A stretch of 64,000 nt of DNA from Cobetia marina (GTDB lineage Bacteria; Pseudomonadota; Gammaproteobacteria; Pseudomonadales; Halomonadaceae): positions 1,302,001 through 1,366,000 of the forward strand of contig NZ_CP017114.1 in the NCBI RefSeq assembly GCF_001720485.1, given 5' to 3'. The notes beneath the pieces are model-generated. The model made no database searches and was not told the DNA's origin. It saw only the letters and a program-made list of their open reading frames with translations. Position numbers and translations under genes: made by a program. Of this stretch, positions 1-64,000 are shown piece by piece (position 1 is the stretch's first letter; every line of letters begins with the position of its first letter).

Positions 1-2
1 AT

Positions 3-2120
3 CAGCAGTGCGAGCTGGGTGAGCCCAGTGACGAGGAGCTGCTCCATCATGATGCGAATGGACGACCGCTGCGCCTTCGTCTGCGCTGCATACCGCTCAT
101 GGCCGCCGACGGCACCCTGACCGGTTATCTCGGCGTGCATACCGATGTGACCCAGGCGCATCTGGCGCTGGAGCTCAGCCATTCCCAGCTCAGATTGCTT
201 GAGTCCGTCACGGCTGGCCAGCCGCTGGACAAGACCCTGCTGGACCTGTGTCAGGCCATCGAGGCCGTCGCGACTCGCGTGCGTTCCTCGCTGCTGCTTC
301 TGGATGAGGCAGGTACACGAATCATCGGGGGGAAGGCGCCGAGCCTGCCTCCCAGCTTCATGCAGTTCACCTCCGGCCTGCGTATCGGGGAGGGGGTGGG
401 CACCTGTGGTACGGCGATGTGGCGGCGTGAGCAGGTGCTGACCCCCGCCATCGGCGAGGACCCCGCCTGGGAGGGCTTCCGTCATCATCCCCACGCGCTG
501 GGACTGGATGCCTGTCTCTCCATGCCCATCCTCGATGATGCAGGCAATCCGCTGGGAAGTTTCGCCTTCTATGCCACGTCCGGCGATGTCTTCAACGATA
601 GCCACCTCGGCTTGCTGAAGGTCGCCGTCAACGTGGCTCGATTGGCGATCGAACGCCATCGGCGTGATGAGCAGCTCACCTATCAGGCGCTGCATGATGC
701 ATTGACGGGCCTGCCCAATCGTCGGCTGTTGCGTCGCAAGCTCGGAGCCTTCGCGGACCTCGCTCTGGAAGAAGCGCGCGTCGGGGCGTTGATGTTCCTG
801 GATCTGGATCATTTCAAGCGCCTGAACGATGTACTGGGGCATGACGCGGGAGATCGTGCCCTGATCCAGATTGCCGCCCGGCTGGAGCAGTTGCTGGAGC
901 CGGGCGATGTGCTCGCGCGCCAGGGCGGGGATGAGTTCATCGTGCTGCTGGCGCCTCGCTTCGGTGGCATGGAGGACGCCAGGGCCCGAGCGATGCACGT
1001 CGGCGAGGAATTTCTGGCACGTCTGCGGGTACCGGTCGAGCTGGAAGGGCGTGCGCATCAGTTGTCCGGCTCACTGGGCATCACGCTGTATCCGCGTCCG
1101 GATGAGGCGGGCGAGGGGTATCAGACGCTTTCCGGGACGGCAGAAGACGAGGGAGACGATTGGGGTCATCTGCTGCACGAGGCGGACATCGCGCTCTATG
1201 AGAGCAAGGGGGCCGGGCGTGCACGCATGTGCTTCTTCTCACCTGACATGCGCAATCGCATCATCGCCGCCACCCAGATGGAGCAATCCCTGCGCAGTGC
1301 GCTTTCCCGTCAGCATCTGGAAGTCCATCTCCAACCGCAATTCTCCCTGCAGTCGGATGCCTCGCTTGAGCATCAACTGCCCAGGCTCTGTGGTCTTGAG
1401 GCGTTGCTGCGCTGGAATGACCCGTTGCTGGGGAATGTCTCGCCCGCGACCTTCATCCCGATCGCGGAAGAATCAGGGCTGATCGTCGAGCTGGGCCATT
1501 GGGTGCTGGGGCAAGCCTGTGCGGTGTTGGAAGACATGGCGACACGCGGACATCAGCTGCCGATCGCGGTGAATGTCAGTCAGGTACAGTTTCGCAGCGC
1601 GGAATTCGTGCCGCAGGTCGCAGCCCTGCTCAAGCGCCATGCCTTCGCGCCGGACATGTTGCGCATGGAGATCACCGAGAGCCTGGCGGCGGAAGATGAG
1701 GCCGACATGCTGGAGAAGGTCGACCAGCTGGCGGCGCTGGGGCTGACGTTCTCCATCGACGATTTCGGGATCGGCTATTCCAATCTTGCACGCCTGCGCC
1801 GCATGCCGCTCAGTGAGCTGAAGATCGACCGCAGCTTCATCAAGGATCTGCGTCTCATCGATGACGACGGGCTGGCAGCGCCTGCACCTGGCGAGACTCC
1901 CGGACAGGAAGTCTGCCATGCCAACGAGATCGTGCGTGCGATGCTGGTGATGGCGCGTGCCCTGTCGCTGGAAGTGGTGGCCGAGGGAGTGGAGACCTCC
2001 GAGCAGTTCGAGGTGCTGCGTCAGCTGGGCTGTCAGCGTGTCCAGGGCTATCTGTTGGGGCGCCCCCGTCCCATGAAGGACGTGCTCGATGAGATCGAAG
2101 CCGGAGTGCTCGGCGCATGA
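3..2120 (+). CDS. PAS-GAF-GGDEF-EAL cyclic-di-GMP signalling protein, 5' end outside window
   Basis: The reading frame is open to the left edge, so the gene is truncated at its 5' end; the first ATG in the window (99) lies inside the end of a PAS domain (the GYLGVHTDVT segment is the usual PAS C-terminus). A GAF-type sensor domain follows (about 180-660), then a diguanylate cyclase domain with an intact GGDEF motif (924-938), then a phosphodiesterase domain with an intact EALLRW motif near 1398 and the DDFGIGYSNL segment. Both catalytic signatures are present, so it could make and degrade cyclic di-GMP; which activity dominates cannot be read from the sequence. It ends about 100 bp before the tRNA and belongs to the host chromosome. 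Confidence 0.9.
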   Translation, partial: QQCELGEPSDEELLHHDANGRPLRLRLRCIPLMAADGTLTGYLGVHTDVTQAHLALELSHSQLRLLESVTAGQPLDKTLLDLCQAIEAVATRVRSSLLLLDEAGTRIIGGKAPSLPPSFMQFTSGLRIGEGVGTCGTAMWRREQVLTPAIGEDPAWEGFRHHPHALGLDACLSMPILDDAGNPLGSFAFYATSGDVFNDSHLGLLKVAVNVARLAIERHRRDEQLTYQALHDALTGLPNRRLLRRKLGAFADLALEEARVGALMFLDLDHFKRLNDVLGHDAGDRALIQIAARLEQLLEPGDVLARQGGDEFIVLLAPRFGGMEDARARAMHVGEEFLARLRVPVELEGRAHQLSGSLGITLYPRPDEAGEGYQTLSGTAEDEGDDWGHLLHEADIALYESKGAGRARMCFFSPDMRNRIIAATQMEQSLRSALSRQHLEVHLQPQFSLQSDASLEHQLPRLCGLEALLRWNDPLLGNVSPATFIPIAEESGLIVELGHWVLGQACAVLEDMATRGHQLPIAVNVSQVQFRSAEFVPQVAALLKRHAFAPDMLRMEITESLAAEDEADMLEKVDQLAALGLTFSIDDFGIGYSNLARLRRMPLSELKIDRSFIKDLRLIDDDGLAAPAPGETPGQEVCHANEIVRAMLVMARALSLEVVAEGVETSEQFEVLRQLGCQRVQGYLLGRPRPMKDVLDEIEAGVLGA

Positions 2121-2216
2121 GGCCGATGATGCTCTTGCCTGGCGTGAGGAGGGCGGCACGCGCGGGCCGAACGGGTTTATCTTGCCACTTCAATGGCTTA
2201 TACTGCGCAGCGCTAC

Positions 2217-2293
<77 letters not shown>

Positions 2294-2406
2294 AGCCCCT
2301 CTTTTTCCCTGCTTTACCCTCCTCTTATATTCTCGTAACTCCTTGTTTTACCTTTATTGCGTCCGTAATACTGTATATTTATACATGTATCCACTCTAGA
2401 GGCCCG

Positions 2407-2455
2407 TGTATGGTGTGGTGTATGGTGAGGTTCCACCATACATGGGCACCATACA
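2407..2455. promoter_or_regulatory. Candidate integrase arm-binding sites (left)
   Basis: Four copies of a 9-mer lie here: TGTATGGTG direct at 2407-2415 and 2419-2427, and inverted (CACCATACA) at 2434-2442 and 2447-2455. The same direct pair with the same 12-bp spacing recurs near attR at 42040 and 42052. Position next to both att cores suggests arm-type binding sites for integrase or its directionality factor. The last copy touches the integrase start codon, so binding could also repress int. Confidence 0.65.
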
Positions 2456-3699
2456 TGAAGCGTGATGCTATCAAGCGGCGACCGCTTGCAGACACCGTGT
2501 TGTCTACCCTCGAGCCAGAAGCGCGTGAGTATCGCGAGTCCTATGGCCTGGACCGTCTCTACTTCGTCGTATCGCCAACTGGCCGCAAGCGCTGGGAGGT
2601 TCGCTACAAACACCCGATCACGCAAAAGTGGTCGTTCATGGGAGTAGGGGGTTACCCGGACACCAAGGCCAAGAAAGCGCGAGCTCAAGCTATCCAGATT
2701 GCCGAGCTGGTAGCCGACGGCATTGATCCCCGGGAGCACCTTAGAGGGGGCGGTGGTGTCCGGACCTTTGGGGTTGTCGCGGAGCAGTGGTACGAGCACA
2801 AGCAGATGCAGGGGAGATCGGCCAAGACGCTGACCAAGATGAGGCATTGGCTCGATAATGATGCGTTGCCTGCACTGGGAGATATGGCAGTTGCTGATGT
2901 GTCACGGGCTGACTGCGTGCGCGTTCAGAAAGGCATTGAGGCCCGCAAGGCTTTCAATATTGCCGAGAAGTCCCGGGCTTTTCTGCGCCGGATCTTCGAC
3001 TTCGCCATTGCTCACGGCTATTGCGAGAACAACCCAGCTTCGAACCTGCTGGACGTTGCGGCGCCGGCACCAGTCTCCAAGCCTCGTCCTCATCTACTGG
3101 AAGAAGATCTACCAGACTTTCTCCGTGCGCTGCGTATGACGACTAGCCGCCGGTCTACTCGCTTGGCTGCTTGGATGGTCGTGTGGACGGCATCGCGGCC
3201 AGGCATGGTGCGATGGATGGAATGGAGCGAGATCAAGGGCAAGTCGTGGCACATCCCCGCGGAGAAGATGAAGATGCGCCGCGATCATGTCGTGCCACTT
3301 TGCCGTCAAGCACTGCAAGCGCTTGAAGAGATGCGTCCTCTTTCTGGACGATCGAGGTATGTATTCACTGGGGAGGGAGCAAAGCTACCTGTCCTGTCGG
3401 ATGCTGCGATCAATCGCTGCTTCTCGAATGCAGGGTATAAGGAGAGGATGACGGGGCATGGAGCCCGCCACACGGCCAAGACGCTGCTGAGTGAGCATGG
3501 GTGGCCGTTACAGTGGACGGAGATGCAGCTTGCGCACAAGCCGATCGGGTTGGAGGGCGTGTACAACCAGGCGTCGTACCTTGAGCAGAGACAGAAGATG
3601 ATGCAGTGGTATGCCGACTACCTTGAGGCATTGGAAGTCGGCATGACCAAGGCCAAGCGGGACAAGTTCAAGCGTCGTCAGCGGGACGTAACTGCGTAG
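2455..3699 (+). CDS. int: Tyrosine-recombinase integrase
   Basis: A 414-residue site-specific recombinase of the P4/DUF4102 type. The N-terminal arm-binding domain (about residues 1-95) ends in the typical GIDPREHL. The catalytic domain shows the arginine in TASRPG, the HGAR box (H-x-x-R), the histidine in QLAH and the nucleophile tyrosine in GVYNQAS. I chose ATG 2455 because the upstream in-frame start at 2410 would place the arm-repeat cluster inside the gene and add a non-homologous MVWCMV tail. It lies beside attL and reads into the prophage. Its 3' end overlaps the convergent AlpA-like gene by 32 bp. It should catalyse integration and, with an excisionase, excision at tRNA-Arg. Confidence 0.93.
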   Translation: MKRDAIKRRPLADTVLSTLEPEAREYRESYGLDRLYFVVSPTGRKRWEVRYKHPITQKWSFMGVGGYPDTKAKKARAQAIQIAELVADGIDPREHLRGGGGVRTFGVVAEQWYEHKQMQGRSAKTLTKMRHWLDNDALPALGDMAVADVSRADCVRVQKGIEARKAFNIAEKSRAFLRRIFDFAIAHGYCENNPASNLLDVAAPAPVSKPRPHLLEEDLPDFLRALRMTTSRRSTRLAAWMVVWTASRPGMVRWMEWSEIKGKSWHIPAEKMKMRRDHVVPLCRQALQALEEMRPLSGRSRYVFTGEGAKLPVLSDAAINRCFSNAGYKERMTGHGARHTAKTLLSEHGWPLQWTEMQLAHKPIGLEGVYNQASYLEQRQKMMQWYADYLEALEVGMTKAKRDKFKRRQRDVTA

Positions 3700-3901
3700 C
3701 CCATTGGCTCATCCATGCTTCAACCTCATGCTCGTACCAATAGTTGGTCGATGCCCGGCCAATGCCATCCTTGATGGGGCGCGGGAAGTTGGAATCTTTC
3801 ACAAGCAGCTTCTCGAGTGATGAGCGGCTGCGGCCTATCTTCTCGCAGACTTCACGGGTGCGGAGGAAGCGCAGCGGCTGGTGTGTGGTTGTGTCTGTCA
3901 T
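3668..3901 (-). CDS. AlpA/MerR-type DNA-binding regulator, probable excisionase
   Basis: 77 residues with a winged helix of the AlpA/excisionase class: FLRTREVCEKIGRSRSSLEKLL is followed by FPRPIKDG and a YWYEHEVEAWM helix, which is the usual AlpA layout. Start 3901 has a GGAG six bases upstream. It is the last gene of the leftward early operon and is convergent with int. Known relatives act as excisionases or as activators of integrase genes; the position next to int supports a recombination directionality factor. Which role it plays is inference. Confidence 0.75.
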   Translation of the reverse strand: MTDTTTHQPLRFLRTREVCEKIGRSRSSLEKLLVKDSNFPRPIKDGIGRASTNYWYEHEVEAWMSQWATQLRPADDA

Positions 3902-3914
3902 GATCATCTCCTGT

Positions 3915-4235
3915 CTAGTCACCTTGATAACGGCCCGAGCTGTAGCCCAGGGCCTGCTCTTCTTGCGCGGCGGCATGATTGGCCATCGCGTCTTGCACAC
4001 CGGGCACCTGCATCACCAAGGTGTACTTGCGGCGCCAGTGATCTCGTCGTTGGCTGATCATCACGATCAGGTCTTCCAGTGGCAGTGCTTCACCATCTTC
4101 TGCGGCGTACCCGGTACCGTGACAATGGGCGCATGGGGAGATATGGAAGACGCCTCGAAATGTGCCGCTGCCACCGCATTGCGGGCATGGCCCATGCGCT
4201 GGCGGCTCCCACGATGCTTGCGATACCTGACGCAT
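3915..4235 (-). CDS. Small zinc-finger protein with two DnaJ-type CxxCxGxG motifs
   Basis: 106 residues. The N-terminal half holds CPQCGGSG and CAHCHGTG, the paired cysteine motifs of a DnaJ-like zinc-binding fold. The C-terminal half is helical and charged, with no J domain. Similar small proteins occur in early operons of lambdoid phages, without a function I can name. It starts 13 bp after the methyltransferase stop codon and has a GGAG just upstream, so it is cotranscribed. A zinc-dependent nucleic-acid or protein-binding role is likely but unproven. Confidence 0.65.
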   Translation of the reverse strand: MRQVSQASWEPPAHGPCPQCGGSGTFRGVFHISPCAHCHGTGYAAEDGEALPLEDLIVMISQRRDHWRRKYTLVMQVPGVQDAMANHAAAQEEQALGYSSGRYQGD

Positions 4236-4248
4236 AGACTCCTCACAC

Positions 4249-5163
4249 TCACGCTGCTTGCTGCAGCGCCTTGATGATGTGGCTGACCGGCGTAGGGCAG
4301 ACAGCGTTGCCGAGCAGGTGCACGGCGAGGCGATGGTTGTCCGGTAGCTGGTAGGTGTCGGGGAAGCTCATGGCCGACCGGCATTCCCACCGGCTGAGCA
4401 TGCGCATGCGGTCGCCATCGATGATGGCCCATCGATCACGGGTGGTGATGGTGCCGATGGGGCGATCCAGCGAGCGCCCTGTCTTGGTGTTCCCGTAGTA
4501 GCTGATCAGGAAGCGGTCGCCGTGGGTGGCACGGCCAGCGCGAACTCGCTCCAGGGTGGCGGCGGCTCGCCCGGGCTTCTCGATGGGCTGCCAGCGGCCT
4601 CCCTCGAAGTCGATGAAGCTGGCGGCCGGCAGGTGATCGAGTGTCGGCAGGTTCAGCTTGAGTGGCTGGACGGACTGGGTGAGTACCAGGAACATGCGGA
4701 TGCGGTTCTGCGGCGCGCCGAGGTCAGCGGCGTCTACCATATGCGGGCTGACGGCATAGCCCAGTGCCTGCATGGCCAGCACCCAAGGGCGGTAGAGCTG
4801 CCAGTCGAGGAACTCGGGGACGTTTTCCACGAGGATGGCTGGCGGGCGGTGATACTCGGCAGCCGATACCACTGCCCAGGCAGTCGAGCGGCTGGCATCG
4901 TGCAGAGGGTTACCGCTGGCCTTGCCCCGCGCCTTGCTGTGGCCTTGGCAGCAGGGTGACGCCAGCATCAGGTCATGCGCGGGCACCTGACTCCAATCCG
5001 CCTGATGCAAGTCCTGGCAGATGTGCGCTGCGTCTGGATGGTTGCGGCTGTGCCACTCGACAGCATCCGGCCAGTGGTTTGCAGCCCAGGCCACGTTGCA
5101 GCCGGCCATGCTGGCGCCGGTGCTGAATCCACCGGCACCGGCGAAGAGGTCGATGACGTTCAT
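4249..5163 (-). CDS. DNA (cytosine-5-)-methyltransferase
   Basis: 304 residues with the ordered motifs of C5 methyltransferases: motif I DLFAGAGGFS at the N-terminus (SAM binding), motif IV with the catalytic cysteine in ASPCCQGHS, the ENV motif VI (LVENVPEF), and QNRIRMF (motif VIII). The target-recognition part is short, so the recognised sequence cannot be predicted. No restriction endonuclease gene lies next to it, so it looks like an orphan phage methylase that may protect phage DNA from host restriction. Its ATG overlaps the stop codon of the gene upstream (5160). Confidence 0.93.
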   Translation of the reverse strand: MNVIDLFAGAGGFSTGASMAGCNVAWAANHWPDAVEWHSRNHPDAAHICQDLHQADWSQVPAHDLMLASPCCQGHSKARGKASGNPLHDASRSTAWAVVSAAEYHRPPAILVENVPEFLDWQLYRPWVLAMQALGYAVSPHMVDAADLGAPQNRIRMFLVLTQSVQPLKLNLPTLDHLPAASFIDFEGGRWQPIEKPGRAAATLERVRAGRATHGDRFLISYYGNTKTGRSLDRPIGTITTRDRWAIIDGDRMRMLSRWECRSAMSFPDTYQLPDNHRLAVHLLGNAVCPTPVSHIIKALQQAA

Positions 5164-5774
5164 GACTTCACCTTGCGATGGCCTGCGTCGTAGAGCGCTC
5201 CCAATAGGTACTCTTCCGACAGTGCCCCGTGCAGCTCGCGCTTATGAGCGTCAGCGGCGGCCTTGGTAATCTGCTTCATGCTCTCTATTGCCTTCTCCCG
5301 ATCGGAGCGGGCGGGGCTAAGCTCTGAACAGTGCCGCACCTCGACACCGCGTCCAGCGGACTCGATCACAATGTTGGCGCCTACTAGCGCGTGGCCGATG
5401 ACGGTGGCCACGGCAATATCGCCATCAGGTGTATCGAAACTCACCGCCGCTCCTATTGGGGGCAGGTCGTCATCCCCATGCCATTCATTTGGATCGACTG
5501 CATCCGGCTGCTTCAGGCCAGCTTCATCGCCGGCCTGTTGCTCGAGACGCTCCACACGGGCCAGCAGCACCTCTTCCCATTGTTCCCGGGTAATGACGAT
5601 TCGGCGCTCATGGGCGCCGATCCATGCGTAGTGCCATTCGTTGTTGGTCGGGCCCTTGATCCAACCCTCGAGATCGCCGTGGCCGTTATCGGTCGGGAGG
5701 CTGCATTCCGTCTCGGGTCGCGGCCACGGGTGGGGGAGGTGCAGCAGGCTTTCCATCAGTTGATCGCGGGTCAT
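5160..5774 (-). CDS. Hypothetical early phage protein
   Basis: About 204 residues. I do not recognise the family. The N-terminus contains LPHPWPRPETE and a WEEVLLARVERLEQQ helix that could form a short coiled coil; the C-terminal part is helical and Lys/Glu-rich. It lies between a 34-residue membrane peptide and the methyltransferase and overlaps both, so translation is probably coupled. I chose ATG 5774 because AAGG sits nine bases upstream; ATG 5783 is also possible and would leave almost no spacing to that AAGG. Confidence 0.6.
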   Translation of the reverse strand: MTRDQLMESLLHLPHPWPRPETECSLPTDNGHGDLEGWIKGPTNNEWHYAWIGAHERRIVITREQWEEVLLARVERLEQQAGDEAGLKQPDAVDPNEWHGDDDLPPIGAAVSFDTPDGDIAVATVIGHALVGANIVIESAGRGVEVRHCSELSPARSDREKAIESMKQITKAAADAHKRELHGALSEEYLLGALYDAGHRKVKS

Positions 5775-5775
5775 G

Positions 5776-5880
5776 TCAGTCATCCTTGGTGAGCAGTGTG
5801 TCGAGCCAGCCACCGGCGAGCAGGCAAAAGAAAGCCGCCAGGCAAGTGGCGGCTATGAGTAGCGGGTGAATCATGGTCAT
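5776..5880 (-). CDS. 34-residue membrane peptide
   Basis: A short frame begins ATGACCATGATTCACCC at 5880 and encodes about 20 hydrophobic residues (LLIAATCLAAFFCLLAGGW) followed by a charged tail (LLTKDD). Its stop codon overlaps the start region of the next gene (ATGACTGACATG arrangement), and it begins three bases after the ssb stop codon. The coupling and the single clean membrane segment make it a plausible real gene. Function unknown. Confidence 0.45.
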   Translation of the reverse strand: MTMIHPLLIAATCLAAFFCLLAGGWLDTLLTKDD

Positions 5881-5883
5881 TCC

Positions 5884-6429
5884 CTAGAACGGGATCTCGT
5901 CATCAAAGTCATCGAAGCAGCCGGCTGGCGGAGCCCCGAAGTTGTTCGGCTGTTGTTGGCCTGCAGGTGGCTGGCCTACACCGTGATGTGTGCTGGCGGG
6001 CGCCGGTTGCTGGTAGCCGCCTTGCTGCTGGGGTGGCTGCTGATAGCCCTGCTGAGCTGGCGGACGCTGTACCTGGGGAGGCTGACCGCCACCGGAACCG
6101 CCGAGCATCTGCATGTCATTGGCGACGATCTCGGTGCTGTACCGTTCGATGCCTTGCTGGTCCGTCCACTTGCGAGTCTGCAAGCGCCCTTCGATGTACA
6201 CCTGAGCGCCTTTCTTGAGGTACTGCTGAGCGATCTCGGCGGTCTTGTTGAACAGCACCACCCGATGCCATTCGGTGCGCTCCTGGACGTTGCCGGTCTG
6301 CTTGTCCCGCCACTTGTTAGTGGTCGCGATGCTGAGGTTGGCAACGGCTGAGCCGCTGGGTGTGAAGCGCACCTCTGGGTCTTGGCCGAGATGGCCGATC
6401 AGGATCGCCTTGTTGATGCCGCGGGCCAT
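5884..6429 (-). CDS. ssb: Single-stranded DNA-binding protein
   Basis: 181 residues with the bacterial SSB layout: an OB-fold domain (about residues 1-110) containing [22 protein letters not shown] and GRLQTRKW, then a Gln/Pro/Gly-rich linker, then the acidic tail FDDEIPF that recruits SSB partners. Start 6429 has an AAGGAG upstream and gives the standard MARGINKA start. It sits downstream of two intrinsic terminators and a boxA-like site in the leftward transcript. It probably serves phage replication. I cannot tell whether it interacts with host SSB partners, but the intact tail suggests it can. Confidence 0.93.
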
Positions 6430-6492
6430 GCTGGTCTCCTTGAGTGGTTGAGCGCACAGGTCAGCCCCCAGTAGAGACTGGCGTGTGAGCAC

Positions 6493-6518
6493 AAAAAGGC
6501 CCACCGATTAAGGTGGGC
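6493..6518 (-). terminator. Intrinsic terminator upstream of ssb
   Basis: On the minus strand a 7-bp stem, GCCCACC pairing with GGTGGGC around a TTAATC loop, is followed by CC and a run of five T. It lies in the 5' leader of ssb, so leftward transcription must pass it to reach ssb and the genes beyond. Confidence 0.7.
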
Positions 6519-6556
6519 AAGGTGTGCCGAGAGACACGATGAAAAAGGGGGGTGCC

Positions 6557-6584
6557 AAAAGGCCCCGTCAGGGACGTGACGGGG
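6557..6584 (-). terminator. Second intrinsic terminator upstream of ssb
   Basis: On the minus strand CCCCGTCA pairs with TGACGGGG (8 bp, six-base loop), followed by GCC and TTTT. It is in tandem with the terminator at 6493-6518. Confidence 0.6.
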
Positions 6585-6773
6585 AAGCACAGGCACTGCA
6601 GGGAAAGGGCATCGGGAAGCGGTCGCGCTTTGCGAAGGCTTGCCATTGCACTCTCGGGTGGGCTCTGCCATTGGCAAAGCCCCATACCATTCCCAGTATT
6701 TCGACAGCCCTGGGCGGCGTACTCCCAGCGGCCTCTCGCGTGTCTAGCGCTACGGGCTGGCTGGGCATGCCTG

Positions 6774-6787
6774 ATTGTTAAAGAGCA
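6774..6787 (-). promoter_or_regulatory. boxA-like antitermination site
   Basis: The minus strand reads TGCTCTTTAACAAT, which matches the boxA sequence of enterobacterial rRNA leaders (the NusB/NusE binding site). It lies in the leftward early transcript, ahead of the two tandem terminators and ssb, where a lambdoid nut site would be expected. No clear boxB hairpin was assigned. Confidence 0.6.
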
Positions 6788-6995
6788 GCCGCATTGCCCG
6801 GCGGTTCGGGGCTCATCAGGCGATACCGGTAGCGCCGGTGCCCTCTGATAAGCGCTGTCTCTCCAGCTGTCACACCACTTGCCCAGGTGTCGGGGGTAAG
6901 GCCGCTAGCGCAAGGGAGGAACCGGCGCCTTACCTGCGGGTGGTTATGCTCGCAATCCCACTGGCACCACCTGCTGGCCGTGGGGCGAGGTCCGA

Positions 6996-7271
6996 TCAGC
7001 GACTGGCAAGCTGCTGACCATGCGTAATCTGAGGGGAGCAGAGGCTGGCGGCATTGCCATGGAAGTCCGGCCAGCCGCGGCGTTGTGATTCAGCGAAACC
7101 GGCCTTGGCGTCTTCCTGCCACATGGCGGTCATCTCGCAGTATTCGGCTTCGCTGGCGGACAGCTGGCGCGGACCATCAGTCTGCTGGGTGAGGCTGGCG
7201 AGCGTGACCAGGCCGCCGACGATGACGGCAAGGGTGATGGCTGAGCGATGCTTGCGGGCTGTGTCGGTCAT
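6996..7271 (-). CDS. Small single-pass membrane protein of the left early operon
   Basis: 91 residues: a short cytoplasmic MTDTARKHR start, one membrane segment (AITLAVIVGGLVTLASL), then a soluble part rich in acidic and aromatic residues. I do not recognise a family. Start 7271 has a GGAG upstream; the longer frame would begin with TTG. It is the first gene after the proposed left promoter (7326-7353), so it would be among the first made on induction, the place where lambdoid phages put host-interaction genes. Function unknown. Confidence 0.6.
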   Translation of the reverse strand: MTDTARKHRSAITLAVIVGGLVTLASLTQQTDGPRQLSASEAEYCEMTAMWQEDAKAGFAESQRRGWPDFHGNAASLCSPQITHGQQLASR

Positions 7272-7325
7272 GGGCTGCTCCAATCCACTCAGTGACGATG
7301 GCGGTGTGTTGTGTCGATGTGAATC

Positions 7326-7364
7326 AGTCTACAAGTTTTTCTTGTTTCTACAAGCGTAGCTTTC
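7326..7364 (-). promoter_or_regulatory. Left operators and promoter (PL) of the prophage
   Basis: ACAAG-N5-CTTGT at 7331-7345 is perfect. A degenerate second copy lies at 7350-7364 (ACAAG-N5-CTTTC). The minus strand offers a -35 TTGTAG (7353-7348), a 16-bp spacer and a -10 TAGACT (7331-7326), so repressor bound at 7331-7345 would cover the spacer. The same operator sequence is found between cI and cro. Confidence 0.7.
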
Positions 7365-7406
7365 GATTATTTTCCTTCCGCTTGTAGAGTGCTGGTTTTA
7401 GGCAAT

Positions 7407-7430
7407 AAAAAACCCGCCACGATGGGCGGG
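7407..7430 (-). terminator. Terminator of the repressor-side leftward transcript
   Basis: Minus strand: CCCGCC stem around a CATCGT loop with GGCGGG, followed directly by six T. It ends the transcript covering 7921-7451 and separates it from PL. Confidence 0.8.
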
Positions 7431-7450
7431 TCAGATGGCCTGCGAAAGGC

Positions 7451-7921
7451 TTAGCGGTCTACGTTCTCGATGCGACGTTTGTACGCCTCGGCTGCTTGGG
7501 TGTCCGTGCCACCGTGTTCCGCGTAATCGAAGCTACCGGCAGGCATGGGGGCTGGCACCCGCGTTTGTGGCTGGGGAGGGGGTGGGGTGGTGGATTTCGC
7601 CCCGTCTATTGGCTTGCTAGTGGTTAGCGCGCTATTGCGGCCACAGTGATGACAGATGCTGGCCTGCTTGGGGATCAGTGAGAGGCAGTGCGGGCATTCC
7701 TTGTCAGTGGCCTTGGCGCTGCGTAGGCGGCGGCGTTTGAGCTTCACCGGGTCTGCCGGCATGGCGATGACATACAGAAACCCCAGCATCGGGGTGCCGA
7801 TGATGCCGACCGCAGCTGCTGCAGGCACATGCACCCCCTTGTAATACGCGGCGTGAATTACTGCAAACCAAGGCAGGAAGTACAGCTGAACGATCAGCAG
7901 TACGATGATGGTTGTGCCCAT
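7451..7921 (-). CDS. Two-segment membrane protein with C-terminal zinc ribbon
   Basis: 156 residues. Two hydrophobic segments near the N-terminus (TIIVLLIVQLYFLPWFAVI and AAAAVGIIGTPMLGFLYVI) are followed by a basic patch, a zinc ribbon (CPHC with a second CHHC pair) and a Pro-rich, acidic tail. Start 7921 has a strong AAGGAGG. It is downstream of the repressor gene on the same strand, so it should be expressed in the lysogen, the usual place for superinfection-exclusion or other lysogenic conversion genes. The hydrophobic part faintly resembles small superinfection-immunity proteins; that assignment is a guess. Confidence 0.6.
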   Translation of the reverse strand: MGTTIIVLLIVQLYFLPWFAVIHAAYYKGVHVPAAAAVGIIGTPMLGFLYVIAMPADPVKLKRRRLRSAKATDKECPHCLSLIPKQASICHHCGRNSALTTSKPIDGAKSTTPPPPQPQTRVPAPMPAGSFDYAEHGGTDTQAAEAYKRRIENVDR

Positions 7922-8091
7922 GAGTTCGCCTCCTTGCGAGTCATGTGTAGTGATGAGGTCTGATAAGGCTAGCACTGCTTGGTTGGAAGGGGAGGGTGAC
8001 ACCAGTGTCAGGGGGAGAGCGACACCAGCGTCGTACCTAGAACCTACCTATTAGAACCACTCTCTCTGGTTATCGTGCGCGCGTGGATTTC

Positions 8092-8787
8092 TCAGGCAAA
8101 GGTTTCCCACCAGAAGACCCGGCCGATGATCTTCGGGGCATCCGGATCACCCAAGTTGTAGATCTCCTCCGGATACTCGATGTGGTTATCGCTAACCACG
8201 CGCATGCGACCCAGTGGCAATCGGTAGAGGCGCTTCACGCGCAACATGCCGCCGTGATCCAGCGCGTAAATCTTCCCATCGATGATATGGCGGCAGCTCT
8301 TGTCGATGCCGATGGGGGAGCCGTCAAAGATGGATGGCTCCATGGAATCCCCAGAGACGGTAGCGCAGGCGGCATGCTTGGGATCTACCCCCGCACGAGC
8401 CAGACGCGGCAGGCTAAACCGCATGTAGGCCCCGTGGTTCTCGATCACCTGTGTACGGCCATCGCCTGCCGCCATCTCGACTTCCCGAAAATAGGGGACT
8501 TCCACTTCATCCTCAGCAAGCGGAGCATCGCCATCCACGATTTCTGTTTCATGGAAGACCAGCTCATTGCCTTGAGCTTCTTGCATTTCGCCTTGCCCCA
8601 GCAGCAGCCATTGAGGCCTCACGCCCAGCTTGCTGGCTAGCGCTTCAATCCGTTTGTGCCTGGGCATCGTCTTTCCCGATTCCCATTGCTGAACGGTTTG
8701 AGCTGAGACACCAAGCGTCTCGCCGAGCTGAGTTTGATTCAGGCCTCGGCGCTCTCTCGCCTTTTTGAGTCGATCCTTAAATTCCAT
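8092..8787 (-). CDS. cI: LexA/CI-like prophage repressor with S24 autoprotease domain
   Basis: 231 residues. An N-terminal XRE helix-turn-helix (LNQTQLGETLGVSAQTVQQW) joins a C-terminal S24 peptidase domain with the catalytic serine in SGDSMEPS and the catalytic lysine in LRVKRLYR. A candidate self-cleavage site lies in the MAAGDG segment ahead of it. I chose start 8787 (MEFKDRL) because the longer frame would run through the operators. It is divergent from the Cro-like gene, and repeats of ACAAG-N5-CTTGT lie between them. It should hold the prophage silent and be inactivated by RecA-stimulated self-cleavage after DNA damage. Confidence 0.93.
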   Translation of the reverse strand: MEFKDRLKKARERRGLNQTQLGETLGVSAQTVQQWESGKTMPRHKRIEALASKLGVRPQWLLLGQGEMQEAQGNELVFHETEIVDGDAPLAEDEVEVPYFREVEMAAGDGRTQVIENHGAYMRFSLPRLARAGVDPKHAACATVSGDSMEPSIFDGSPIGIDKSCRHIIDGKIYALDHGGMLRVKRLYRLPLGRMRVVSDNHIEYPEEIYNLGDPDAPKIIGRVFWWETFA

Positions 8788-8841
8788 CTGACTACCTGCT
8801 TGAGGGCATGCGGTTGGCTCATGGAGCCCCGTCGCAAGCCT

Positions 8842-8926
8842 ACAAGGCGAGCTTGTGGGTGGTAAAACAAGAATTGCTTGTAATTTGGCGGTCACGTACT
8901 TATTCTCGGTTACAAGAAATTCTTGG
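8842..8926. promoter_or_regulatory. Right operators (three) and promoter PR
   Basis: Three operators: 8842-8856 and 8867-8881 (both perfect ACAAG-N5-CTTGT) and 8912-8926 (one mismatch at the last base). A rightward promoter is visible: -35 TTGTAA (8878-8883), 17-bp spacer, -10 TATTCT (8901-8906). The middle operator covers the -35 and the third lies over the expected start point, so repressor would block cro. The operator nearest cI could control the repressor's own promoter. Confidence 0.75.
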
Positions 8927-8936
8927 AGGCAGCCGA

Positions 8937-9155
8937 ATGAAATCAAGCAAGGCCCTTGAGAAAGCGATCAAGGTCGTAGGCAGCCAAAGCGCCTTGGCAC
9001 GGTCTTGCAATGTTTCTCAACAGGCCGTTCACCAATGGATTGCTGCTGGGAGGGTTCCAGTTCATCAGGTGAGGAGCGTTGTATCGGCAACTCATGGTGC
9101 TGTGAGTGCGAACGATCTAAGGCCAGATATTTTCCTGCCTGCAAACACCGCCTGA
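8937..9155 (+). CDS. Cro-like repressor
   Basis: 72 residues with a YdaS/Cro-type helix-turn-helix: KAIKVVGSQSALARSCNVSQ is followed by AVHQWIAAGRVP. The start ATG 8937 has GGAGG seven bases upstream; the longer frame from 8808 would run through the operators. It is the first gene of the rightward operon and divergent from the CI-like gene, which is the defining position of Cro. It should bind the same ACAAG-N5-CTTGT operators and favour lytic growth. Confidence 0.85.
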   Translation: MKSSKALEKAIKVVGSQSALARSCNVSQQAVHQWIAAGRVPVHQVRSVVSATHGAVSANDLRPDIFLPANTA

Positions 9156-9217
9156 CATCCACAGCATAGCCCGCCGCCCATATCGGCTTAAACGGAACGA
9201 ACACGGAGAGATTCATC

Positions 9218-9712
9218 ATGGACAGCCATACAGGCCCCGAACGTGACATGGATACCTATCTGGATGCGGTGCATGACGTGGCCTTCGATTGCCATCCGAA
9301 GACGCTGGCAAGTGATATCGGTATGTCGGTGAAGTCGCTATATCGCCGCCTGGCAGAAGATGACCCGATGCCGATGCGCTTGATCGACTTCGTGGGGATC
9401 TTCTGGAACGTGGATCGTGAGCATCAGATGCGTCTTATCGCTCCGTTCCTCGATCATCTGAGCATGGTGGCGGTACCGCGCTTTGAGAAGGGCGAAGTGA
9501 GCCGTGGGGACGTGTTCGCATCTGTGCTGAATGCCCAGCAGGGGCAGGGCGCGATGGCGGCGTTGATTCAGGCGGCGATTGCGGATGGCGAGGTTGACGA
9601 GGAAGAGGCGGCGCAGCTTGAAGCGCAGCACAAGGCCATCGAGCAGCAGATGAGCACCCTGATGGGCCAGCTGCAGGCGATGCGTAAGCCGCTGAAGGTG
9701 GTGAGCCGATAA
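9218..9712 (+). CDS. CII-like phage regulatory protein
   Basis: 164 residues. The N-terminal part (YLDAVHDVAFDCHPKTLASD and SVKSLYRRLAED) is typical of the CII-type regulatory family found after cro in many Pseudomonas-group and enteric prophages; the C-terminal part is a long Gln/Glu-rich helix that could oligomerise. A GGAGAG ribosome site precedes ATG 9218. By position and family it should regulate the choice between lysis and lysogeny, probably by activating repressor or integrase promoters; I did not identify its targets. Confidence 0.75.
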   Translation: MDSHTGPERDMDTYLDAVHDVAFDCHPKTLASDIGMSVKSLYRRLAEDDPMPMRLIDFVGIFWNVDREHQMRLIAPFLDHLSMVAVPRFEKGEVSRGDVFASVLNAQQGQGAMAALIQAAIADGEVDEEEAAQLEAQHKAIEQQMSTLMGQLQAMRKPLKVVSR

Positions 9713-9793
9713 CCGGGCACCAGATACGAAAATCCCCCGAAGGCGTCCAAACCAGTACGGGGGAAGCATCTCAAAACGCCAAGGAAGTATGGC

Positions 9794-10114
9794 ATGACGA
9801 TCAAGACGAGTGAAGCCAGGCAGATGTTGACCAGCTATCGCGGTTGGAGCTGTGAGTCCCTCAAGGCCGAGACCTATCGACTGGCGGTGGCCATCGAGAA
9901 GCGTGAGCGGGTGGGTGGCGTGATCGATTTGCGCATGAGCATGCAGCACCACCTGGCTGTGGTGGCCCTGCTGGAGTGTGGCAAGGGGCAGGGGGAGACG
10001 GCCAAGGAAGATGCCCGCCGATCCCTGTCGATCGACCATCACATGAGCGAGGCAGGACGCTATGAGCGCTTGTCGCTGGGGATGGCTGCCAAGGGTGACG
10101 AGGTAACGGCATGA
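9794..10114 (+). CDS. Hypothetical early phage protein
   Basis: 106 residues, helical, rich in Arg, Glu and Met, without a recognised domain. It overlaps the next gene by four bases (ATGA), so it is part of the rightward early operon between the CII-like gene and the replication genes. Nothing visible indicates a function. Confidence 0.6.
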   Translation: MTIKTSEARQMLTSYRGWSCESLKAETYRLAVAIEKRERVGGVIDLRMSMQHHLAVVALLECGKGQGETAKEDARRSLSIDHHMSEAGRYERLSLGMAAKGDEVTA

Positions 10115-10371
10115 CGATAACGGCAAGCATGAGCACGGCACGTATTGAAGCCGAGATGGCTCGCGCGAGTCGTCATGTCGCTCAGCGAGAAGATATCCGC
10201 CATGAGCAGCCGGTGCGGGCCCGTGAGTACCACGAAGCCTATGCCACTTGGCACAAGTGCAATGCCATTCTCGCTGCCCGCCGAGGTGACAAGGGCGATG
10301 AGCTGGGCGGCAAGAAGTGGCACCGGGCGCGTGCGGCACGTCACTTGAAGTTGGCGGGAGGTGAGGCATGA
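10111..10371 (+). CDS. Hypothetical early phage protein
   Basis: 86 residues, strongly basic and helical (many Arg, His, Ala). No recognised domain. Coupled to both neighbours by four-base overlaps (start within the previous stop, stop within the next start). The charge suggests nucleic-acid contact, which is only inference. Confidence 0.6.
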   Translation: MTITASMSTARIEAEMARASRHVAQREDIRHEQPVRAREYHEAYATWHKCNAILAARRGDKGDELGGKKWHRARAARHLKLAGGEA

Positions 10372-11264
10372 GCCTGCATGCGATGAGTTGGGCGCGTGAG
10401 GTGATGCCCGAGATGCCTGAGTCGATCAAGGCGGGCCCGCGTCTGTTGCTGTTGTTGATGGCCGATTACGCGAACGAGCAGGGCGTGTGCTGGCCGTCCG
10501 TTCGTCGCCTGGCGGATGAGATGGCCTGTTCGATGCGCACGGTGCAGCGCGCGATTGAGGCGCTGGTCGAGCAAGGGGTCATGACGGTTGTGGCCCGCAA
10601 GACACCCTCTGGACGCCAGACCTCGAACTTCTACCGCCTTGCCATGGGCGATGACCAGCAGCAACCGCAAGCCGCCGATGAGCCGTCACCGGAAGAGCTC
10701 GAGGCGCTGATGGCCGGTAGCGATGAGGAAGAGGCGCCTGTCGAGCCTGCCACCGCACCTGGCCAAGCCGAGCATCTCATCTTCGCCAATGCCGCCCAGC
10801 AGGCAGACAACGGCCAGTCGCAAGTGACTGCCGGTGCCCGTCAGGTGCCGATGACGCTGGACTGGCGACCGGACGATACCCACTGGCAGGCGGAGACCCT
10901 GCGCCGGGGTGATCCATCGCTGACATGGGATCAGGGCGAGCTGGCGGACTTCACCGCGCACTTCGCGGATCAGCCCGGACGGAGGCATTCGCATCATGCC
11001 TGGTGCGCCAAGTTCGCGGGCTGGGTGAGTGAGAACCGCAAGCGAGAAGCGGCCCGTCAGGCCCGCATGAGCCAGAACGCCAACACTTCATCGAACCACA
11101 ATGCTCGCAACGCTGGAGGCACCCATGGAAGCCGTCGCTCAACTGGTCCAATCCGTAACTCGAAACTCTCAGCCGCTGAAGGGCGTGCACTCATTGAGCG
11201 CCGCCGTGAACAAGCCGAAGGCCAGCCGCCGTCCGACGACGTCATCGATGGCGAGTGGTTGTGA
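10368..11264 (+). CDS. Replication initiation protein (O-like) with winged helix and DnaT-like C-terminus
   Basis: 298 residues. The N-terminal domain (about 1-100) is a winged helix of the phage O/HTH_36 type: LLLLLMADYANEQGVCWPS, then RRLADEMACSMRTVQRAIEA. An acidic linker follows, then a DnaT-like segment (LTWDQGELADFTAHFADQPG and AWCAKFAGWVSENRKRE), which in relatives binds single-stranded DNA during primosome assembly. Paired with the following P-like gene it should mark the phage origin and bring in the host helicase. Iterons inside the gene, as in lambda, were not obvious to me. Confidence 0.8.
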   Translation: MSLHAMSWAREVMPEMPESIKAGPRLLLLLMADYANEQGVCWPSVRRLADEMACSMRTVQRAIEALVEQGVMTVVARKTPSGRQTSNFYRLAMGDDQQQPQAADEPSPEELEALMAGSDEEEAPVEPATAPGQAEHLIFANAAQQADNGQSQVTAGARQVPMTLDWRPDDTHWQAETLRRGDPSLTWDQGELADFTAHFADQPGRRHSHHAWCAKFAGWVSENRKREAARQARMSQNANTSSNHNARNAGGTHGSRRSTGPIRNSKLSAAEGRALIERRREQAEGQPPSDDVIDGEWL

Positions 11265-11949
11265 TGACCTGCCACGGGTGAGTCAGAAGGCGGTGGATGC
11301 GCTGTTCGATCGCTTGGCCCAGTTGCATGGCGCCCATTGGCACCGCCGCTGCCGTGAGATGGGCTGGGGAACTGAAGAGAATGGCCAGTGGGTGAGCTGT
11401 GACGTGGAAGGCGAGTGGCTGGCGGCCCTGAGCCACCTGAGCGCCCAGCACCTGCGCTGTGGCTTGCAGGCCGAGAAAGCCCGCACGGCCAAGTCACTCC
11501 AACAGCGTGGTAACGCCTTCCCGCCTGACAGCGCCATGCAGTTCGCCGAGCTATGCCAGATGACACCTGAGGGTCTGGGCCTGCCGGACTTCGATACCGC
11601 CTGGCAGGCATTGCAGGACCACGCCTTCACCGGCAAGCCGTACCCGCATGAGGCCATCGCCGCCGCGGGCGAGCACATGGACCTTCACGGCATGGCGTCT
11701 GCCAGTTATCAGCGCATGGACAAGCACGAGCGCGCTTTCCGGGTGTACTACCAGCAGGTGGTGGAGCGATACGCCCGGGGTGATGACCTCAAGCCGCAAG
11801 CGGCGATTGGACATGACGGCCAGCTGTCACCGGCAGAACGTGCCGCCATGGTGGGGGAGGAGAAGGCCCGTAAGGCAGCGGATGAACTGGCAGGCATTAC
11901 ACCTGCCCAGGCACTGAAGATGATGCGGGGAGGGTTAGCGCATGGATAA
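11248..11949 (+). CDS. Replication protein P-like helicase loader
   Basis: About 233 residues from ATG 11248, which overlaps the end of the O-like gene. Features match the lambda P family: KAVDALFDRLAQLHGAHWHRR near the start, EWLAALSHLSAQHLRCGL, and a C-terminal helical part ending AQALKMMRGGLAHG. In lambda P this protein carries host DnaB to the origin complex. Upstream in-frame ATGs (11101, 11125) exist but lie deep inside the previous gene, so the start is uncertain. Confidence 0.75.
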   Translation: MASGCDDLPRVSQKAVDALFDRLAQLHGAHWHRRCREMGWGTEENGQWVSCDVEGEWLAALSHLSAQHLRCGLQAEKARTAKSLQQRGNAFPPDSAMQFAELCQMTPEGLGLPDFDTAWQALQDHAFTGKPYPHEAIAAAGEHMDLHGMASASYQRMDKHERAFRVYYQQVVERYARGDDLKPQAAIGHDGQLSPAERAAMVGEEKARKAADELAGITPAQALKMMRGGLAHG

Positions 11950-12298
11950 CCATGAACATCAAGCACTCACAACCACTACCGGTGCCAACATTGGCAGAAC
12001 CCCACGGCCACGCCGTGCGGCGTTGGATAACCCCGCAAGTCAGCTGGGGCGAACTTATCTGGCGCTTAGCGAATCGCGCTCATGGCTGATGCTGCATGAG
12101 CTGGCTGCCGAGATTCGCAAGCGCTTCGATCGGTTGGATAGTGAGGCAGCTATCAGCGCCCGCCTGCGAGATCTGCGTCGCCATCATGGGGTAAGAGTGG
12201 AGAGTCGCCGCCGTGGGGGGAGTGCGGCCCATGAGTATCGCTTGCTGCATCTTGCTCGAGGCAAGTCCCAGTCTGACATGCTGGAGGCTCTGCAGTGA
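11942..12298 (+). CDS. Small winged-helix phage protein
   Basis: 118 residues. After a low-complexity N-terminus, the segment LMLHELAAEIRKRFDRLD through ISARLRDLRRHHGV looks like a winged helix that reads paired half-sites, followed by a basic hairpin. It overlaps the P-like gene by eight bases and the next gene by four. DNA binding is likely; the target is unknown. Confidence 0.6.
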   Translation: MDNHEHQALTTTTGANIGRTPRPRRAALDNPASQLGRTYLALSESRSWLMLHELAAEIRKRFDRLDSEAAISARLRDLRRHHGVRVESRRRGGSAAHEYRLLHLARGKSQSDMLEALQ

Positions 12299-12480
12299 GC
12301 TATCGCCCCGCAGGCAGCTTCAGGCGGCCGAATCGTTCAGCCCTGCGTCGCTGCTTTGCCTGCGGAAGGCGTGTAGCCGTTGATCAGCTGGCGGCGTGCC
12401 TGGGTACGTGCAAACGCTGCATTGTTCTGGGTAGGCCACACTACAACGCCAAGGGTGCTCGGATAAGAGGAACAGGGTGA
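12295..12480 (+). CDS. Small zinc-binding protein
   Basis: 61 residues, GTG start overlapping the previous stop codon. Cysteines occur as CFAC and CLGTCKRC, a probable four- or five-cysteine zinc site in a very basic protein. Similar short cysteine proteins are frequent in the nin-like regions of lambdoid phages. Function not known. Confidence 0.55.
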   Translation: MSYRPAGSFRRPNRSALRRCFACGRRVAVDQLAACLGTCKRCIVLGRPHYNAKGARIRGTG

Positions 12481-12764
12481 TGGGGTATTCAGGCGGCAAG
12501 TACGCTCAGATGGCGGAAATGTTGCTGGCTACGGAGGACTTTCTGCTATTTCTCGATCATGCCAAGCGCTACCGCTACAAACTTGATGAGAACACCATTC
12601 CGGATGGGACTCATCAATATGAGGATGGTGTGGATTTCCTTTGCAAGGCATGCGGCGTCACGACTTTTGCCGATATGGACAAGGGCAAGCGATCTGGCCA
12701 GATGCTGCCACGAATCATCGCCAACTTCCGACGTTGGCAGTCGGCGCAAAGGAGACCTGAATGA
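12477..12764 (+). CDS. Hypothetical phage protein
   Basis: About 95 residues (GTG 12477 or ATG 12480). It begins GYSGGKYAQMAEMLLATEDF and contains CKACGVTTFADM. No family recognised. Its four-base overlaps with both neighbours place it in the same operon as the VRR-NUC nuclease, so a role in DNA metabolism is possible but unsupported. Confidence 0.55.
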   Translation: MMGYSGGKYAQMAEMLLATEDFLLFLDHAKRYRYKLDENTIPDGTHQYEDGVDFLCKACGVTTFADMDKGKRSGQMLPRIIANFRRWQSAQRRPE

Positions 12765-13297
12765 GCTGGGCAACACATCCTTCCGCCAAGGTGGAGGCCC
12801 GCAAGTCGCCAAACCGTACCGCCGGTAAAGCCCGCAAGTCGGCGCCACGCATCGATCGTGAAGGGTTGGAGCAGAAGGTGCTGATTCGCTGGCTGTACGC
12901 TCAGCAGCAGAACGGCATGCAGGTAGGGCAGTTGCTGGGCGGTGTGGTCTACCACGTCCCCAATGGCGGGAAGCGCAACAAGAAGACAGCGGCAGACCTC
13001 AAGATGCAAGGCGTGCGGGCTGGAGTGAGTGACCTGGTGGTGGCCACAGCCCGCGGTGGGCATCACGGGCTCTACATCGAGTTCAAAGCTGCGCCCCCTC
13101 ACGATGCCGCCCTGGCGAAGTCTCAGCGTGAGTGGCTGGAGAAGATGGAGGGCAATGGCTATCTGGCGGTACTGGCCAGGGGCGTGGATGAGGCCAAGGC
13201 GGTGCTGGTGGCCTACGCGAGCTGGCCCGAGACGGTGGTGGCCGGTGAGCCGGAGGTGATGCCGCATGGCAGTGAGTGGCGTAAGGCAATGGCATAG
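12761..13297 (+). CDS. VRR-NUC domain nuclease
   Basis: 178 residues. Following a basic N-terminus, the VRR-NUC core is clear: an E in REGLEQKVLIRWL, VVYHVPNGGKRN, GVRAGVSDLVVA with the catalytic aspartate, LYIEFKA with the E-x-K pair, and a SQREWLEKMEGNGY helix. This is a PD-(D/E)XK fold nuclease. In phages it is thought to act on branched or single-stranded intermediates, probably replacing RusA- or NinG-type functions in replication or packaging. It lies in the nin-like region right after the replication genes. Confidence 0.85.
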   Translation: MSWATHPSAKVEARKSPNRTAGKARKSAPRIDREGLEQKVLIRWLYAQQQNGMQVGQLLGGVVYHVPNGGKRNKKTAADLKMQGVRAGVSDLVVATARGGHHGLYIEFKAAPPHDAALAKSQREWLEKMEGNGYLAVLARGVDEAKAVLVAYASWPETVVAGEPEVMPHGSEWRKAMA

Positions 13298-13332
13298 TGC
13301 TCATGTAGTAACCTGGAGCAGGAGGGCAGGAC

Positions 13333-13890
13333 ATGCACCGGATCGAGGATATGGGGCTGGCGGAGACTTTTCGCCTGATCGATAAGCTGCCGGAGGGCGT
13401 GAGGCGTCAGCAGGCGTTGGCACATGCTCTGGATGAGCTGCTCGAGGAAGAGATCGAGTATCGCACCGGGTTGCGCCATCAGAATGCCGGGTGGCATCAG
13501 GTGTCATCGGTGGGTGGCATGGGAGAAGGGCGTGGCGAATGCACAGGGCTGGTGGATCACGTCGGCAAGGCGGCAGAGCGTTATCAGCAGGAAAGCCAGT
13601 GGCGGACGATGGCGGCGGCGTTGCTGTCACGATTGAGCGATCGACAGCGCATGGCGGTACTGCTGGCGGCCTATGCCATTCCGCCGGTGCAGCATTGCCA
13701 GTCGCCGCGCATGATGACCCAATCGCAGGCCGTGGCGGCTCAGGTAGCGATACTGGCACGGTTGGGCTGGGTGCCCGGGGCGGTGAAGGTGACGCCGTTC
13801 AAGTCATCTACTTCGCTTCGGAAAGCAGCGGCGCGTGGTCGTGATTCTCTACTGCATATGGTGCTTTATCAGGCCGAAATGGCTGCCTGA
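13333..13890 (+). CDS. Possible late-gene antiterminator (Q-like position)
   Basis: 185 residues, helical, basic at its C-terminus. The LSRLSDRQRMAVLLAAYAIPPV segment and a second segment, RMMTQSQAVAAQVAILARLGWV, look like helices of a sigma-factor-like or DNA-binding fold. No confident family match. It is the last gene before the late region, exactly where lambdoid Q antiterminators sit, and a strong terminator stands between it and the endolysin (15002-15046). A Q-like role is therefore inferred from position rather than from a motif. Other possibilities include a transcriptional activator. Confidence 0.5.
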   Translation: MHRIEDMGLAETFRLIDKLPEGVRRQQALAHALDELLEEEIEYRTGLRHQNAGWHQVSSVGGMGEGRGECTGLVDHVGKAAERYQQESQWRTMAAALLSRLSDRQRMAVLLAAYAIPPVQHCQSPRMMTQSQAVAAQVAILARLGWVPGAVKVTPFKSSTSLRKAAARGRDSLLHMVLYQAEMAA

Positions 13891-14039
13891 CTACCATATG
13901 TTGAAAAAGTGGCCGCGAGAGAGTACGATTCAGTTATTGTGTGATTCTTGCGTCTCTGGATCACCGTTTATTCTAATGTTTCCTTTCATCATGTGATTCA
14001 GTCTATGTTCTAGCTCATCCCAAAAAATTTGGTGTGTTT

Positions 14040-14273
14040 ATGAATGAGCTAGATCCGACGCTTATCGAGAAAGCCAGGGCAGGTGAATTAGCAGCTTTAG
14101 GATCTTTATTGAATCGTGAGGCCTCTATCCATCAGCTTACCCTTGATGAGTTAGTGCAACGTTATGAGCATATGGGATTGACGCGAGAAATTGCACTGCG
14201 CGCATGTAATGAAGACCATTTTCTTAGTTGCTTGAAAAAAGCCAGAGAGTGCAGATGTTACTTGAGAAGCTAA
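14040..14273 (+). CDS. Small paralogous protein 1 of 3
   Basis: 77 residues, helical. It shares a pattern with the next two genes: an N-terminal LIEKARAGELAALG, then LTLDELVQRYEHMGL and a final helix. GTG 14034 could also start it. There is no good Shine-Dalgarno upstream, and the region is AT-rich against its neighbours. The family is unknown to me. It lies between the putative late regulator and the endolysin. Confidence 0.6.
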   Translation: MNELDPTLIEKARAGELAALGSLLNREASIHQLTLDELVQRYEHMGLTREIALRACNEDHFLSCLKKARECRCYLRS

Positions 14274-14434
14274 TCTCCCCTCGTGTATTTCAAGGTACGC
14301 GGGGGCAACAAGATAATAGCGCTCGTGGTTAGCTTTTGTCTCAATATCGCACAACTTTTTCGTTTTATTATCGTTTGCTGGCTTGACGTTAACATGCTCT
14401 ATACTTTCGGCATTGATTAATGGAGGGCAGTGCT

Positions 14435-14665
14435 GTGCAAGACGATACGATCAACCCTACGGTAATAAATGAGGCCCAGAAGGGTGATTTTAGCGCGCTA
14501 GGAAAAGCTATGTGCATACTCTGTGACGACATAGGGATGGGGCTGGAACAGGTGGTTGAGGAGTTTTGGTATGTGGGCTTGGACGCGAGGCTGGCCAAGG
14601 AAGCACTGGCTCATGGGCGCTTCTCTAGGAAGATCAGACCCAGCTACTCGTATGATCGGTATTGA
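14435..14665 (+). CDS. Small paralogous protein 2 of 3
   Basis: 76 residues from GTG 14435, which has GGAGGG seven bases upstream and matches the lengths of the other two copies; ATG 14420 is an alternative. It shows the same layout: VINEAQKGDFSALG, then LEQVVEEFWYVGL and LAKEAL. It is more divergent in the middle than the other copies. No recognised domain. Confidence 0.6.
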   Translation: MQDDTINPTVINEAQKGDFSALGKAMCILCDDIGMGLEQVVEEFWYVGLDARLAKEALAHGRFSRKIRPSYSYDRY

Positions 14666-14708
14666 GTTTTTGAGATGAGGCAAGCGTAAGGAGATCGTTG
14701 ATTCTCGG

Positions 14709-14751
14709 GTTTGTAACCGAAAGTGTCGCGAGTTACATTTCGCTTACAAAC
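14709..14751. promoter_or_regulatory. Inverted repeat upstream of small paralogue 3
   Basis: Two 14-base arms, GTTTGTAACCGAAA (14709-14722) and TTTCGCTTACAAAC (14738-14751), pair with one mismatch around a 15-base loop. It ends 20 bases before the start codon of the third paralogue. It could be an operator or an RNA hairpin controlling that gene. Confidence 0.45.
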
Positions 14752-14771
14752 TGTGATCGAGGTGTCTTGAA

Positions 14772-15002
14772 ATGACAAAATTGACCAAGGAACTTATTGA
14801 GCGAGGTCGAGCTGGAGAGCTATCCTTACTAGGTGGTGCAATATACGAAACGATGTCTAGAGAAAGTTTGACATTTCAGCAAGTGGTTTTCGAATATAAT
14901 AGACTTGGCTTGAACCATACGCTTGCTAAATCTGCTTATACTGAGTTTAGGATTGATCAAGACATATTGCAGTTCCAAGAATCACGTCAAGCCTATTCCT
15001 GA
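14772..15002 (+). CDS. Small paralogous protein 3 of 3
   Basis: 76 residues. It keeps the family pattern ELIERGRAGELSLLG, then LTFQQVVFEYNRLGL and LAKSAY. It ends at the start of a perfect 20-bp terminator stem. Three tandem, diverged copies argue for repeated duplication and selection. Role unknown: a small regulator, an inhibitor of a host system or a toxin-related protein would all be compatible. Confidence 0.6.
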   Translation: MTKLTKELIERGRAGELSLLGGAIYETMSRESLTFQQVVFEYNRLGLNHTLAKSAYTEFRIDQDILQFQESRQAYS

Positions 15003-15046
15003 ATAAATTAAAAAATCCTGCCCAGTGCAGGATTTTTTAATTTATT
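15002..15046 (+). terminator. Strong bidirectional terminator before the lysis genes
   Basis: A perfect 20-bp inverted repeat (15002-15021 with 15027-15046) surrounds a CCAGT loop. The stem top is ATCCTGC/GCAGGAT, flanked by A-rich and T-rich arms, so it can act in both directions. It stands 14 bases before the endolysin start, so late transcription from upstream would need antitermination or would start inside the loop region. Confidence 0.8.
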
Positions 15047-15059
15047 CGTGGTGATTATC

Positions 15060-15590
15060 ATGGCAGCTTCTCTTCCTCTTCACTGGTTCGATGAAATCGA
15101 GTTGGTGGGCTTTGACACGTCTATTGATCCTACGGCTGACGATGCTAGCAACCTTGCCGCCTTCCTCGACACCATCGCTTATGCCGAGGGCACGCCGCGT
15201 TTCAGCTCAATCGAGGGCTATGACGTGCTGGTGGGTGGCAAGACCTTCTATGATTTCGATGATCACCCTCGGCAGTCGATGTGGCTCCCGAACCTCGGTA
15301 TTCACTCGACCGCTGCCGGCCGTTATCAGTTCCTCGTGCGTACCTGGGATGACCTGGCCAACCGCTTCCACCTGCCGGACTTCTCGCCGGCCTCGCAGGA
15401 TGAGGCTGCAAAACAGCTAATCCGTCAGTGTCGGGCATTGGGGCTGGTGTATGACGGGCGCATCGCTGAGGCCATACACGCTTGCCGGCGCATCTGGGCG
15501 AGCTTGCCCGGGGCAGGGTACGGGCAGCGTGAGCTTGATACCGATGAGCTGCTGGGCGTGTACGTGCGTGCTGGGGGCCACATCGCATAA
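15060..15590 (+). CDS. Endolysin, lambda R-like lytic transglycosylase
   Basis: 176 residues from ATG 15060 (GTG 15048 is an alternative). It closely follows the lambda R layout: AFLDTIAYAEG with the catalytic glutamate, GYDVLVGGKTF, DHPRQ, TAAGRYQFL, FSPASQDEAA and IWASLPGAGYGQ. Lambda R cleaves the glycan strand of peptidoglycan by transglycosylation. It has about 30 extra N-terminal residues that do not look like a signal or SAR sequence, so export should depend on the holin. It is the first gene of the lysis cassette. Confidence 0.9.
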   Translation: MAASLPLHWFDEIELVGFDTSIDPTADDASNLAAFLDTIAYAEGTPRFSSIEGYDVLVGGKTFYDFDDHPRQSMWLPNLGIHSTAAGRYQFLVRTWDDLANRFHLPDFSPASQDEAAKQLIRQCRALGLVYDGRIAEAIHACRRIWASLPGAGYGQRELDTDELLGVYVRAGGHIA

Positions 15591-15634
15591 CGATAACGAC
15601 GAACTACGCAGGGCCTACCGACTCAGGAGGCCAT

Positions 15635-15988
15635 ATGCATGATGACGACCACGAGCCCGCCGATATGCCACACCGCGATCCATCGACATGGCAGATGCTG
15701 TTGGAGTGGCTGCAGCCGTATCAAGCCAACCTTTATGCAGCAGGGCTGTCCTTCGTGATCGCGCTGCTGCGCGGTCTGCACTCCGGCGGCCGCTTCTACA
15801 AGTCAGTGCTCGAGGCGACCCTGGTGGGCGGCCTGACACTGGCGCTCAAGCCGCTGCTGGACTGGGGCGGTTTGGATCAGGACATGGCCGTGGCCATCGG
15901 GGCTGCGATCGCTTTCCTCGGTGTCGAGTGGCTGCGTGCCAAGTCTGACGCCATCTTCGATAAGGTGCTGGGACGATGGCTCCACTGA
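15635..15988 (+). CDS. Holin of the lambda-holin superfamily (phage_holin_3)
   Basis: 117 residues. Hydrophobic segments match that family: LYAAGLSFVIALLRGL, VLEATLVGGLTLALKPLL and MAVAIGAAIAFLGVEWLR, with a charged N-terminus and a short basic tail. It should form the inner-membrane lesion that releases the endolysin and set the time of lysis. It lies between the endolysin and Rz, overlapping Rz by 13 bases. Confidence 0.85.
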   Translation: MHDDDHEPADMPHRDPSTWQMLLEWLQPYQANLYAAGLSFVIALLRGLHSGGRFYKSVLEATLVGGLTLALKPLLDWGGLDQDMAVAIGAAIAFLGVEWLRAKSDAIFDKVLGRWLH

Positions 15989-16401
15989 TCACGACCGCAT
16001 GGGCATTGGGCCGCAAGCTGGTCTCAGGTGTGAAGGTCGAGGTCATCCTGATGGCGGTGGTGCTGGGCTGGGGTGCGATGAAGACCTATGAGGCGACCAA
16101 GGCCGAGCAGCATGCCAATGATCTCAAGGCTGAGCTATCCACTGAGAAGGCGGTCAACCGCGGTCTCGAGATGATGGCGCTGCACTACGGCAATCAGATG
16201 AAGCGATTGTCCGTCGCATTGGAGGCGCGCGAAGCCAGTCGCGCCCAAGATGACCGTTCAATCATGGCCGCCCGGGCAGCTGCACGCCGGATGGAGAGAG
16301 ATGATGCGCCGACTGGGGATTGGGCTGACCGGCCTGTGCCTGACGCTGCTGCTGAGTGGCTGCAGCGCCTTCGAGAGCAAGCCAATGGTGATGCCCACTG
16401 A
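15976..16401 (+). CDS. Rz: Rz-like inner-membrane spanin (i-spanin)
   Basis: 141 residues: an N-terminal membrane anchor (VEVILMAVVLGWGAM) followed by a long periplasmic coiled coil (residues about 35-110) and a C-terminal helix ending EWLQRLREQANGDAH. It follows the holin and contains the start of an Rz1 frame, the classic nested arrangement. With Rz1 it fuses the inner and outer membranes in the last step of lysis. The copy appears complete although the region just behind it is rearranged. Confidence 0.85.
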   Translation: MAPLITTAWALGRKLVSGVKVEVILMAVVLGWGAMKTYEATKAEQHANDLKAELSTEKAVNRGLEMMALHYGNQMKRLSVALEAREASRAQDDRSIMAARAAARRMERDDAPTGDWADRPVPDAAAEWLQRLREQANGDAH

Positions 16402-16423
16402 GTGGCAGTGCACGCCTGAAGTG
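16271..16423. repeat. Rz/Rz1 direct repeat, copy 1
   Basis: 153 bp matching 16849-17001 (offset 578 bp) with about seven mismatches. It covers the Rz 3' end and the Rz1 5' part. Homology stops abruptly at 16423, where AT-rich sequence begins. Confidence 0.85.
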
Positions 16424-16474
16424 CTAGGCATCCTGTTTGACTATCCATCTAATGCCCAATTTTGCCAACCTTAG
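16304..16474 (+). pseudogene. Rz1: Rz1-like lipoprotein, copy 1, C-terminally replaced
   Basis: 56 residues nested in the +1 frame of Rz. The lipoprotein signal is intact (LCLTLLLSGCSAF, lipobox LSGC), but homology to the full copy ends after QCTPEV, where the frame runs into inserted AT-rich DNA and adds about 17 unrelated residues. The Pro-rich and coiled-coil periplasmic part found in copy 2 is missing, so this copy is probably not a working o-spanin. Confidence 0.7.
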
Positions 16475-16631
16475 CCTGAATGACTAACTCTGCTCTGATG
16501 TCTTTCGCTAGCTCTCTAGCAAAATCTATAGCACTTTTTTGGGTAGTAAATAGCCTCGTATTGAACTTCCTCTCATGGCTTTTTACTAGCCAGGTGCCAT
16601 GTCTAGCAATCACCATGATGGTATACGACAT
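16449..16631 (-). CDS. DUF2188-like small protein inside the Rz/Rz1 duplication
   Basis: 60 residues on the opposite strand, AT-rich, with AAGGA eight bases before the start codon. The pattern W-x-V, then FTTQKSAIDFARELAKD and AELVIQAKVGKI, is that of DUF2188 proteins, small alpha/beta proteins of unknown function. It sits exactly in the stretch inserted between the two spanin repeats and is probably an accessory cargo gene. Confidence 0.65.
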   Translation of the reverse strand: MSYTIMVIARHGTWLVKSHERKFNTRLFTTQKSAIDFARELAKDIRAELVIQAKVGKIGH

Positions 16632-16799
16632 GTCTCAATCCTTGAGGGCTACTTTTGGATATTCACGTTTGCTTGGCAGTCATAATGCTGAGGTCTAGCA
16701 AGAGAATTTTTGCGTGAAACTAAGCGAATGACGTTTGCTTATACATCTTATTTATCCTGAATAAAATGTTTTTTAGCAAGCACAAGGATAATTTTACTA

Positions 16800-16979
16800 A
16801 AAGCTCGTGAAATGCGTCGTGCCCTTAATGGTCGATCAAATGTGGCTACCCGGGCAGCTGCACGCCAGATGGAGAGAGACGATGCGCCGACTGGGGATTG
16901 GGCTGACTGGCCTGTGCCTGACGCTGCTGCTGAGTGGCTGCAGCGCCTTCGAGAGCAAGCCAGTCGTGATGCCCACTGA
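16800..16979 (+). pseudogene. Rz 3' fragment, copy 2
   Basis: An open segment in one frame encodes an Rz C-terminus (AREMRRALNGRSNVA, then RAAARQMERDDAP, ending EQASRDAH). It matches the last 60 or so residues of the intact Rz but has no membrane anchor and no start. At the protein level the similarity extends about 45 bp further upstream than the DNA-level repeat, so this is an older or foreign fragment rather than a fresh duplicate. Confidence 0.7.
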
Positions 16980-17001
16980 GTGGCAGTGCACACCTGAGGT
17001 G
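16849..17001. repeat. Rz/Rz1 direct repeat, copy 2
   Basis: Second copy of the 153-bp repeat described at 16271-16423. Here it continues without a break into the intact 3' part of Rz1. Confidence 0.85.
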
Positions 17002-17181
17002 CCGAGCTACTTGCTCAATCCACTGCCTGCCCCTGACCGGCCAGTGACATCCAACCGCGATCTGCTCAGCCTGCTGGCCGATTATGAGTCACAGCGCCGG
17101 CGCTTCAATGATGACCGCACGGCGACGGCCTCGATCCTCGAGCGCCTGGCCGATGGACCAGAAGACGTGGGGAATGAGTGA
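16882..17181 (+). CDS. Rz1: Rz1-like outer-membrane spanin, complete copy
   Basis: 99 residues with lipoprotein signal peptide and lipobox (LLLSGCSAF), then a Pro-containing linker (NPLPAPDRPVTS) and a helical tail. ATG 16882 has GGAG upstream. This is the only full o-spanin in the cassette, but the Rz gene around it is only a fragment, so a working spanin pair would combine this product with the Rz encoded 480 bp upstream. Confidence 0.8.
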   Translation: MRRLGIGLTGLCLTLLLSGCSAFESKPVVMPTEWQCTPEVPSYLLNPLPAPDRPVTSNRDLLSLLADYESQRRRFNDDRTATASILERLADGPEDVGNE

Positions 17182-17186
17182 TTTAG

Positions 17187-17378
17187 TCAGAGCACACGAT
17201 CTCGCTCGTCCCTCCCGTCGCGGATGACGAAGAGCTTGTAGCCTTTGATGTGACTGAGAGTCTTAGCGTACTCGCGGGCTTCGTCTTCATTCTTGAACGT
17301 CTTGTGAGGGATGTCTTCGTACTCACGACGCACTGCCCAACCATCAGAGCATTGATAGAAATACATCTCGATCATCAT
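17187..17378 (-). CDS. Small DUF2188-like protein
   Basis: 63 residues on the minus strand between Rz1 and the HNH gene. ATG 17378 follows AAAGGAG with eight-base spacing. The pattern DGWAVRREY, then FKNEDEAREYAKTL and LFVIRDGRDE, resembles the DUF2188-like protein at 16449-16631. Two related antisense genes bracket the complete Rz1. Function unknown. Confidence 0.6.
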   Translation of the reverse strand: MMIEMYFYQCSDGWAVRREYEDIPHKTFKNEDEAREYAKTLSHIKGYKLFVIRDGRDERDRVL

Positions 17379-17451
17379 GGGCAGCTCCTTTGATTGATGT
17401 TCCTGCATGTTCGTGTATGCGCAACTCTCAATGTAGTAGAGGAAATGGTCT

Positions 17452-17826
17452 GTGCCTATCAAGCCGCCGCGACCCTGCAAGGCACCCATGTGTAGTGGCA
17501 AGACGACTGCGTCTCACGGGTACTGCGAGGCGCATGCCGATCGCGCCATCAATTGGGGGCAGAGCAAGCGAGGCGGGCAAGGACGAGGCGGTCGGCCATG
17601 GCGGCGATTGCGAAACGCGATTCTCAAGCGCGATCGCTACCTCTGTCAGCCATGCGAGCGCATGAATCGCATCACGCCAGCCACCGAAGTCGATCACATC
17701 GTGGGTAAGGCTCAGGGCGGCACAGATGCCGCTGACAACCTCGAAGCGATCTGCAAGGCCTGCCATCAGGCCAAGACGATAAGCGAGGCGCTGGCGGCCA
17801 GGTCAGGCGACCACCACAGGCCCTGA
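17452..17826 (+). CDS. HNH endonuclease
   Basis: 124 residues. The HNH core is complete: CQPC, TEVDHIVGKAQGG, NLEAICKACHQAK, with the zinc cysteines in two pairs. GTG start at 17452 preceded by GAGG. It lies immediately upstream of the small terminase, as in HK97-like phages, where the HNH protein works with the terminase in cos cleavage and packaging. Confidence 0.9.
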   Translation: MPIKPPRPCKAPMCSGKTTASHGYCEAHADRAINWGQSKRGGQGRGGRPWRRLRNAILKRDRYLCQPCERMNRITPATEVDHIVGKAQGGTDAADNLEAICKACHQAKTISEALAARSGDHHRP

Positions 17827-17938
17827 GAGGGGGGAGGGGGTGCAATCTCCACCACCTTTGGGGGCGGCCACCGTTCCGTTACGTTTCTTTCTCACACCCG
17901 CGAAATTGAAAAATCAGCCTAGCGCGAAGGATTCTCAG

Positions 17939-18418
17939 ATGACACGAGGTCGCAAGCCCAAACCAAGCCACTTGAAGGCGGTGCAGGGCAACGCCGGCAA
18001 GCGTGCCATCAACCATGACGAGCCCGAGGGCGATGCGCTCGATGAAGCCCCGCCGGCACCCGACTGGCTATGCGAGATCGGCCGTGATGCCTGGGACAAG
18101 CTCGCGCCCTGGTTGGTCGGCTCCAAGATCCTGACGCGCTCTGACCTGCATCAGCTCGAGGCCTACTGCGATGCCTACGCCACCTGGCGTCAGGCCGTGG
18201 TCGAGATCCAGCAATGCGGCCTGGTGCTGGAAAGTCCTGCCACCGGTGCCCCCATCAAGAACCCAGCTCTGACCGCGAAGAATGAGGCGGCCCGCCAGAT
18301 GACGACCTTCGGCAGCGCACTCGGTCTCGACCCATCCAGCCGAGCACGCCTGGCCGTGCCCGGGTCCAAGGATGCCGCCAACCCCTTCGCCGAGCTGCTG
18401 GGTGGCAACAAGCGATGA
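17939..18418 (+). CDS. Terminase small subunit (P27 family)
   Basis: 159 residues from ATG 17939 (MTRGRKPKP), the usual start of P27-type small terminases; the longer frame from 17840 adds an unrelated leader. It contains DAWDKLAPWLVGSKILTRSD and a DxxxLEAYCDAYATW helix, plus NPALTAKNEAARQM. It should recognise the packaging site and load the large subunit, whose gene starts six bases later. Confidence 0.85.
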   Translation: MTRGRKPKPSHLKAVQGNAGKRAINHDEPEGDALDEAPPAPDWLCEIGRDAWDKLAPWLVGSKILTRSDLHQLEAYCDAYATWRQAVVEIQQCGLVLESPATGAPIKNPALTAKNEAARQMTTFGSALGLDPSSRARLAVPGSKDAANPFAELLGGNKR

Positions 18419-18424
18419 CACTCA

Positions 18425-20134
18425 ATGGCCAGCTATCCCAACGTCAATGCTGCGAACAAGTACGCTCGGGACGTGGTGGCTGGCCGGATACCCGCTTGCA
18501 AGTGGGTCCGCCTTGCCTGCCAGCGTCATGTCGATGAACAGAAGGCGGCCAAGACGCGCGCCTTTCCCTATCGGTTCGATCGTGACGCCGCCGAGCGAGC
18601 ATGCGTCTTCATTCAGCTGCTGCCTCACACCAAGGGCAAGTGGGCGCGCGAACGCAAGCTGATCACGCTCGAGCCCTGGCAGCTCTTCATCTTCAGTGTG
18701 CTGTTCGGCTGGATGAGCAAGCGCAGTGGGCAGCGGCGTTACCGCGAGGCCTATATCGAGGTACCGCGCAAGAACGGCAAGTCAGTGATCGCCGCGGGCG
18801 TGGCCACCTACATGCTGGCCGCCGATGGGGAATACGGCGCCGAGGTCTACTGTGGTGCCACCACAGAGAAGCAGGCCTGGGAGGTCTTCCGCCCGGCCAA
18901 GCTGATGCTGCAGAAATCACCGGCCCTGATCAGCGCCGCCGGCATTGAGGTGATGGCCAAGAACATCAGCATCCCCGGTGACGGCTCCCGCCTGGAACCG
19001 ATGATCGGTGACCCGGGCGACGGCTCGAGTCCCAGCTGCGCCATCGTCGATGAGTTCCACGAGCATCAATCGCCCAGCCTCTACGAGACCATGCTGACCG
19101 GCATGGGTGCCCGCGATCAGCCGCTGATGTTCATCATCACCACTGCCGGCTTCAACCTCGCGGGGCCTTGCTACGACAAGCGCCGTCAGGCCCAGCAGAT
19201 GCTCGATGGCGTGGTCGATAACCCTGAGCTCTTCGCGCTGATCTACACCATCGATGAGGGCGACGACTGGCAGTCGCCGGACGTGCTGCGCAAGGCCAAC
19301 CCCAACTTCGGTGTCAGCGTCAGCGAGGAATTCCTGCTCAAGGCGCAGCGCGATGCCATCCAGTACCCCAGCCGCCAGAACTCCTTTCTGACCAAGCACC
19401 TCGATGTCTGGGTCTCGGCACGCAGCGCCTGGTTGAACATGGCCACCTGGCTGGCGGCCGGTGATGACTCGATGTCGCTGGAACAGATGGAGGGCGAGCC
19501 CTGCTGGCTGGGCGTTGACCTTGCCAGCAAGACCGACATCGCCGCCATCGGCCTGATCTTCCGCAAGGTACGCGAAGACGCCAAGGTCGAGTGGCGCGCC
19601 TTCGTGCGCAGCTACCTGCCGGAAGGCGCGATCGAGCGTGCCAGCAGCAACCGCGCTGCCTATGAAGGCTGGGTCAACTCCGGCCACCTGATCATCACCG
19701 ATGGTGAGGAGCTCGACTTCGAGGTCATCCGGCAGGACATCCTCGATCTCTCCAGCCGCTTCGATGTGCAGGAAGTCGCCTACGATCCGTGGCGGGCCAC
19801 CCAGCTCGCCCATCAGCTGATGCAGGAAGGCGCGCCGGTCATCGAGTACCGCAACACGGTCCAGAACATGAGCCCCGCCATGCGCGAAATGGAAGCCGCC
19901 GTCACTGGCGGTCGCTTCACGCACCCGGCTGACCCACTGCTCACCTGGATGGCCAGCAACGTGGTCGCCAAGGCCGACGCCAAAGAGAACATCTACCCGC
20001 GCAAGGAAGCCGCCGACAACAAGATCGACGGCATCATCGCGCTGCTCATGGCGTTGGGGCGTGCCATCACCCTCGATGTCGAGCCACCCAGCCTTCTCGA
20101 CTCCCTCTCAGACGACGACTTCCTGGTCATGTGA
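18425..20134 (+). CDS. Terminase large subunit
   Basis: 569 residues, two-domain packaging motor. ATPase domain: atypical Walker A PRKNGKS, a Walker B region ending CAIVDEFHE, and a motif III region MFIITTAGF. Nuclease domain: LGVDLASKTDIAAIGL and VAYDPWRATQLAHQL with acidic metal ligands, and a C-terminal DNKIDGIIALLMALGRA. The family is the HK97-type terminase. Upstream HNH and small subunit and downstream portal complete the packaging module. Confidence 0.95.
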   Translation: MASYPNVNAANKYARDVVAGRIPACKWVRLACQRHVDEQKAAKTRAFPYRFDRDAAERACVFIQLLPHTKGKWARERKLITLEPWQLFIFSVLFGWMSKRSGQRRYREAYIEVPRKNGKSVIAAGVATYMLAADGEYGAEVYCGATTEKQAWEVFRPAKLMLQKSPALISAAGIEVMAKNISIPGDGSRLEPMIGDPGDGSSPSCAIVDEFHEHQSPSLYETMLTGMGARDQPLMFIITTAGFNLAGPCYDKRRQAQQMLDGVVDNPELFALIYTIDEGDDWQSPDVLRKANPNFGVSVSEEFLLKAQRDAIQYPSRQNSFLTKHLDVWVSARSAWLNMATWLAAGDDSMSLEQMEGEPCWLGVDLASKTDIAAIGLIFRKVREDAKVEWRAFVRSYLPEGAIERASSNRAAYEGWVNSGHLIITDGEELDFEVIRQDILDLSSRFDVQEVAYDPWRATQLAHQLMQEGAPVIEYRNTVQNMSPAMREMEAAVTGGRFTHPADPLLTWMASNVVAKADAKENIYPRKEAADNKIDGIIALLMALGRAITLDVEPPSLLDSLSDDDFLVM

Positions 20135-20135
20135 C

Positions 20136-20300
20136 ATGCGAAACCTACTGTTCGACACCCTCGGGCTGGCCGGCTTCGCCAGCCTGACGGGCGGCCTGTA
20201 CCTGCGATTCGGCCTCGCGGACGCGCTGATGGTCAGTGGCAGCCTGCTACTGGTGTTGGCACTGCTCGGCGCACGCGCCATGCGCAAGGGGGCCTCATGA
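20136..20300 (+). CDS. Small membrane protein between terminase and portal
   Basis: 54 residues from ATG 20136 with two hydrophobic stretches (FDTLGLAGFASLTGGLYL and ALMVSGSLLLVLALLG) ending in basic residues. It overlaps the portal gene by four bases. Short hydrophobic proteins occupy this place in many HK97-like phages; function unknown. Confidence 0.65.
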   Translation: MRNLLFDTLGLAGFASLTGGLYLRFGLADALMVSGSLLLVLALLGARAMRKGAS

Positions 20301-21517
20301 TTCTCGATCAACTGTTCTCCACCCGCTCGGTCGAGAACCCGGCAACACCGCTCACCGGTCAGACGCTGGCGGACTATCTGCATGGCGACTCCAGCATCAC
20401 GGTCAACCAGCAGAGCGCCATGACGCTTGGCGCGGTCTACGCCTGCATCTACGTGCTGTCATCCTCGCTGGCGCAATTGCCGCTGCACGTCATGCGCAAG
20501 CAGAACGGCGTCATCACCGCCGCCACGGAGCATCCCGCGTATCAGCTGCTGCATGACGAGCCCAACGACTGGCAGACCAGCTACAAGTGGCGCGAGACGG
20601 CCCAGTCCCACGTGCTTGGCTGGGGCAATGGCTACACCGAGGTGGTTCGGGATGCGCGCGGCAATGCCGTCTCCCTGCAACGCCATTGCCCGTGGAACTG
20701 CAGCCCGGTGAAGCGCGGCAACCGCTGGCTATATGCCGTCACCGATGAGGATGGCTCACGCGCCGTCGCGACCGAGGACATGATCCACGTTCGTGCACTC
20801 GGCTCGCACGATCGCACCGGCGTCAGCGTGGTGCGCCAGCACGCCGAGACCATTGGCCTCGGGCTGGCGGCCCAGCGCTACGGCAAGGATTTCTTCGAGG
20901 GAGGCGGGCGCCCGACCGGGCTTGTCACCGTCAAGGACAGCTTGAACGCCGACAGCTGGAATCGCCTCAAGGAGACCTGGGCCAAGGCCGTGGCCAGTCT
21001 GCGCCAGTCCGAGAACAAGACGCTGATGCTCCCCGCACAGCTGGATTACAAGTCGATCACCATCGCGCCGGAGGACGCCCAGTTCCTCGAGACGCGCAAG
21101 CTCAACCGCTCCGAGGTGGCCGGCATCTTCAACGTGCCAGCGCACATGATCAACGACCTGGACAAGGCCACCTTCTCGAACATCTCCGAGCAGGCCATCC
21201 AGTTCGTGCGGCACACGATGATGCCCTGGGTCATCAACTGGGAGCAGGAGATCAACCGCGCCATCTTCACGCCCACCGAGCGTCGGGCTGGCTACTACGC
21301 CAAGTTCAACCTCGCCGGGCTGCTGCGCGGCACCCCCACGGAGCGTGCCGAGTTCTATCACAAGGCCATCACCGATGGCTGGATGGATCGCAACGAAGTC
21401 CGCGCCCTGGAAGACATGAACCCACGCGATGGCCTCAGCGAGATGCTGATCAGCGTCAACGCCACCCCAGCCAGTCAGCTGGGCCAGTCACCCTCGCCCG
21501 AGGACTCCACATCATGA
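20297..21517 (+). CDS. Portal protein (HK97 family)
   Basis: 406 residues. HK97-type portal features include SAMTLGAVYACIYVLSSSLA near the N-terminus, HPAYQLLHDEPN, the IHVRALGSHD segment, DFFEGGGRPTGLV and LNRSEVAGIFNVPAHMIND. It forms the dodecameric ring at the capsid vertex through which DNA is packed. Start and stop overlap both neighbours by four bases. Confidence 0.95.
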   Translation: MILDQLFSTRSVENPATPLTGQTLADYLHGDSSITVNQQSAMTLGAVYACIYVLSSSLAQLPLHVMRKQNGVITAATEHPAYQLLHDEPNDWQTSYKWRETAQSHVLGWGNGYTEVVRDARGNAVSLQRHCPWNCSPVKRGNRWLYAVTDEDGSRAVATEDMIHVRALGSHDRTGVSVVRQHAETIGLGLAAQRYGKDFFEGGGRPTGLVTVKDSLNADSWNRLKETWAKAVASLRQSENKTLMLPAQLDYKSITIAPEDAQFLETRKLNRSEVAGIFNVPAHMINDLDKATFSNISEQAIQFVRHTMMPWVINWEQEINRAIFTPTERRAGYYAKFNLAGLLRGTPTERAEFYHKAITDGWMDRNEVRALEDMNPRDGLSEMLISVNATPASQLGQSPSPEDSTS

Positions 21518-22116
21518 GTGAGACAGAAAAGCGCGCCCTGACGTGCGAGGTCCGCGCCGAAGCGGGCGAAGAAGGGCAGCCGTTGCGGATCATTGGTCAC
21601 GGCGCCGTCTTCAACAAGCGCAGCGAAATGATCATGGGCATGTTCAAGGAGCAGATCGCCCCCGGTGCATTCGACAACGTGCTGGGCGATGACGTGCGCG
21701 CCCTGTTCAACCATGACCCCAACTTCGTGCTCGGCCGCACCCTCAGCAACACGCTGTCGCTGTCCGTGGATGAAGAGGGCCTGCGTTATGAGATCGACCC
21801 ACCCGACACCCAGTCGGTGCGTGATCTGGTCATGGCGCCGCTGGCACGGGGCGACATCACCGGCTCCAGCTTCGCCTTCCGAGTCGCCCCCGATGGTGAC
21901 GAGTGGGGCGAGGACGAGCACGGCGTCATCGTGCGCACCATCCACCGATTCAGCCGCCTGCTGGATGTGTCCCCTGTGACCTATCCGGCTTACCCCGATG
22001 CGGGCGCCGCCAAGCGGTCGCTCCAAGCTCGTTGCGATGAACTCCGAGAGATCACGCAGCGTGCCGTCAATCAGCGCCGCGCCCGCGAGCGCTTCCTTGA
22101 ACTCATCAATGCCTGA
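21514..22116 (+). CDS. Prohead maturation protease (HK97 gp4-like)
   Basis: 200 residues with the herpesvirus-assemblin-like fold of U35 proteases: GHGAVFNKRSE, the catalytic histidine in LFNHDP, GLRYEIDPPDTQ, and the catalytic serine in ITGSSFAF. It should cleave the delta domain of the capsid protein and itself during prohead maturation. It lies between portal and capsid, as in HK97. Confidence 0.95.
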   Translation: MSETEKRALTCEVRAEAGEEGQPLRIIGHGAVFNKRSEMIMGMFKEQIAPGAFDNVLGDDVRALFNHDPNFVLGRTLSNTLSLSVDEEGLRYEIDPPDTQSVRDLVMAPLARGDITGSSFAFRVAPDGDEWGEDEHGVIVRTIHRFSRLLDVSPVTYPAYPDAGAAKRSLQARCDELREITQRAVNQRRARERFLELINA

Positions 22117-22131
22117 GCCCGTGGAGGCTAC

Positions 22132-23367
22132 ATGAAACTCTCTGAACTGAAGCAGAAGTACGCGGCCGTCGCCAAGGACATGCGCAAGATGCATGAAGAT
22201 GCCGGTGACACCGAATGGAAGAATGAGCAGCGCAGCCAGTGGCAGTCCATGAAGAGCGAGCTGGATGGCCTGCAGGACAAGATCGATCGCGAAGAAGCCC
22301 TGCGCGATGCAGATCAGCGCTTCGTGCGTGACAACGAAGAGGAGCTGCGCGGCCAGTCTCAGACGCCGGAAGCTGGGCAGTCCCAGGGCCCGAGCGTGGA
22401 TGAGCAGCGTGCCGCGGCCTTCGATGCCTTCGTGCGTGAAGGCATGGGCAACATGAGCAAAGAGCAGCGCGCGATCATGCGTGAGATGCGAGCTCAGGCA
22501 GCGGGCGAGAATGACAAGGGCGGCTACACCGTCCCGACCACCATGCTCAACCGCATCCATGAGTCCATGCAGGACTATGGCGGGCTGGCCTCGGTCGCCC
22601 AGATCCTGAATACCTCCGATGGCGCCACCATCGAATGGCCGGTGTCTGACGGTACCGGGGAAGAGGGCGAGCTGCTGGGGGAGAACACCGCCGCCAGTGA
22701 AAAGGATGTCGAGTTCGGCATCCAGAACCTCGGCGCCAAGAAGCTGAGCTCCAAGGTCATCCGTGTCTCCAACGAGCTGCTGCAGGACTCGGCCTTTGAC
22801 ATCGAGGGTTTCCTGGCCTCGCGCATCGGCTCCCGTATCGGTCGCGCCGAAGCCAAGTACCTGGTGAGCGGTACCGGTGCCGGCACTCCCCAGCAGCCCA
22901 AGGGCCTCGCCACCTCGGTCACTGGCACCGTGGCGGCAGCCGCTGCGGCCAGCCTGAACTGGAAGGACATCACCAAGCTGATCCACAGCATTGATCCGGC
23001 GTACCGTCGCGCGGCGAACTTCCGTCTGGGCTTCAACGACAACACCCTGCAGAAGATCACCGAGATGGAAGATGGCCAGGGTCGCCCGCTGTGGCTGCCG
23101 GCCGTCGCGGGCCTGGCGCCATCCACGGTACTCGGTCAGTCCTACTTCATTGATCAGGGCTTCGAGGACATGGCCGCGAGCAAGAAATTCATGTTCGCCG
23201 GTGACTTCCAGCAGTTCGTGATTCGCCGCATCAACTACATGACGCTCAAGCGCCTGGTCGAACGCTATGCCGAGTTCGACCAGACGGCCTTCCTCGCCTT
23301 CCATCGCTTCGATTGCGTGCTGCAGGACACCGCCGCCATCAAGGCGTTGACCGGCAAGGCGGCCTGA
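22132..23367 (+). CDS. Major capsid protein (HK97 fold)
   Basis: 411 residues. The first hundred or so are Lys/Glu-rich and coiled-coil forming (ELKQKYAAVAKDMRKMHEDA), the scaffolding delta domain removed by the protease. The mature part follows, with GGYTVPTTMLNRIHE at its N-terminal arm, KVIRVSNELLQDS, GTGAGTPQQPKGL and the E-loop region. About 300 mature residues is normal for the fold. Confidence 0.95.
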   Translation: MKLSELKQKYAAVAKDMRKMHEDAGDTEWKNEQRSQWQSMKSELDGLQDKIDREEALRDADQRFVRDNEEELRGQSQTPEAGQSQGPSVDEQRAAAFDAFVREGMGNMSKEQRAIMREMRAQAAGENDKGGYTVPTTMLNRIHESMQDYGGLASVAQILNTSDGATIEWPVSDGTGEEGELLGENTAASEKDVEFGIQNLGAKKLSSKVIRVSNELLQDSAFDIEGFLASRIGSRIGRAEAKYLVSGTGAGTPQQPKGLATSVTGTVAAAAAASLNWKDITKLIHSIDPAYRRAANFRLGFNDNTLQKITEMEDGQGRPLWLPAVAGLAPSTVLGQSYFIDQGFEDMAASKKFMFAGDFQQFVIRRINYMTLKRLVERYAEFDQTAFLAFHRFDCVLQDTAAIKALTGKAA

Positions 23368-23438
23368 TCCCCATCCACCACCTGACACAAGGGCCGCCAT
23401 CGTGCGGCCCTTGCCTGTTGGGGCAAACCCCATGAGGC

Positions 23439-23774
23439 ATGCCGATGCTCGAGCTGGACATCATCAAGCTGCACGTCCGGCTGGAGCCGGACTTCTCCGA
23501 GGACGATCAGCTCCTCGAGACCTATTCCAATGCGGCCCGTCGCGTCATTGAAGGACGCACGGGGCGCACGCTGTATGAAACCCACGACGCCATTCCGGCA
23601 GAAGGGGATGAGCACGCGCTGGTCATCGATGACGACATCACCACCGCGATGCTGCTGCTGATCGGTCACTGGTACGAGACCCGCGAAGCCGTGGTCATCG
23701 GCACCATTACCTCAGAGGTTCCCATGGCCGTGGGCGCCCTGGTCGATCACTACACCCATTACCACTTCGCATGA
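23439..23774 (+). CDS. Head-tail connector (gp6-like)
   Basis: About 110 residues, helical, with the gp6 pattern LDIIKLHVRLEPDFSEDDQ, YSNAARRVIEGRTGRTLY and MLLLIGHWYETREA. ATG 23445 has a better distance to the GAGG upstream and may be the true start. It should form the ring below the portal. Confidence 0.85.
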   Translation: MPMLELDIIKLHVRLEPDFSEDDQLLETYSNAARRVIEGRTGRTLYETHDAIPAEGDEHALVIDDDITTAMLLLIGHWYETREAVVIGTITSEVPMAVGALVDHYTHYHFA

Positions 23775-23781
23775 GGTGACT

Positions 23782-24327
23782 ATGCGCGCCGGACAGCTTC
23801 GCCATCGCGTCACCCTGCTGGGTAGCCGCACCGGGCACCCGCCAAGCTGGCCTACCTTGCGAGAGGTCTGGGCCGAATTCGTGGAGCCCAAGAGTGCCGG
23901 GCGTGAAGAGCAGGCGGGTATTCGTGCCCCATCTTCCACGCTGGTGCGCATGCGGCCTCGTGCCGAGCTGGCGGCAGGCCAGATCATCCGCCGCCGCGAT
24001 GGGGTGCTGTTCATCATCGAATCCCTCGATCCGGCACGCAGCATGGTCGAGATTGCCGCGCGTCGCCTGCAGGGCGTGGTGGCCGAGTATGAGCCGATGA
24101 GGGGTGAGGCCTACCCCATTCAGGCATGGCTGCACCGGCAGAACGTCTTCATCGGCCAGGCCAATGAGGCCCGCAACGTGGTCGAGGTACTGCAACCGGA
24201 GCTGCGCTGGCCGTGGCCAGAGCCCGGTGACAGGATTCACATCGCCGGTCTGGCGCTCGAGATCGAAGGCATCGTGGAAGGCAGCGATGACGGCATCAGC
24301 GTGCAGCTGTTCACCATTCCTCGCTGA
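23782..24327 (+). CDS. Head-tail joining / head closure protein, extended
   Basis: About 181 residues from ATG 23782 (GAGG upstream; GTG 23776 possible). The first hundred residues match the head closure family: RAGQLRHRVTLLGSRTG, LREVWAEFVEPKSAGREE, RADGVLFIIESLDPA-type strand. The family is usually about 110 residues; here about 75 more residues follow, with strands such as VVEVLQPELRW and LALEIEGIVEG. It should plug the connector after packaging. Confidence 0.75.
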   Translation: MRAGQLRHRVTLLGSRTGHPPSWPTLREVWAEFVEPKSAGREEQAGIRAPSSTLVRMRPRAELAAGQIIRRRDGVLFIIESLDPARSMVEIAARRLQGVVAEYEPMRGEAYPIQAWLHRQNVFIGQANEARNVVEVLQPELRWPWPEPGDRIHIAGLALEIEGIVEGSDDGISVQLFTIPR

Positions 24328-24338
24328 CAGGAGGCCGC

Positions 24339-24917
24339 ATGCCTCGCAAGCGTGGCAAGAACTCACGGCTGCCCAAGGGCGTGGCCATCGAGGGATTGAC
24401 CGAAAGCTTGGCGGAGTTCAAGGCGCTACCCGCGGCCACCCGCCGCGCGATGACCTCGGCCATCAATGAGCAGGCATCCGCGACCCGCAAGCAGCTCATC
24501 GATGGCATCAGCGCCGATGGCAAGGTCAGGCCGACGGCGGTGCGCTCGCGCATCACGGTCGAGAAGGCCAGCAAGGACCAGCCAAGCGCCAGTCTCACGC
24601 TCAGCCGCTCACCGGTGCCATTCAAGTCCTGGCAGTACCGCACCGAGGTGGAGGATGGCACTGGCACCCGCGCCAGTATCTGGATTCGCAAGGGCGGCCA
24701 GCGCATGCGGGTCTACGGCTTCGTCAATCCCAAGGGCGGCAGCAAGACACCGCTGGTGCGCTACCGCAAGGGCAGTCAGCGCCGCCTCACCCGCGCCAAC
24801 GGCTGGACCCTCAAGAACCATTGGAATCATCAGGTGAATGGCGAGCTGCGCAACCAGATCGCCTTCGACCTCCAGCAACGCTTCCTCGCTCGCCTGGCCA
24901 AGGAGAGAGCCACATGA
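24339..24917 (+). CDS. Minor tail protein Z-like / tail completion protein
   Basis: 192 residues, basic. The N-terminus (GLTESLAEFKALPAATRRAMTS, then INEQASATRKQL) and the GWTLKNHWNHQVNGEL end resemble lambda gpZ-like proteins acting at the head-proximal tail end. It stands between the head closure gene and a tail-terminator-like gene, which is the expected place. Confidence 0.7.
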   Translation: MPRKRGKNSRLPKGVAIEGLTESLAEFKALPAATRRAMTSAINEQASATRKQLIDGISADGKVRPTAVRSRITVEKASKDQPSASLTLSRSPVPFKSWQYRTEVEDGTGTRASIWIRKGGQRMRVYGFVNPKGGSKTPLVRYRKGSQRRLTRANGWTLKNHWNHQVNGELRNQIAFDLQQRFLARLAKERAT

Positions 24918-25354
24918 CGCCCATCACCCGCGTGATCGATGCCTTCGTGGCACAACTGGCGGCCATCTCGACGGCCAATGGCCATGCCACCGACATCGCG
25001 CATATTGAGACCGAGGCCATCCAGATCAACCTGCGCTCGGAGACCCCGCTGCCACTGCTGCATGTCCGTCGTCTGGCCAGCAACGTGGACGCCCGCGCCG
25101 GGCGGGGGACGCGCAAGGAATCGATCAGCCTTCAGATCGAGGCCTATCTCGACCTCAAGACCCATGGGCGTGCCGGTCAGGATGCGCTGCTCAATGATCT
25201 TTACAACGCCATCTATCCGGAGAGCCAGGTGCTGCTCGATGGGCTGGCGGTCACCATCACGACTGGTGAAGCCGAACTGGATGATGCGGAGCTGGGCAGC
25301 CGCATTCTTCCCATCTATCTGCCCGTGACCATCACCTACACCCGCACGAGGTAA
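24914..25354 (+). CDS. Probable tail terminator protein
   Basis: 146 residues from ATG 24914, overlapping the previous stop codon. It has alternating helices and strands (ITRVIDAFVAQLAAIS, LLHVRRLAS, SLQIEAYLDLKTHGRA, LPVTITYTRTR) typical of gpU-like tail terminators, and it stands just before the tail tube gene. Assignment rests mainly on position and size. Confidence 0.6.
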   Translation: MTPITRVIDAFVAQLAAISTANGHATDIAHIETEAIQINLRSETPLPLLHVRRLASNVDARAGRGTRKESISLQIEAYLDLKTHGRAGQDALLNDLYNAIYPESQVLLDGLAVTITTGEAELDDAELGSRILPIYLPVTITYTRTR

Positions 25355-25357
25355 CTC

Positions 25358-26104
25358 ATGGCTGACTTCAAAGACACAGGCCTGATCATGTCTGGCGACA
25401 TCTTCATGGCCGAGGTGGATGCCAACGGCAAGTTCGGCGCCCTGAATGGCCCGATGAACGTGCCGTCCCTGAGCATCACGCCGACCAGCGTGAACCGCAT
25501 TTCTCGCCCTTCCTTCCAGAAGGACAACTACGGCCAGGCGCTGGATGCCGTCAACCTGCCCAGTGACTCGGCCAGTGTCACCATCCAGTTCGATTCCATG
25601 CCGGCCGCCATGCTGGCGGAGACGCTTGGCGGCACGGCAGAGCTGGCGGATGCCGAAGCTGACAGCGTGACCGGCGAGGCGCTGACCCTGACGGAAGGGG
25701 CCTGGGCGGCGCTGCCGCATTCCTCGCTGGCCGCGGGCAGTGTCGTGGTCACCAAGGACGCTACCGATGTCACGGCTGACTGCGACATCAACCTGAGTGC
25801 CGGCCTCATCAAGGCGCGTACCGCTGCCGCGGCAGGTGATGTCACCGTGGATTACGATACCGAGGCGGTCACCGGCCATCGCGTGATGGGGGACACCGAG
25901 ATATCCAAGCCGCGTTACATCCTGGTGGATGGCATCAACCTCGCCACCGGCAAGCGTACCCGGGTCGAGATCTTCCGTGCCGTGTTGTCGGCGGATCAGG
26001 CCACCGAGCTGATGGGCACCGAGTTCATCACCGGGCAGCTGTCCGGCTCGCTGGTTGTGCCGCCCGGCAAGGGCGCCGCCTACACCGCCACCATGTACAG
26101 CTAA
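25358..26104 (+). CDS. Major tail tube protein
   Basis: 248 residues, beta-rich. The start (GLIMSGDIFMAEVDANGKFG, then GPMNVPSLSI) and PRYILVDGINLATGKRTRVE with a C-terminal SLVVPPGKGAAYTATMYS fit phage tail tube proteins. It precedes the tape measure gene. A central segment (about residues 85-165) may be a surface insertion. Confidence 0.8.
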   Translation: MADFKDTGLIMSGDIFMAEVDANGKFGALNGPMNVPSLSITPTSVNRISRPSFQKDNYGQALDAVNLPSDSASVTIQFDSMPAAMLAETLGGTAELADAEADSVTGEALTLTEGAWAALPHSSLAAGSVVVTKDATDVTADCDINLSAGLIKARTAAAAGDVTVDYDTEAVTGHRVMGDTEISKPRYILVDGINLATGKRTRVEIFRAVLSADQATELMGTEFITGQLSGSLVVPPGKGAAYTATMYS

Positions 26105-26116
26105 CGGGAGCGAGCC

Positions 26117-26308
26117 ATGACCGACAAAACCGCTACAGGCAAGACTGGCACCGAGACCAAGTCTGGCACTGAGGCCAAGCCCAGCGACTCGGTGAGCGTC
26201 AAGCTCAGGAAGGCGCATCGCCACGGCGGCAAGGAGTATGCCGCCGGCGACTCCCTCACCCTCGAGGTGCGCCAGCTGGAGCGCCTGAAGAAGGCAGGCA
26301 AGGTCTGA
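26117..26308 (+). CDS. Small tail-region protein (DUF7210-like)
   Basis: 63 residues: a Thr/Lys-rich start followed by SVKLRKAHRHGGKEYAAGDS and a LEVRQLERLKKAGKV helix. Short proteins of this pattern are common between tube and tape measure genes. It may act as an assembly helper, but no frameshifted chaperone pair is evident here. Confidence 0.55.
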   Translation: MTDKTATGKTGTETKSGTEAKPSDSVSVKLRKAHRHGGKEYAAGDSLTLEVRQLERLKKAGKV

Positions 26309-26379
26309 GCCTGCCTGCTGTGAGTTGCACCCCCTAGCCCGCCATCTGGCGGGCTTTTTCATGTCCGGAGCACGACACG

Positions 26380-29300
26380 ATGGCCAATCAGAGTGACATC
26401 CAGCTGCGCATTCAGGCCGCGGTCGATGGGCTGCAAGACATCGGCAAGCTGATGAGCGAGCTGGACAATCTCGGGCAGGACAGCAGCGAGGCCTCAGCCG
26501 AGGTCGAGCGTCTTTCCGAAGAGATGTCGGCCATCGGCCAGCAACAGAAGCTGGTCACCCAGATCAACAAGGTCGCGGCGGTCGTGGATGACGCCGGGAC
26601 TGCCATGCGCGAAGCCGTGGACAAGGCTGATGACTTGCAGGCCGCGTATGAGAATTCCGCCAACGGTGCGGACTCGCTGCGGCTGGCGACACAGCGGGCC
26701 GCGCAAGAGGCGGACGACGCCAAGGCGGCGCATGTCGCCCAGACTCAGACGCTGACCCAGCTGCAGACCAGCTACAAGGGCGCCCAGACCGCCACCACTG
26801 CCGCCCGTCAGGCATGGCGTGATGCCGCACAGCGTGTGCGTGACCTCAAGTCCGAGATCGGCCGGAGCGCCAACGCCACCGACGAGCAGCGCCAGGCATT
26901 GTCGCGGACCAGTGGTGCCGTGGAGCAGGCGAAGGATGCCTACGATGCCCAGGCACAAAGCCTCAGCAGTCTGCGTGATGAGCTGCAGCAGCAGCGTGAA
27001 GCGACGGATGAGGCCAAGGAGGAGTGGCAGAGCGCCAGCGCCAGTGCGGCCCAGCTGACTGCCGAGCTCAAGCCGGTCGAGCGCGAACTGAAGCAGCAGG
27101 AAAAGGCCCTCAACAAAGCCCGCGCGGCAGCCGACAAGGCGACCGCCGGTCATGAGGCTCAGGCCCAGAAGCTCACGCGCCTGCAGCAGGATGCCCACGC
27201 CGCGGGTGTGGACATCGACAACCTGGCCGATGAAGAACAGCGCCTGGCCCGCCAATCCCGTGAGCTGGAAGACGACGTGACCTCGCTGGCATCCGGCTTG
27301 CGTGAGACCGCCGCGGCCGCCCGCGAATCCGGTGAGGCAGCCGAGCGCAGCGAAAGCCGCTTCAAGAAAGCGGGTGCCTCACTCAAACAGTGGGCTGCCG
27401 GTGCTGCCGCCGCCACGGTGGCAGGGGCAGGGCTGGCCGTCGGCTGGGCCACGCGCTACACCGCTCAGCAGGCCGAGATGGCCCAGCAGCTGGATATCAC
27501 GTCGCGCTCGCTGGGTATCTCCACTCAGGCGCTGCAGGGCTATCAGTACGCCTTTCAGCGTGCCGGTATCGATGCCGACAAGACCGGCAATATCTTCAAG
27601 GACACTGCCGACAAGATCGGTGACGCCTACCAGAACGGCGGCGGTGAGGCGCAGGACGCCCTCGATGCTCTGGGCATCAAGGCCGAGGAGCTGATCGAGC
27701 TGGCGCCAGACGAGATGATGTTGCGCCTGGCCGATGCCATGAAGGATCTGCCCCAGGCGGCTCAGGTCAACCTGCTGGAATCGCTGGCAGACGATGCCAC
27801 ACGCCTGCAGCCACTGCTTGCCAATAATGCCGCTGAACTCCGAGCTCTGATGGAAGAGGCCAGCGAGGTGGGGCTGATCATGTCCCCCGAGCAGATCGCC
27901 AATCTGCAAGCGACCGATGCCGCCATCACCCGCCTACAAGGCCGACTACAAGGGTTGAGCAATCGCCTGATGGGCGAGCTGTCACCGGCGGTCAATCAGG
28001 TGTCCGCTGACTTCGAGCAGGCTCTGGCGGAAAACCCCGGGCTGCTGGACGACCTCGCCACGGCCATCGGGGGTGTGATTCGTACCGGCGGTGAGTGGGC
28101 GCGGAGCTTCATAGAGCATCGCGATCAGATTGGCGGTGCCATGCAGTCGGTCGTCGATACCGGTCAGTTTATGGGCAATTCTCTGCTGGCCGTATTCCGG
28201 TTGGTGCAGTCAGCGGCCGCCGGATTGACGGCCGGCATCGCAAGCGTCAGCACCGGTGTGCTGCAGCTAAACGCCAAGTCGCTCGAGTTGCTGAACAAGG
28301 TTGGCGCTGCTTCCGATGAAGAAGTCGCCAGGGCGCAGGCCAAGGCCAAGGCGGCAGAACAGACGCTCTATGACCTCAACAAGGATGCCGCGCGTTACTT
28401 CAAACAAGCTGCTGAGGCAGGGAAGGACGCGGCCAACGCCTTCGACAACAGCGATACGGCCGCGCAGAAAGCCGCCAAGTCTGCTGCCAAGCAGGCCGCT
28501 GCCTCTGAGGCTGCGGCCATTGCCGCCAAGAAGCAGGCCGAGGAGGAAGAGAAGGCTGCCAAGCAGGCAGCGGATGCGGCCGCCAAACGTCAGAAGGCAC
28601 TGGAAAACGCCGCCACTTCTCTCGGTACCTCGCTGGGCGAGCTATCCAGTGGTATTGCAGACAGCGAGCAGGAAGCCCTCGATGCCTTCGCCACGCTGGC
28701 GGCCAGTGGTGAATTGAGTGCGGCACAGCTGGCGACGGCCTTCGAGAAGGCGCAGGACAAGATCAAATCTGACAAGGGCATCGCCGTCCTCAAGGATCAG
28801 GTCGATGAGCTGGTGAATGACGGCGTGACCGGCGCGGATACTCTCGCGACCAAGTGGAAGTCTGCTGGTGCCCGCCTGGCCAAGGACATGGGCACCACCC
28901 TGGAAGAGATCCGCACCGGTGTGACCGAGGCGGAACGCTCGGCCATTGATGCCTTCACCAAGATCGCCTCTAGCGGCGAGCTATCCGCCAAGGAGCTGAG
29001 CCGCGCCTATGTCGGCGCCAAGGAGCAGATCAGCTCTGACGAGGGCATCAAGGCTTTCGGCGCGGTTCTCGATGGGCTGGTCAAGGATGGTGTGACCGGG
29101 GCTCGCACGCTCAAGGCGCAGTGGATCGAGGCGCAGGAAGCCACGGCCAAGGCAGCCCGGGACACGGGAGACAAGGCGCAGCAGGCCTCTGCCGACACGG
29201 CCAAGACGGTGGAGGCCTCTGTCACACGCAGTGCCCAGACCATTGCTCAGCTGATGAGCAATGCCTTGCACGAGACGGAAGAGCAGATACGGTCACTCAG

Positions 29301-30183
29301 TGACGCCGCCTATCAGGCCTTCGCGACTGACTGGGGGATCGATACCCAGGCCGAAGGCATCGAGGGAATGCAGGACCGCATTGCCGAGCTGGACCATGAG
29401 ATCGGTGATCTTCGCGACAACCTCGCCACCCGTCTCGACTCCACCGGCTTCACGGCCTGGATGACGGACCTCGCCACCACGTCACGTCAGACCGAGATTG
29501 CCTTCCTCGAGCAGAAGATCGCCGTGGAATCGCTGACCGACCAGATCGAGGCAGGGCGGGCGCCAGCCAGCGCACTCTCGCAGGACATGGACGATCTCTC
29601 AAGCCGCTTCGACCTGCTCGATGAGTCGGACCTTTCCGGCCTCGAAAGCTCCATCCAGTCGGTGCGCAGTCAGGTCGAGTCGCTGTCAGATAGCGTGAGC
29701 GACACGCTGGCGAGCCTGCGCTCGGAACTCGCCAGCCTGCAGGGCGATAGCGCCCAGGTGGAGGCGCTGCGGTATCAGCAGCAACAGACCGAGCTTCAGG
29801 AGGCGCTCAACGCCGCCCGGGCATTGGGCGATGCTCAGACCATCAGCGCGGCGCAGGAGTCGCTGCGGCTCGCGGAACGCGCCCATGATCTGCGCCTTGA
29901 GGATATCCGCGCCCAGTCTGAGCAGGAGAAGCAGCAGGCCTTGGCTGATGAGGCTGAGCGTCAGCGCAACGTGCAGGAGGCCGAGGTCACCCAGCGCGAG
30001 AACAACCGTGACGCCCAGAACCGTACCAGCCAGCTCACCCAGTCGGTACAGGCCCAGCGCCGCGTGGCGGTAGACCTCAACATCGGTAACGAGACCGTCA
30101 CCCTCAACGGGGTGGACGAGCGCGAGGCCGATGCCTTCCTTGATCGATTGACCCAAGCCTCACGCACAACGGCCCGCCGCTGA
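26380..30183 (+). CDS. Tape measure protein
   Basis: 1267 residues, mostly alpha-helical coiled coil (about 1-330 and 1080-1240), with a hydrophobic stretch near residues 345-360 (AAAATVAGAGLAVGWA) and an Ala/Lys-rich part near 680-740. Two tandem repeats of about 88 residues (about 742-830 and 830-917) share ASSGELSAKELSRAY-like and LVKDGVTGARTLKAQW-like segments. It should set tail length and be injected at infection. At roughly 1.5 angstrom per residue, a tail of about 190 nm is expected; that is an estimate. Confidence 0.95.
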   Translation: MANQSDIQLRIQAAVDGLQDIGKLMSELDNLGQDSSEASAEVERLSEEMSAIGQQQKLVTQINKVAAVVDDAGTAMREAVDKADDLQAAYENSANGADSLRLATQRAAQEADDAKAAHVAQTQTLTQLQTSYKGAQTATTAARQAWRDAAQRVRDLKSEIGRSANATDEQRQALSRTSGAVEQAKDAYDAQAQSLSSLRDELQQQREATDEAKEEWQSASASAAQLTAELKPVERELKQQEKALNKARAAADKATAGHEAQAQKLTRLQQDAHAAGVDIDNLADEEQRLARQSRELEDDVTSLASGLRETAAAARESGEAAERSESRFKKAGASLKQWAAGAAAATVAGAGLAVGWATRYTAQQAEMAQQLDITSRSLGISTQALQGYQYAFQRAGIDADKTGNIFKDTADKIGDAYQNGGGEAQDALDALGIKAEELIELAPDEMMLRLADAMKDLPQAAQVNLLESLADDATRLQPLLANNAAELRALMEEASEVGLIMSPEQIANLQATDAAITRLQGRLQGLSNRLMGELSPAVNQVSADFEQALAENPGLLDDLATAIGGVIRTGGEWARSFIEHRDQIGGAMQSVVDTGQFMGNSLLAVFRLVQSAAAGLTAGIASVSTGVLQLNAKSLELLNKVGAASDEEVARAQAKAKAAEQTLYDLNKDAARYFKQAAEAGKDAANAFDNSDTAAQKAAKSAAKQAAASEAAAIAAKKQAEEEEKAAKQAADAAAKRQKALENAATSLGTSLGELSSGIADSEQEALDAFATLAASGELSAAQLATAFEKAQDKIKSDKGIAVLKDQVDELVNDGVTGADTLATKWKSAGARLAKDMGTTLEEIRTGVTEAERSAIDAFTKIASSGELSAKELSRAYVGAKEQISSDEGIKAFGAVLDGLVKDGVTGARTLKAQWIEAQEATAKAARDTGDKAQQASADTAKTVEASVTRSAQTIAQLMSNALHETEEQIRSLSDAAYQAFATDWGIDTQAEGIEGMQDRIAELDHEIGDLRDNLATRLDSTGFTAWMTDLATTSRQTEIAFLEQKIAVESLTDQIEAGRAPASALSQDMDDLSSRFDLLDESDLSGLESSIQSVRSQVESLSDSVSDTLASLRSELASLQGDSAQVEALRYQQQQTELQEALNAARALGDAQTISAAQESLRLAERAHDLRLEDIRAQSEQEKQQALADEAERQRNVQEAEVTQRENNRDAQNRTSQLTQSVQAQRRVAVDLNIGNETVTLNGVDEREADAFLDRLTQASRTTARR

Positions 30184-30229
30184 TGGCGGGCGTTTCATTT
30201 CCATCGCGAGAAAGTCACGAGAACACACC

Positions 30230-30646
30230 ATGGCGATCACCCTTGAGGGCATTGTCTTGCCCGATGACATCCAGTGGACCGATGAGCTGGTGTCCCACAG
30301 CGTCGGCCAGGTGCAGACGCCCACGCTGACCGGGGCACTCATCATCGAGGAGTCTGCGCAGGCGGCAGGGCGCCCCATTACCCTCGCCAGCGGCAACGGG
30401 GCCTGGGTAACTCGCGCCACCGCGTTGGCTCTCACAGAGCTGGCGGCCACGCCACGGCCAGACGACACGCCCATGACGCTCACCTGGGGCGATGGGCGCA
30501 CCTTCGATTGCGTGTTCGATCGTGCCAGTGGTGAGGCGGTCACGGCCACCGAGGTCTATCGCCTCGCCGCTGGCGGCCAAGGGCCGGATCACCCCTACAC
30601 CATCACGCTGCGCCTGATCACGGTGATCGATTCATCTAAAGGTTAA
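30230..30646 (+). CDS. Tail protein following the tape measure
   Basis: 138 residues, beta-rich: ITLEGIVLPDDIQWTDELVS, MTLTWGDGRTFDCVFDRASG, YTITLRLITV. Similar proteins follow the tape measure in phages with this tail type and are probably distal tail components. It ends in a four-base convergent overlap with the antisense gene behind it. Confidence 0.6.
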   Translation: MAITLEGIVLPDDIQWTDELVSHSVGQVQTPTLTGALIIEESAQAAGRPITLASGNGAWVTRATALALTELAATPRPDDTPMTLTWGDGRTFDCVFDRASGEAVTATEVYRLAAGGQGPDHPYTITLRLITVIDSSKG

Positions 30647-30936
30647 AGATAAGCAAGAAGCTTATCGTGTACAGCGACGTTTAGAGATGGCCTATAGCTT
30701 TCGTGAGAAAGATCATAGGAATGCAGTGCATCTTCGATCTTTTTTATCATCGAGTACTCGTTGACGTTGTAGTCATCCATGAATTGATTAATGAAATAGA
30801 GAACCTCATAAGCTTCGTCTTTATCTACCCTGTCTCGATCTAGCTTCCCTGTATATGGAGCGTCCCCATCATCTCTGTAGTTTTTGTATTGGTATTTATG
30901 TTGTTGAAGATCGCTCATTTTTGCTTCCAATGCCAT
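30643..30936 (-). CDS. AT-rich accessory (moron) gene of unknown function
   Basis: 97 residues on the strand opposite to the tail genes. ATG 30936 follows AAGGAG with seven-base spacing. The protein is acidic and Tyr/Asp-rich (HKYQYKNYRDDGDAPYTGKL, DEAYEVLYFINQFMDDY). Its DNA and the 220 bp upstream (30937-31156) are much more AT-rich than the tail genes, indicating separate transfer and probably its own promoter. I do not recognise the family. Expression in the lysogen and a host-benefit or anti-phage role are plausible. Confidence 0.65.
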   Translation of the reverse strand: MALEAKMSDLQQHKYQYKNYRDDGDAPYTGKLDRDRVDKDEAYEVLYFINQFMDDYNVNEYSMIKKIEDALHSYDLSHESYRPSLNVAVHDKLLAYL

Positions 30937-31156
30937 GCTATTTCTCCTTTTTGGTTAGCCTCTAATTTCTAGCACAAGGGATTCAATTGTTCACGGGTTT
31001 TAAGGCGGCGACTGAAAGATTAATGGTTTATCGATAATTAAACACTCGGCTATTACATGCCTTAAAAGTTTAATATGTGTTAAATGCAGTCAATGCAGTG
31101 TGAGAATTATTTGTTCATCGAGCACAAGAAAAAACTTTAAATGGCCAAGGTGAAAT

Positions 31157-34100
31157 ATGAGTGACGAAACAATCCATAGCGGCGACATCCGCATCCTGCA
31201 GTCTGAGCGCATGACCGATAACGCCGATGGCGGTGGCCGGCTGACTGGCCGCCCCGTGACCGATGGCGAGAGCAATGACATCTTTGATGACATCTCTGAT
31301 CTTGATCGCGCGGCGGGGCGCACCTCGCTGCGCAAGGTCGGGGCCGGCGTGCTGACCGACAACACCGCCCAGTATTTCGGCGCGCACGCGATCATTGACC
31401 AGGTGCCGGCTGATCCGAATGTCAGCGTGGTGATGTTCGATACCGGCTCGCCATCTGATGAGCGTGCCGAGTCCCGCGATTATGTCGAGAGCTATGTGAC
31501 CGCCGGCGCGACCTCGCGCATGACGCTGCTGGGCGATCAGCTGGCCGGCCAGCGCAGCATCATCACTTTCCAGATGCCAGAGGCTACGCTGCCCGATCTG
31601 GGCGATGTGCTGGCGCTGATGACCGAGCAGGGCGATGCCGCCGGCGAGGTCCAATATGTGCGCATCTCAGAGATCGACCACGAGATCAGAACGTTTGAGT
31701 ATGAGAACGGCAGCAACGTGCAGACGTTCGAGCGCCGCGTGCTGACGCTGGGGCTATCCACCGCGCTGCGCCAGCGCGTCTATGGCGTGCAGCCCAAGCC
31801 TGGCACCCTCAACCCTGACACCGTGATCCGCGAGGGGCAGAGCACCGATGCCGCCCGTTACTATGGCGTCAGCACCCTGACCCAGCCGGCCACCTTCGGG
31901 GCCAATAGCGTCACCGTGGCCAGCACCTATGCGCCGCTTGTGCCGGCCACCACCACCGAGCAGGCGGTGACCGATGTGCAGGTGGGCGGCACGGCCACCA
32001 TCAGCGTCAGCAGCGGTGGCTCGACCTTCGAGGTGGCGCAGATCGCCAGCACCACCCAGATCGCTATCGAGCTGAATAACCGTGGCTTCACCTATGTCAG
32101 TCGCCTGGACCCACTGCCGGCACCTGGTAGCGTGGTGATCGCGTATCGCTCGCTGGGCAAGTGGTATGAGCTGCGCGACGATGACGCCAATGGCGATCTG
32201 AGCGGCAGCGGGGCGGGGCGCGTGGACTACGCCACCGGATCTGTCAGCGTGACGCTGGGCGGCCTGCCGGATGTCGGCAGTTCGGTGCTGTTCAGCTGGG
32301 GCACGCCGGCCCACTATGAGGACCGCGCCGGCCAGGCCACCATCGACAAACCCTGGATGACGTTCGTGCTCGATCACGCCGGCGTGATGCCTGGCAGCGT
32401 TACCGTGCGCTGGATCTCTGGCGGCAGCGAGAAGTCAGCCACCGATGATGGCCTGGGGAGCCTCAGCGGCGCAGCCACCGGCCGCGTGGTCTATGGCTAT
32501 GCCGACGGCAGTGGCGCGCCCCAGCCTGGCGAGGCGTATGTCGAGTTCAATGGCGACGCCTTCCCAGATGCCAGCACCCAGGTCGAGATCGAATATGACT
32601 ACGGGGCACCGAAAACCGAGCAATTCCTGCCGTCTGCCAACGGGGCCGGCCTGGTCAGCCTCAGCATCAGTGATGCGCCGGTGCGTCCTGGTAGCGTGGC
32701 CATCACCTGGTCGGTGGTACGCACCTGGTCGAGCAGCGAGAGCGAGTCGCGCAGCAGCCCGCGCACCGGCACCTGGGAGACTGTCGAGCAGAATGGCGGC
32801 GAGGCAGATGTCACCTACACCATCACCGATGATGGCCGTGGCGGCTTCAATGGTGGATGGGAGGGCAGTATCGACTATGCCACCGGCGCGGTGACCTTCG
32901 AGGTCGAGAAGATCCGCGAGGTCAGCGAGTGGGATGATGGCGATGCCACGCACCGCGAGTGGGGCAGCAAAGAGAAACGCGACGTTTTCGAGAATGGCTC
33001 GAGCGTCTGGCTGACCAGTCAGCTGGACAGCGCCGCCCCGACCACCCACACCATCACCCAGGATCTCGCCCCGCTCGATGTCGAGCTGATGCCCCTGCTG
33101 CAAGATAGCGTCGTGCCTGGCACGCTGTCTTTCATTTTCCGAGGCGATACGTTCATCGACCGCCAGGGCAGTCTCTATCGCAGCGTGACCAGCAACGGGG
33201 CCGGCGTTCTCGCGGGGACCATCGACTATGGCACCGGCGATGCCCGCATCACCGACTGGCCGAGCGGCACCAGCGCCACCATCACCGTCAAAACGCTGGT
33301 TTCTACCTTCGGCACCTGGACGCTCGATGAGGCGTTTTTCCGCACGCCAGGCTCGCCGCTGCAGGTGGGTGGTTTGCTGATCCAGGCCACGACGCTCGAC
33401 GGCCGCTCGATCACCGGCCAGGCAGCACTCTCTGGCGAGATCGAGGGTGACGAGATGTCAGGCAGCGCGAGCTTCGAGACGGGGGTGGTGCGCGTGACCT
33501 TCGGCAAGCTGGTCAGCAATGACAGCCTGAGCGCTGCCGAGCGCGCCGAATCCTGGTACGACGCCACCGCCGTGGATGACGCCGGCATGATCTGGCGGCC
33601 CACCCAGGTGATCCCGAGCACCGCGCGTTTCAATGCCGTCATTCTGACCACGCTGCCGCTCGAGGCTGAGCTGATCGGCATCGACCCCGTGCGCCTGCCC
33701 AGCGATGGCCGAGTGCCCATCTATCGCGCCGGCGGCGTGGTGGTGGTGCATCACACCGGCCGCGCCCCGTTCCCGCTGGGGATTGGTGGCGGCACCACGC
33801 TGGATGTTGGCCGCTCGCGGCTGGCCAGTCTGGTGGTGGAGGATGCCACCGGCGAGGAGGTGCCCGCCACCCAGTACAGTGCAGACCTCGATGCCGGCAC
33901 CGTGCAGCTCGCCGCGCCTGACACGGCCACCCACCCCGAACCCTGGTACGCCCTGCACCGCGTCGAGGACATGCTGCTGGTGGGTGACGTGGATCTATCG
34001 GGGGCGCTGACGCTCAAGGGCAATCTGAGCCATGACTACCCCGCCGGCGAGACGCTGGTCAGCGCCGCGATGGTGGCTGGCGATCTGCAAGCGCGCGTGG

Positions 34101-34534
34101 CTGATTTCTTCGATCTCTCGAGCTGGGATCGAGACTGGAGCAAAGACGACAACGATGGCGCAGATGGCACCCTGGCCGAGTACAACGTGACCACCTACCC
34201 GCCGATCATCACCAATCGCGGGGCCATCACTGAGGATTGGGCGCTGATCTTCACCAGCTCGAGCACGTTCCGCATCATCGGCCGCACCGTGGGCGAGATC
34301 GGCGTGGGCAATATCAATGAGGACACGTCGCCTATCAACCCGAATCAGGGCGTACCCTATTGGACGCTCAAGGCGGGCGGCTTCGGGGCCGGCTGGGTGA
34401 ATGGCAACGTGATCCGCTTCTCGACCATCGGCGCATCCTTCCCGATGTGGCTGGCGCGCGTGATCCTGCAGGGGCCGGCCAGCGGCCAGCAAGACAGCTT
34501 TAGGCTGCAGATCCGTGGCAACGCCAACGCCTGA
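31157..34534 (+). CDS. Large central tail / distal tail protein
   Basis: 1125 residues. The start (IHSGDIRILQSERMTDNADG, then DGESNDIFDDISDLDRAAGR) is that of a large tail protein family in Pseudomonas and Burkholderia siphophages and Mu-like phages. A beta-rich middle carries recurring G-x-[IV]-x-Y-x-x-G turns near residues 352, 442, 569 and 688, probably repeated Ig-like modules. Its position behind the tape measure suggests a baseplate or central fibre role. Exact function is not established. Confidence 0.7.
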   Translation: MSDETIHSGDIRILQSERMTDNADGGGRLTGRPVTDGESNDIFDDISDLDRAAGRTSLRKVGAGVLTDNTAQYFGAHAIIDQVPADPNVSVVMFDTGSPSDERAESRDYVESYVTAGATSRMTLLGDQLAGQRSIITFQMPEATLPDLGDVLALMTEQGDAAGEVQYVRISEIDHEIRTFEYENGSNVQTFERRVLTLGLSTALRQRVYGVQPKPGTLNPDTVIREGQSTDAARYYGVSTLTQPATFGANSVTVASTYAPLVPATTTEQAVTDVQVGGTATISVSSGGSTFEVAQIASTTQIAIELNNRGFTYVSRLDPLPAPGSVVIAYRSLGKWYELRDDDANGDLSGSGAGRVDYATGSVSVTLGGLPDVGSSVLFSWGTPAHYEDRAGQATIDKPWMTFVLDHAGVMPGSVTVRWISGGSEKSATDDGLGSLSGAATGRVVYGYADGSGAPQPGEAYVEFNGDAFPDASTQVEIEYDYGAPKTEQFLPSANGAGLVSLSISDAPVRPGSVAITWSVVRTWSSSESESRSSPRTGTWETVEQNGGEADVTYTITDDGRGGFNGGWEGSIDYATGAVTFEVEKIREVSEWDDGDATHREWGSKEKRDVFENGSSVWLTSQLDSAAPTTHTITQDLAPLDVELMPLLQDSVVPGTLSFIFRGDTFIDRQGSLYRSVTSNGAGVLAGTIDYGTGDARITDWPSGTSATITVKTLVSTFGTWTLDEAFFRTPGSPLQVGGLLIQATTLDGRSITGQAALSGEIEGDEMSGSASFETGVVRVTFGKLVSNDSLSAAERAESWYDATAVDDAGMIWRPTQVIPSTARFNAVILTTLPLEAELIGIDPVRLPSDGRVPIYRAGGVVVVHHTGRAPFPLGIGGGTTLDVGRSRLASLVVEDATGEEVPATQYSADLDAGTVQLAAPDTATHPEPWYALHRVEDMLLVGDVDLSGALTLKGNLSHDYPAGETLVSAAMVAGDLQARVADFFDLSSWDRDWSKDDNDGADGTLAEYNVTTYPPIITNRGAITEDWALIFTSSSTFRIIGRTVGEIGVGNINEDTSPINPNQGVPYWTLKAGGFGAGWVNGNVIRFSTIGASFPMWLARVILQGPASGQQDSFRLQIRGNANA

Positions 34535-34620
34535 CCGTAGGCGGCAGGCGCAACCCTCTATCCCTATCCCTCAACCGCCCAGCCACTCGCTGGGCGGCCT
34601 TGTTTCTGGAGACGTTCAAG

Positions 34621-35823
34621 ATGGCCGATTTTTCCGTGAAGTGGTTCAGCAGTGACATGGGCGGCAGCCCCGAGAATGGCGACCAATATGGTGCGCTGAT
34701 CGAGCTGCTGAAAGCCTGCCTTGTGACCGGCTTCAACACCAAGCCCATCGCTTCGCTGACGTATGACAGTACCGCCCAGCAAGCCACCGCGAGCGTGGGC
34801 AGCGGCCACGGCTATCTCAAATGGCAGGTGATCGCCATCAGCGGGGCAGACCAGGCTGGCTACAATGGCGAGCACCGCGTGACTGCCATCGGCAGCGACT
34901 GGGTGCGCTTCGCGCTCAATACCGCGCCCGCTGCCACTGAGGCGACCGGCGAGCTGATCGAGATCAAGACGGCTCCCGTGGGTGGCTGGGAGGTGGTGGC
35001 AGAGGACGCCGAAACCTACCGCATAGCTTTCCAGCGCACTGACTCGCGTGCCACCGATCTGACGCTAATTGTTAGCAATGGGAATCGCTCGCAGTACAGC
35101 AGCAATCCCAATAGCTACACCCGCTTTGCACTCGCCAGATGGGTGCCTGGGTTTGTGGACTTAGACACCTACGAGAGTGCTACGGGGCGATTTTGGCCGT
35201 GTTCAGGGCTAGAGCTTAACGTCGCACATGACTGGGTGATCGTTGCTGATCCTCTTATGTTTTACTATATGAATCGCTATGGGGAATCAGGGCAAAGAGG
35301 ATTTATCCCCAGTGGCGACATCCTATCTGTTAGGCCAGGGGATGCGTACCATTGTTTGAATTCTGGCATATCATCCTCTGAAGGCTGGCAATCAACGTCC
35401 TACAATATGTATCCGCGTTTACTCGAGTATGGCGATGATTATGCAACGTCAATAAGCAGAGGTCACACTCAACTGCCAGGCGATGTATCAGCATCTTTGA
35501 TCGGCACTGGTGAAAGGATGGGGAGTGTTATTGGCTATCCCAATAAATCCGATAATGGATTTTACATTTCGCTCAATAGGATCATTGTGCGTGAGGGTAG
35601 TGAAGGCGAGACACAAGAGGCTCGCGCCGGCCAGTCTATCCGTGGCTACCTGCCAGGCGTCCTCGAGCCGCTGCATTCTTCCAGTGTCTATGATATGGCC
35701 GTCATGGATAACCTGCCCATGCTCGAGGGCGTGCCGGTGCTGACGTGCATGGTGGCAACTAAGAGTGATGATGCTGAGGGTGGTCTGATCGCGTTCCGCT
35801 TAGATGACTGGAGGCAGGCATGA
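34621..35823 (+). CDS. Tail protein, probable tip or fibre component
   Basis: 400 residues from ATG 34621 (GGAG nine bases upstream). The N-terminal quarter is GC-rich and resembles tail proteins that follow the previous gene (DFSVKWFSSDMGGSPENGDQ). Residues from about 145 to 330 come from AT-rich DNA with different codon use, and the last 60 are GC-rich again. This mosaic pattern is usual for host-recognition proteins. It overlaps the next gene by four bases. Confidence 0.6.
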   Translation: MADFSVKWFSSDMGGSPENGDQYGALIELLKACLVTGFNTKPIASLTYDSTAQQATASVGSGHGYLKWQVIAISGADQAGYNGEHRVTAIGSDWVRFALNTAPAATEATGELIEIKTAPVGGWEVVAEDAETYRIAFQRTDSRATDLTLIVSNGNRSQYSSNPNSYTRFALARWVPGFVDLDTYESATGRFWPCSGLELNVAHDWVIVADPLMFYYMNRYGESGQRGFIPSGDILSVRPGDAYHCLNSGISSSEGWQSTSYNMYPRLLEYGDDYATSISRGHTQLPGDVSASLIGTGERMGSVIGYPNKSDNGFYISLNRIIVREGSEGETQEARAGQSIRGYLPGVLEPLHSSSVYDMAVMDNLPMLEGVPVLTCMVATKSDDAEGGLIAFRLDDWRQA

Positions 35824-36947
35824 GTTACCAGAGTGCAGTGCTTGCGGATTCGCCTGCCGACTATCTGGTGATGGATAGCGCAGGGAATATAGAAAACCTG
35901 GGCGCATCGCCATCTGCAGTAGAGGCAATTGATCCGAACCCCGTATTCTCTCCGCAGGCTTATAAGCGTGCGCGAGAATATACCCATGTGACTGGCTTCA
36001 ATGGCGACGCATATGCCGTGCTGCAGTTGTCTGATCATATAGTGGCGGGCGGCAGTTTTACTTGTGAGTTTTTCCTCGCAAATCAAAGTAACGAAGTAGC
36101 GCCCACCATCTCGATAAATAAGCCCGACAAGGGTGGTTATCAGTTTTTGATTGGGTTTACTACCGCGTTCGCTAATCATGTTTATTATAACGGCGGCGGG
36201 CCATCCGGTAGTCGCGCTGATTATGTGTTTGGCGGTGACTATGATCACATTGCTTTGTTGGTTGATCGAGATAATGAAAGCGTTTCTTACATTATCAATG
36301 GCAGTTTGCGCCCTGATCTTGAGCTGAGTGTAGCGGGGCTAGACATTGCTATGTCAACAGAAATGTATATTGGTGCTTATTCGTCATCCGGCACTGTAAA
36401 AGGGGTTAGAGGTTCTGGTCGCATAGAATCGTTTGCAGTGTATAACCGACTCATTACCGAGGAGGAGGTGGCCAACCATCTCGCAAGCGATGTGGCAGAG
36501 AGGGCGCAGCGAGAGCTTGTGACTGGCGGGGCTGGCATATCAGCGCTGATCAGTGGGCCGATATCGAACCCGCTATCCATTGGCGCGAGTGGGCGCAGCT
36601 CAGTGGTGGCAATCCCGCGACGCGGCTTGATGGTTCATGTCGATCAGCTCGACGGCAGTGGCGGCAATGGCACGGCCACTGGCGGCGTCTCAGATCCCGC
36701 GCGCATGGGCGTCATTGCCGGCACCGTGCTGGACATCCATGCCCAGCCGATCAGCCGGCGCGTGCGGGTGCATGACCGGATCACCGGCCGCATCGTGCGC
36801 GAGGCGTGGAGCGGGGCCGATGGCAAATACCGCTTTACGGATCTCGACCCTCGCCGCGCGTTCTATGTGATGGCCTTCGATTACACCCTGCAGCAAAACG
36901 CTGTCGTGTCAGACAACGTGCATTCTGAGGTGGAGGACAGCCCGTGA
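35820..36947 (+). CDS. LamG-like tail fibre protein with C-terminal regulatory-like Ig domain
   Basis: 375 residues. Residues about 1-215 look like a concanavalin-A/LamG sandwich (AVLADSPADYLVMDS start, GGSFTCEFFLANQ, MYIGAYSSSGTVKG, FAVYNRLITEEEVANH). Residues about 290-370 resemble a carboxypeptidase-regulatory-like domain (GVIAGTVLDIHAQPISRRVR, GADGKYRFTDLD). The first part is AT-rich, the second GC-rich. It probably binds a cell-surface glycan. Confidence 0.65.
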   Translation: MSYQSAVLADSPADYLVMDSAGNIENLGASPSAVEAIDPNPVFSPQAYKRAREYTHVTGFNGDAYAVLQLSDHIVAGGSFTCEFFLANQSNEVAPTISINKPDKGGYQFLIGFTTAFANHVYYNGGGPSGSRADYVFGGDYDHIALLVDRDNESVSYIINGSLRPDLELSVAGLDIAMSTEMYIGAYSSSGTVKGVRGSGRIESFAVYNRLITEEEVANHLASDVAERAQRELVTGGAGISALISGPISNPLSIGASGRSSVVAIPRRGLMVHVDQLDGSGGNGTATGGVSDPARMGVIAGTVLDIHAQPISRRVRVHDRITGRIVREAWSGADGKYRFTDLDPRRAFYVMAFDYTLQQNAVVSDNVHSEVEDSP

Positions 36948-37345
36948 TCAGCTTCTCGACAAGCGTGAAAAATGCACGCCTGGCGGCCATCGCCGGCGCG
37001 ATTGATGCCGGCGATTCGCCGGCGTCATTCGTCGTGTACTCCGGCACCCGCCCATCACCTGGTGCTGCCGTCACCGATCAGGTGGCGCTGGCCACGCTGG
37101 AGGTACCCCAGCCATTCGCCGCCGATCTCTCTGGTGGCGTCCTGACGGGGGCAGCCTTCGAGGAGGTGATGGCCGATGCCGATGGCGAGGCCACCTGGTC
37201 GCGCCTGGTCGATGGCGCGGGTGCCTGGGTGATGGATCTGGATGTCGGCATCGAGGGATCAGGCGCTGACGTGACCATCAGCTCGACAACGATTTATCGC
37301 GGGATACTGACGCGGATCAGCCGCATGGTATTCGCTGAGGGCTAG
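36944..37345 (+). CDS. Tail-associated hypothetical protein
   Basis: 133 residues: a helical start (VKNARLAAIAGAIDAGDSPA) then beta-rich sequence (SFVVYSGTRPSPGAA, LATLEVPQPFAADL). Proteins like this accompany the hub gene in phages with the same tail module. Overlaps the fibre gene by four bases. Function unknown. Confidence 0.55.
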   Translation: MISFSTSVKNARLAAIAGAIDAGDSPASFVVYSGTRPSPGAAVTDQVALATLEVPQPFAADLSGGVLTGAAFEEVMADADGEATWSRLVDGAGAWVMDLDVGIEGSGADVTISSTTIYRGILTRISRMVFAEG

Positions 37346-37353
37346 GGGGCACC

Positions 37354-39438
37354 GTGAGAGAGATCAGGCTGCAGTTTGTCCAGGGGCTTGCCCCCTGGAA
37401 TGCGCGAGCGCTCGAGCTGCGCCTGGGTGGCGATCCTGGTTTGCTGCTGCTGTTCGCCGGTGACTATGTGCCGCCGGCGGGTGGCAATGTCGTGCTGGGC
37501 TTCGGCGGTGCCACTGAGGCGTTGGAGCTGCCGCGCGAGCTGGTGCTTGATGCCCAGCTGACGCCGCCATCCCTCGATGCTCGGCTCGCCCAGGGTGGAG
37601 CCATCGAGATCGCGGCTAGCCTGGTGATGCCAGCAGCCACCGTGCGTGCGCAGCTCGAGCTGATCCAGTCGCTCAGTCTGGAGGCGAGCGCGCCGCCGGT
37701 GACGGCAGAGATCCGCGTCGAGCATGGTGTCAGCCTTTCGCTGGTGGCCACGCTGGGCGCGCCGGCGGTGGTCGATGTCGCGCTGACCCGCGAGATCAAT
37801 GTCTTTCGTGGGCCATCAGATAGTGCCGGTGCCCGTTTCGAGAACGCGGTCCCGCTCGAGGCCCAGGGCAGCACCCGCTGGGAGCAGCCGGCTCGCCCCT
37901 ATGGCACCACCGCGTCAGCTTTCGAGCAGGGCGCAACGCTTGCGGCCAGCCAGGGCGGCCAGTGGGCGGCACGCCCCCGCACCGATGCCATCAGTGGCTC
38001 GCGGTGGGAGCAGGCCGAGCGCATCCTGGGCACCCTCAGTGGCAGCCAGTGGCTGCAGCTGCCGCGTGTCCGCCGCGCTTCTCGGCCGGTATGGGAGCAG
38101 GGGCAGGGCATCGCCGCTGCTCGCTCGAGCGGCTATCAGCACCCGCCCCGCAATGATGCCCGCCGGCGCTCGCGCTATGAGGAGGCCCGCACCCTCGAGC
38201 CGGTGACGATGGATGTGCCCTATCAGCAGGGGCGCACCACCGGCGACGATTGGCGCGTGCCCTGGGAGCAGGCCCGCCGGCCACCGCCTGGCATCGACTT
38301 GCCGCCAGATCCGCCTGAGCCGCCGGTGCTCGAGCCGGTGGAGGGCACCACCACCCTGCAATTCTGCCACGCCATGCCGAGCGCCCCGTGGGTGCTGCAG
38401 TTCGGTCTGACGTGTGAGATACCCACCCCGACCATTCCCGTCAAAAGGCTCTATATCGTGCAAAACTCCGCGCGCCTGGTGCGCCTCTCCGATGGCCTGG
38501 AGCTGCCGGCCACCCAGATGACGCTCAGCATCGACGCTGACAGCTGGGCATGGTCATTCTCTGCCGGCCTGGCAGGGCGTGATGCTCAAGCGCTGGTGAC
38601 CGGCACCGATGGCCAGCCGGTGGAGGTGATGGCCGAGATCAATGGCGAGCAGTGGCGGTGCCTGGTGGATGGCTGGCGACGCTCTGAGAGCTGGCAGAGC
38701 CATAGCGTGACCATCAGCGGCCGCTCGCTCGCGGCGTACCTGGGCGCGCCCTACGCCACCGCGCGCAGCTACACCGAGGACAGCCAGGCCACCGCCTCGC
38801 AGCTTGCCCGTGCTGAGCTGCCAGAGGGCTGGTCACTGGATTGGCGCATGACTGACTGGGTGGTGCCCGCCGGTGCGTGGAGTTATGACAGCCTCGCGCC
38901 CATCGACGCCATCTCGCGGATCGCCCAGGCGGCCGGCGGCTATGTGCAGGCCCATCAGCAGGATCAGACCATTATCGTGGCGTCACGCTTCGAGGCAGCG
39001 CCCTGGCGCTGGGCTGAGGTCGAGGCTGATCTGGCGGTGCCCCGTGACATCATCACCCAGCTGGGCAGCGATCAGCAGCCAGGCGATGCCCGCAATGCCG
39101 TGTGGCTGTATGGTGATACCGGCGGCATTCAGGCCCAGATCATCCGGCAGGGCACCGCGGGCGATCAGCTGGCACCCACCGTGGTGGATAGCCTCATTAC
39201 CGAGCAGGCGCCCGCACAATCGCGCGGCATCGCAGAGCTTGCCGCCACACTGCGCCAGTCCACGGAAAGCATCGAGATGCCATTGAGCGCCTCGCTGGGT
39301 GGGCTGGTGTTGCCTGGGCAGCTGATCGAGTGTGATGGCTGGCGTGGTGTCGCGCGTGGCGTGAGCGTCAGTGCAAGCCTGCAGGGGCGAGCCCTGAGCG
39401 TCCGTCAATCCCTCGAGCTGCAGCGCTTTCATCAGTGA
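37354..39438 (+). CDS. Tail hub-like protein with WEQ-type tandem repeats
   Basis: 694 residues, GTG start after AGGGGG. N-terminal 165 residues are beta-rich. Residues about 166-305 consist of roughly ten degenerate units of 14-15 residues, each opening with a Trp/Phe/Tyr followed by Glu or Gln (SRWEQAERI, RPVWEQGQG, RSRYEEART). A Pro-rich hinge (LPPDPPEPPVLEP) leads to a C-terminal half (about 320-694) that resembles tail hub or baseplate proteins (SIDADSWAWSFSAGLAG, ISRIAQAAGGYVQAH). Confidence 0.7.
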   Translation: MREIRLQFVQGLAPWNARALELRLGGDPGLLLLFAGDYVPPAGGNVVLGFGGATEALELPRELVLDAQLTPPSLDARLAQGGAIEIAASLVMPAATVRAQLELIQSLSLEASAPPVTAEIRVEHGVSLSLVATLGAPAVVDVALTREINVFRGPSDSAGARFENAVPLEAQGSTRWEQPARPYGTTASAFEQGATLAASQGGQWAARPRTDAISGSRWEQAERILGTLSGSQWLQLPRVRRASRPVWEQGQGIAAARSSGYQHPPRNDARRRSRYEEARTLEPVTMDVPYQQGRTTGDDWRVPWEQARRPPPGIDLPPDPPEPPVLEPVEGTTTLQFCHAMPSAPWVLQFGLTCEIPTPTIPVKRLYIVQNSARLVRLSDGLELPATQMTLSIDADSWAWSFSAGLAGRDAQALVTGTDGQPVEVMAEINGEQWRCLVDGWRRSESWQSHSVTISGRSLAAYLGAPYATARSYTEDSQATASQLARAELPEGWSLDWRMTDWVVPAGAWSYDSLAPIDAISRIAQAAGGYVQAHQQDQTIIVASRFEAAPWRWAEVEADLAVPRDIITQLGSDQQPGDARNAVWLYGDTGGIQAQIIRQGTAGDQLAPTVVDSLITEQAPAQSRGIAELAATLRQSTESIEMPLSASLGGLVLPGQLIECDGWRGVARGVSVSASLQGRALSVRQSLELQRFHQ

Positions 39439-39567
39439 GCTTGCGAGGGATATCAATCTGAATTAGAAAGAAGGCCGTTAGAATGGTGAATATCCATAGC
39501 TATTGTTTGATGTTGCTATCATTGTCGTGATGAGAGGAAAAGGGATTGATGTTGTTTTAAATATAGC

Positions 39568-39593
39568 AGCGCTCGCACATCATGCCGAGCGCT
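39568..39593. terminator. Hairpin between tail hub and accessory operon
   Basis: AGCGCTCG (39568-39575) pairs with CGAGCGCT (39586-39593) around a ten-base loop; on the plus strand ATTTTTAT follows nine bases later. It lies between convergent genes and may end both transcripts. The surrounding 39439-39647 is AT-rich and otherwise empty. Confidence 0.45.
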
Positions 39594-39647
39594 GAAGGTT
39601 AATTTTTATATCGAGTTGATCTGTTAGAGCAGCAGAGCAAACATGCT

Positions 39648-40781
39648 CTATAATATATTTATCAAAGAGTTTTGGTTGGCCTGATACGATCTTCCTGGAC
39701 TGCTTATTAGTCCATTGAAAGTATACCCTGTAGACGGGATCGGCGAGAAAGGATCACTATGTATATCTATATCATAACCTTTCAAACAGTTTCCAAACTT
39801 ACCTAGCGCAATAGTTTTTACAGATTTTGCACCGCCTTTTAACAACAATGCCGCGGCTACACCAAAAGACACACCATAAGTTGTACAGTCATCCAGCAAG
39901 ATTACGTTTTTATCTTTCAAAGATTTCTTGTAGAAAGGGTTGATATGTATGGTTTCTATTTGATTGTTAGGTATACTTCGACCTGTAGACGCACCTTTTG
40001 ATCTCTTAGGTGAAGCTGAATGTCGTATAAAAAGTGGTTCTTCTCTCTTTGCATGCCGAGCGCGAGTAGTTGCAGTCCTGAGTCTATGACTAAACTCACT
40101 TAATACATCTGTATCATTGTTAGTGCTAGAAGATGATGGGTATATACCCCACATGGTTTTTTCTATATTTGTGATATTGTCCTTCAGTAAGGATCTGGCT
40201 GTAATAGCTAATAAAGAGTTTAGTTTGTTTCCGCCATTTTTTACAACCTTCGTAATCCTAGCGGAAAAATCACTTTGCGGTTGGGATTGATTGTAGCCCG
40301 ATAGGTCTGATAAGGATGATACTGTGTAGGAACAAAAATCTACATGGTGCCACCACAGATTATCCCAAGAACTAATTGTGTCTACAATTTTCTCAAAATC
40401 AGAAGGAGTACCAGAGCTAATCCCAAGATTGCGCACATAGTCTTCATTAGACCATGAGGCCCCTATAATAAGGGCGTTGCCATTTGTTCCCATTTGCACG
40501 TCAATTTTGCTATATGCTAGCACTATCACATCAAATATCGTAGATGCTTCAGCATCGGCAATTGAACTGATAATAGTGCCTTTTTGTCTTCCTAGCTCTT
40601 GTAAAAACTTCACAGAGCTACCTGAGAAATGTGCATCGAACCAAGTTGGCTTACTATGATTTGATACCATGTAAACACTATGCTGCTGTTTTGCGGCAAT
40701 GTTTTTTAAGGAGGTAGCCACGTCTGTTGAACAAACGCCATTTTCATACATTATCTTTGTAGAGCAAATTATAACCGACAT
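39648..40781 (-). CDS. Phosphoribosyltransferase-domain protein of a DprA-PRTase pair
   Basis: 377 residues. The C-terminal third is a type I phosphoribosyltransferase: NVILLDDCTTYGVSFG is the PRPP loop (two acidic residues then TTYG), followed by LLLKGGAKSVKTIALGKFG. The first 200 residues are unfamiliar; VYMVSNHSK and VIVLAYSKIDVQMGTNG suggest a Rossmann- or HAD-like fold without its usual aspartate motif. It starts 15 bp after the DprA-like gene, so the two form an operon. The DNA is strongly AT-rich. PRTase domains paired with DprA have been proposed in conflict systems, which I recall but could not check. Confidence 0.75.
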   Translation of the reverse strand: MSVIICSTKIMYENGVCSTDVATSLKNIAAKQQHSVYMVSNHSKPTWFDAHFSGSSVKFLQELGRQKGTIISSIADAEASTIFDVIVLAYSKIDVQMGTNGNALIIGASWSNEDYVRNLGISSGTPSDFEKIVDTISSWDNLWWHHVDFCSYTVSSLSDLSGYNQSQPQSDFSARITKVVKNGGNKLNSLLAITARSLLKDNITNIEKTMWGIYPSSSSTNNDTDVLSEFSHRLRTATTRARHAKREEPLFIRHSASPKRSKGASTGRSIPNNQIETIHINPFYKKSLKDKNVILLDDCTTYGVSFGVAAALLLKGGAKSVKTIALGKFGNCLKGYDIDIHSDPFSPIPSTGYTFNGLISSPGRSYQANQNSLINIL

Positions 40782-40796
40782 TATACAATCCCTTGT

Positions 40797-41663
40797 TTAG
40801 TTTATATTGTTTGTGATATCACTGATATCGTTGACTTTTACTGCTCCGAGTTTTAAATACTCATTAGGCCATGTTAACGTTTTATCCTCGAAACAGCTAT
40901 TGAGTATAAATAATTTTCTGCCTTGACGTATTGCATGACGAGCTTGAGTTAACGTGCCTGATTTATCTTTGGCTTCAATTATGACCGTCGCTTTAGATAT
41001 GCCGGACATAGTTGCGTTTCTCTCCGGGAAAAAGCGGCTATTAGCCTTGTAGGATTGACCGGAATAATATAGGTACGGTATTTGGCTTATTAGTAGATGG
41101 TTTCTTGAGATATAATTTTGAAAACTCGAATTCTTTTTAGGGTAGCTTTTATGTGTAGGAGTCCCAATTACTGCAATAGTATTGCCTCCACTTAGTACGG
41201 CAGTTTGATGCACGATTGTATCAATGCCATCAGCAAGGCCGGATACCAACGTGTAATCATGTTCGATTAATAGCTTGGCTATTTTATGTGCTCGTTGTTG
41301 ACCTTCAAACGAAGCCTCTCTTGAACCAATAATTGCTATAGTCTTTGTTTTTAAAAGGTCAGGGTTGCCTAGGAAATAAAGAAGTTGTGGGCTATTTTTA
41401 ACGTTATTCATTAATTCAGGGTATTTTTCGTCCCCCTTCAATAATACTCCTACTTCCCTTAGATGTTCCTCCCCGGCTTCTAAGATCAGTTTTTCTACTG
41501 TCGATTCAACATGGCCGGCTTTTAGTAGTGTTTGCTCTGCATCTAGATTACTAGCTTGAAAAAAGCTCCACAAAGTTGAATAGTTTGTAGAGTACTTTAG
41601 GCATAATTCTTCATATGCTGCTATCAATTTAATCTTGTTCTTAGCTCCTTCGTTATCATCCAT
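40797..41663 (-). CDS. DprA/Smf-like protein of a DprA-PRTase pair
   Basis: 288 residues. After a divergent helical N-terminus (about 1-75) comes the DprA Rossmann core: LLYFLGNPDLL, IAIIGSREAS, TLVSGLADGIDTIVHQTA, NTIAVIGTPTHKSYPKKN, FFPERNATMSGIS, KSGTLTQARHAIRQGRKLF and YLKLGAVKV. The C-terminal winged helix of competence DprA is absent. It is the upstream gene of an AT-rich two-gene operon inserted against the tail genes. Chromosomal DprA loads RecA on single-stranded DNA; this phage copy more likely senses nucleic acid or nucleotide in a defence role (inference). Confidence 0.85.
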   Translation of the reverse strand: MDDNEGAKNKIKLIAAYEELCLKYSTNYSTLWSFFQASNLDAEQTLLKAGHVESTVEKLILEAGEEHLREVGVLLKGDEKYPELMNNVKNSPQLLYFLGNPDLLKTKTIAIIGSREASFEGQQRAHKIAKLLIEHDYTLVSGLADGIDTIVHQTAVLSGGNTIAVIGTPTHKSYPKKNSSFQNYISRNHLLISQIPYLYYSGQSYKANSRFFPERNATMSGISKATVIIEAKDKSGTLTQARHAIRQGRKLFILNSCFEDKTLTWPNEYLKLGAVKVNDISDITNNIN

Positions 41664-41745
41664 CTTATTGCCTTTAAACTGTCAATGTGATCTGATTTTT
41701 CAATCAGAGGCTTAATTTACTTTACTTACAAAACGGAGAAAAGCA

Positions 41746-41967
41746 ATGGGGAATCCCTACAAGCGACTACTAGCATTATTTCCTAGCATACCGCGGCAGG
41801 TAGGGGAAGTGATTAGTGTCAGTGGATCGCGCGTGCGCGTGGATCTAGTAGGGGGCGGTATGCGCACCTGTCAGGGCGATGCACAGGTGGGTAGCATGGT
41901 CTACGTGGAGGGGGATCAGATCACTGGCGTGGCGCCGAGCTTGCCGGTGGTGGTGGTCGAGGTATGA
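41746..41967 (+). CDS. Small beta-barrel-like tail-operon protein
   Basis: 73 residues: NPYKRLLALFPSIPRQVGEV, then VSGSRVRVDLVGGGMRT and MVYVEGDQIT, a compact OB- or SH3-like strand pattern. Comparable small proteins follow the hub gene in phages with this tail type, so the accessory operon 39648-41663 appears to have been inserted between this gene and its usual partner at 37354-39438. GGAG precedes the ATG. It is the last phage gene before attR. Confidence 0.65.
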   Translation: MGNPYKRLLALFPSIPRQVGEVISVSGSRVRVDLVGGGMRTCQGDAQVGSMVYVEGDQITGVAPSLPVVVVEV

Positions 41968-42039
41968 CTGCATGCTGTGCCTGCGATAACCCCATTCACC
42001 CTGACGCATCATTGAAGCTCAACCTAGCGCCGCTAGTCT

Positions 42040-42060
42040 TGTATGGTGGTGTGTATGGTG
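42040..42060. promoter_or_regulatory. Candidate integrase arm-binding sites (right)
   Basis: Two direct copies of TGTATGGTG (42040-42048 and 42052-42060) with the same 12-bp spacing as the pair at 2407 and 2419, 43 bp from the attR core. Confidence 0.6.
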
Positions 42061-42102
42061 AAAGAGAAAATCGTGATACATGTCTTTAATGGCGGGGCTG
42101 TA

Positions 42103-42123
42103 CGACTCCTGCAGGGGGCGCCA
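42103..42123. repeat. attR core
   Basis: Copy of the 3' end of tRNA-Arg (2273-2293), 21 of 21 bases identical. The bases upstream do not form a tRNA, so this is the phage-host junction. Sequence to the right is the original chromosome. Confidence 0.9.
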
Positions 42124-42397
42124 GCCCTTCATTCATCCCCGCGTCATTCTTTCCTGAATCTCTCGTCACTCTCTGTACAGGGTGTCTTTCTGCTGTCTCT
42201 CGCTTGCCTGCCCTCTGGCTTGCGGGTCACGTCCTGCGCGCCCATGCGCCAGCAGCTTTCAGAGTGAGCCGGACCCCGGCTTGAGCAGCACGGCGCCTCA
42301 TGCATGGCACGTCATTTATGATGCCCTGACCTGTTGCCCGGAGAATGGCAGTCGTGCCGGGCGGGGCAGGGCATCTCGTCATTCCATCGCGTTGTGT
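42124..42397. other. Gene-free chromosomal flank right of attR
   Basis: No convincing gene or RNA is visible between attR and the glycosyltransferase stop codon. The reading frame starting in the phage arm (42043-42267) crosses attR and has no family resemblance. Confidence 0.5.
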
Positions 42398-43567
42398 TCA
42401 GTCGCGATGTGCTGCCTCGGCATCCGTTGGCAGGGCCAGAAATTCCTGCATGATACGGGTGTCGCGGAAACGTTCGATCAACTCCGGATCCTCGGCGAGT
42501 GACGGCGGGTTCTCGAGCCCTTCGCGGATCTTGGCTGCCAGGCCTTCAATGCTGTTCTCGGAGATCAGCCGCGCCTGATCATGGATCAGCACATTGCGGA
42601 CCCCACCGGGGACATCCGGCGCGACACATGGCGTGCCGCAGCACATGCTTTCCACCAGCACGATTCCGAAGGCTTCACTGCGCGAGCTGAGAATGAACAG
42701 ACGGGCATGCTTCATCCACGGGTAGGGATTGACCCGGCTGCCGATGAGATGGACCCGGTCGCCCACCCCGAGCTCGCGAATCAGGTTCTCCACACTCTCG
42801 CGCTTTGGCCCATCGCCGACGATGACCAGGTCTTCCTCGATATCCGCGGCGAGATAGGCCTTGATCAGGACATCCTGACGCTTCACGTCCGACAGGCGAC
42901 ATACCTGCACGACATAGGGACGTGATGGCAGCTCCACGGGCTCATCCGCCATCTGCGCGATGGCATCGAGATCGCAGACGTTGCCGATGGTGGCGAGGCG
43001 TCGAGGCGTGACAGCGTGTTGCGAGAGCAGTCGCTCGAGTTGCTCGCGGACATTGTCGGTATTGCAGATGATCTGCTTGTCGGCGTATAGGCGCTTGAGC
43101 AGGAATTTCTGACGCCAGCCCTGGCGGATGTCACCGGGCCAGGACACGGTGACCTGCCACAGGCGCGGGTCCTTGAGTGACCAGACCGTCTCGAAGGCGC
43201 CCTGGCCGCGCATGATCACCCGATCGACGGGGCCATGGCGTGTTTCCAGGGTACGGATGAATCGCCGCAGGTAGGCGCCACCGTAATAGCCGCGCCAGAC
43301 GAATCCAGAGCCCTTGATCAGAGGGTTGAGCACTGCGCGGGTGAAGAGGTCATACACCAGGCCAATGCCGGTCTTGCGGAATGCCTTGTCGAAGTCGATC
43401 TGGTGGACATGTACGCCCGGGTCCGGGATGAGTTCGAGTTCACCCTTGAGCACGAGCACATGCACCTCGTGACCTTCGCGGCACAGGACATTGGCCAGAT
43501 TGACGGTGTTTCGCTGGATCCCGCCGATGTTGAGCTTGCGTACCACAAGCAGGACGCGTTGTTTCAT
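42398..43567 (-). CDS. GT4-family glycosyltransferase
   Basis: About 389 residues. GT-B fold: an N-terminal Rossmann domain (VLLVVRKLNIGGIQRNTVNL, the usual GG-x-x-R acceptor-side start) and a C-terminal nucleotide-sugar domain with QVCRLSDVKRQDVLI, LVIVGDGPKRE and the E-x7-E signature in SRSEAFGIVLVES. Likely substrate is a UDP- or GDP-sugar in lipopolysaccharide or exopolysaccharide synthesis; the acceptor is unknown. ATG 43576 is an alternative start. Confidence 0.85.
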   Translation of the reverse strand: MKQRVLLVVRKLNIGGIQRNTVNLANVLCREGHEVHVLVLKGELELIPDPGVHVHQIDFDKAFRKTGIGLVYDLFTRAVLNPLIKGSGFVWRGYYGGAYLRRFIRTLETRHGPVDRVIMRGQGAFETVWSLKDPRLWQVTVSWPGDIRQGWRQKFLLKRLYADKQIICNTDNVREQLERLLSQHAVTPRRLATIGNVCDLDAIAQMADEPVELPSRPYVVQVCRLSDVKRQDVLIKAYLAADIEEDLVIVGDGPKRESVENLIRELGVGDRVHLIGSRVNPYPWMKHARLFILSSRSEAFGIVLVESMCCGTPCVAPDVPGGVRNVLIHDQARLISENSIEGLAAKIREGLENPPSLAEDPELIERFRDTRIMQEFLALPTDAEAAHRD

Positions 43568-43576
43568 GGTGGCCAT

Positions 43577-43893
43577 CTGTCCGTAAAGATGTGGGATGAG
43601 CCATCAACTCCCAGCGGTGCCAGTGACGGAAGACTGCCGGGGATCCGGCGCTCGGTCTGAGGCAAGGGGAGCGGGATGAGCGGAGGGTGCCATGTTACGT
43701 GGATTCAATGAGCGGGGGAATGCCGCCTGCCCGGCCGGATGTCAGGGCTCTGCGCCGCAGTCTGCTTGCATTCTGGCTTTGATGGAGTAGCCTACCTGCC
43801 GCCTTGTCCCGCGCGGCGCCTTTCGGCGTCTGCACTGCCGACTGTCGTCCAGTCGTGACCTCCGATTCCTTAACGTTCGAGATCCTGTCTGCC
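43577..43893. other. Divergent intergenic region between glycosyltransferase and cmoM
   Basis: About 320 bp between divergent genes. I see no RNA gene and no clear operator. Promoters for both genes are expected here but none stands out. Confidence 0.4.
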
Positions 43894-44751
43894 ATGTCTG
43901 ATGCTTCCAACCCGCCTGTCCGAGGGGAGTCCCGTGTCCGTCGTGCCACGGCGGATCGTCATTTCGATGGGCTGGCGGAAAAGTTCGAGCGCGGCTTCTA
44001 TACCACCGAGCGTGGCAGGGTGCGTCTGGCGCTGACTCGCCAGTTGATGGAGGAGCGTTTCGCCCATCTGCCGGCCACCCAGGTGCTCGAGATCGGGGCC
44101 GGGCTTGGTCAGATGGCGCACTGGTGGTTGTCGCGTGGCCATCAGCTGACGCTGGTCGAGCCTTCCGGTGAGATGCGTGAGCGCGCCATGCAGCGACTGT
44201 CCTCTCCAGAGGAGGATGCGGCCCCGCTGACGCAGGACACCCTGACAGAGCGCCTGACCTGGGATGGACGTGATCTTCAGGGGTTCGCCGCCGCCACCCA
44301 CCGACAATGGCCGGTGGTGGTCTGCCATGCCGTTCTTGAGTGGCTGGTCTCTCCGCGTGAAGGGTTTCTGCTGCTGGCACAGCTGCTGGCACCGGGTGGC
44401 GTGATGTCATTGAGCGTCTTCAATCGCGACGCGCTGGCATTCTCCAACGTCACCAAGGGCAACTTCGACAAGGTGCTGGACGGGCGGTTGGCCGGTTGGG
44501 GGACGGGCAAGCGTCTGACGCCCATCTCGCCGCTACGTGATGTCGAGATTCGCCAGTGGGCCGAGGAGGCCGGGCTTGAGGTGCGCGAGCTGACAGGGCT
44601 GCGAGTCTTCCATGATTATCTGCGCTCGCGCGACCCGCTGAGTGAGGGGGACATGCAGAAACTGCTGGTCCTCGAGTGCCAGCACTGGCGCACGCCCCCC
44701 TTCGTCCATCTCGGACGCTACCTGCACTATGAGCTGGTGCGCCCTGCCTGA
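43894..44751 (+). CDS. cmoM: tRNA 5-carboxymethoxyuridine methyltransferase CmoM
   Basis: 285 residues, class I SAM methyltransferase. SAM motif LEIGAGLGQMAHWW, then family-specific VVCHAVLEWLVSPRE, GNFDKVL, GLRVFHDYLR and FVHLGRYLHYE, which follow E. coli CmoM (SmtA). It converts cmo5U34 to mcmo5U34 in certain tRNAs, the step after CmoA and CmoB, whose genes lie at 56222-58028. ATG 43894 gives an N-terminus with about 25 residues more than E. coli before the conserved FDGLAEKF. Confidence 0.88.
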   Translation: MSDASNPPVRGESRVRRATADRHFDGLAEKFERGFYTTERGRVRLALTRQLMEERFAHLPATQVLEIGAGLGQMAHWWLSRGHQLTLVEPSGEMRERAMQRLSSPEEDAAPLTQDTLTERLTWDGRDLQGFAAATHRQWPVVVCHAVLEWLVSPREGFLLLAQLLAPGGVMSLSVFNRDALAFSNVTKGNFDKVLDGRLAGWGTGKRLTPISPLRDVEIRQWAEEAGLEVRELTGLRVFHDYLRSRDPLSEGDMQKLLVLECQHWRTPPFVHLGRYLHYELVRPA

Positions 44752-44757
44752 GGTGTC

Positions 44758-44779
44758 ACGGCGCAGGCTTCTGCGCCGT
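44758..44779 (+). terminator. Hairpin after cmoM
   Basis: Perfect 9-bp stem ACGGCGCAG/CTGCGCCGT with a GCTT loop, followed by a weak T-containing tract (CTTGCTGTTC). Confidence 0.5.
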
Positions 44780-44823
44780 CTTGCTGTTCATCATCTGCCG
44801 TTTCCTATCTTTTCGGAGTCTTC

Positions 44824-45879
44824 ATGTCTGCTCAAACCCCCGCCTGCCAGTTGCTTGAACGCCAGGACAGTGATTTCCGTGATTGGCTGTGGGTCGCTGC
44901 ACCGCGTGATGACTGGTGGCTGTCATCAGACCGCCAGCGGCGTGTCTGGGGGCATGACACCGGCATCGTGAATGCCGCGCGGGAGGCCGGGCACCAGGTC
45001 AGCCATGCGGTGGCCTTTGCCGAAGCCCGCGCGGATACCACGATTGGCGAGGCGGTGGGTGCCTTGCTGTTCTGGCCCAAGGCGCATGCGCTGGGCGAGT
45101 GGTGGCTGGTGGCGCTGTGCCATGTATTGCCGGCAGGTACGCCGATCAAGGTGGTGGGCGAGGTCAACGGTGGCATCAAGCGCGCTGAGCGCATCCTCAA
45201 GGCACTGGGAATGACGGCCCGCAAGGACGATACCGCGCGTCGTTGCCAGCTGTGGTCATCCGCCACGCGTGAGTTGACGGCCGAACAGGCCGCCAGCAGT
45301 GAATCGCCACTGGCAGTGGCTGGAGAATGGACAGAAGGCTGGGGCGAATTCGAGGCGCTGGAGCTGCGCCTGACCAGCCATCCGGGCCTTTACGGCAATG
45401 CCAAGCTGGACCCGGGTACCGCGCTGCTGCTGGAGAACCTGCCGACCCGTGGCTACAAGCGGGCGCTGGATATCGGGGCGGGTGACGGCATCATCAGCTG
45501 CTGGCTGGCGCGTCACGGTGCGCGCGTGATGGCAGGCGATGTCAGTGCCTTCGCGGTGGAGGCGACCCGTCGCAGTCTGGCGCTCAACGGGCTTGAGGCG
45601 GACGTACGCCTGAGCGATGTCTTCGCGGCGTTCGAGGGCGAGCGGTTCGAGGCCATCGTGGCCAATCCGCCGTTCCATCATGAGCGCGATATCGATTACG
45701 GACCGGCGGCGCGTCTGATCAGCCAGGCGCCGGATCACCTGGTGCCGGGCGGTACCCTGACGCTGGTGGCCAATGCCTTCCTGCCCTATCCGGATCTGTT
45801 GCAGGCGGCCTTCGGCGAATTCGAGGTGCTGGCCGAAACGCGCCAGTTCAAGGTCTATCGCGCACGCAAGGCGCGCTGA
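44824..45879 (+). CDS. rsmC: 16S rRNA m2G1207 methyltransferase RsmC
   Basis: 351 residues with two related Rossmann-like halves, as in RsmC. The C-terminal half carries SAM motif ALDIGAGDGIISCWL, AGDVSAFAVEATRRSL and the catalytic NPPFHH. The N-terminal half (LFWPKAHALGEWWLV, GTPIKVVGEVNGGIKRAE) is the degenerate duplicate. It methylates guanine 1207 of 16S rRNA in the 30S subunit. The stop codon begins a short tandem repeat. Confidence 0.92.
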   Translation: MSAQTPACQLLERQDSDFRDWLWVAAPRDDWWLSSDRQRRVWGHDTGIVNAAREAGHQVSHAVAFAEARADTTIGEAVGALLFWPKAHALGEWWLVALCHVLPAGTPIKVVGEVNGGIKRAERILKALGMTARKDDTARRCQLWSSATRELTAEQAASSESPLAVAGEWTEGWGEFEALELRLTSHPGLYGNAKLDPGTALLLENLPTRGYKRALDIGAGDGIISCWLARHGARVMAGDVSAFAVEATRRSLALNGLEADVRLSDVFAAFEGERFEAIVANPPFHHERDIDYGPAARLISQAPDHLVPGGTLTLVANAFLPYPDLLQAAFGEFEVLAETRQFKVYRARKAR

Positions 45880-45913
45880 TCCTCTGTGGCCTGATTCCCT
45901 GCGACCTGATGCC
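45876..45913. repeat. 15-bp degenerate repeat at the rsmC stop codon
   Basis: CTGATCCTCTGTGGC (45876-45890) and CTGATTCCCTGCGAC (45891-45905) share 10 of 15 bases, and a third start, CTGATGCC, follows. The first unit contains the stop codon. Confidence 0.45.
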
Positions 45914-45924
45914 AAGCCCGCCGC

Positions 45925-46464
45925 TTACGCCTCCGGCGACTGATAGCGGATGGCCGTGATGATGTAGGTGGTCTCGCCGCCCGGCGCTGCCACGCTCACG
46001 TCATCATCCAGCCCCTTGCCCAGCAGTGCCCGGGCGAGGGGGGCATCGACGCTGATCCAGCGGCGCGCGTTGTCGGTCTCATCAGGGCCGACGATGCGTA
46101 TCTCCATCTCCTCTCCCTGTTCATCCTCCAGCGTCACGAAGGCCGCGAAATACACGCGCTCCAGATCCGCGGGCAGGCGGTCGACGATGGTCAGTTCATC
46201 CAGACGCTTTTCCAGATAGGCGATCTTGGCGATGGTCTGATTCAGTGCCTTCTTGTTGTAGGTGTAATCCGCATTCTCGCTGCGATCCCCCATGGCGGCG
46301 GCCTCGCCCGTCTTGCGCGATAGCTCCGGTCGCCTGACGCGCCTCAGGTGGTCGGCCAGCGCCTTCATCTTCGAGTGGCCCTGCGGGGTGATCACGTTGC
46401 TCTTCTTTTCCTGACGCGGATCGGTCTTGGGATCGCGCCAGCGCGTCATGTTACGACCTTGCAT
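45925..46464 (-). CDS. greB: Transcription elongation factor GreB
   Basis: About 179 residues. N-terminal coiled coil (ALADHLRRVRRPELSRK, GDRSENADYTYNKKAL with the acidic tip) and C-terminal FKBP-like domain (VTLEDEQGEEMEIRIVGPDE, SVDAPLARALLGKGLDD). It restarts backtracked RNA polymerase by stimulating transcript cleavage. Start 46464 has GGAG upstream; 46449 is possible. The N-terminal RWRDPKTDPRQEKKSNVITP extension is typical of GreB rather than GreA. Confidence 0.92.
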   Translation of the reverse strand: MQGRNMTRWRDPKTDPRQEKKSNVITPQGHSKMKALADHLRRVRRPELSRKTGEAAAMGDRSENADYTYNKKALNQTIAKIAYLEKRLDELTIVDRLPADLERVYFAAFVTLEDEQGEEMEIRIVGPDETDNARRWISVDAPLARALLGKGLDDDVSVAAPGGETTYIITAIRYQSPEA

Positions 46465-46707
46465 GTCTTTCTCCACAGCCTGCGAAAATGAAGGGCAAGC
46501 GCCCGCAAAGGGCGCTGTCTTGCGTTGAGGCCTGCGACCAAGGGGGGTTGGCGGCAGATTCAAACGTTCGTTACAGTCTTGGCATGCCGTTCACGTTCTC
46601 GTGATATCGCCATTGCGGCAATTCGCCAGCACGCCTGCCAGGGCGCAGGTCTCAAGGGGCATTGCCGTATCATCCCGCCAACAATAATGAATTTCAGGGA
46701 GCTGTCC

Positions 46708-47397
46708 ATGCCAATCCCGTCATCGCTACGCCGTACTCGTCGCGCCACGCATCGTGTCTACCAGCTGATGCTCTCAGGAGGCATGGCGCTGGGCATCACG
46801 CTGGCCGGCATGACCGGCGTCCAGGCCGCCGAAGGAGATGATGCCGTCTTCGGACTCATGAAACGCTGGGCCCAGGTCAACTATCAATCCTCCGGGGACG
46901 CTCAGGAAACCGGCATGGAGGCCTTGGGCAAGGAAGTGCGCGCGCTGGCGGACCAATACCCGGACAACGCCCATGTGCTGACCTGGGAGGGTATCATCCT
47001 GGCGTCGTGGGCCAAGGCGCGAGGGGGACTGGGGGCGCTGGATCTGGCCAAGGAAGCCAAGGCCACCCTTGAGCAGGCCATCAAGCTTGACCCCCGGGGC
47101 GACAATGCCTCTGCCTACGTGACGCTCGGGGCGCTGTATGACAAGGCGCCGGGGTGGCCGGTCGGCTTTGGCGATGATGACAAGGCGGGGGAGGTGCTGC
47201 GTCAGGGGCTGGCCGTCAATCCTCAGGGCATGGATACCAATTTCTACTATGCCGACTATCTGGCCTCCGAGGGCAGGAAGGCCGAGGCACTCAAGCATGC
47301 ACGGCTCGCGCTCAAGGGCCCGGCTCGGCCCAATCGTGAGCTGGCCGATCAGGAGCTGAAGCGCGAGATCAAGGCACTGATCACACGACTGGAGTGA
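46708..47397 (+). CDS. Periplasmic TPR-repeat protein
   Basis: 229 residues. A signal peptide (basic start, then MALGITLAGMTGVQAAEG) directs export with likely cleavage after VQA. Tetratricopeptide-like helices follow (VLTWEGIILASWAKARGG, AKATLEQAIKLDPRG, SAYVTLGALYDKAPGWPVGF, VLRQGLAVNPQGMDTNFYYA, AEALKHARLAL). A protein-interaction role in the envelope is likely; no partner is evident. AGGGA precedes ATG 46708. Confidence 0.75.
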   Translation: MPIPSSLRRTRRATHRVYQLMLSGGMALGITLAGMTGVQAAEGDDAVFGLMKRWAQVNYQSSGDAQETGMEALGKEVRALADQYPDNAHVLTWEGIILASWAKARGGLGALDLAKEAKATLEQAIKLDPRGDNASAYVTLGALYDKAPGWPVGFGDDDKAGEVLRQGLAVNPQGMDTNFYYADYLASEGRKAEALKHARLALKGPARPNRELADQELKREIKALITRLE

Positions 47398-47549
47398 GTG
47401 TCGCGCACGCGGCTTCAGGACAACGGTGACCGTTCGGCGGCACTGGACGAGGGGCACTTCCTTCGGACAGTGCCGCTTTCACGTCCAGTGGGCGGGCTGG
47501 CCAGCGCAGGGCGAGGTCGGGATAATACGACTTCAGCCAAGGAGGATGC

Positions 47550-48188
47550 ATGAGCGATACACCAGAGCACGTGGCAGGGCAGCAGGTCTTTGCGCATGAC
47601 GATGTCGAACGGGTCGAGACCAGGGTGCTGCAGGACGGTTTCTTTCGCCTGGAGCAGCGCGAGCTTCGCCATCGGCGTTTCAACGGTGGCTGGAGTGATG
47701 TGATCCAGCGCGAGGTGCATGTTCGCCATGATGCCGTCGGTGTGCTGCCCTATGACCCGGTGACGGATCGTGTGGTCTTCGTCGAGCAGATCCGGGCCGG
47801 CATGCTCGAGGACGAGCGCACCCCCTGGAGTCTGGAGCCCATCGCCGGCCTGGTGGACAAGCAGGAAAGCGCGGCGGAGGTCGCGCGGCGTGAGGCGGTC
47901 GAGGAGGCCGGTTGCGAGTTGAAGGAGCTGATCGAGCTCTACCGCTATTACCCCAGCCCCGGCGCCTGCACCGAAGAGGTCACCCTGTTCATCGGGCTAT
48001 GCGACAGCAGCGGACTGGGCGGGGTGCATGGGCTGGCGGAAGAGAACGAGGATATTCGCGTGCATGTGCTCGATTTCCAGGCGGCTCTGTCGCTTCTGGA
48101 GCAGGGCAGGCTTGGCAATGCCATGGCGATCATGGCCATGCAGTGGCTGTTGCGGGAGCGTGCTGCACTGCGGGTGATGCACGCCTGA
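47550..48188 (+). CDS. nudF: ADP-ribose pyrophosphatase (Nudix)
   Basis: 212 residues. The Nudix box is intact: G in AGLVDKQESAA, then REAVEEAGCE with its REUxEExGU core. Upstream VLPYDPVTDRVVFVEQIRAG and the downstream proline-containing YYPSPGACTEEVTLFIG match NudF. It hydrolyses ADP-ribose to AMP and ribose 5-phosphate. AAGGAGG precedes ATG. It heads the conserved nudF-yqiB-cpdA cluster. Confidence 0.92.
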   Translation: MSDTPEHVAGQQVFAHDDVERVETRVLQDGFFRLEQRELRHRRFNGGWSDVIQREVHVRHDAVGVLPYDPVTDRVVFVEQIRAGMLEDERTPWSLEPIAGLVDKQESAAEVARREAVEEAGCELKELIELYRYYPSPGACTEEVTLFIGLCDSSGLGGVHGLAEENEDIRVHVLDFQAALSLLEQGRLGNAMAIMAMQWLLRERAALRVMHA

Positions 48189-48456
48189 GACAGCGAAGGC
48201 GTTGCTTGGCAATCCCCCGTGGCTCACGCAGGGTTCCTCAACCTGCCCACCAGAACTGCTATTCTAGAGGCTTGCTGCCACCGGCAGGCCGGCAGTCGAT
48301 CAATGCCTGCGTCAGTGCCGAGCGCCGAAACCCCGCTGCCGGGCGCTCTCACGGCGCTTGATCTGTCGCGCTTTGCCCGCATCATGCCATGCACGATACA
48401 GGGTGTGCCCTGCTAGACAGCACGCCAATGTTCTGAGATTCGCAAGGAGTTTGCCC

Positions 48457-48903
48457 ATGCAGGTCAAGAAAGCCTATGTGGCCGACCTAAAAGCACTCCA
48501 TGCCGAGTGCGGGTCCAATTATCTGCGCCTCACGCGCATCCTCGGCAAGGCCGAGGCGGGGGACAGCTTCGCCTTTCCCCTGGCGGGCAATCAGGGCCAC
48601 TTCGGTACCCTGTTGCTCGAGGTGGTCGAGTGCGCGCCCTATACCACCATGGTCACGGTTGCCCAGACTGGCGTGCTGGATCACATCATCGATTCCCCGC
48701 GGATGAGCGTGCATCTCTATCACGATGTACGCATGGCCGAAGTCACCGACTTCCAGCGTCAACGGCATTTCTCGGGGCGCAACCGCTATCCGAACCCTCG
48801 CATGCACCAGCCGGATGAAAAGCTTCAGCTCAATCGTTTCCTCGGCGAGTGGTTGAGCCATGCTCAGGCTTTCGGGCAAGCCGATGTGCCCGAGTTGCCA
48901 TGA
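48457..48903 (+). CDS. yqiB: YqiB family protein (DUF1249)
   Basis: 148 residues from ATG 48457 (AAGGAG upstream). It matches the DUF1249 family: DLKALHAECGSNYLRLTRIL, YTTMVTVAQTG, MSVHLYHDVRMAEVTDFQ and HQPDEKLQLNRFLGEWL. Biochemical function is unknown. Gene order nudF-yqiB-cpdA is the same as in E. coli. A 14-bp tandem repeat starts at its stop codon. Confidence 0.88.
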   Translation: MQVKKAYVADLKALHAECGSNYLRLTRILGKAEAGDSFAFPLAGNQGHFGTLLLEVVECAPYTTMVTVAQTGVLDHIIDSPRMSVHLYHDVRMAEVTDFQRQRHFSGRNRYPNPRMHQPDEKLQLNRFLGEWLSHAQAFGQADVPELP

Positions 48904-48984
48904 CGAGGTTCTCGTGACGAGGCTGCCGTGACGCGATTGCCGTGACGAGGTTCTCGTGACGAGGCTGCCGTGACGAGGCTGTCG
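48901..48984. repeat. Six tandem 14-bp repeats starting at the yqiB stop codon
   Basis: Six head-to-tail units of the type TGACGAGGTTCTCG or TGACGAGGCTGCCG; units 1 and 4 are identical and units 2 and 5 are identical, so there is also a 42-bp higher-order period. The first TGA is the yqiB stop codon. Confidence 0.85.
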
Positions 48985-49092
48985 TGAGGCCCGCCGGGAT
49001 GGGGGAGTGAGGGCGGCACCAGCGTCATGATCAGAAAGAGAATTCGCGTTGCGGATTCCACGCCTGACCGGCTGTCCGCTTGACTGCCTGAA

Positions 49093-49133
49093 AGAACCGC
49101 GATGGCCCGGCCATCGCGGTTCTGTTCTTTTTT
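49093..49133 (+). terminator. Intrinsic terminator before cpdA
   Basis: A 14-bp perfect stem AGAACCGCGATGGC/GCCATCGCGGTTCT with a three-base loop, followed by G, TTC and a run of six T. It lies 18 bp before the cpdA start codon, so cpdA must have its own promoter or depend on readthrough. Confidence 0.8.
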
Positions 49134-49151
49134 CCGCTGTTCGAGAGACCC

Positions 49152-49886
49152 ATGCGACTGATCCAGATAAGTGACTGTCATCTGCGTGCCGACCCTGACG
49201 CGCGCTCACGACTGGGCTTCCCCTTGCGCCAGCTGGAGGCCGTGATGGCGCATGCCTCAAGCCTGCGTCCCGATATCCTGCTGGTGACCGGGGATGTCAG
49301 CCAGGATGAGAGCCCTGCTTCCTACCGTCTGGCGGGGGAGCTGTTCGATGCCCTGGGGTGTCCGTGGTTCTGGTTGGCCGGCAATCATGACCACCCGGAT
49401 TTCATGCAGGAGCTGCGTCCTTTCCATCAAGAGCTTGATCTTGGTGACTGGCGTCTGCTGTGTCTGGACTCGCGCATCTCTGGACAGGCGGGGGGCGAGC
49501 TTGGCCGCGAGCAGCTGGCGGCGCTGTCGCTGTCGCTCGAGGAGGATACGAGGCCGACGCTGCTGGCGATGCATCATCATCCAGTGCCGATCGACTCGGA
49601 CTGGATGGATCAGCTGGGCCTGGCCGACCGTGAAGCCCTGTGGGACACCCTGAGTCATCACTCGCAGGTGCGGGCCATCCTGTGCGGCCATATCCATCAG
49701 GCTTTCGCCACCCGGCGCCCGAGCGGGCAGGGCAGTGTCGCCGTCTATGGCGTGCCCTCCACGTCAGACCAGTTCGCGCCGCTCAGCCATGATTTCGCCG
49801 TCGATGAGGCGGCGCGGCCAGGCTTCAGGGTCGTGGATCTCGACGGAGAGTGCCTCGAGACCTGGGTGGAGCGTGTCAGCCTGTAA
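49152..49886 (+). CDS. cpdA: 3',5'-cyclic-AMP phosphodiesterase CpdA
   Basis: 244 residues, metallophosphoesterase fold with all metal motifs: D-x-H in ISDCHLRAD, LLVTGDVSQD, LAGNHDHP, LAMHHHPVPID and LCGHIHQAF. E. coli CpdA hydrolyses cAMP and so limits CRP signalling; neighbours nudF and yqiB support the assignment. Confidence 0.9.
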   Translation: MRLIQISDCHLRADPDARSRLGFPLRQLEAVMAHASSLRPDILLVTGDVSQDESPASYRLAGELFDALGCPWFWLAGNHDHPDFMQELRPFHQELDLGDWRLLCLDSRISGQAGGELGREQLAALSLSLEEDTRPTLLAMHHHPVPIDSDWMDQLGLADREALWDTLSHHSQVRAILCGHIHQAFATRRPSGQGSVAVYGVPSTSDQFAPLSHDFAVDEAARPGFRVVDLDGECLETWVERVSL

Positions 49887-50164
49887 GCGCCTTCGCGCTC
49901 CCGCTCGCGGCGTTTCGGCATCGGCGTGGGGCTGACGTGTCCCGGGGCAGCGGAGGTCATGTATTCATTTTTGATCTTAAAAGATATTTTCTGATTCTTT
50001 GACGTTATCAAGGCGGCGCGGGTACCGTATCGGTATCCAGCATGCTCCGTGGGGGGTGAGAGAGTGAGAGTCATCTCGATCGACACGACCCGCGGGCACG
50101 CCCACTGATTGTCACGGGCCGCCTTCCAGGGCGACTCCCAGCGCTCACGAGGTTGCCGCACGCG

Positions 50165-51076
50165 ATGCTTACCCCCGAACGTCAGACCCACCTCAAGCAG
50201 CTCGAGGCCGAGTCCATCCACATCATTCGTGAAGTGGCGGCCGAGTTCTCCAATCCTGTCATGCTCTACTCCATCGGCAAGGACTCCGCCGTGATGCTGC
50301 ATCTGGCGCGAAAGGCCTTCGCGCCGGGCGTGCCGCCGTTCCCCCTGATGCACGTCAACACCACCTGGAAATTCCAGGAGATGATCAAGTTCCGCGATGA
50401 GATGGCCGCGGAAGTCGGCATGGAACTGATCGAGCACATCAATCAGGAAGGCGTCGAGGCGAACATCAACCCGTTCGAGCACGGCAGCGCCAAGTACACT
50501 GACATCATGAAGACCCAGTCGCTGAAGCAGGCGCTGGACAAGCATGGTTTCGATGCGGCCTTCGGCGGTGCGCGTCGTGACGAGGAAGCTTCACGCGCGA
50601 AAGAGCGTGTCTACTCCTTCCGTGACCAGTACCACCGCTGGGACCCCAAGAATCAGCGTCCGGAGCTGTGGAACATCTACAACTCCAAGATCAACAAGGG
50701 CGAGTCCATCCGCGTCTTCCCGCTCTCCAACTGGACCGAGCTGGACATCTGGCAGTACATCTACCTCGAGTCCATCAAGATCGTGCCGCTCTACTACTCC
50801 GCCGTGCGTCCGGTGGTGAAGCGTGATGGCCTCGACATCATGGTCGATGACGACCGTCTGCCGCTCAAGGACGGCGAAGTGCCGGAGATGAAGTCCGTGC
50901 GCTTCCGCACCCTGGGCTGCTATCCGCTGACCGGCGCCGTGGAATCCACCGCCGCGACCCTGCCGGAAATCATCCAGGAAATGCTGCTGACCCGTACCAG
51001 CGAGCGCTCCGGTCGTGCCATCGATCACGATCAGGCAGGCTCCATGGAGAAGAAGAAGCGCGAAGGGTATTTCTAG
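50165..51076 (+). CDS. cysD: Sulfate adenylyltransferase subunit 2 (CysD)
   Basis: 303 residues. PP-loop ATP pyrophosphatase motif [11 protein letters not shown], then [27 protein letters not shown] and [15 protein letters not shown] are all typical of CysD. With CysN it activates sulfate to APS in assimilation. ATG 50165 gives the standard start. Upstream (49887-50164) I see an AT-rich stretch with a TACCG-TAT-CGGTA inverted repeat (50023-50035), possibly regulatory. Confidence 0.95.
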
Positions 51077-51254
51077 TCGCCAATTCTCGCTAGGCCCATT
51101 GCCACACGAGGCCCCATCCTGCTGATTCCGCCTCGTGCTTGATGACCTGAACGAACAATTCGCCTGATGAATCGGCTCGCAGCCTCACGAGACACTGGCT
51201 CGTGATACTGGCTCGCCAGCTCATCAGGCCCATGACAGCGGCAAGGAGAAGAGT

Positions 51255-52706
51255 GTGTCCCACGCGTCAGACAAGATTTCCGCGGATATCGAAGCCTACC
51301 TGCAAGAACACGAGCGCAAGGACCTGCTGCGCTTCATCACCTGCGGTAGCGTCGATGACGGCAAGTCGACCCTGATCGGTCGTCTGCTGTTCGATTCCAA
51401 GCTGATCTATGAAGATCAGCTGGCCTCCATCACCCAGGCCTCCAAGACCAGCGGCACCACCGGTGATGAAGTCGATCTGGCCCTGCTGGTCGATGGCCTG
51501 CAGTCCGAGCGTGAGCAGGGCATCACCATCGATGTCGCCTATCGCTTCTTCTCGACCGACAAGCGCAAGTTCATCATCGCCGACACCCCGGGACATGAGC
51601 AGTACACCCGCAACATGGCCACCGGTGCCTCGTCCGCGAGCCTGGCGATCATCCTGATCGATGCGCGCTACGGCGTGCAGACCCAGACCCGTCGTCACAG
51701 CTTCATCGCCGACCTGCTGGGTATCCAGCACCTGGTGATCGCGGTCAACAAGATGGATCTGGTCGACTACTCCGAGGCGCGCTTCAACGAGATCGTCGCC
51801 GAGTATCAGGAATTCGCCGACAAGTTGAATGCACCGGATATCCGCTTCGTGCCGATGTCTGCGCTCAAGGGCGACAACGTCGTCAATCGCAGCCCGTCAC
51901 TCGACTGGTACACCGTCGATGGTCAGGCCGGACCGTCGCTGCTGGAGGTGCTGGAAACCGTCGAACTGACTCGCGATCAGAACCTCAGCGATCTGCGCTT
52001 CCCGGTGCAGTACGTCAATCGTCCCAACCTCGATTTCCGTGGCTATTGCGGCACGCTGGCGGCCGGTGTCGTGCGTCCGGGTGACAGCGTCAAGGTGCTG
52101 CCGTCCGGCAAGATCTCGACCATCGAGCGCATCGTCACCTTCGATGGCGACCTCGAGATCGCCTATCCGGGCCAGGCCATCACGCTGACGCTTGACGACG
52201 AGATCGACATCTCGCGCGGTGACTGGCTGGTGGCGGCAGACGCCGAACTGCCGCTCTCCAATGCGCTGGAAGCGGATGTCGTCTGGATGCACGAGAAGCC
52301 GCTGCAACCGGGCCGTCAGTACGATATCAAGCTGGCGACCCGTGATCTGACCGGGCAGGTCAGTGCCATCGATTACCTCTACGACGTCAACACGCTGGAA
52401 CATCACGAGGGCGACAGCCTGGCACTGAACGCCATCGGCCGCGTCCAGCTCGAGCTGACCCAGTCGGTGCCGGTGGACGACTACCGTTCAAGCCCGGGCA
52501 CCGGCAGCTTCATCGTCATCGATCGTCTGAGCAACGTGACCGTCGGCGCGGGCATGATTCGTGGCGTGGGCCGCTCCGGCACTCAGGCAACCACGCAGCA
52601 GACCGATTGGGCCGCGTTTGAAGCCGATCTCAACGCGCTGGTACGCAAGCACTTCCCGCACTGGGAAGCCCGCGACGTGCGTGAGCTGCTGGGCCGTGGC
52701 AACTGA
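51255..52706 (+). CDS. cysN: Sulfate adenylyltransferase subunit 1, GTPase (CysN)
   Basis: 483 residues, EF-Tu-like GTPase: P-loop [15 protein letters not shown], switch [24 protein letters not shown] for guanine recognition, then beta-barrel domains. It drives sulfate adenylylation by CysD. There is no APS kinase (CysC) fusion, so cysC must be elsewhere. GTG start. The stop codon lies in a 14-bp tandem repeat. Confidence 0.95.
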
Positions 52707-52753
52707 GTCTTTGCAACTGAGCCTTGGCAACATGAGTCGCGGTAACGGAGTCG
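52698..52753. repeat. Four degenerate 14-bp repeats across the cysN stop codon
   Basis: Units GGCAACTGAGTCTT, TGCAACTGAGCCTT, GGCAACATGAGTCG and CGGTAACGGAGTCG follow head to tail; the first contains the cysN stop codon. Confidence 0.65.
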
Positions 52754-52850
52754 GGCCGGCACGGTCGACTCCGTCGCATGACCCGATAACAACAACGCTG
52801 GACACGCGATAACAACACGGCCTGCTGGATATGAAGCCGGAGAACGCAGA

Positions 52851-52885
52851 AGCCCCCATGGCCGCAAGGCGATGGGGGCTTTTTG
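52851..52885 (+). terminator. Intrinsic terminator of the cysDN operon
   Basis: AGCCCCCAT pairs with ATGGGGGCT, followed by TTTTTG on the plus strand. It also separates cysN from the convergent hmp gene. Confidence 0.85.
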
Positions 52886-52909
52886 CATGGTGCGGGCCAC
52901 GTCAGCGCA

Positions 52910-54127
52910 TCAGGCGGCAGCGGCGTCGATGGCAAGCGGTGCGGAGGGGCCGAAGTGCTCGTGATGGCACTGGGTGAGCGGTACGCCGATGCGATTGAGG
53001 TGCTGGATCATGCTCTGCATGAAGCCATGCGGACCGATCACGAAGGCCTGCAGGGACTCGGCACTGGCACCTGTCGCGGCAATCTGACGTGCCAGCCAGT
53101 CGCGCTCGATGATGCCCAGGTGCGCATGCGTCGGCAGAGTGTCAGCCTTCTCGTAGCAGACCTGATAATGCAGCTGCTCGGGATACTGCGCGACCAGTGA
53201 TTGCAGCGTGGTGTCGAAGGCATGTACCTCGGGATTGCGGGCCGCATGCAGATAGATCACCTGACGGCCCGCCGCGAGCGCTGCCTCCAGCAGCGAGAGC
53301 ATCGGTGTCTGGCCGACGCCGGCAGACAGCAGCAGTACCGGGGCCTCGGGGCTCTGGGGCGCGGCATGCTCGAAGGTCAGCTCGCCGGCCGGCGGCAGCA
53401 GATCGATCTCGTCACCCACGTTCAGCGCATGCAGATACTGGCTGGACTGGCCGTGGTCTTCACGCTTGACCGAGATACGGCAGAAGCGCTCGTCCGGCGC
53501 GTGTGACAGGCTGTAATGACGGTGGATCACGCCCTGCGGCGTCGTCAGGCGCATGCCGATGTACTGGCCCGGCAGGAAGGAGAACATCGGACCTTCCACT
53601 GGCGCCAGGTACAGCGAGCGAATCTCGCGGCTCTCGTCCTCCGTGCGCACGATGCGAAAGCGGCGCAGCCCCTGCCAGCCGCCGCGGGTGGCAGCGAAGC
53701 TGTCGTAGCGGCCCTGCTCGGCGGCGATCAGCACGGCGGCCAGCTCTCCGTAGAGGGCGCCCCAGGCGTCGGCGATCTCCGGCGTGACGGCGTCTCCCAG
53801 CACCTCACCGATGGCGGCCATCAGGCACTCGCCGACGATGGGGTAGTGCTCGGGCAGGATATTGAGCGAGACGTGCTTGCTGACCACGGGCGCGAGCAGG
53901 CGGTCCACCGCCTCACGCGAGTGGCGTGCGCCGACATAGGCGAGCACGGCGCCGGCCAGCGCACGGGCCTGACCACCACTGGCCTGGTGCGTCTGATTGA
54001 ACAGCGGCTTCACTTCGGGATAGCGCTCGAACATCAGCGGATAGAAGCGCGCGGTAATGGCGTTGAGGTGCTCGGCGACGACGGGAGCGGTGGCGGCGAT
54101 CAGGTCTTCCTGGGCGTTGGTCAGCAT
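52910..54127 (-). CDS. hmp: Flavohemoprotein, nitric oxide dioxygenase
   Basis: 405 residues. Globin domain (1-140) with the proximal histidine in VSKHVSLNI and the YPEVKPLFNQTHQ start; FAD domain with RHYSLSHAP and GQYIGMRL; NAD domain with VLLLSAGVGQTPMLSLLE and the C-terminal HHEHFGP. It oxidises NO to nitrate using O2 and NADH. It is divergent from norR, with a sigma-54 promoter and NorR sites between, so it should be induced by NO. Confidence 0.95.
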   Translation of the reverse strand: MLTNAQEDLIAATAPVVAEHLNAITARFYPLMFERYPEVKPLFNQTHQASGGQARALAGAVLAYVGARHSREAVDRLLAPVVSKHVSLNILPEHYPIVGECLMAAIGEVLGDAVTPEIADAWGALYGELAAVLIAAEQGRYDSFAATRGGWQGLRRFRIVRTEDESREIRSLYLAPVEGPMFSFLPGQYIGMRLTTPQGVIHRHYSLSHAPDERFCRISVKREDHGQSSQYLHALNVGDEIDLLPPAGELTFEHAAPQSPEAPVLLLSAGVGQTPMLSLLEAALAAGRQVIYLHAARNPEVHAFDTTLQSLVAQYPEQLHYQVCYEKADTLPTHAHLGIIERDWLARQIAATGASAESLQAFVIGPHGFMQSMIQHLNRIGVPLTQCHHEHFGPSAPLAIDAAAA

Positions 54128-54161
54128 GACGGTACCTCGTGATGAATGTCGCCATGAAGAG

Positions 54162-54177
54162 AGCAAGGGCCATGCCA
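54162..54177 (-). promoter_or_regulatory. Sigma-54 promoter of hmp
   Basis: The minus strand reads TGGCATGGCCCTTGCT, matching the -24/-12 consensus TGGCA-N6-TTGCT with the GG and GC in correct spacing. It lies 35 bp upstream of the hmp start codon and pairs with the NorR sites about 70-130 bp further upstream. Confidence 0.85.
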
Positions 54178-54244
54178 ACTCGTCAGGCCAGTATCCATGC
54201 GTCCCCGAGAGTGGTGATGTGAAAAATACACGACGTGAGAATGT

Positions 54245-54293
54245 GTCAAGATGACATCTTGCGTGTCATGATGACATCATCTGTCGCCATGAC
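54245..54293. promoter_or_regulatory. Three NorR enhancer sites
   Basis: GTCAAGATGAC (54245-54255), GTCATGATGAC (54265-54275) and GTCGCCATGAC (54283-54293) match the NorR inverted-repeat core GTCA-N3-TGAC; the first two perfectly and the third with one mismatch. E. coli norV also has three such sites. Confidence 0.8.
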
Positions 54294-54384
54294 GATGTCT
54301 TGCGACACGCCGTCGCGTGAGCCGCGTGCTCATCACCCAGTACCTCGCCCGCCATTTCCGGTTGACTGACGTCAGGAATCCCGC

Positions 54385-56130
54385 ATGCCCGAGACTCCCT
54401 TGCCACGCAATGATACGCCCCTTGCCGCCCTGAACGCCTGGCTTGCTGCCTGGTTGATGGAAGAGGAGGGCGGCAAGCGGCGTGCCTTGCCATGGACCCG
54501 TCTGCTGGCCGCGATCATGCAGCGTCTGCCCGGTGAGGCCGCGACGCTGATGCGCTATCTGCCGGAGCGTGACGAGTTGCTGCCGCTGGCCACGCATGGG
54601 CTACCTGCCGAGGTGCGCGGTCGGCGCTTTGCGTTGTCAGAGCATCCGCGGCTCAAGGCGATTGCCGAGCACACCGGTGTCTATCGCTTCGCGGTGGACA
54701 GTGACCTGCCGGACCCCTTCGATGGCCTGCTGGGGGAAGTGCATGGGCCGGATCTGCTGGTGCACGACTGTGCGGGTATCGCGCTGCGCGAAGGGGACAG
54801 GTTGCTGGGCGTGATGACCTTCGATGCGCTGACACCTGGTGTGCTGGCCCCGCTGGAAGCGCTGGAGATTCGGCAGATCGGCGATGCCGAGCTGGCAGAC
54901 GTCCTGGCGCAGGAGCATCAGGAGCATCAGGAGCTTCATGACCTGCTGACGCTGCCCACCTGCTGTCTGGCGCTGGCATCACGGCTTGAGCGTGGGGCCG
55001 CTCCGCTGACCGGCATGCCAGCGCTTGCGCCGGGCATGACACCGCAGGCCCAGAGGACCTGTCCGCAGCGCGGGCCAGCGATGGCGAGACTGGAGGCACA
55101 GTTGGAAGCGGTAGCCGATACCGACATGACGGTGCTGGTGACGGGCGAGACCGGGGTGGGCAAGGAGGGCGTGGTCCAGCGGTTGCACGATGCGTCGCGT
55201 CGCGCCAGTCGGCCTCTGGTGCGCATCAACTGTGCCGCGCTGGCACCGGAACTGGTCGAGAGTGCGCTGTTCGGGCATCGGCGAGGGGCCTTCTCCGGCG
55301 CGTCCCATGATCATCGTGGCCATTTCGTGATGGCCGATGGCGGCACCCTGCTGCTGGATGAGATCGGTGAGCTGCCGCTGGCGTTGCAGCCCAAGCTGCT
55401 GCGGGTGCTGCAGGAAGGTGAATTGCAGCCGCTGGGCAGCGATCGCGTGGTCAGGGTCGATGTGCGCGTCATCGCGGCGACCAATCGTGACCTCGAGGCC
55501 GAAGTCGCCGCCGGGCATTTCCGCGAAGATCTCTACCACCGGCTGAGCGTCTATCCGCTCAGGGTGCCGCCGCTGCGTGAGCGCGGACGAGCGGATCTGC
55601 TGGCGCTGGCGGGAACCTTTCTCGAGCACAACCGCACGCGCCTCGGGCTTGGCAATCTGCGCCTGACGCCGGCGGCGGAGCGTCTGCTGTGTGACTACCC
55701 GTGGCCCGGCAACGTGCGTGAGCTGGAGCACTGTCTGAGTCGCGCCGCCCTGCATGCGCGGCTGGCGCAGGGGGCTCATCCGACGCGCCTGCGCGCCGAT
55801 GGGCGTCAGCTGGTGGTGATCACGCCGGAGCTGCTGGGGCTGGAGACGAGTGCCGAGGTGGCGCACGAGCAGGCCGGTGGCATTGCCCTCCACGCCGCAC
55901 AGGAGGGGCATGGCACGATTCAGGCGGGGAGAGCGAACCCGGCGCAGCGTCATGTCCTGCAGGACATCGATGAAGCGCTGGGGCTGCGTGATGCCACCGA
56001 GGCGTTTCAGCGCGAGCACATCTCGCGGGTCTGGCTGGCGAGTGATCGCAACTGGGCAGAGGCCGCGCGCAGGCTCAAGGTCGATCGCGGCAATCTGTAT
56101 CGACAGGCCCGGCGGTTGGGCATCGTATGA
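54385..56130 (+). CDS. norR: NO-responsive sigma-54 transcription activator NorR
   Basis: 581 residues, with a GAF sensor domain (about 30-200) that in NorR binds NO at a non-haem iron. The AAA+ domain has Walker A GETGVGKE, a GAFSGA loop in place of the usual GAFTGA, and Walker [10 protein letters not shown] Fis-type helix-turn-helix closes the C-terminus ([20 protein letters not shown]). It is divergent from hmp, whose promoter it should activate. The role matches E. coli NorR and Pseudomonas FhpR. Confidence 0.9.
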
Positions 56131-56142
56131 CACGAGAGACGA

Positions 56143-56173
56143 AGACGGCGGTGCTCGATGAGCGCCGCCGTCT
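56143..56173. terminator. Terminator between norR and cmoB
   Basis: AGACGGCGG pairs with CCGCCGTCT (9 bp plus inner GC pairs) and is followed by TTTGTC on the plus strand. It is placed between convergent genes. Confidence 0.7.
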
Positions 56174-56221
56174 TTGTCTGCCCCGGCGCAGACACCGCTG
56201 GGAGAGAAGGTGCTGCGCAGA

Positions 56222-57250
56222 TCAGGCGCGCGTGGCGATCAGCACCGCACGCTGTGGTGCCGGATGGCCTTCACGGGTCAGGCGTGGGTCGTCAGGGTCG
56301 AGGAAGTCACTCAGCGAGTGATAGGTCATCCAGTCGGTCGAGCGTTGCTCATCCAGCGTGGTCACCGCTTCATCGACGATGCGCACGTCCTTGAAACCGG
56401 CGCGCTCACACCAGTGGGCCAGCGCCCGGGAGGACGGCAGGAAGTAGACGTTGGGCATCGCGGCGTAGCGCTCGCCGGGCATCAGTACCGTCGTCACGTC
56501 ACCTTCCACCACCAGGGTTTCCAGCACCAGTTCGCCGCCGGGGCGCAGGGCATCGCGCAGCTGGAAGAGGTGGTCCATCGGCGAGGGGCGATGATAGAGC
56601 ACCCCCATCGAGAACACGGTGTCGAAGGCGGCCATCTTCGCGGGGACGTCCTCGATGCCCACCGGCAGGAAGTGCAGGTTGCGCCCCTGGGGGTGATCCG
56701 CGCCGATGAAGTGACGCACGGCATGGAACTGGCAGTAGAAGCGCGGGGAAGGGTCGATCACCAGCGTGAAGGCGGCACCAGCGCCGACCATGCGCCAGCC
56801 GTGGTAACCATTGCCGCCCCCGACATCCAGCACGCGACGGTGAGTGAGATCCGACAGATGCGGCGCGAGGCGCTGCCACTTCCAGTCGGAGCGCCATTCG
56901 GTATCGATATAGATCTCGTCGAGCTGATAGGGGCCCTTGCGCCACGGCATCATGGCGCGCAGCAGATTCTCGCTCTGGCGTTGCTGCCCAGTGCTCAGGC
57001 CAGTCGGAAAGCATGCACCGACACGGTCGGCATCCAGCTGCACCTCGCGCTCGTCAGGTAGCGTCGGCAGCTTCTCCAGTGCCCCATGCCAGGCCTTGAG
57101 GTCAGCATGGCGCTTGCGGTCCAGACCCTTGGCCAGTTGCTCGGGCAGGGCGCCCAGCCAGCGGGCGAAGCCGTCACCGACGGCGCCTGGCTCACAGGCA
57201 AGCTCGGTGAAGGCGCGGTAAAGATCACGATCGTAGGGGGAGATGCTCAT
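56222..57250 (-). CDS. cmoB: tRNA U34 carboxymethyltransferase CmoB
   Basis: 342 residues. It follows CmoB: KGPYQLDEIYIDTEWRSDWK, SAM site VLDVGGGNGYHGWRM, IDPSPRFYCQF, FSMGVLYHRPSP and PSSRALAHWCERAGF. It transfers the carboxymethyl group of Cx-SAM to ho5U34 in tRNA. Encoded 31 bp downstream of cmoA on the same strand. Confidence 0.95.
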   Translation of the reverse strand: MSISPYDRDLYRAFTELACEPGAVGDGFARWLGALPEQLAKGLDRKRHADLKAWHGALEKLPTLPDEREVQLDADRVGACFPTGLSTGQQRQSENLLRAMMPWRKGPYQLDEIYIDTEWRSDWKWQRLAPHLSDLTHRRVLDVGGGNGYHGWRMVGAGAAFTLVIDPSPRFYCQFHAVRHFIGADHPQGRNLHFLPVGIEDVPAKMAAFDTVFSMGVLYHRPSPMDHLFQLRDALRPGGELVLETLVVEGDVTTVLMPGERYAAMPNVYFLPSSRALAHWCERAGFKDVRIVDEAVTTLDEQRSTDWMTYHSLSDFLDPDDPRLTREGHPAPQRAVLIATRA

Positions 57251-57281
57251 GCGCTGGGTCGGGTCCGTGCAGGCGTAGCGG

Positions 57282-58028
57282 TCATTCGGCGGCTTTGAAA
57301 GCGACCATCGAGGCAAAGTTCAGGTATTGCAGCCAGGTGTGGCTGCGCGCGAAGCCGGCGCGTGCCAGGCGCGTATGGTGAGTGGCGAGACTGTCGGGCT
57401 TCATCACGTCCTCCAGCGCTTCGCGTTTCTGCGAGATCTCGAGGTCGGAGTAGCCGTTGGCGCGCTTGAAGTCATGATAGCGCTCGATCAACCAGGCGTT
57501 CTCGACCGGGTCGTCGCTGATGATCTTCTCGGACAGGATCAACACGCCGCCGGGCTCCAGCGCCGCAAACAGCTTGTCGATCACGGCGTCGCGGTCCTGC
57601 GGCGGCAGAAACTGCAGGGTGAAGTTGACCACGATCATGCCGGCAGGCTGGTACTCCAGGGTGCGGATATCGGCTTCACTGACGTTGATGCGATGGTCCG
57701 GGAAGGCGTCGGCGAGCTCGCGGCTGGCGCGCTCGACCATCGGCCGGGACAGATCGACGGCTTCGATCTCGATGTCCTGGGCCGCCATCTCACGTGCCAG
57801 TGCCATGCTGGCAGCCCCCAGCGAGCAGCCCAGATCATAGACGCGTGCGCCAGGGCGCAGGTGAGCGCGGGCCATCAGCCCCAGCATGGCGATGATCTGA
57901 CCGTACCCCGGCACCGAACGGCGCAGCATGTCCGGGAAGCAGCTGACGACCTGTTCGTCGAAGGAGAAGCTGGCAACACGGTCAAGGGGTGTCGTAAATA
58001 TCGCGTCACGGTAAGATGCATCACTCAT
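57282..58028 (-). CDS. cmoA: Carboxy-SAM synthase CmoA
   Basis: 248 residues, class I methyltransferase fold: RVYDLGCSLGAASMALA, EAVDLSRPMVERAS, MIVVNFTLQFLPPQDRD, LILSEKIISDD and a C-terminal YLNFASMVAFK. It makes carboxy-S-adenosylmethionine from SAM and prephenate for CmoB. It is the first gene of the cmoAB operon. Confidence 0.95.
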   Translation of the reverse strand: MSDASYRDAIFTTPLDRVASFSFDEQVVSCFPDMLRRSVPGYGQIIAMLGLMARAHLRPGARVYDLGCSLGAASMALAREMAAQDIEIEAVDLSRPMVERASRELADAFPDHRINVSEADIRTLEYQPAGMIVVNFTLQFLPPQDRDAVIDKLFAALEPGGVLILSEKIISDDPVENAWLIERYHDFKRANGYSDLEISQKREALEDVMKPDSLATHHTRLARAGFARSHTWLQYLNFASMVAFKAAE

Positions 58029-58232
58029 GGATCAAGGCTTCATCGGGCAGAGGGCCTGGGCGACATGCCATTGGCCGGGGAGCGGCTGGGCTGAGTGCCC
58101 TGCTGGGCCCGCCATTCTACGCATTCGAGGTGCCTGACGCACCCGCCGCGGCTTGCCGATGATGCTTCCATCAACCGATTTCTGACCGGGCCACGCAGGG
58201 CCGGTCGCGACACTTCAAGGAGAGAGGTGGCC

Positions 58233-59936
58233 ATGTCCACTCCATCGTCTGCACGTTCTGCCCGCCGTAACAGTCAGGCCTGGCAGGCCCTCGCGCGTCA
58301 TCATCAGGAGCAGATGGCCGATGTGCACCTGAAGGACCTGTTCGCCGAGGATGCGGCGCAAGGGCGCGATCGAGTGACGACCTTCACCCGTTCTGCCGCG
58401 GGCCTGCGCCTGGATCTCTCCAAGCAGCGTCTCAAGCAGGAGACCCTGGAGCTGCTGCTGGAGCTGGCGCGGGAAACCGGTGTCGAGCAGGGCATCAAGC
58501 GTCTGCTGGCCGGTGAGCACGTCAATCGCTCGGAAGATCGCCCGGCCCTGCACGCGGCCCTGCGTCTGCCACGCTCGGCAAGTCTCGAGGTGGATGGCGA
58601 GGATGTGGTACCTGCCATCCACGAGAGCCTCGAGCGGCTCGCCGAGATGGTCGAGACCTTCCATAGCGGGCAGTGGCGTGGTGCCACCGGCAAGCCGATC
58701 ACCGATGTGGTCAATCTGGGGGTCGGTGGCTCGGACCTGGGGCCGCTGATGGTCTCGAGCGCGCTGAGCGATTGCCGTCCCAAGGGCGTCCATGAGGTCG
58801 GCGTGCACTTCGCCTCGACCATGGATGGCTCACAGCTGGCGGACTACCTGCAGTCCTTCAGTCCGGAAACCACCTTGTTCATCCTGTCGTCCAAGTCATT
58901 CTCCACCATCGACACGCTCTCCAATGCGCGCACCGCGCGTGACTGGCTGAAGTCGCGCCTTGACCCGCAAGGCCGTCTGGAAGGACTGATCAATCGTCAG
59001 CACTTCATCGGCGCATCCGCCAAGCCGGAGAAGATGAGCGAGTGGGGTATCGCACCGGAACATCAGCTGCTGTTCTGGGACTGGGTCGGCGGGCGCTACT
59101 CGCTGTGGGGCACCATCGGACTGCCCATCGCGCTCAATGTCGGCATGGACAACTTCCGTCGCCTGCTGGCGGGGGCGCATGAGCTGGATGAGCATTTCCG
59201 CACCGCACCGCTGGAAGACAATCTGCCGGTATTGCTGGCGCTGGCGGGTATCTGGAACAACAACTTCCTCGATATTCGCGCCCACTCCATCCTGCCCTAC
59301 GACGGCCGCCTGGAATACTTCGCCAGCTACCTCGAGCAGCTGGAAATGGAATCCAACGGCAAGTCGGTCACCAACGATGGCGAGATGGTCGATTACTCCA
59401 CCTGCCCGGTGCTGTGGGGCCAGCTGGGCCCGAACGCCCAGCATGCCTTCTATCAGCTGCTGCATCAGGGTACCCAGGCAGTGGAATGTGACTTCATCGC
59501 GCCGATGCGTCGCTATGACCATGTCGAGGACGCCGAGACCCGTGCCCACCTCAAGGCGCAGCACCGTCTGACACTGGCCAACTGCTTTGCCCAGTCGCGC
59601 GTGCTGATGCTGGGCGATGACGCGATACCGGGTGACGAGGCCCAGCCGAATCACAAGCGTTATCGTGGCAATCAGCCCTCGACCACCCTGCTGCTGGAAG
59701 CGCTGACGCCGGAAACCCTGGGGGCCCTGATCGCGCTTTACGAGCAGAAGGTCTTCGTCCAGGCCACCATCTGGGACATCAATCCGTTCGATCAGTGGGG
59801 CGTGGAGCTGGGCAAGCAGATCGCCACCGCGACGGAAGCGACCATGACCACGGGAGAAGGCTTCGAGCAGCTGGACGCTTCCAGTCGTGCCTTGATCGAG
59901 TCCGTGTGGGCCGCCCAGGGGCAGGACCCGCGCTGA
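58233..59936 (+). CDS. pgi: Glucose-6-phosphate isomerase
   Basis: 567 residues. Conserved PGI segments: NLGVGGSDLGPLMVSSAL (sugar-phosphate binding), TLFILSSKSFSTIDTL, WDWVGGRYSLWGTIGLPIAL with the catalytic residues, and NDGEMVDYSTCPVLWGQLG. It interconverts glucose 6-phosphate and fructose 6-phosphate. ATG 58233 has GAGG upstream and gives a normal length; the upstream frame is unrelated. Confidence 0.95.
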   Translation: MSTPSSARSARRNSQAWQALARHHQEQMADVHLKDLFAEDAAQGRDRVTTFTRSAAGLRLDLSKQRLKQETLELLLELARETGVEQGIKRLLAGEHVNRSEDRPALHAALRLPRSASLEVDGEDVVPAIHESLERLAEMVETFHSGQWRGATGKPITDVVNLGVGGSDLGPLMVSSALSDCRPKGVHEVGVHFASTMDGSQLADYLQSFSPETTLFILSSKSFSTIDTLSNARTARDWLKSRLDPQGRLEGLINRQHFIGASAKPEKMSEWGIAPEHQLLFWDWVGGRYSLWGTIGLPIALNVGMDNFRRLLAGAHELDEHFRTAPLEDNLPVLLALAGIWNNNFLDIRAHSILPYDGRLEYFASYLEQLEMESNGKSVTNDGEMVDYSTCPVLWGQLGPNAQHAFYQLLHQGTQAVECDFIAPMRRYDHVEDAETRAHLKAQHRLTLANCFAQSRVLMLGDDAIPGDEAQPNHKRYRGNQPSTTLLLEALTPETLGALIALYEQKVFVQATIWDINPFDQWGVELGKQIATATEATMTTGEGFEQLDASSRALIESVWAAQGQDPR

Positions 59937-59962
59937 CGGGGGATCACGCAGGCGGTCATCCT

Positions 59963-59978
59963 CTGTTGATTTATACAG
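59963..59978. promoter_or_regulatory. LexA-box-like sequence overlapping a promoter upstream of yqiA
   Basis: CTGTTGATTTATACAG fits CTGT-N8-ACAG with an AT-rich centre. A promoter with -35 TTGATT (59966-59971), 16-bp spacer and -10 TATCCT (59988-59993) overlaps it. A hairpin (GCGAACCGA with TCGGTTCGC) follows near 60029-60060 in the leader. One such match is expected by chance in a window of this size. Confidence 0.35.
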
Positions 59979-60075
59979 TATTCTCGCTATCCTATATGGG
60001 AATCAATCGTTTACACTAGACACCTTGCCGCGAACCGAGCGTGAGCCGTTCGGTTCGCGCGTGTCGGGAGCGCTG

Positions 60076-60822
60076 ATGAGCCGTCCCCATTACCCTGCGC
60101 AGGCAGGCGTTGTCGTTCCTCCGGTCAGGGGCGTGTTGTACCTGCATGGTTTCAACTCGGCCAGTTGCTCGCCCAAGGCGCAGTTGATGAAGCGTGCGGC
60201 CGCCGAATTCGGTCTGCCCTGCGTCGCGCCTGACATCCCACCGCAGCCCGCTGCCGGGCAGGCGGTGGTGGAGGAGGCCTACCAGGCGCTCTGCGCGCAG
60301 TTGGATCTCGACCCGGCTGACCCTGCCTGTGACGACGCCATCGTGGTGATCGGCAGCTCCATGGGTGGCTTTCTGAGCACCTGGCTTGCCGCGCGTGAGG
60401 CTGCGCGACTCGATGGACCCCAGGGCTGCGAGCAGAGCGTATGGCGTCAGGGGCCGCGCACGGTATTGATCAACCCAGCCGTGCGCCCGGTCAGGCTCGT
60501 CACGGCATGGCTGGGGTCGACCCACGCCAACCCCTATACCGGCGAGTCCTTCACCGTCACCGAAGCATTCGGTCCGGCGCTGGCCGCACTGGAAGCGATC
60601 CCCGTCACGCCGCAGCGCACCCTCGTGCTGCTTGCCACGGCGGACGAGACATTGGACGTCAACGATGCCGCAAGCCTCTATCAGGATTGCCGGCTGATCC
60701 TCACGCCGGGAGGGGATCATGGATTTGCCAGACTGGCGGAGTACCTGCCTGCCATCATGGCGCATGCCGGCCATCGTCTGGCCCCGTCGCTTGCGACATC
60801 CTTCCACGTCGCACCCTGCTAA
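60076..60822 (+). CDS. yqiA: YqiA-type esterase
   Basis: 248 residues, alpha/beta hydrolase. YLHGFNSASCSPKAQLM start, nucleophile serine in VVIGSSMGGFLSTWLA, aspartate in ATADETLDVND and histidine in TPGGDHGFARL. E. coli YqiA is an esterase active on short acyl chains, encoded next to parE as here. ATG 60076 chosen; the TTG-started extension would run through the leader hairpin. Confidence 0.9.
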   Translation: MSRPHYPAQAGVVVPPVRGVLYLHGFNSASCSPKAQLMKRAAAEFGLPCVAPDIPPQPAAGQAVVEEAYQALCAQLDLDPADPACDDAIVVIGSSMGGFLSTWLAAREAARLDGPQGCEQSVWRQGPRTVLINPAVRPVRLVTAWLGSTHANPYTGESFTVTEAFGPALAALEAIPVTPQRTLVLLATADETLDVNDAASLYQDCRLILTPGGDHGFARLAEYLPAIMAHAGHRLAPSLATSFHVAPC

Positions 60823-60865
60823 CGTGTCGAGGACGGTTGGGCGTGCGGGCCGGACAGGAAGATGA

Positions 60866-62857
<1,992 letters not shown>

Positions 62858-62865
62858 TCATCGGT

Positions 62866-62936
62866 TGAGCTTTCACAGCCATTTGAACTTCGAAAGCCAA
62901 CTGGGCTTCGAGAGCAGCTGAACTTCGAAAGCCAGA
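62866..62936. repeat. Tandem 17-18-bp repeats between parE and parC
   Basis: TGAACTTCGAAAGCCA occurs at 62884-62899 and 62919-62934. A degenerate unit (TGGGCTTCGAGAGCAG) lies between them and another (TGAGCTTTCACAGCC) just before, giving about four units with a 17-18-bp period. Confidence 0.65.
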
Positions 62937-63018
62937 CAAGCTGCGCGACAGCATTCTTTCGGGAGCGCCACAGTCAGGCGCTCCCCGGTTTTACGCTCGT
63001 AATCAAGGTCAAGTGCCC

Positions 63019-64000
63019 ATGAGCATGGATATCCAGGTCGCGGAGGGTGACGTCGAACGTCTGGCCCTGCGTGACTACACCGAAAAGGCGTACCTCGACT
63101 ACTCGATGTACGTGATTCTCGACCGCGCCCTGCCGCATGTCGGTGATGGCATGAAGCCGGTACAGCGCCGCATCGTCTACGCCATGCGCGAGCTGTCCCT
63201 GACGGCCAACGCCAAGTACAAGAAGTCGGCGCGTACCGTCGGCGATGTGCTGGGCAAGTTCCACCCGCATGGTGACAGCGCCTGTTACGAGGCCATGGTG
63301 CTGATGGCGCAGCCGTTCAGCTATCGCTATCCGCTGGTGGATGGACAGGGCAACTGGGGTAGCCAGGATGACCCCAAGTCCTTCGCGGCCATGCGTTACA
63401 CCGAATCGCGTCTGTCGAAATATTCCGAGGTGCTGCTGTCCGAGCTCTCCCAGGGCACCGTCGACTGGGTGCCCAACTTCGATGGCACCATGAACGAGCC
63501 CAAGGTGCTGCCGGCGCGTCTGCCCAATGTGCTGCTCAACGGCACCACCGGCATCGCGGTGGGCATGGCGACCGACATTCCGCCACACAACGTGCATGAA
63601 GTCGTGGCCGCCACACGCCACCTGCTGCGCAACCCGGACTCCGACAGCGATCAGCTGATGGACTTCCTGCCGGCACCGGATTTCCCCACCGAGGCGGAGA
63701 TCATCACGCCGCGCACCGACCTCGCCAAGCTCTATCGCACCGGTCGTGGCAGCGTGAAGATGCGCGCCCGCTATGTGCTGGAAGAAGGCGATATCGTGAT
63801 CACGGCGCTGCCGTATCAGGTCTCCGGCGCCAAGGTGATCGAGCAGATCGCCGCCCAGATGCAGGCCAAGAAGCTGCCGATGGTCGCGGACCTGCGCGAT
63901 GAGTCCGACCACGAGAACCCGACGCGCCTGCTGATTCAGCCGCGCTCCAATCGGGTCGATATCGAAGGCCTGATGGCGCACCTGTTCGCCACCACGGATC
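63019..64000 (+). CDS. parC: DNA topoisomerase IV subunit A, 3' end outside window
   Basis: About 327 residues are visible, running off the right edge. The breakage-reunion domain is intact: [32 protein letters not shown] and the DNA-linking tyrosine in [10 protein letters not shown]. The quinolone-determining serine and glutamate (GDSACYE) are the sensitive type. ATG 63019 gives the standard N-terminus. Confidence 0.97.

Follow-up and report, generated by a model that had tools for sequence, protein, structure and literature searches.

A probable ShosTA toxin-antitoxin module among the antisense cargo near attR of a Cobetia marina prophage

The gene pair and its prophage site

Here we present an analysis of a gene pair found in a 64,000-nucleotide stretch of the Cobetia marina genome (contig NZ_CP017114.1, positions 1,302,001 to 1,366,000), hereafter the window. 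The two open reading frames, named shosA and shosT on the grounds given below, lie where the initial annotation had placed them, 15 bp apart (Table 1). Its description of the block as strongly AT-rich and antisense to the tail genes also holds, the insert having a GC fraction of 0.383 vs 0.613 over the remaining prophage and 0.638 from the right of the prophage to the window's end. Two perfect-armed inverted repeats flank the pair; the one between the convergent hub gene and shosT is a possible terminator and the one between the divergent shosA and small gene a possible operator. The terminator scan, which considered loops of 3-8 nt only, did not list the former repeat with its 10-nt loop, and the yields of both the terminator scan (3 vs 2.3) and the promoter scan (5 sites vs a shuffled mean of 6.8) were near chance.

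Table 1. Coordinates of the pair, its prophage setting and related cargo or partner genes (window positions unless a locus is named)
Feature	Position	Strand	Description
tRNA-Arg(cct)	2217..2293	+	Putative attL at its 3' end (2273-2293)
Tail hub gene	37354..39438	+	PHROG 6079 tail protein, E 3.1e-130; left anchor
AT-rich insert	39439..41745		2307 bp, GC 0.38; cargo site between hub and small gene
Inverted repeat	39567..39594		9-bp perfect arms, 10-nt loop
shosT	39648..40781	-	377 aa; HAD-like domain (~1-138) and ComF-like PRTase (to ~330); toxin by homology
shosA	40797..41663	-	288 aa; DprA-like (SLOG/Rossmann), antitoxin by homology; first gene of the pair
Inverted repeat	41691..41708		7-bp perfect arms, 4-nt loop
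Small gene	41746..41967	+	73 aa; PHROG 5076, E 2.9e-21; right anchor
Putative attR	42103..42123	+	Exact 21-bp repeat of the tRNA 3' end; marks the prophage's right end
Two AT-rich antisense genes	L032:7101-8384		194 and 200 aa; in hub/PHROG 5076 site
DUF2971 genes	L033:7090-8028, L034:7198-8079		PDC-S31; in hub/PHROG 5076 site
HEPN_LA2681 gene	L028:7659-8852		Right of PHROG 5076; cut by contig end
SocA/Panacea gene and second gene	L029:7555-8465		Right of PHROG 5076
PIN_8 gene	L034:8601-9968		Right of PHROG 5076
AT-rich gene	L031:7957-8727		Right of PHROG 5076; no match
YspA-like SLOG genes (PF10686)	L009:9143-9670, L020:9146-9661		Directly after shosT; no DprA gene found

The putative attR lies 440 bp to the right of the shosA start, and the small gene is the sole recognised gene between the pair and this repeat. 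Also, an IMG/VR contig of 39,558 bp (L027), which carries the same ShosT at 100% identity, ends with the small gene. Because of the 21-bp repeat and this contig end, we take the prophage to be ~39.9 kb long, with the pair at its right end.

The pair had been proposed to split the hub gene from a small gene that normally comes next. We therefore give the spacing of these two anchors in 12 distinct prophages: the window's own, eight from IMG/VR (L028-L035), two in genome G045 (L037 and L044) and one in G030 (L038). This set leaves out L027 and L036, which are copies of the window's own prophage; L046, a partial second hub that shares its G045 prophage with L044; the broken hub of G019 (L043, L045), which is directly followed by a 37%-identical PHROG 5076 relative; and hub relatives of 36-41% identity in G091, G144, G152 and G200, in which no recognisable PHROG 5076 gene was found within the stretches fetched. 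Pairwise identity between hub regions reaches 97.2% at most, if the match of the window to its own copy is set aside. Measured from hub residue 693, with the last codon and stop included, the anchors are 44-48 bp apart in eight prophages (L028, L029, L030, L031, L035, L037, L038 and L044), in agreement with the proposal, and the site is filled in four. The window's insert is 2307 bp after the stop; the others are 1440 bp (L032, two genes without known function), 1863 bp (L033, a DUF2971 gene and a gene without known function) and 1198 bp (L034, a DUF2971 gene). All four inserts have GC fractions of 0.33-0.38 and longest ORFs antisense to the tail genes, and the two DUF2971 proteins match the PADLOC candidate defence family PDC-S31 (E 2.8e-46 and 6.5e-45). 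The hub/PHROG 5076 site is thus a cargo hotspot near attR. The 194-aa protein of L032 has weak C-terminal helix-turn-helix matches, all below cut-off.

A second AT-rich place lies to the right of PHROG 5076 in L028, L029, L031, L034, L038 and L044. The attR repeat recurs in L029, L032 and L047, the last being the G045 prophage of L044; only for L029 and L047 does it thereby establish that the second place falls within the prophage. Additionally, the G045 and G030 prophages carry, downstream of the first copies, incomplete duplicates of the hub 3' end and the PHROG 5076 gene (L047:1606-1707 and 4109-4306; L049:1858-1956), which look as if cargo were swapped by recombination in the anchor genes. 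Elsewhere in the window's prophage, a 97-aa AT-rich antisense ORF (30643-30936, minus strand) lies in a GC dip of 0.42-0.46 between two plus-strand prophage ORFs and is a further cargo candidate. Small prophage hotspots are known in P2-like phages and elsewhere, according to the available part of PMC9122126; a full-text search of the Cobetia prophage-defence literature returned no title on such a cargo site. Among annotated phages, the DNA of window positions 35000-42600 has no close relative in INPHARED, and the hub protein matched 34 phage records, none covering 80% of the hub.

Domain organization of ShosA and ShosT

The ShosA protein matches the PADLOC model PDLC03961 (E 9.1e-83) and, over residues 70-277 of 288, the Pfam family DNA_processg_A (PF02481, E 3.4e-57), with no winged-helix family among its Pfam matches at E <= 1; the initial reading of a DprA core without winged helix is thereby upheld. 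A sequence search of the PDB retrieved the ShosA chains 8zva (E 1.2e-19) and 9vzo (E 1.3e-19), and the PsyrA model was also matched (E 7.7e-29). The host's own DprA, encoded elsewhere in the 4.18-Mb single-contig genome, is a 432-aa protein with a longer C-terminus.

The ShosT protein matches a PHROG family end to end. It also matches the PADLOC model PDLC03962 (E 4.7e-45), and only weakly the second PADLOC ShosT model of 427 positions (E 2.8e-07), so that the pair fits PDLC03961/03962 much better than PDLC02997/03012. Since PDLC03962 (237 positions) also matches a HAD-less 212-aa PRTase, L010:7339-7977, nearly end to end (E 1.8e-48), this model cannot tell ShosT from a small PRTase. General PRTase models score low: PF00156 gives E 0.0022, below its gathering score, and TIGR00201 (comF) gives E 3.2e-05 with 23.9 bits against a curated cut-off of 233.55. 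The PRPP-loop aspartates D297 and D298 are intact, being invariant in all 30 aligned homologues. The loop as a whole, DDCTTYG, departs from the canonical form ending in TTG.

The PDB entries found by sequence for ShosT are 8zvb/8zvc/8zvd, 9w2p and 9w2q; the match to the solved ShosT (phmmer E 2e-05) falls short of close sequence similarity, and a profile built from 30 homologues matched no chains other than ShosT at E <= 1e-3. The whole-chain fold matches that of the solved ShosT, with a HAD-like N-terminus followed by the PRTase, at ~18% identity. The N-terminal half had been called unfamiliar and the least explained part of the protein; it proves to be a HAD fold spanning approximately residues 1-138, over which the solved ShosT aligns, and what was a least explained protein becomes a recognised one. 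HAD enzymes carry their motif I nucleophile, DxD, where strand 1 ends. After the strand predicted at residues 2-6, by which motif I was located rather than by superposition, the window ShosT reads STK and its homologues mostly SPD, and none of the 29 alignment rows (of 30) that cover residues 6-8 has an Asp there. An active HAD phosphatase is unlikely on this account, the motif-I nucleophile being missing in the window ShosT and in the homologues covered alike.

With the solved ShosTA, which we take to come from E. coli, the window pair shares the two-gene DprA-PRTase operon, the ShosT fold over the whole chain including the HAD half, the two PRPP-loop aspartates and the ShosA DprA core. It differs in length, ShosT having 377 aa vs 432 aa in the solved protein and ShosA 288 vs 318-331 aa, and in the PRPP loop, which is DDFCTEG in the solved ShosT. 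From their lengths, the solved proteins would belong to the PDLC02997/03012 pair. Because sequence similarity to the solved ShosT is distant, the ShosTA assignment rests on the shared fold and operon; furthermore, the enzymatic activity may differ, given the low identity and the weak match to the second PADLOC model.

Spread of ShosT and its gene neighbourhoods

A pattern scan with the ShosT alignment, run non-exhaustively over 84,980 species, each represented by a single genome, matched 79 stretches, which resolved into 20 ShosT loci. A ShosA-like/DprA gene lies near ShosT in 16 of them, which bears out the conserved pairing that the initial annotation had put forward as a check, and a second PRTase gene in 11. 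Using a simple longest-ORF caller and tblastn, we sorted the neighbourhoods into DprA plus ShosT only (five loci: L014, L016, L018, L021, L023); DprA, a small PRTase and ShosT (four: L010, L011, L019, L022); a HAD-PRTase, DprA and ShosT in either order (seven: L007, L008, L012, L013, L024, L015, L017); and ShosT with a YspA-like SLOG protein and no DprA (two: L009, L020). Two further pieces were not classed, the decayed L025 and the contig-end piece L026, possibly the rest of L024. Among the nine ShosA proteins compared, that of the window is closest to those of L016 (45%), L011 (43%) and L010 (42%), and an extra PRTase is present in the latter two.

Ten of the 11 second PRTases were aligned (L022 being left out), and their PRPP loops are canonical or nearly so: DDVTTTG or DDVVTTG in the seven HAD-PRTases, DDVLTTG in the small PRTases of L010 and L011, and DDVITKG in that of L019. 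The motif I DxD is kept in all seven HAD-PRTases. In a tree of 18 ShosT proteins, comprising the window's and those of 17 of the 20 loci (the gene pieces L024, L025 and L026 being left out), 10 of 15 inner branches are open and the window ShosT sits on a long branch with unusual composition. The four neighbourhood types cluster on this tree, requiring 5 changes vs a shuffled mean of 9.7, a value as low being reached in 0 of 200 shuffles; the tree does not settle whether the second PRTase was lost or gained, or whether the window form is a reduced one. No description of the extra PRTase or SLOG partners of ShosT was found in the open-licence literature.

Ten neighbour proteins from nine loci were scanned, and five, in L011, L014, L020 and L023, are of integrase, resolvase, phage tail or chitinase-type lysis kinds. 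None of the ten is a competence or purine-salvage protein. Because of this and the low ComF score, a competence or purine-salvage role, which for the initial annotation would have spoken against a defence module, appears unlikely. In Pseudomonas endophytica, the ShosTA pair (L014:5861-8089) lies near chitinase-type and gpJ-like tail tip genes and is therefore probably prophage-borne. In Salinicola, a gene with an AbiJ N-terminal domain (L016:9122-10018) overlaps the end of shosT by 4 bp.

ShosT is rare. It was found at E <= 0.001 in 3 of 151 genomes of the family (one being the window's own and one matching over 44 residues only), and its profile at E <= 1e-10 matched 2 of 398 genomes of the phylum (the window's own and a 72-residue match) and 1 of 369 of the class (the window's own). 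Eleven plasmid records were matched, one of them over at least 80% of the query (Rhizobium beringeri, 50%), and a tblastn search of 50,697 annotated phage records (INPHARED) gave no ShosT match. A scan with PDLC03012 matched 0 of 274 genomes of the class; it says nothing on absence, because the controls also gave 0 of 14.

These neighbourhoods allow a wider reading which, taken as one joint claim, is tentative and somewhat doubtful. ShosT would belong to a defence family that combines SLOG proteins with PRTases and whose usual form has two PRTases: ShosT itself, its HAD half dead and its PRPP loop altered, and a second enzyme, canonical in its loop, which either stands alone or is joined to a HAD domain whose motif I is intact. 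On this view the window's two-gene form might be a reduced version, a single chain taking on both jobs; the SLOG partner would be exchangeable, and the Cobetia prophage site near attR would be a small defence hotspot that can be mined for new systems. An exchangeable SLOG partner, DprA or YspA-like, would point to a shared principle, namely that the SLOG fold senses a nucleotide or DNA end.

Function of the pair and competing explanations

Very probably, the pair is a phage-defence module of the ShosTA toxin-antitoxin type, which a tailed prophage integrated at tRNA-Arg carries near its right end, antisense to the tail genes. It is a divergent, distant member of a known defence system, and not in itself a new kind. 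The initial annotation referred to DprA-PRTase pairs as proposed anti-phage systems, correctly so: the available text of PMC9122126 describes such a pair, from P2-like prophages, that protects E. coli from T7 and lambda. For the window pair itself, a defence role is a proposal drawn from homology. The suggestion that the DprA fold acts as a sensor survives as a published proposal (PMC9122126, in part); a review, as far as its available portion goes, instead gives DprA (ShosA) as a DNA-binding antitoxin that counters the toxicity of the PRTase (ShosT). The same portion names T7 Gp0.7 as a ShosTA trigger, citing Pu et al. 2025, and the two triggers named in the literature seen in part differ. 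In Pseudomonas aeruginosa, Pf prophages are reported to carry ShosTA as well (PMC11878078, in part).

By analogy, a lysogen would express shosA-shosT from a promoter of its own, since the block runs against the tail operon. The ShosA DprA core would bind DNA and keep ShosT harmless or help to repair the damage it does, as published for the characterised system in the review portion cited. Once an invading phage disturbs the cell, ShosT would take effect, binding PRPP through its DD loop and acting as a PRTase/pyrophosphatase; purine pools would be upset and DNA damaged, and the infected cell would die or stop before the phage multiplies. This last step follows the review's partial account of the characterised ShosT, to which the window protein is linked by its PRPP-loop aspartates and whole-chain fold. 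The HAD half, which by alignment has no motif-I nucleophile, is likelier to be structural or ligand-binding than a phosphatase.

Instead of defending broadly against phages, the same biochemistry could serve the prophage itself, either through addiction by post-segregational killing or by shutting out close relatives. We consider this compatible with the defence reading but, as the use to which the pair is put, unlikely. The toxin-antitoxin arrangement, in which the antitoxin gene comes first and the two genes are closely spaced, the position just inside the putative attR, and the dispensability of the pair to this type of phage (eight of the 12 sites being empty and three holding other cargo) are all in its favour. 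However, two sister prophages hold the candidate defence gene of the PDC-S31 family at the very same site, and the experimentally tested relative gave phage resistance (PMC9122126, in its available part).

That the pair is a decaying or inert remnant of cargo is highly improbable: the long branch on which the window ShosT sits, its odd composition and the STK at its motif-I place would suit such a remnant, but both frames are open and of full length, the PRPP-loop residues are kept, and the closest protein in the search (P0001, named from Cobetia marina) is a copy of full length at 97% identity. Least probable of all is a DNA-uptake or recombination pair, in which a ComF-like PRTase and DprA would handle incoming single-stranded DNA for the phage or host: the domain families are shared with ComFC/DprA of natural transformation, but the window pair has a HAD domain, a prophage setting and a ComF score far below cut-off, and was rejected as a competence pair on that score.

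Among the known systems, the P2-like hotspot system (PMC9122126, as described in its available part) resembles the defence module proposed here in its DprA-PRTase pair and its small prophage hotspot between conserved phage genes; it differs in phage type and anchors, those in the window being the tail hub and PHROG 5076 near attR. PsyrTA/RqlHI, a helicase-PRTase toxin with a DprA antitoxin, shares the DprA partner and the ComF-like PRTase, and its parallel with ComF-DprA is already in print in the available portions of PMC4670107 and PMC5512222. Membership in this system was rejected, since the 377-aa ShosT has a HAD N-terminus in place of a RecQ-like helicase, and its match to PsyrT is confined to 50 residues (279-328, E 4.7e-04).

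A divergent, prophage-borne ShosTA pair lets the generality of the reported purine and DNA-damage mechanism be probed. The second PRTase (11 of 20 loci) and the SLOG swap (2 of 20) open the roles of ShosT and DprA to direct comparison, and the hub/PHROG 5076 site offers a convenient landmark by which other candidate defence genes can be sought in Cobetia prophages; both these neighbourhoods and the cargo site are worth following.
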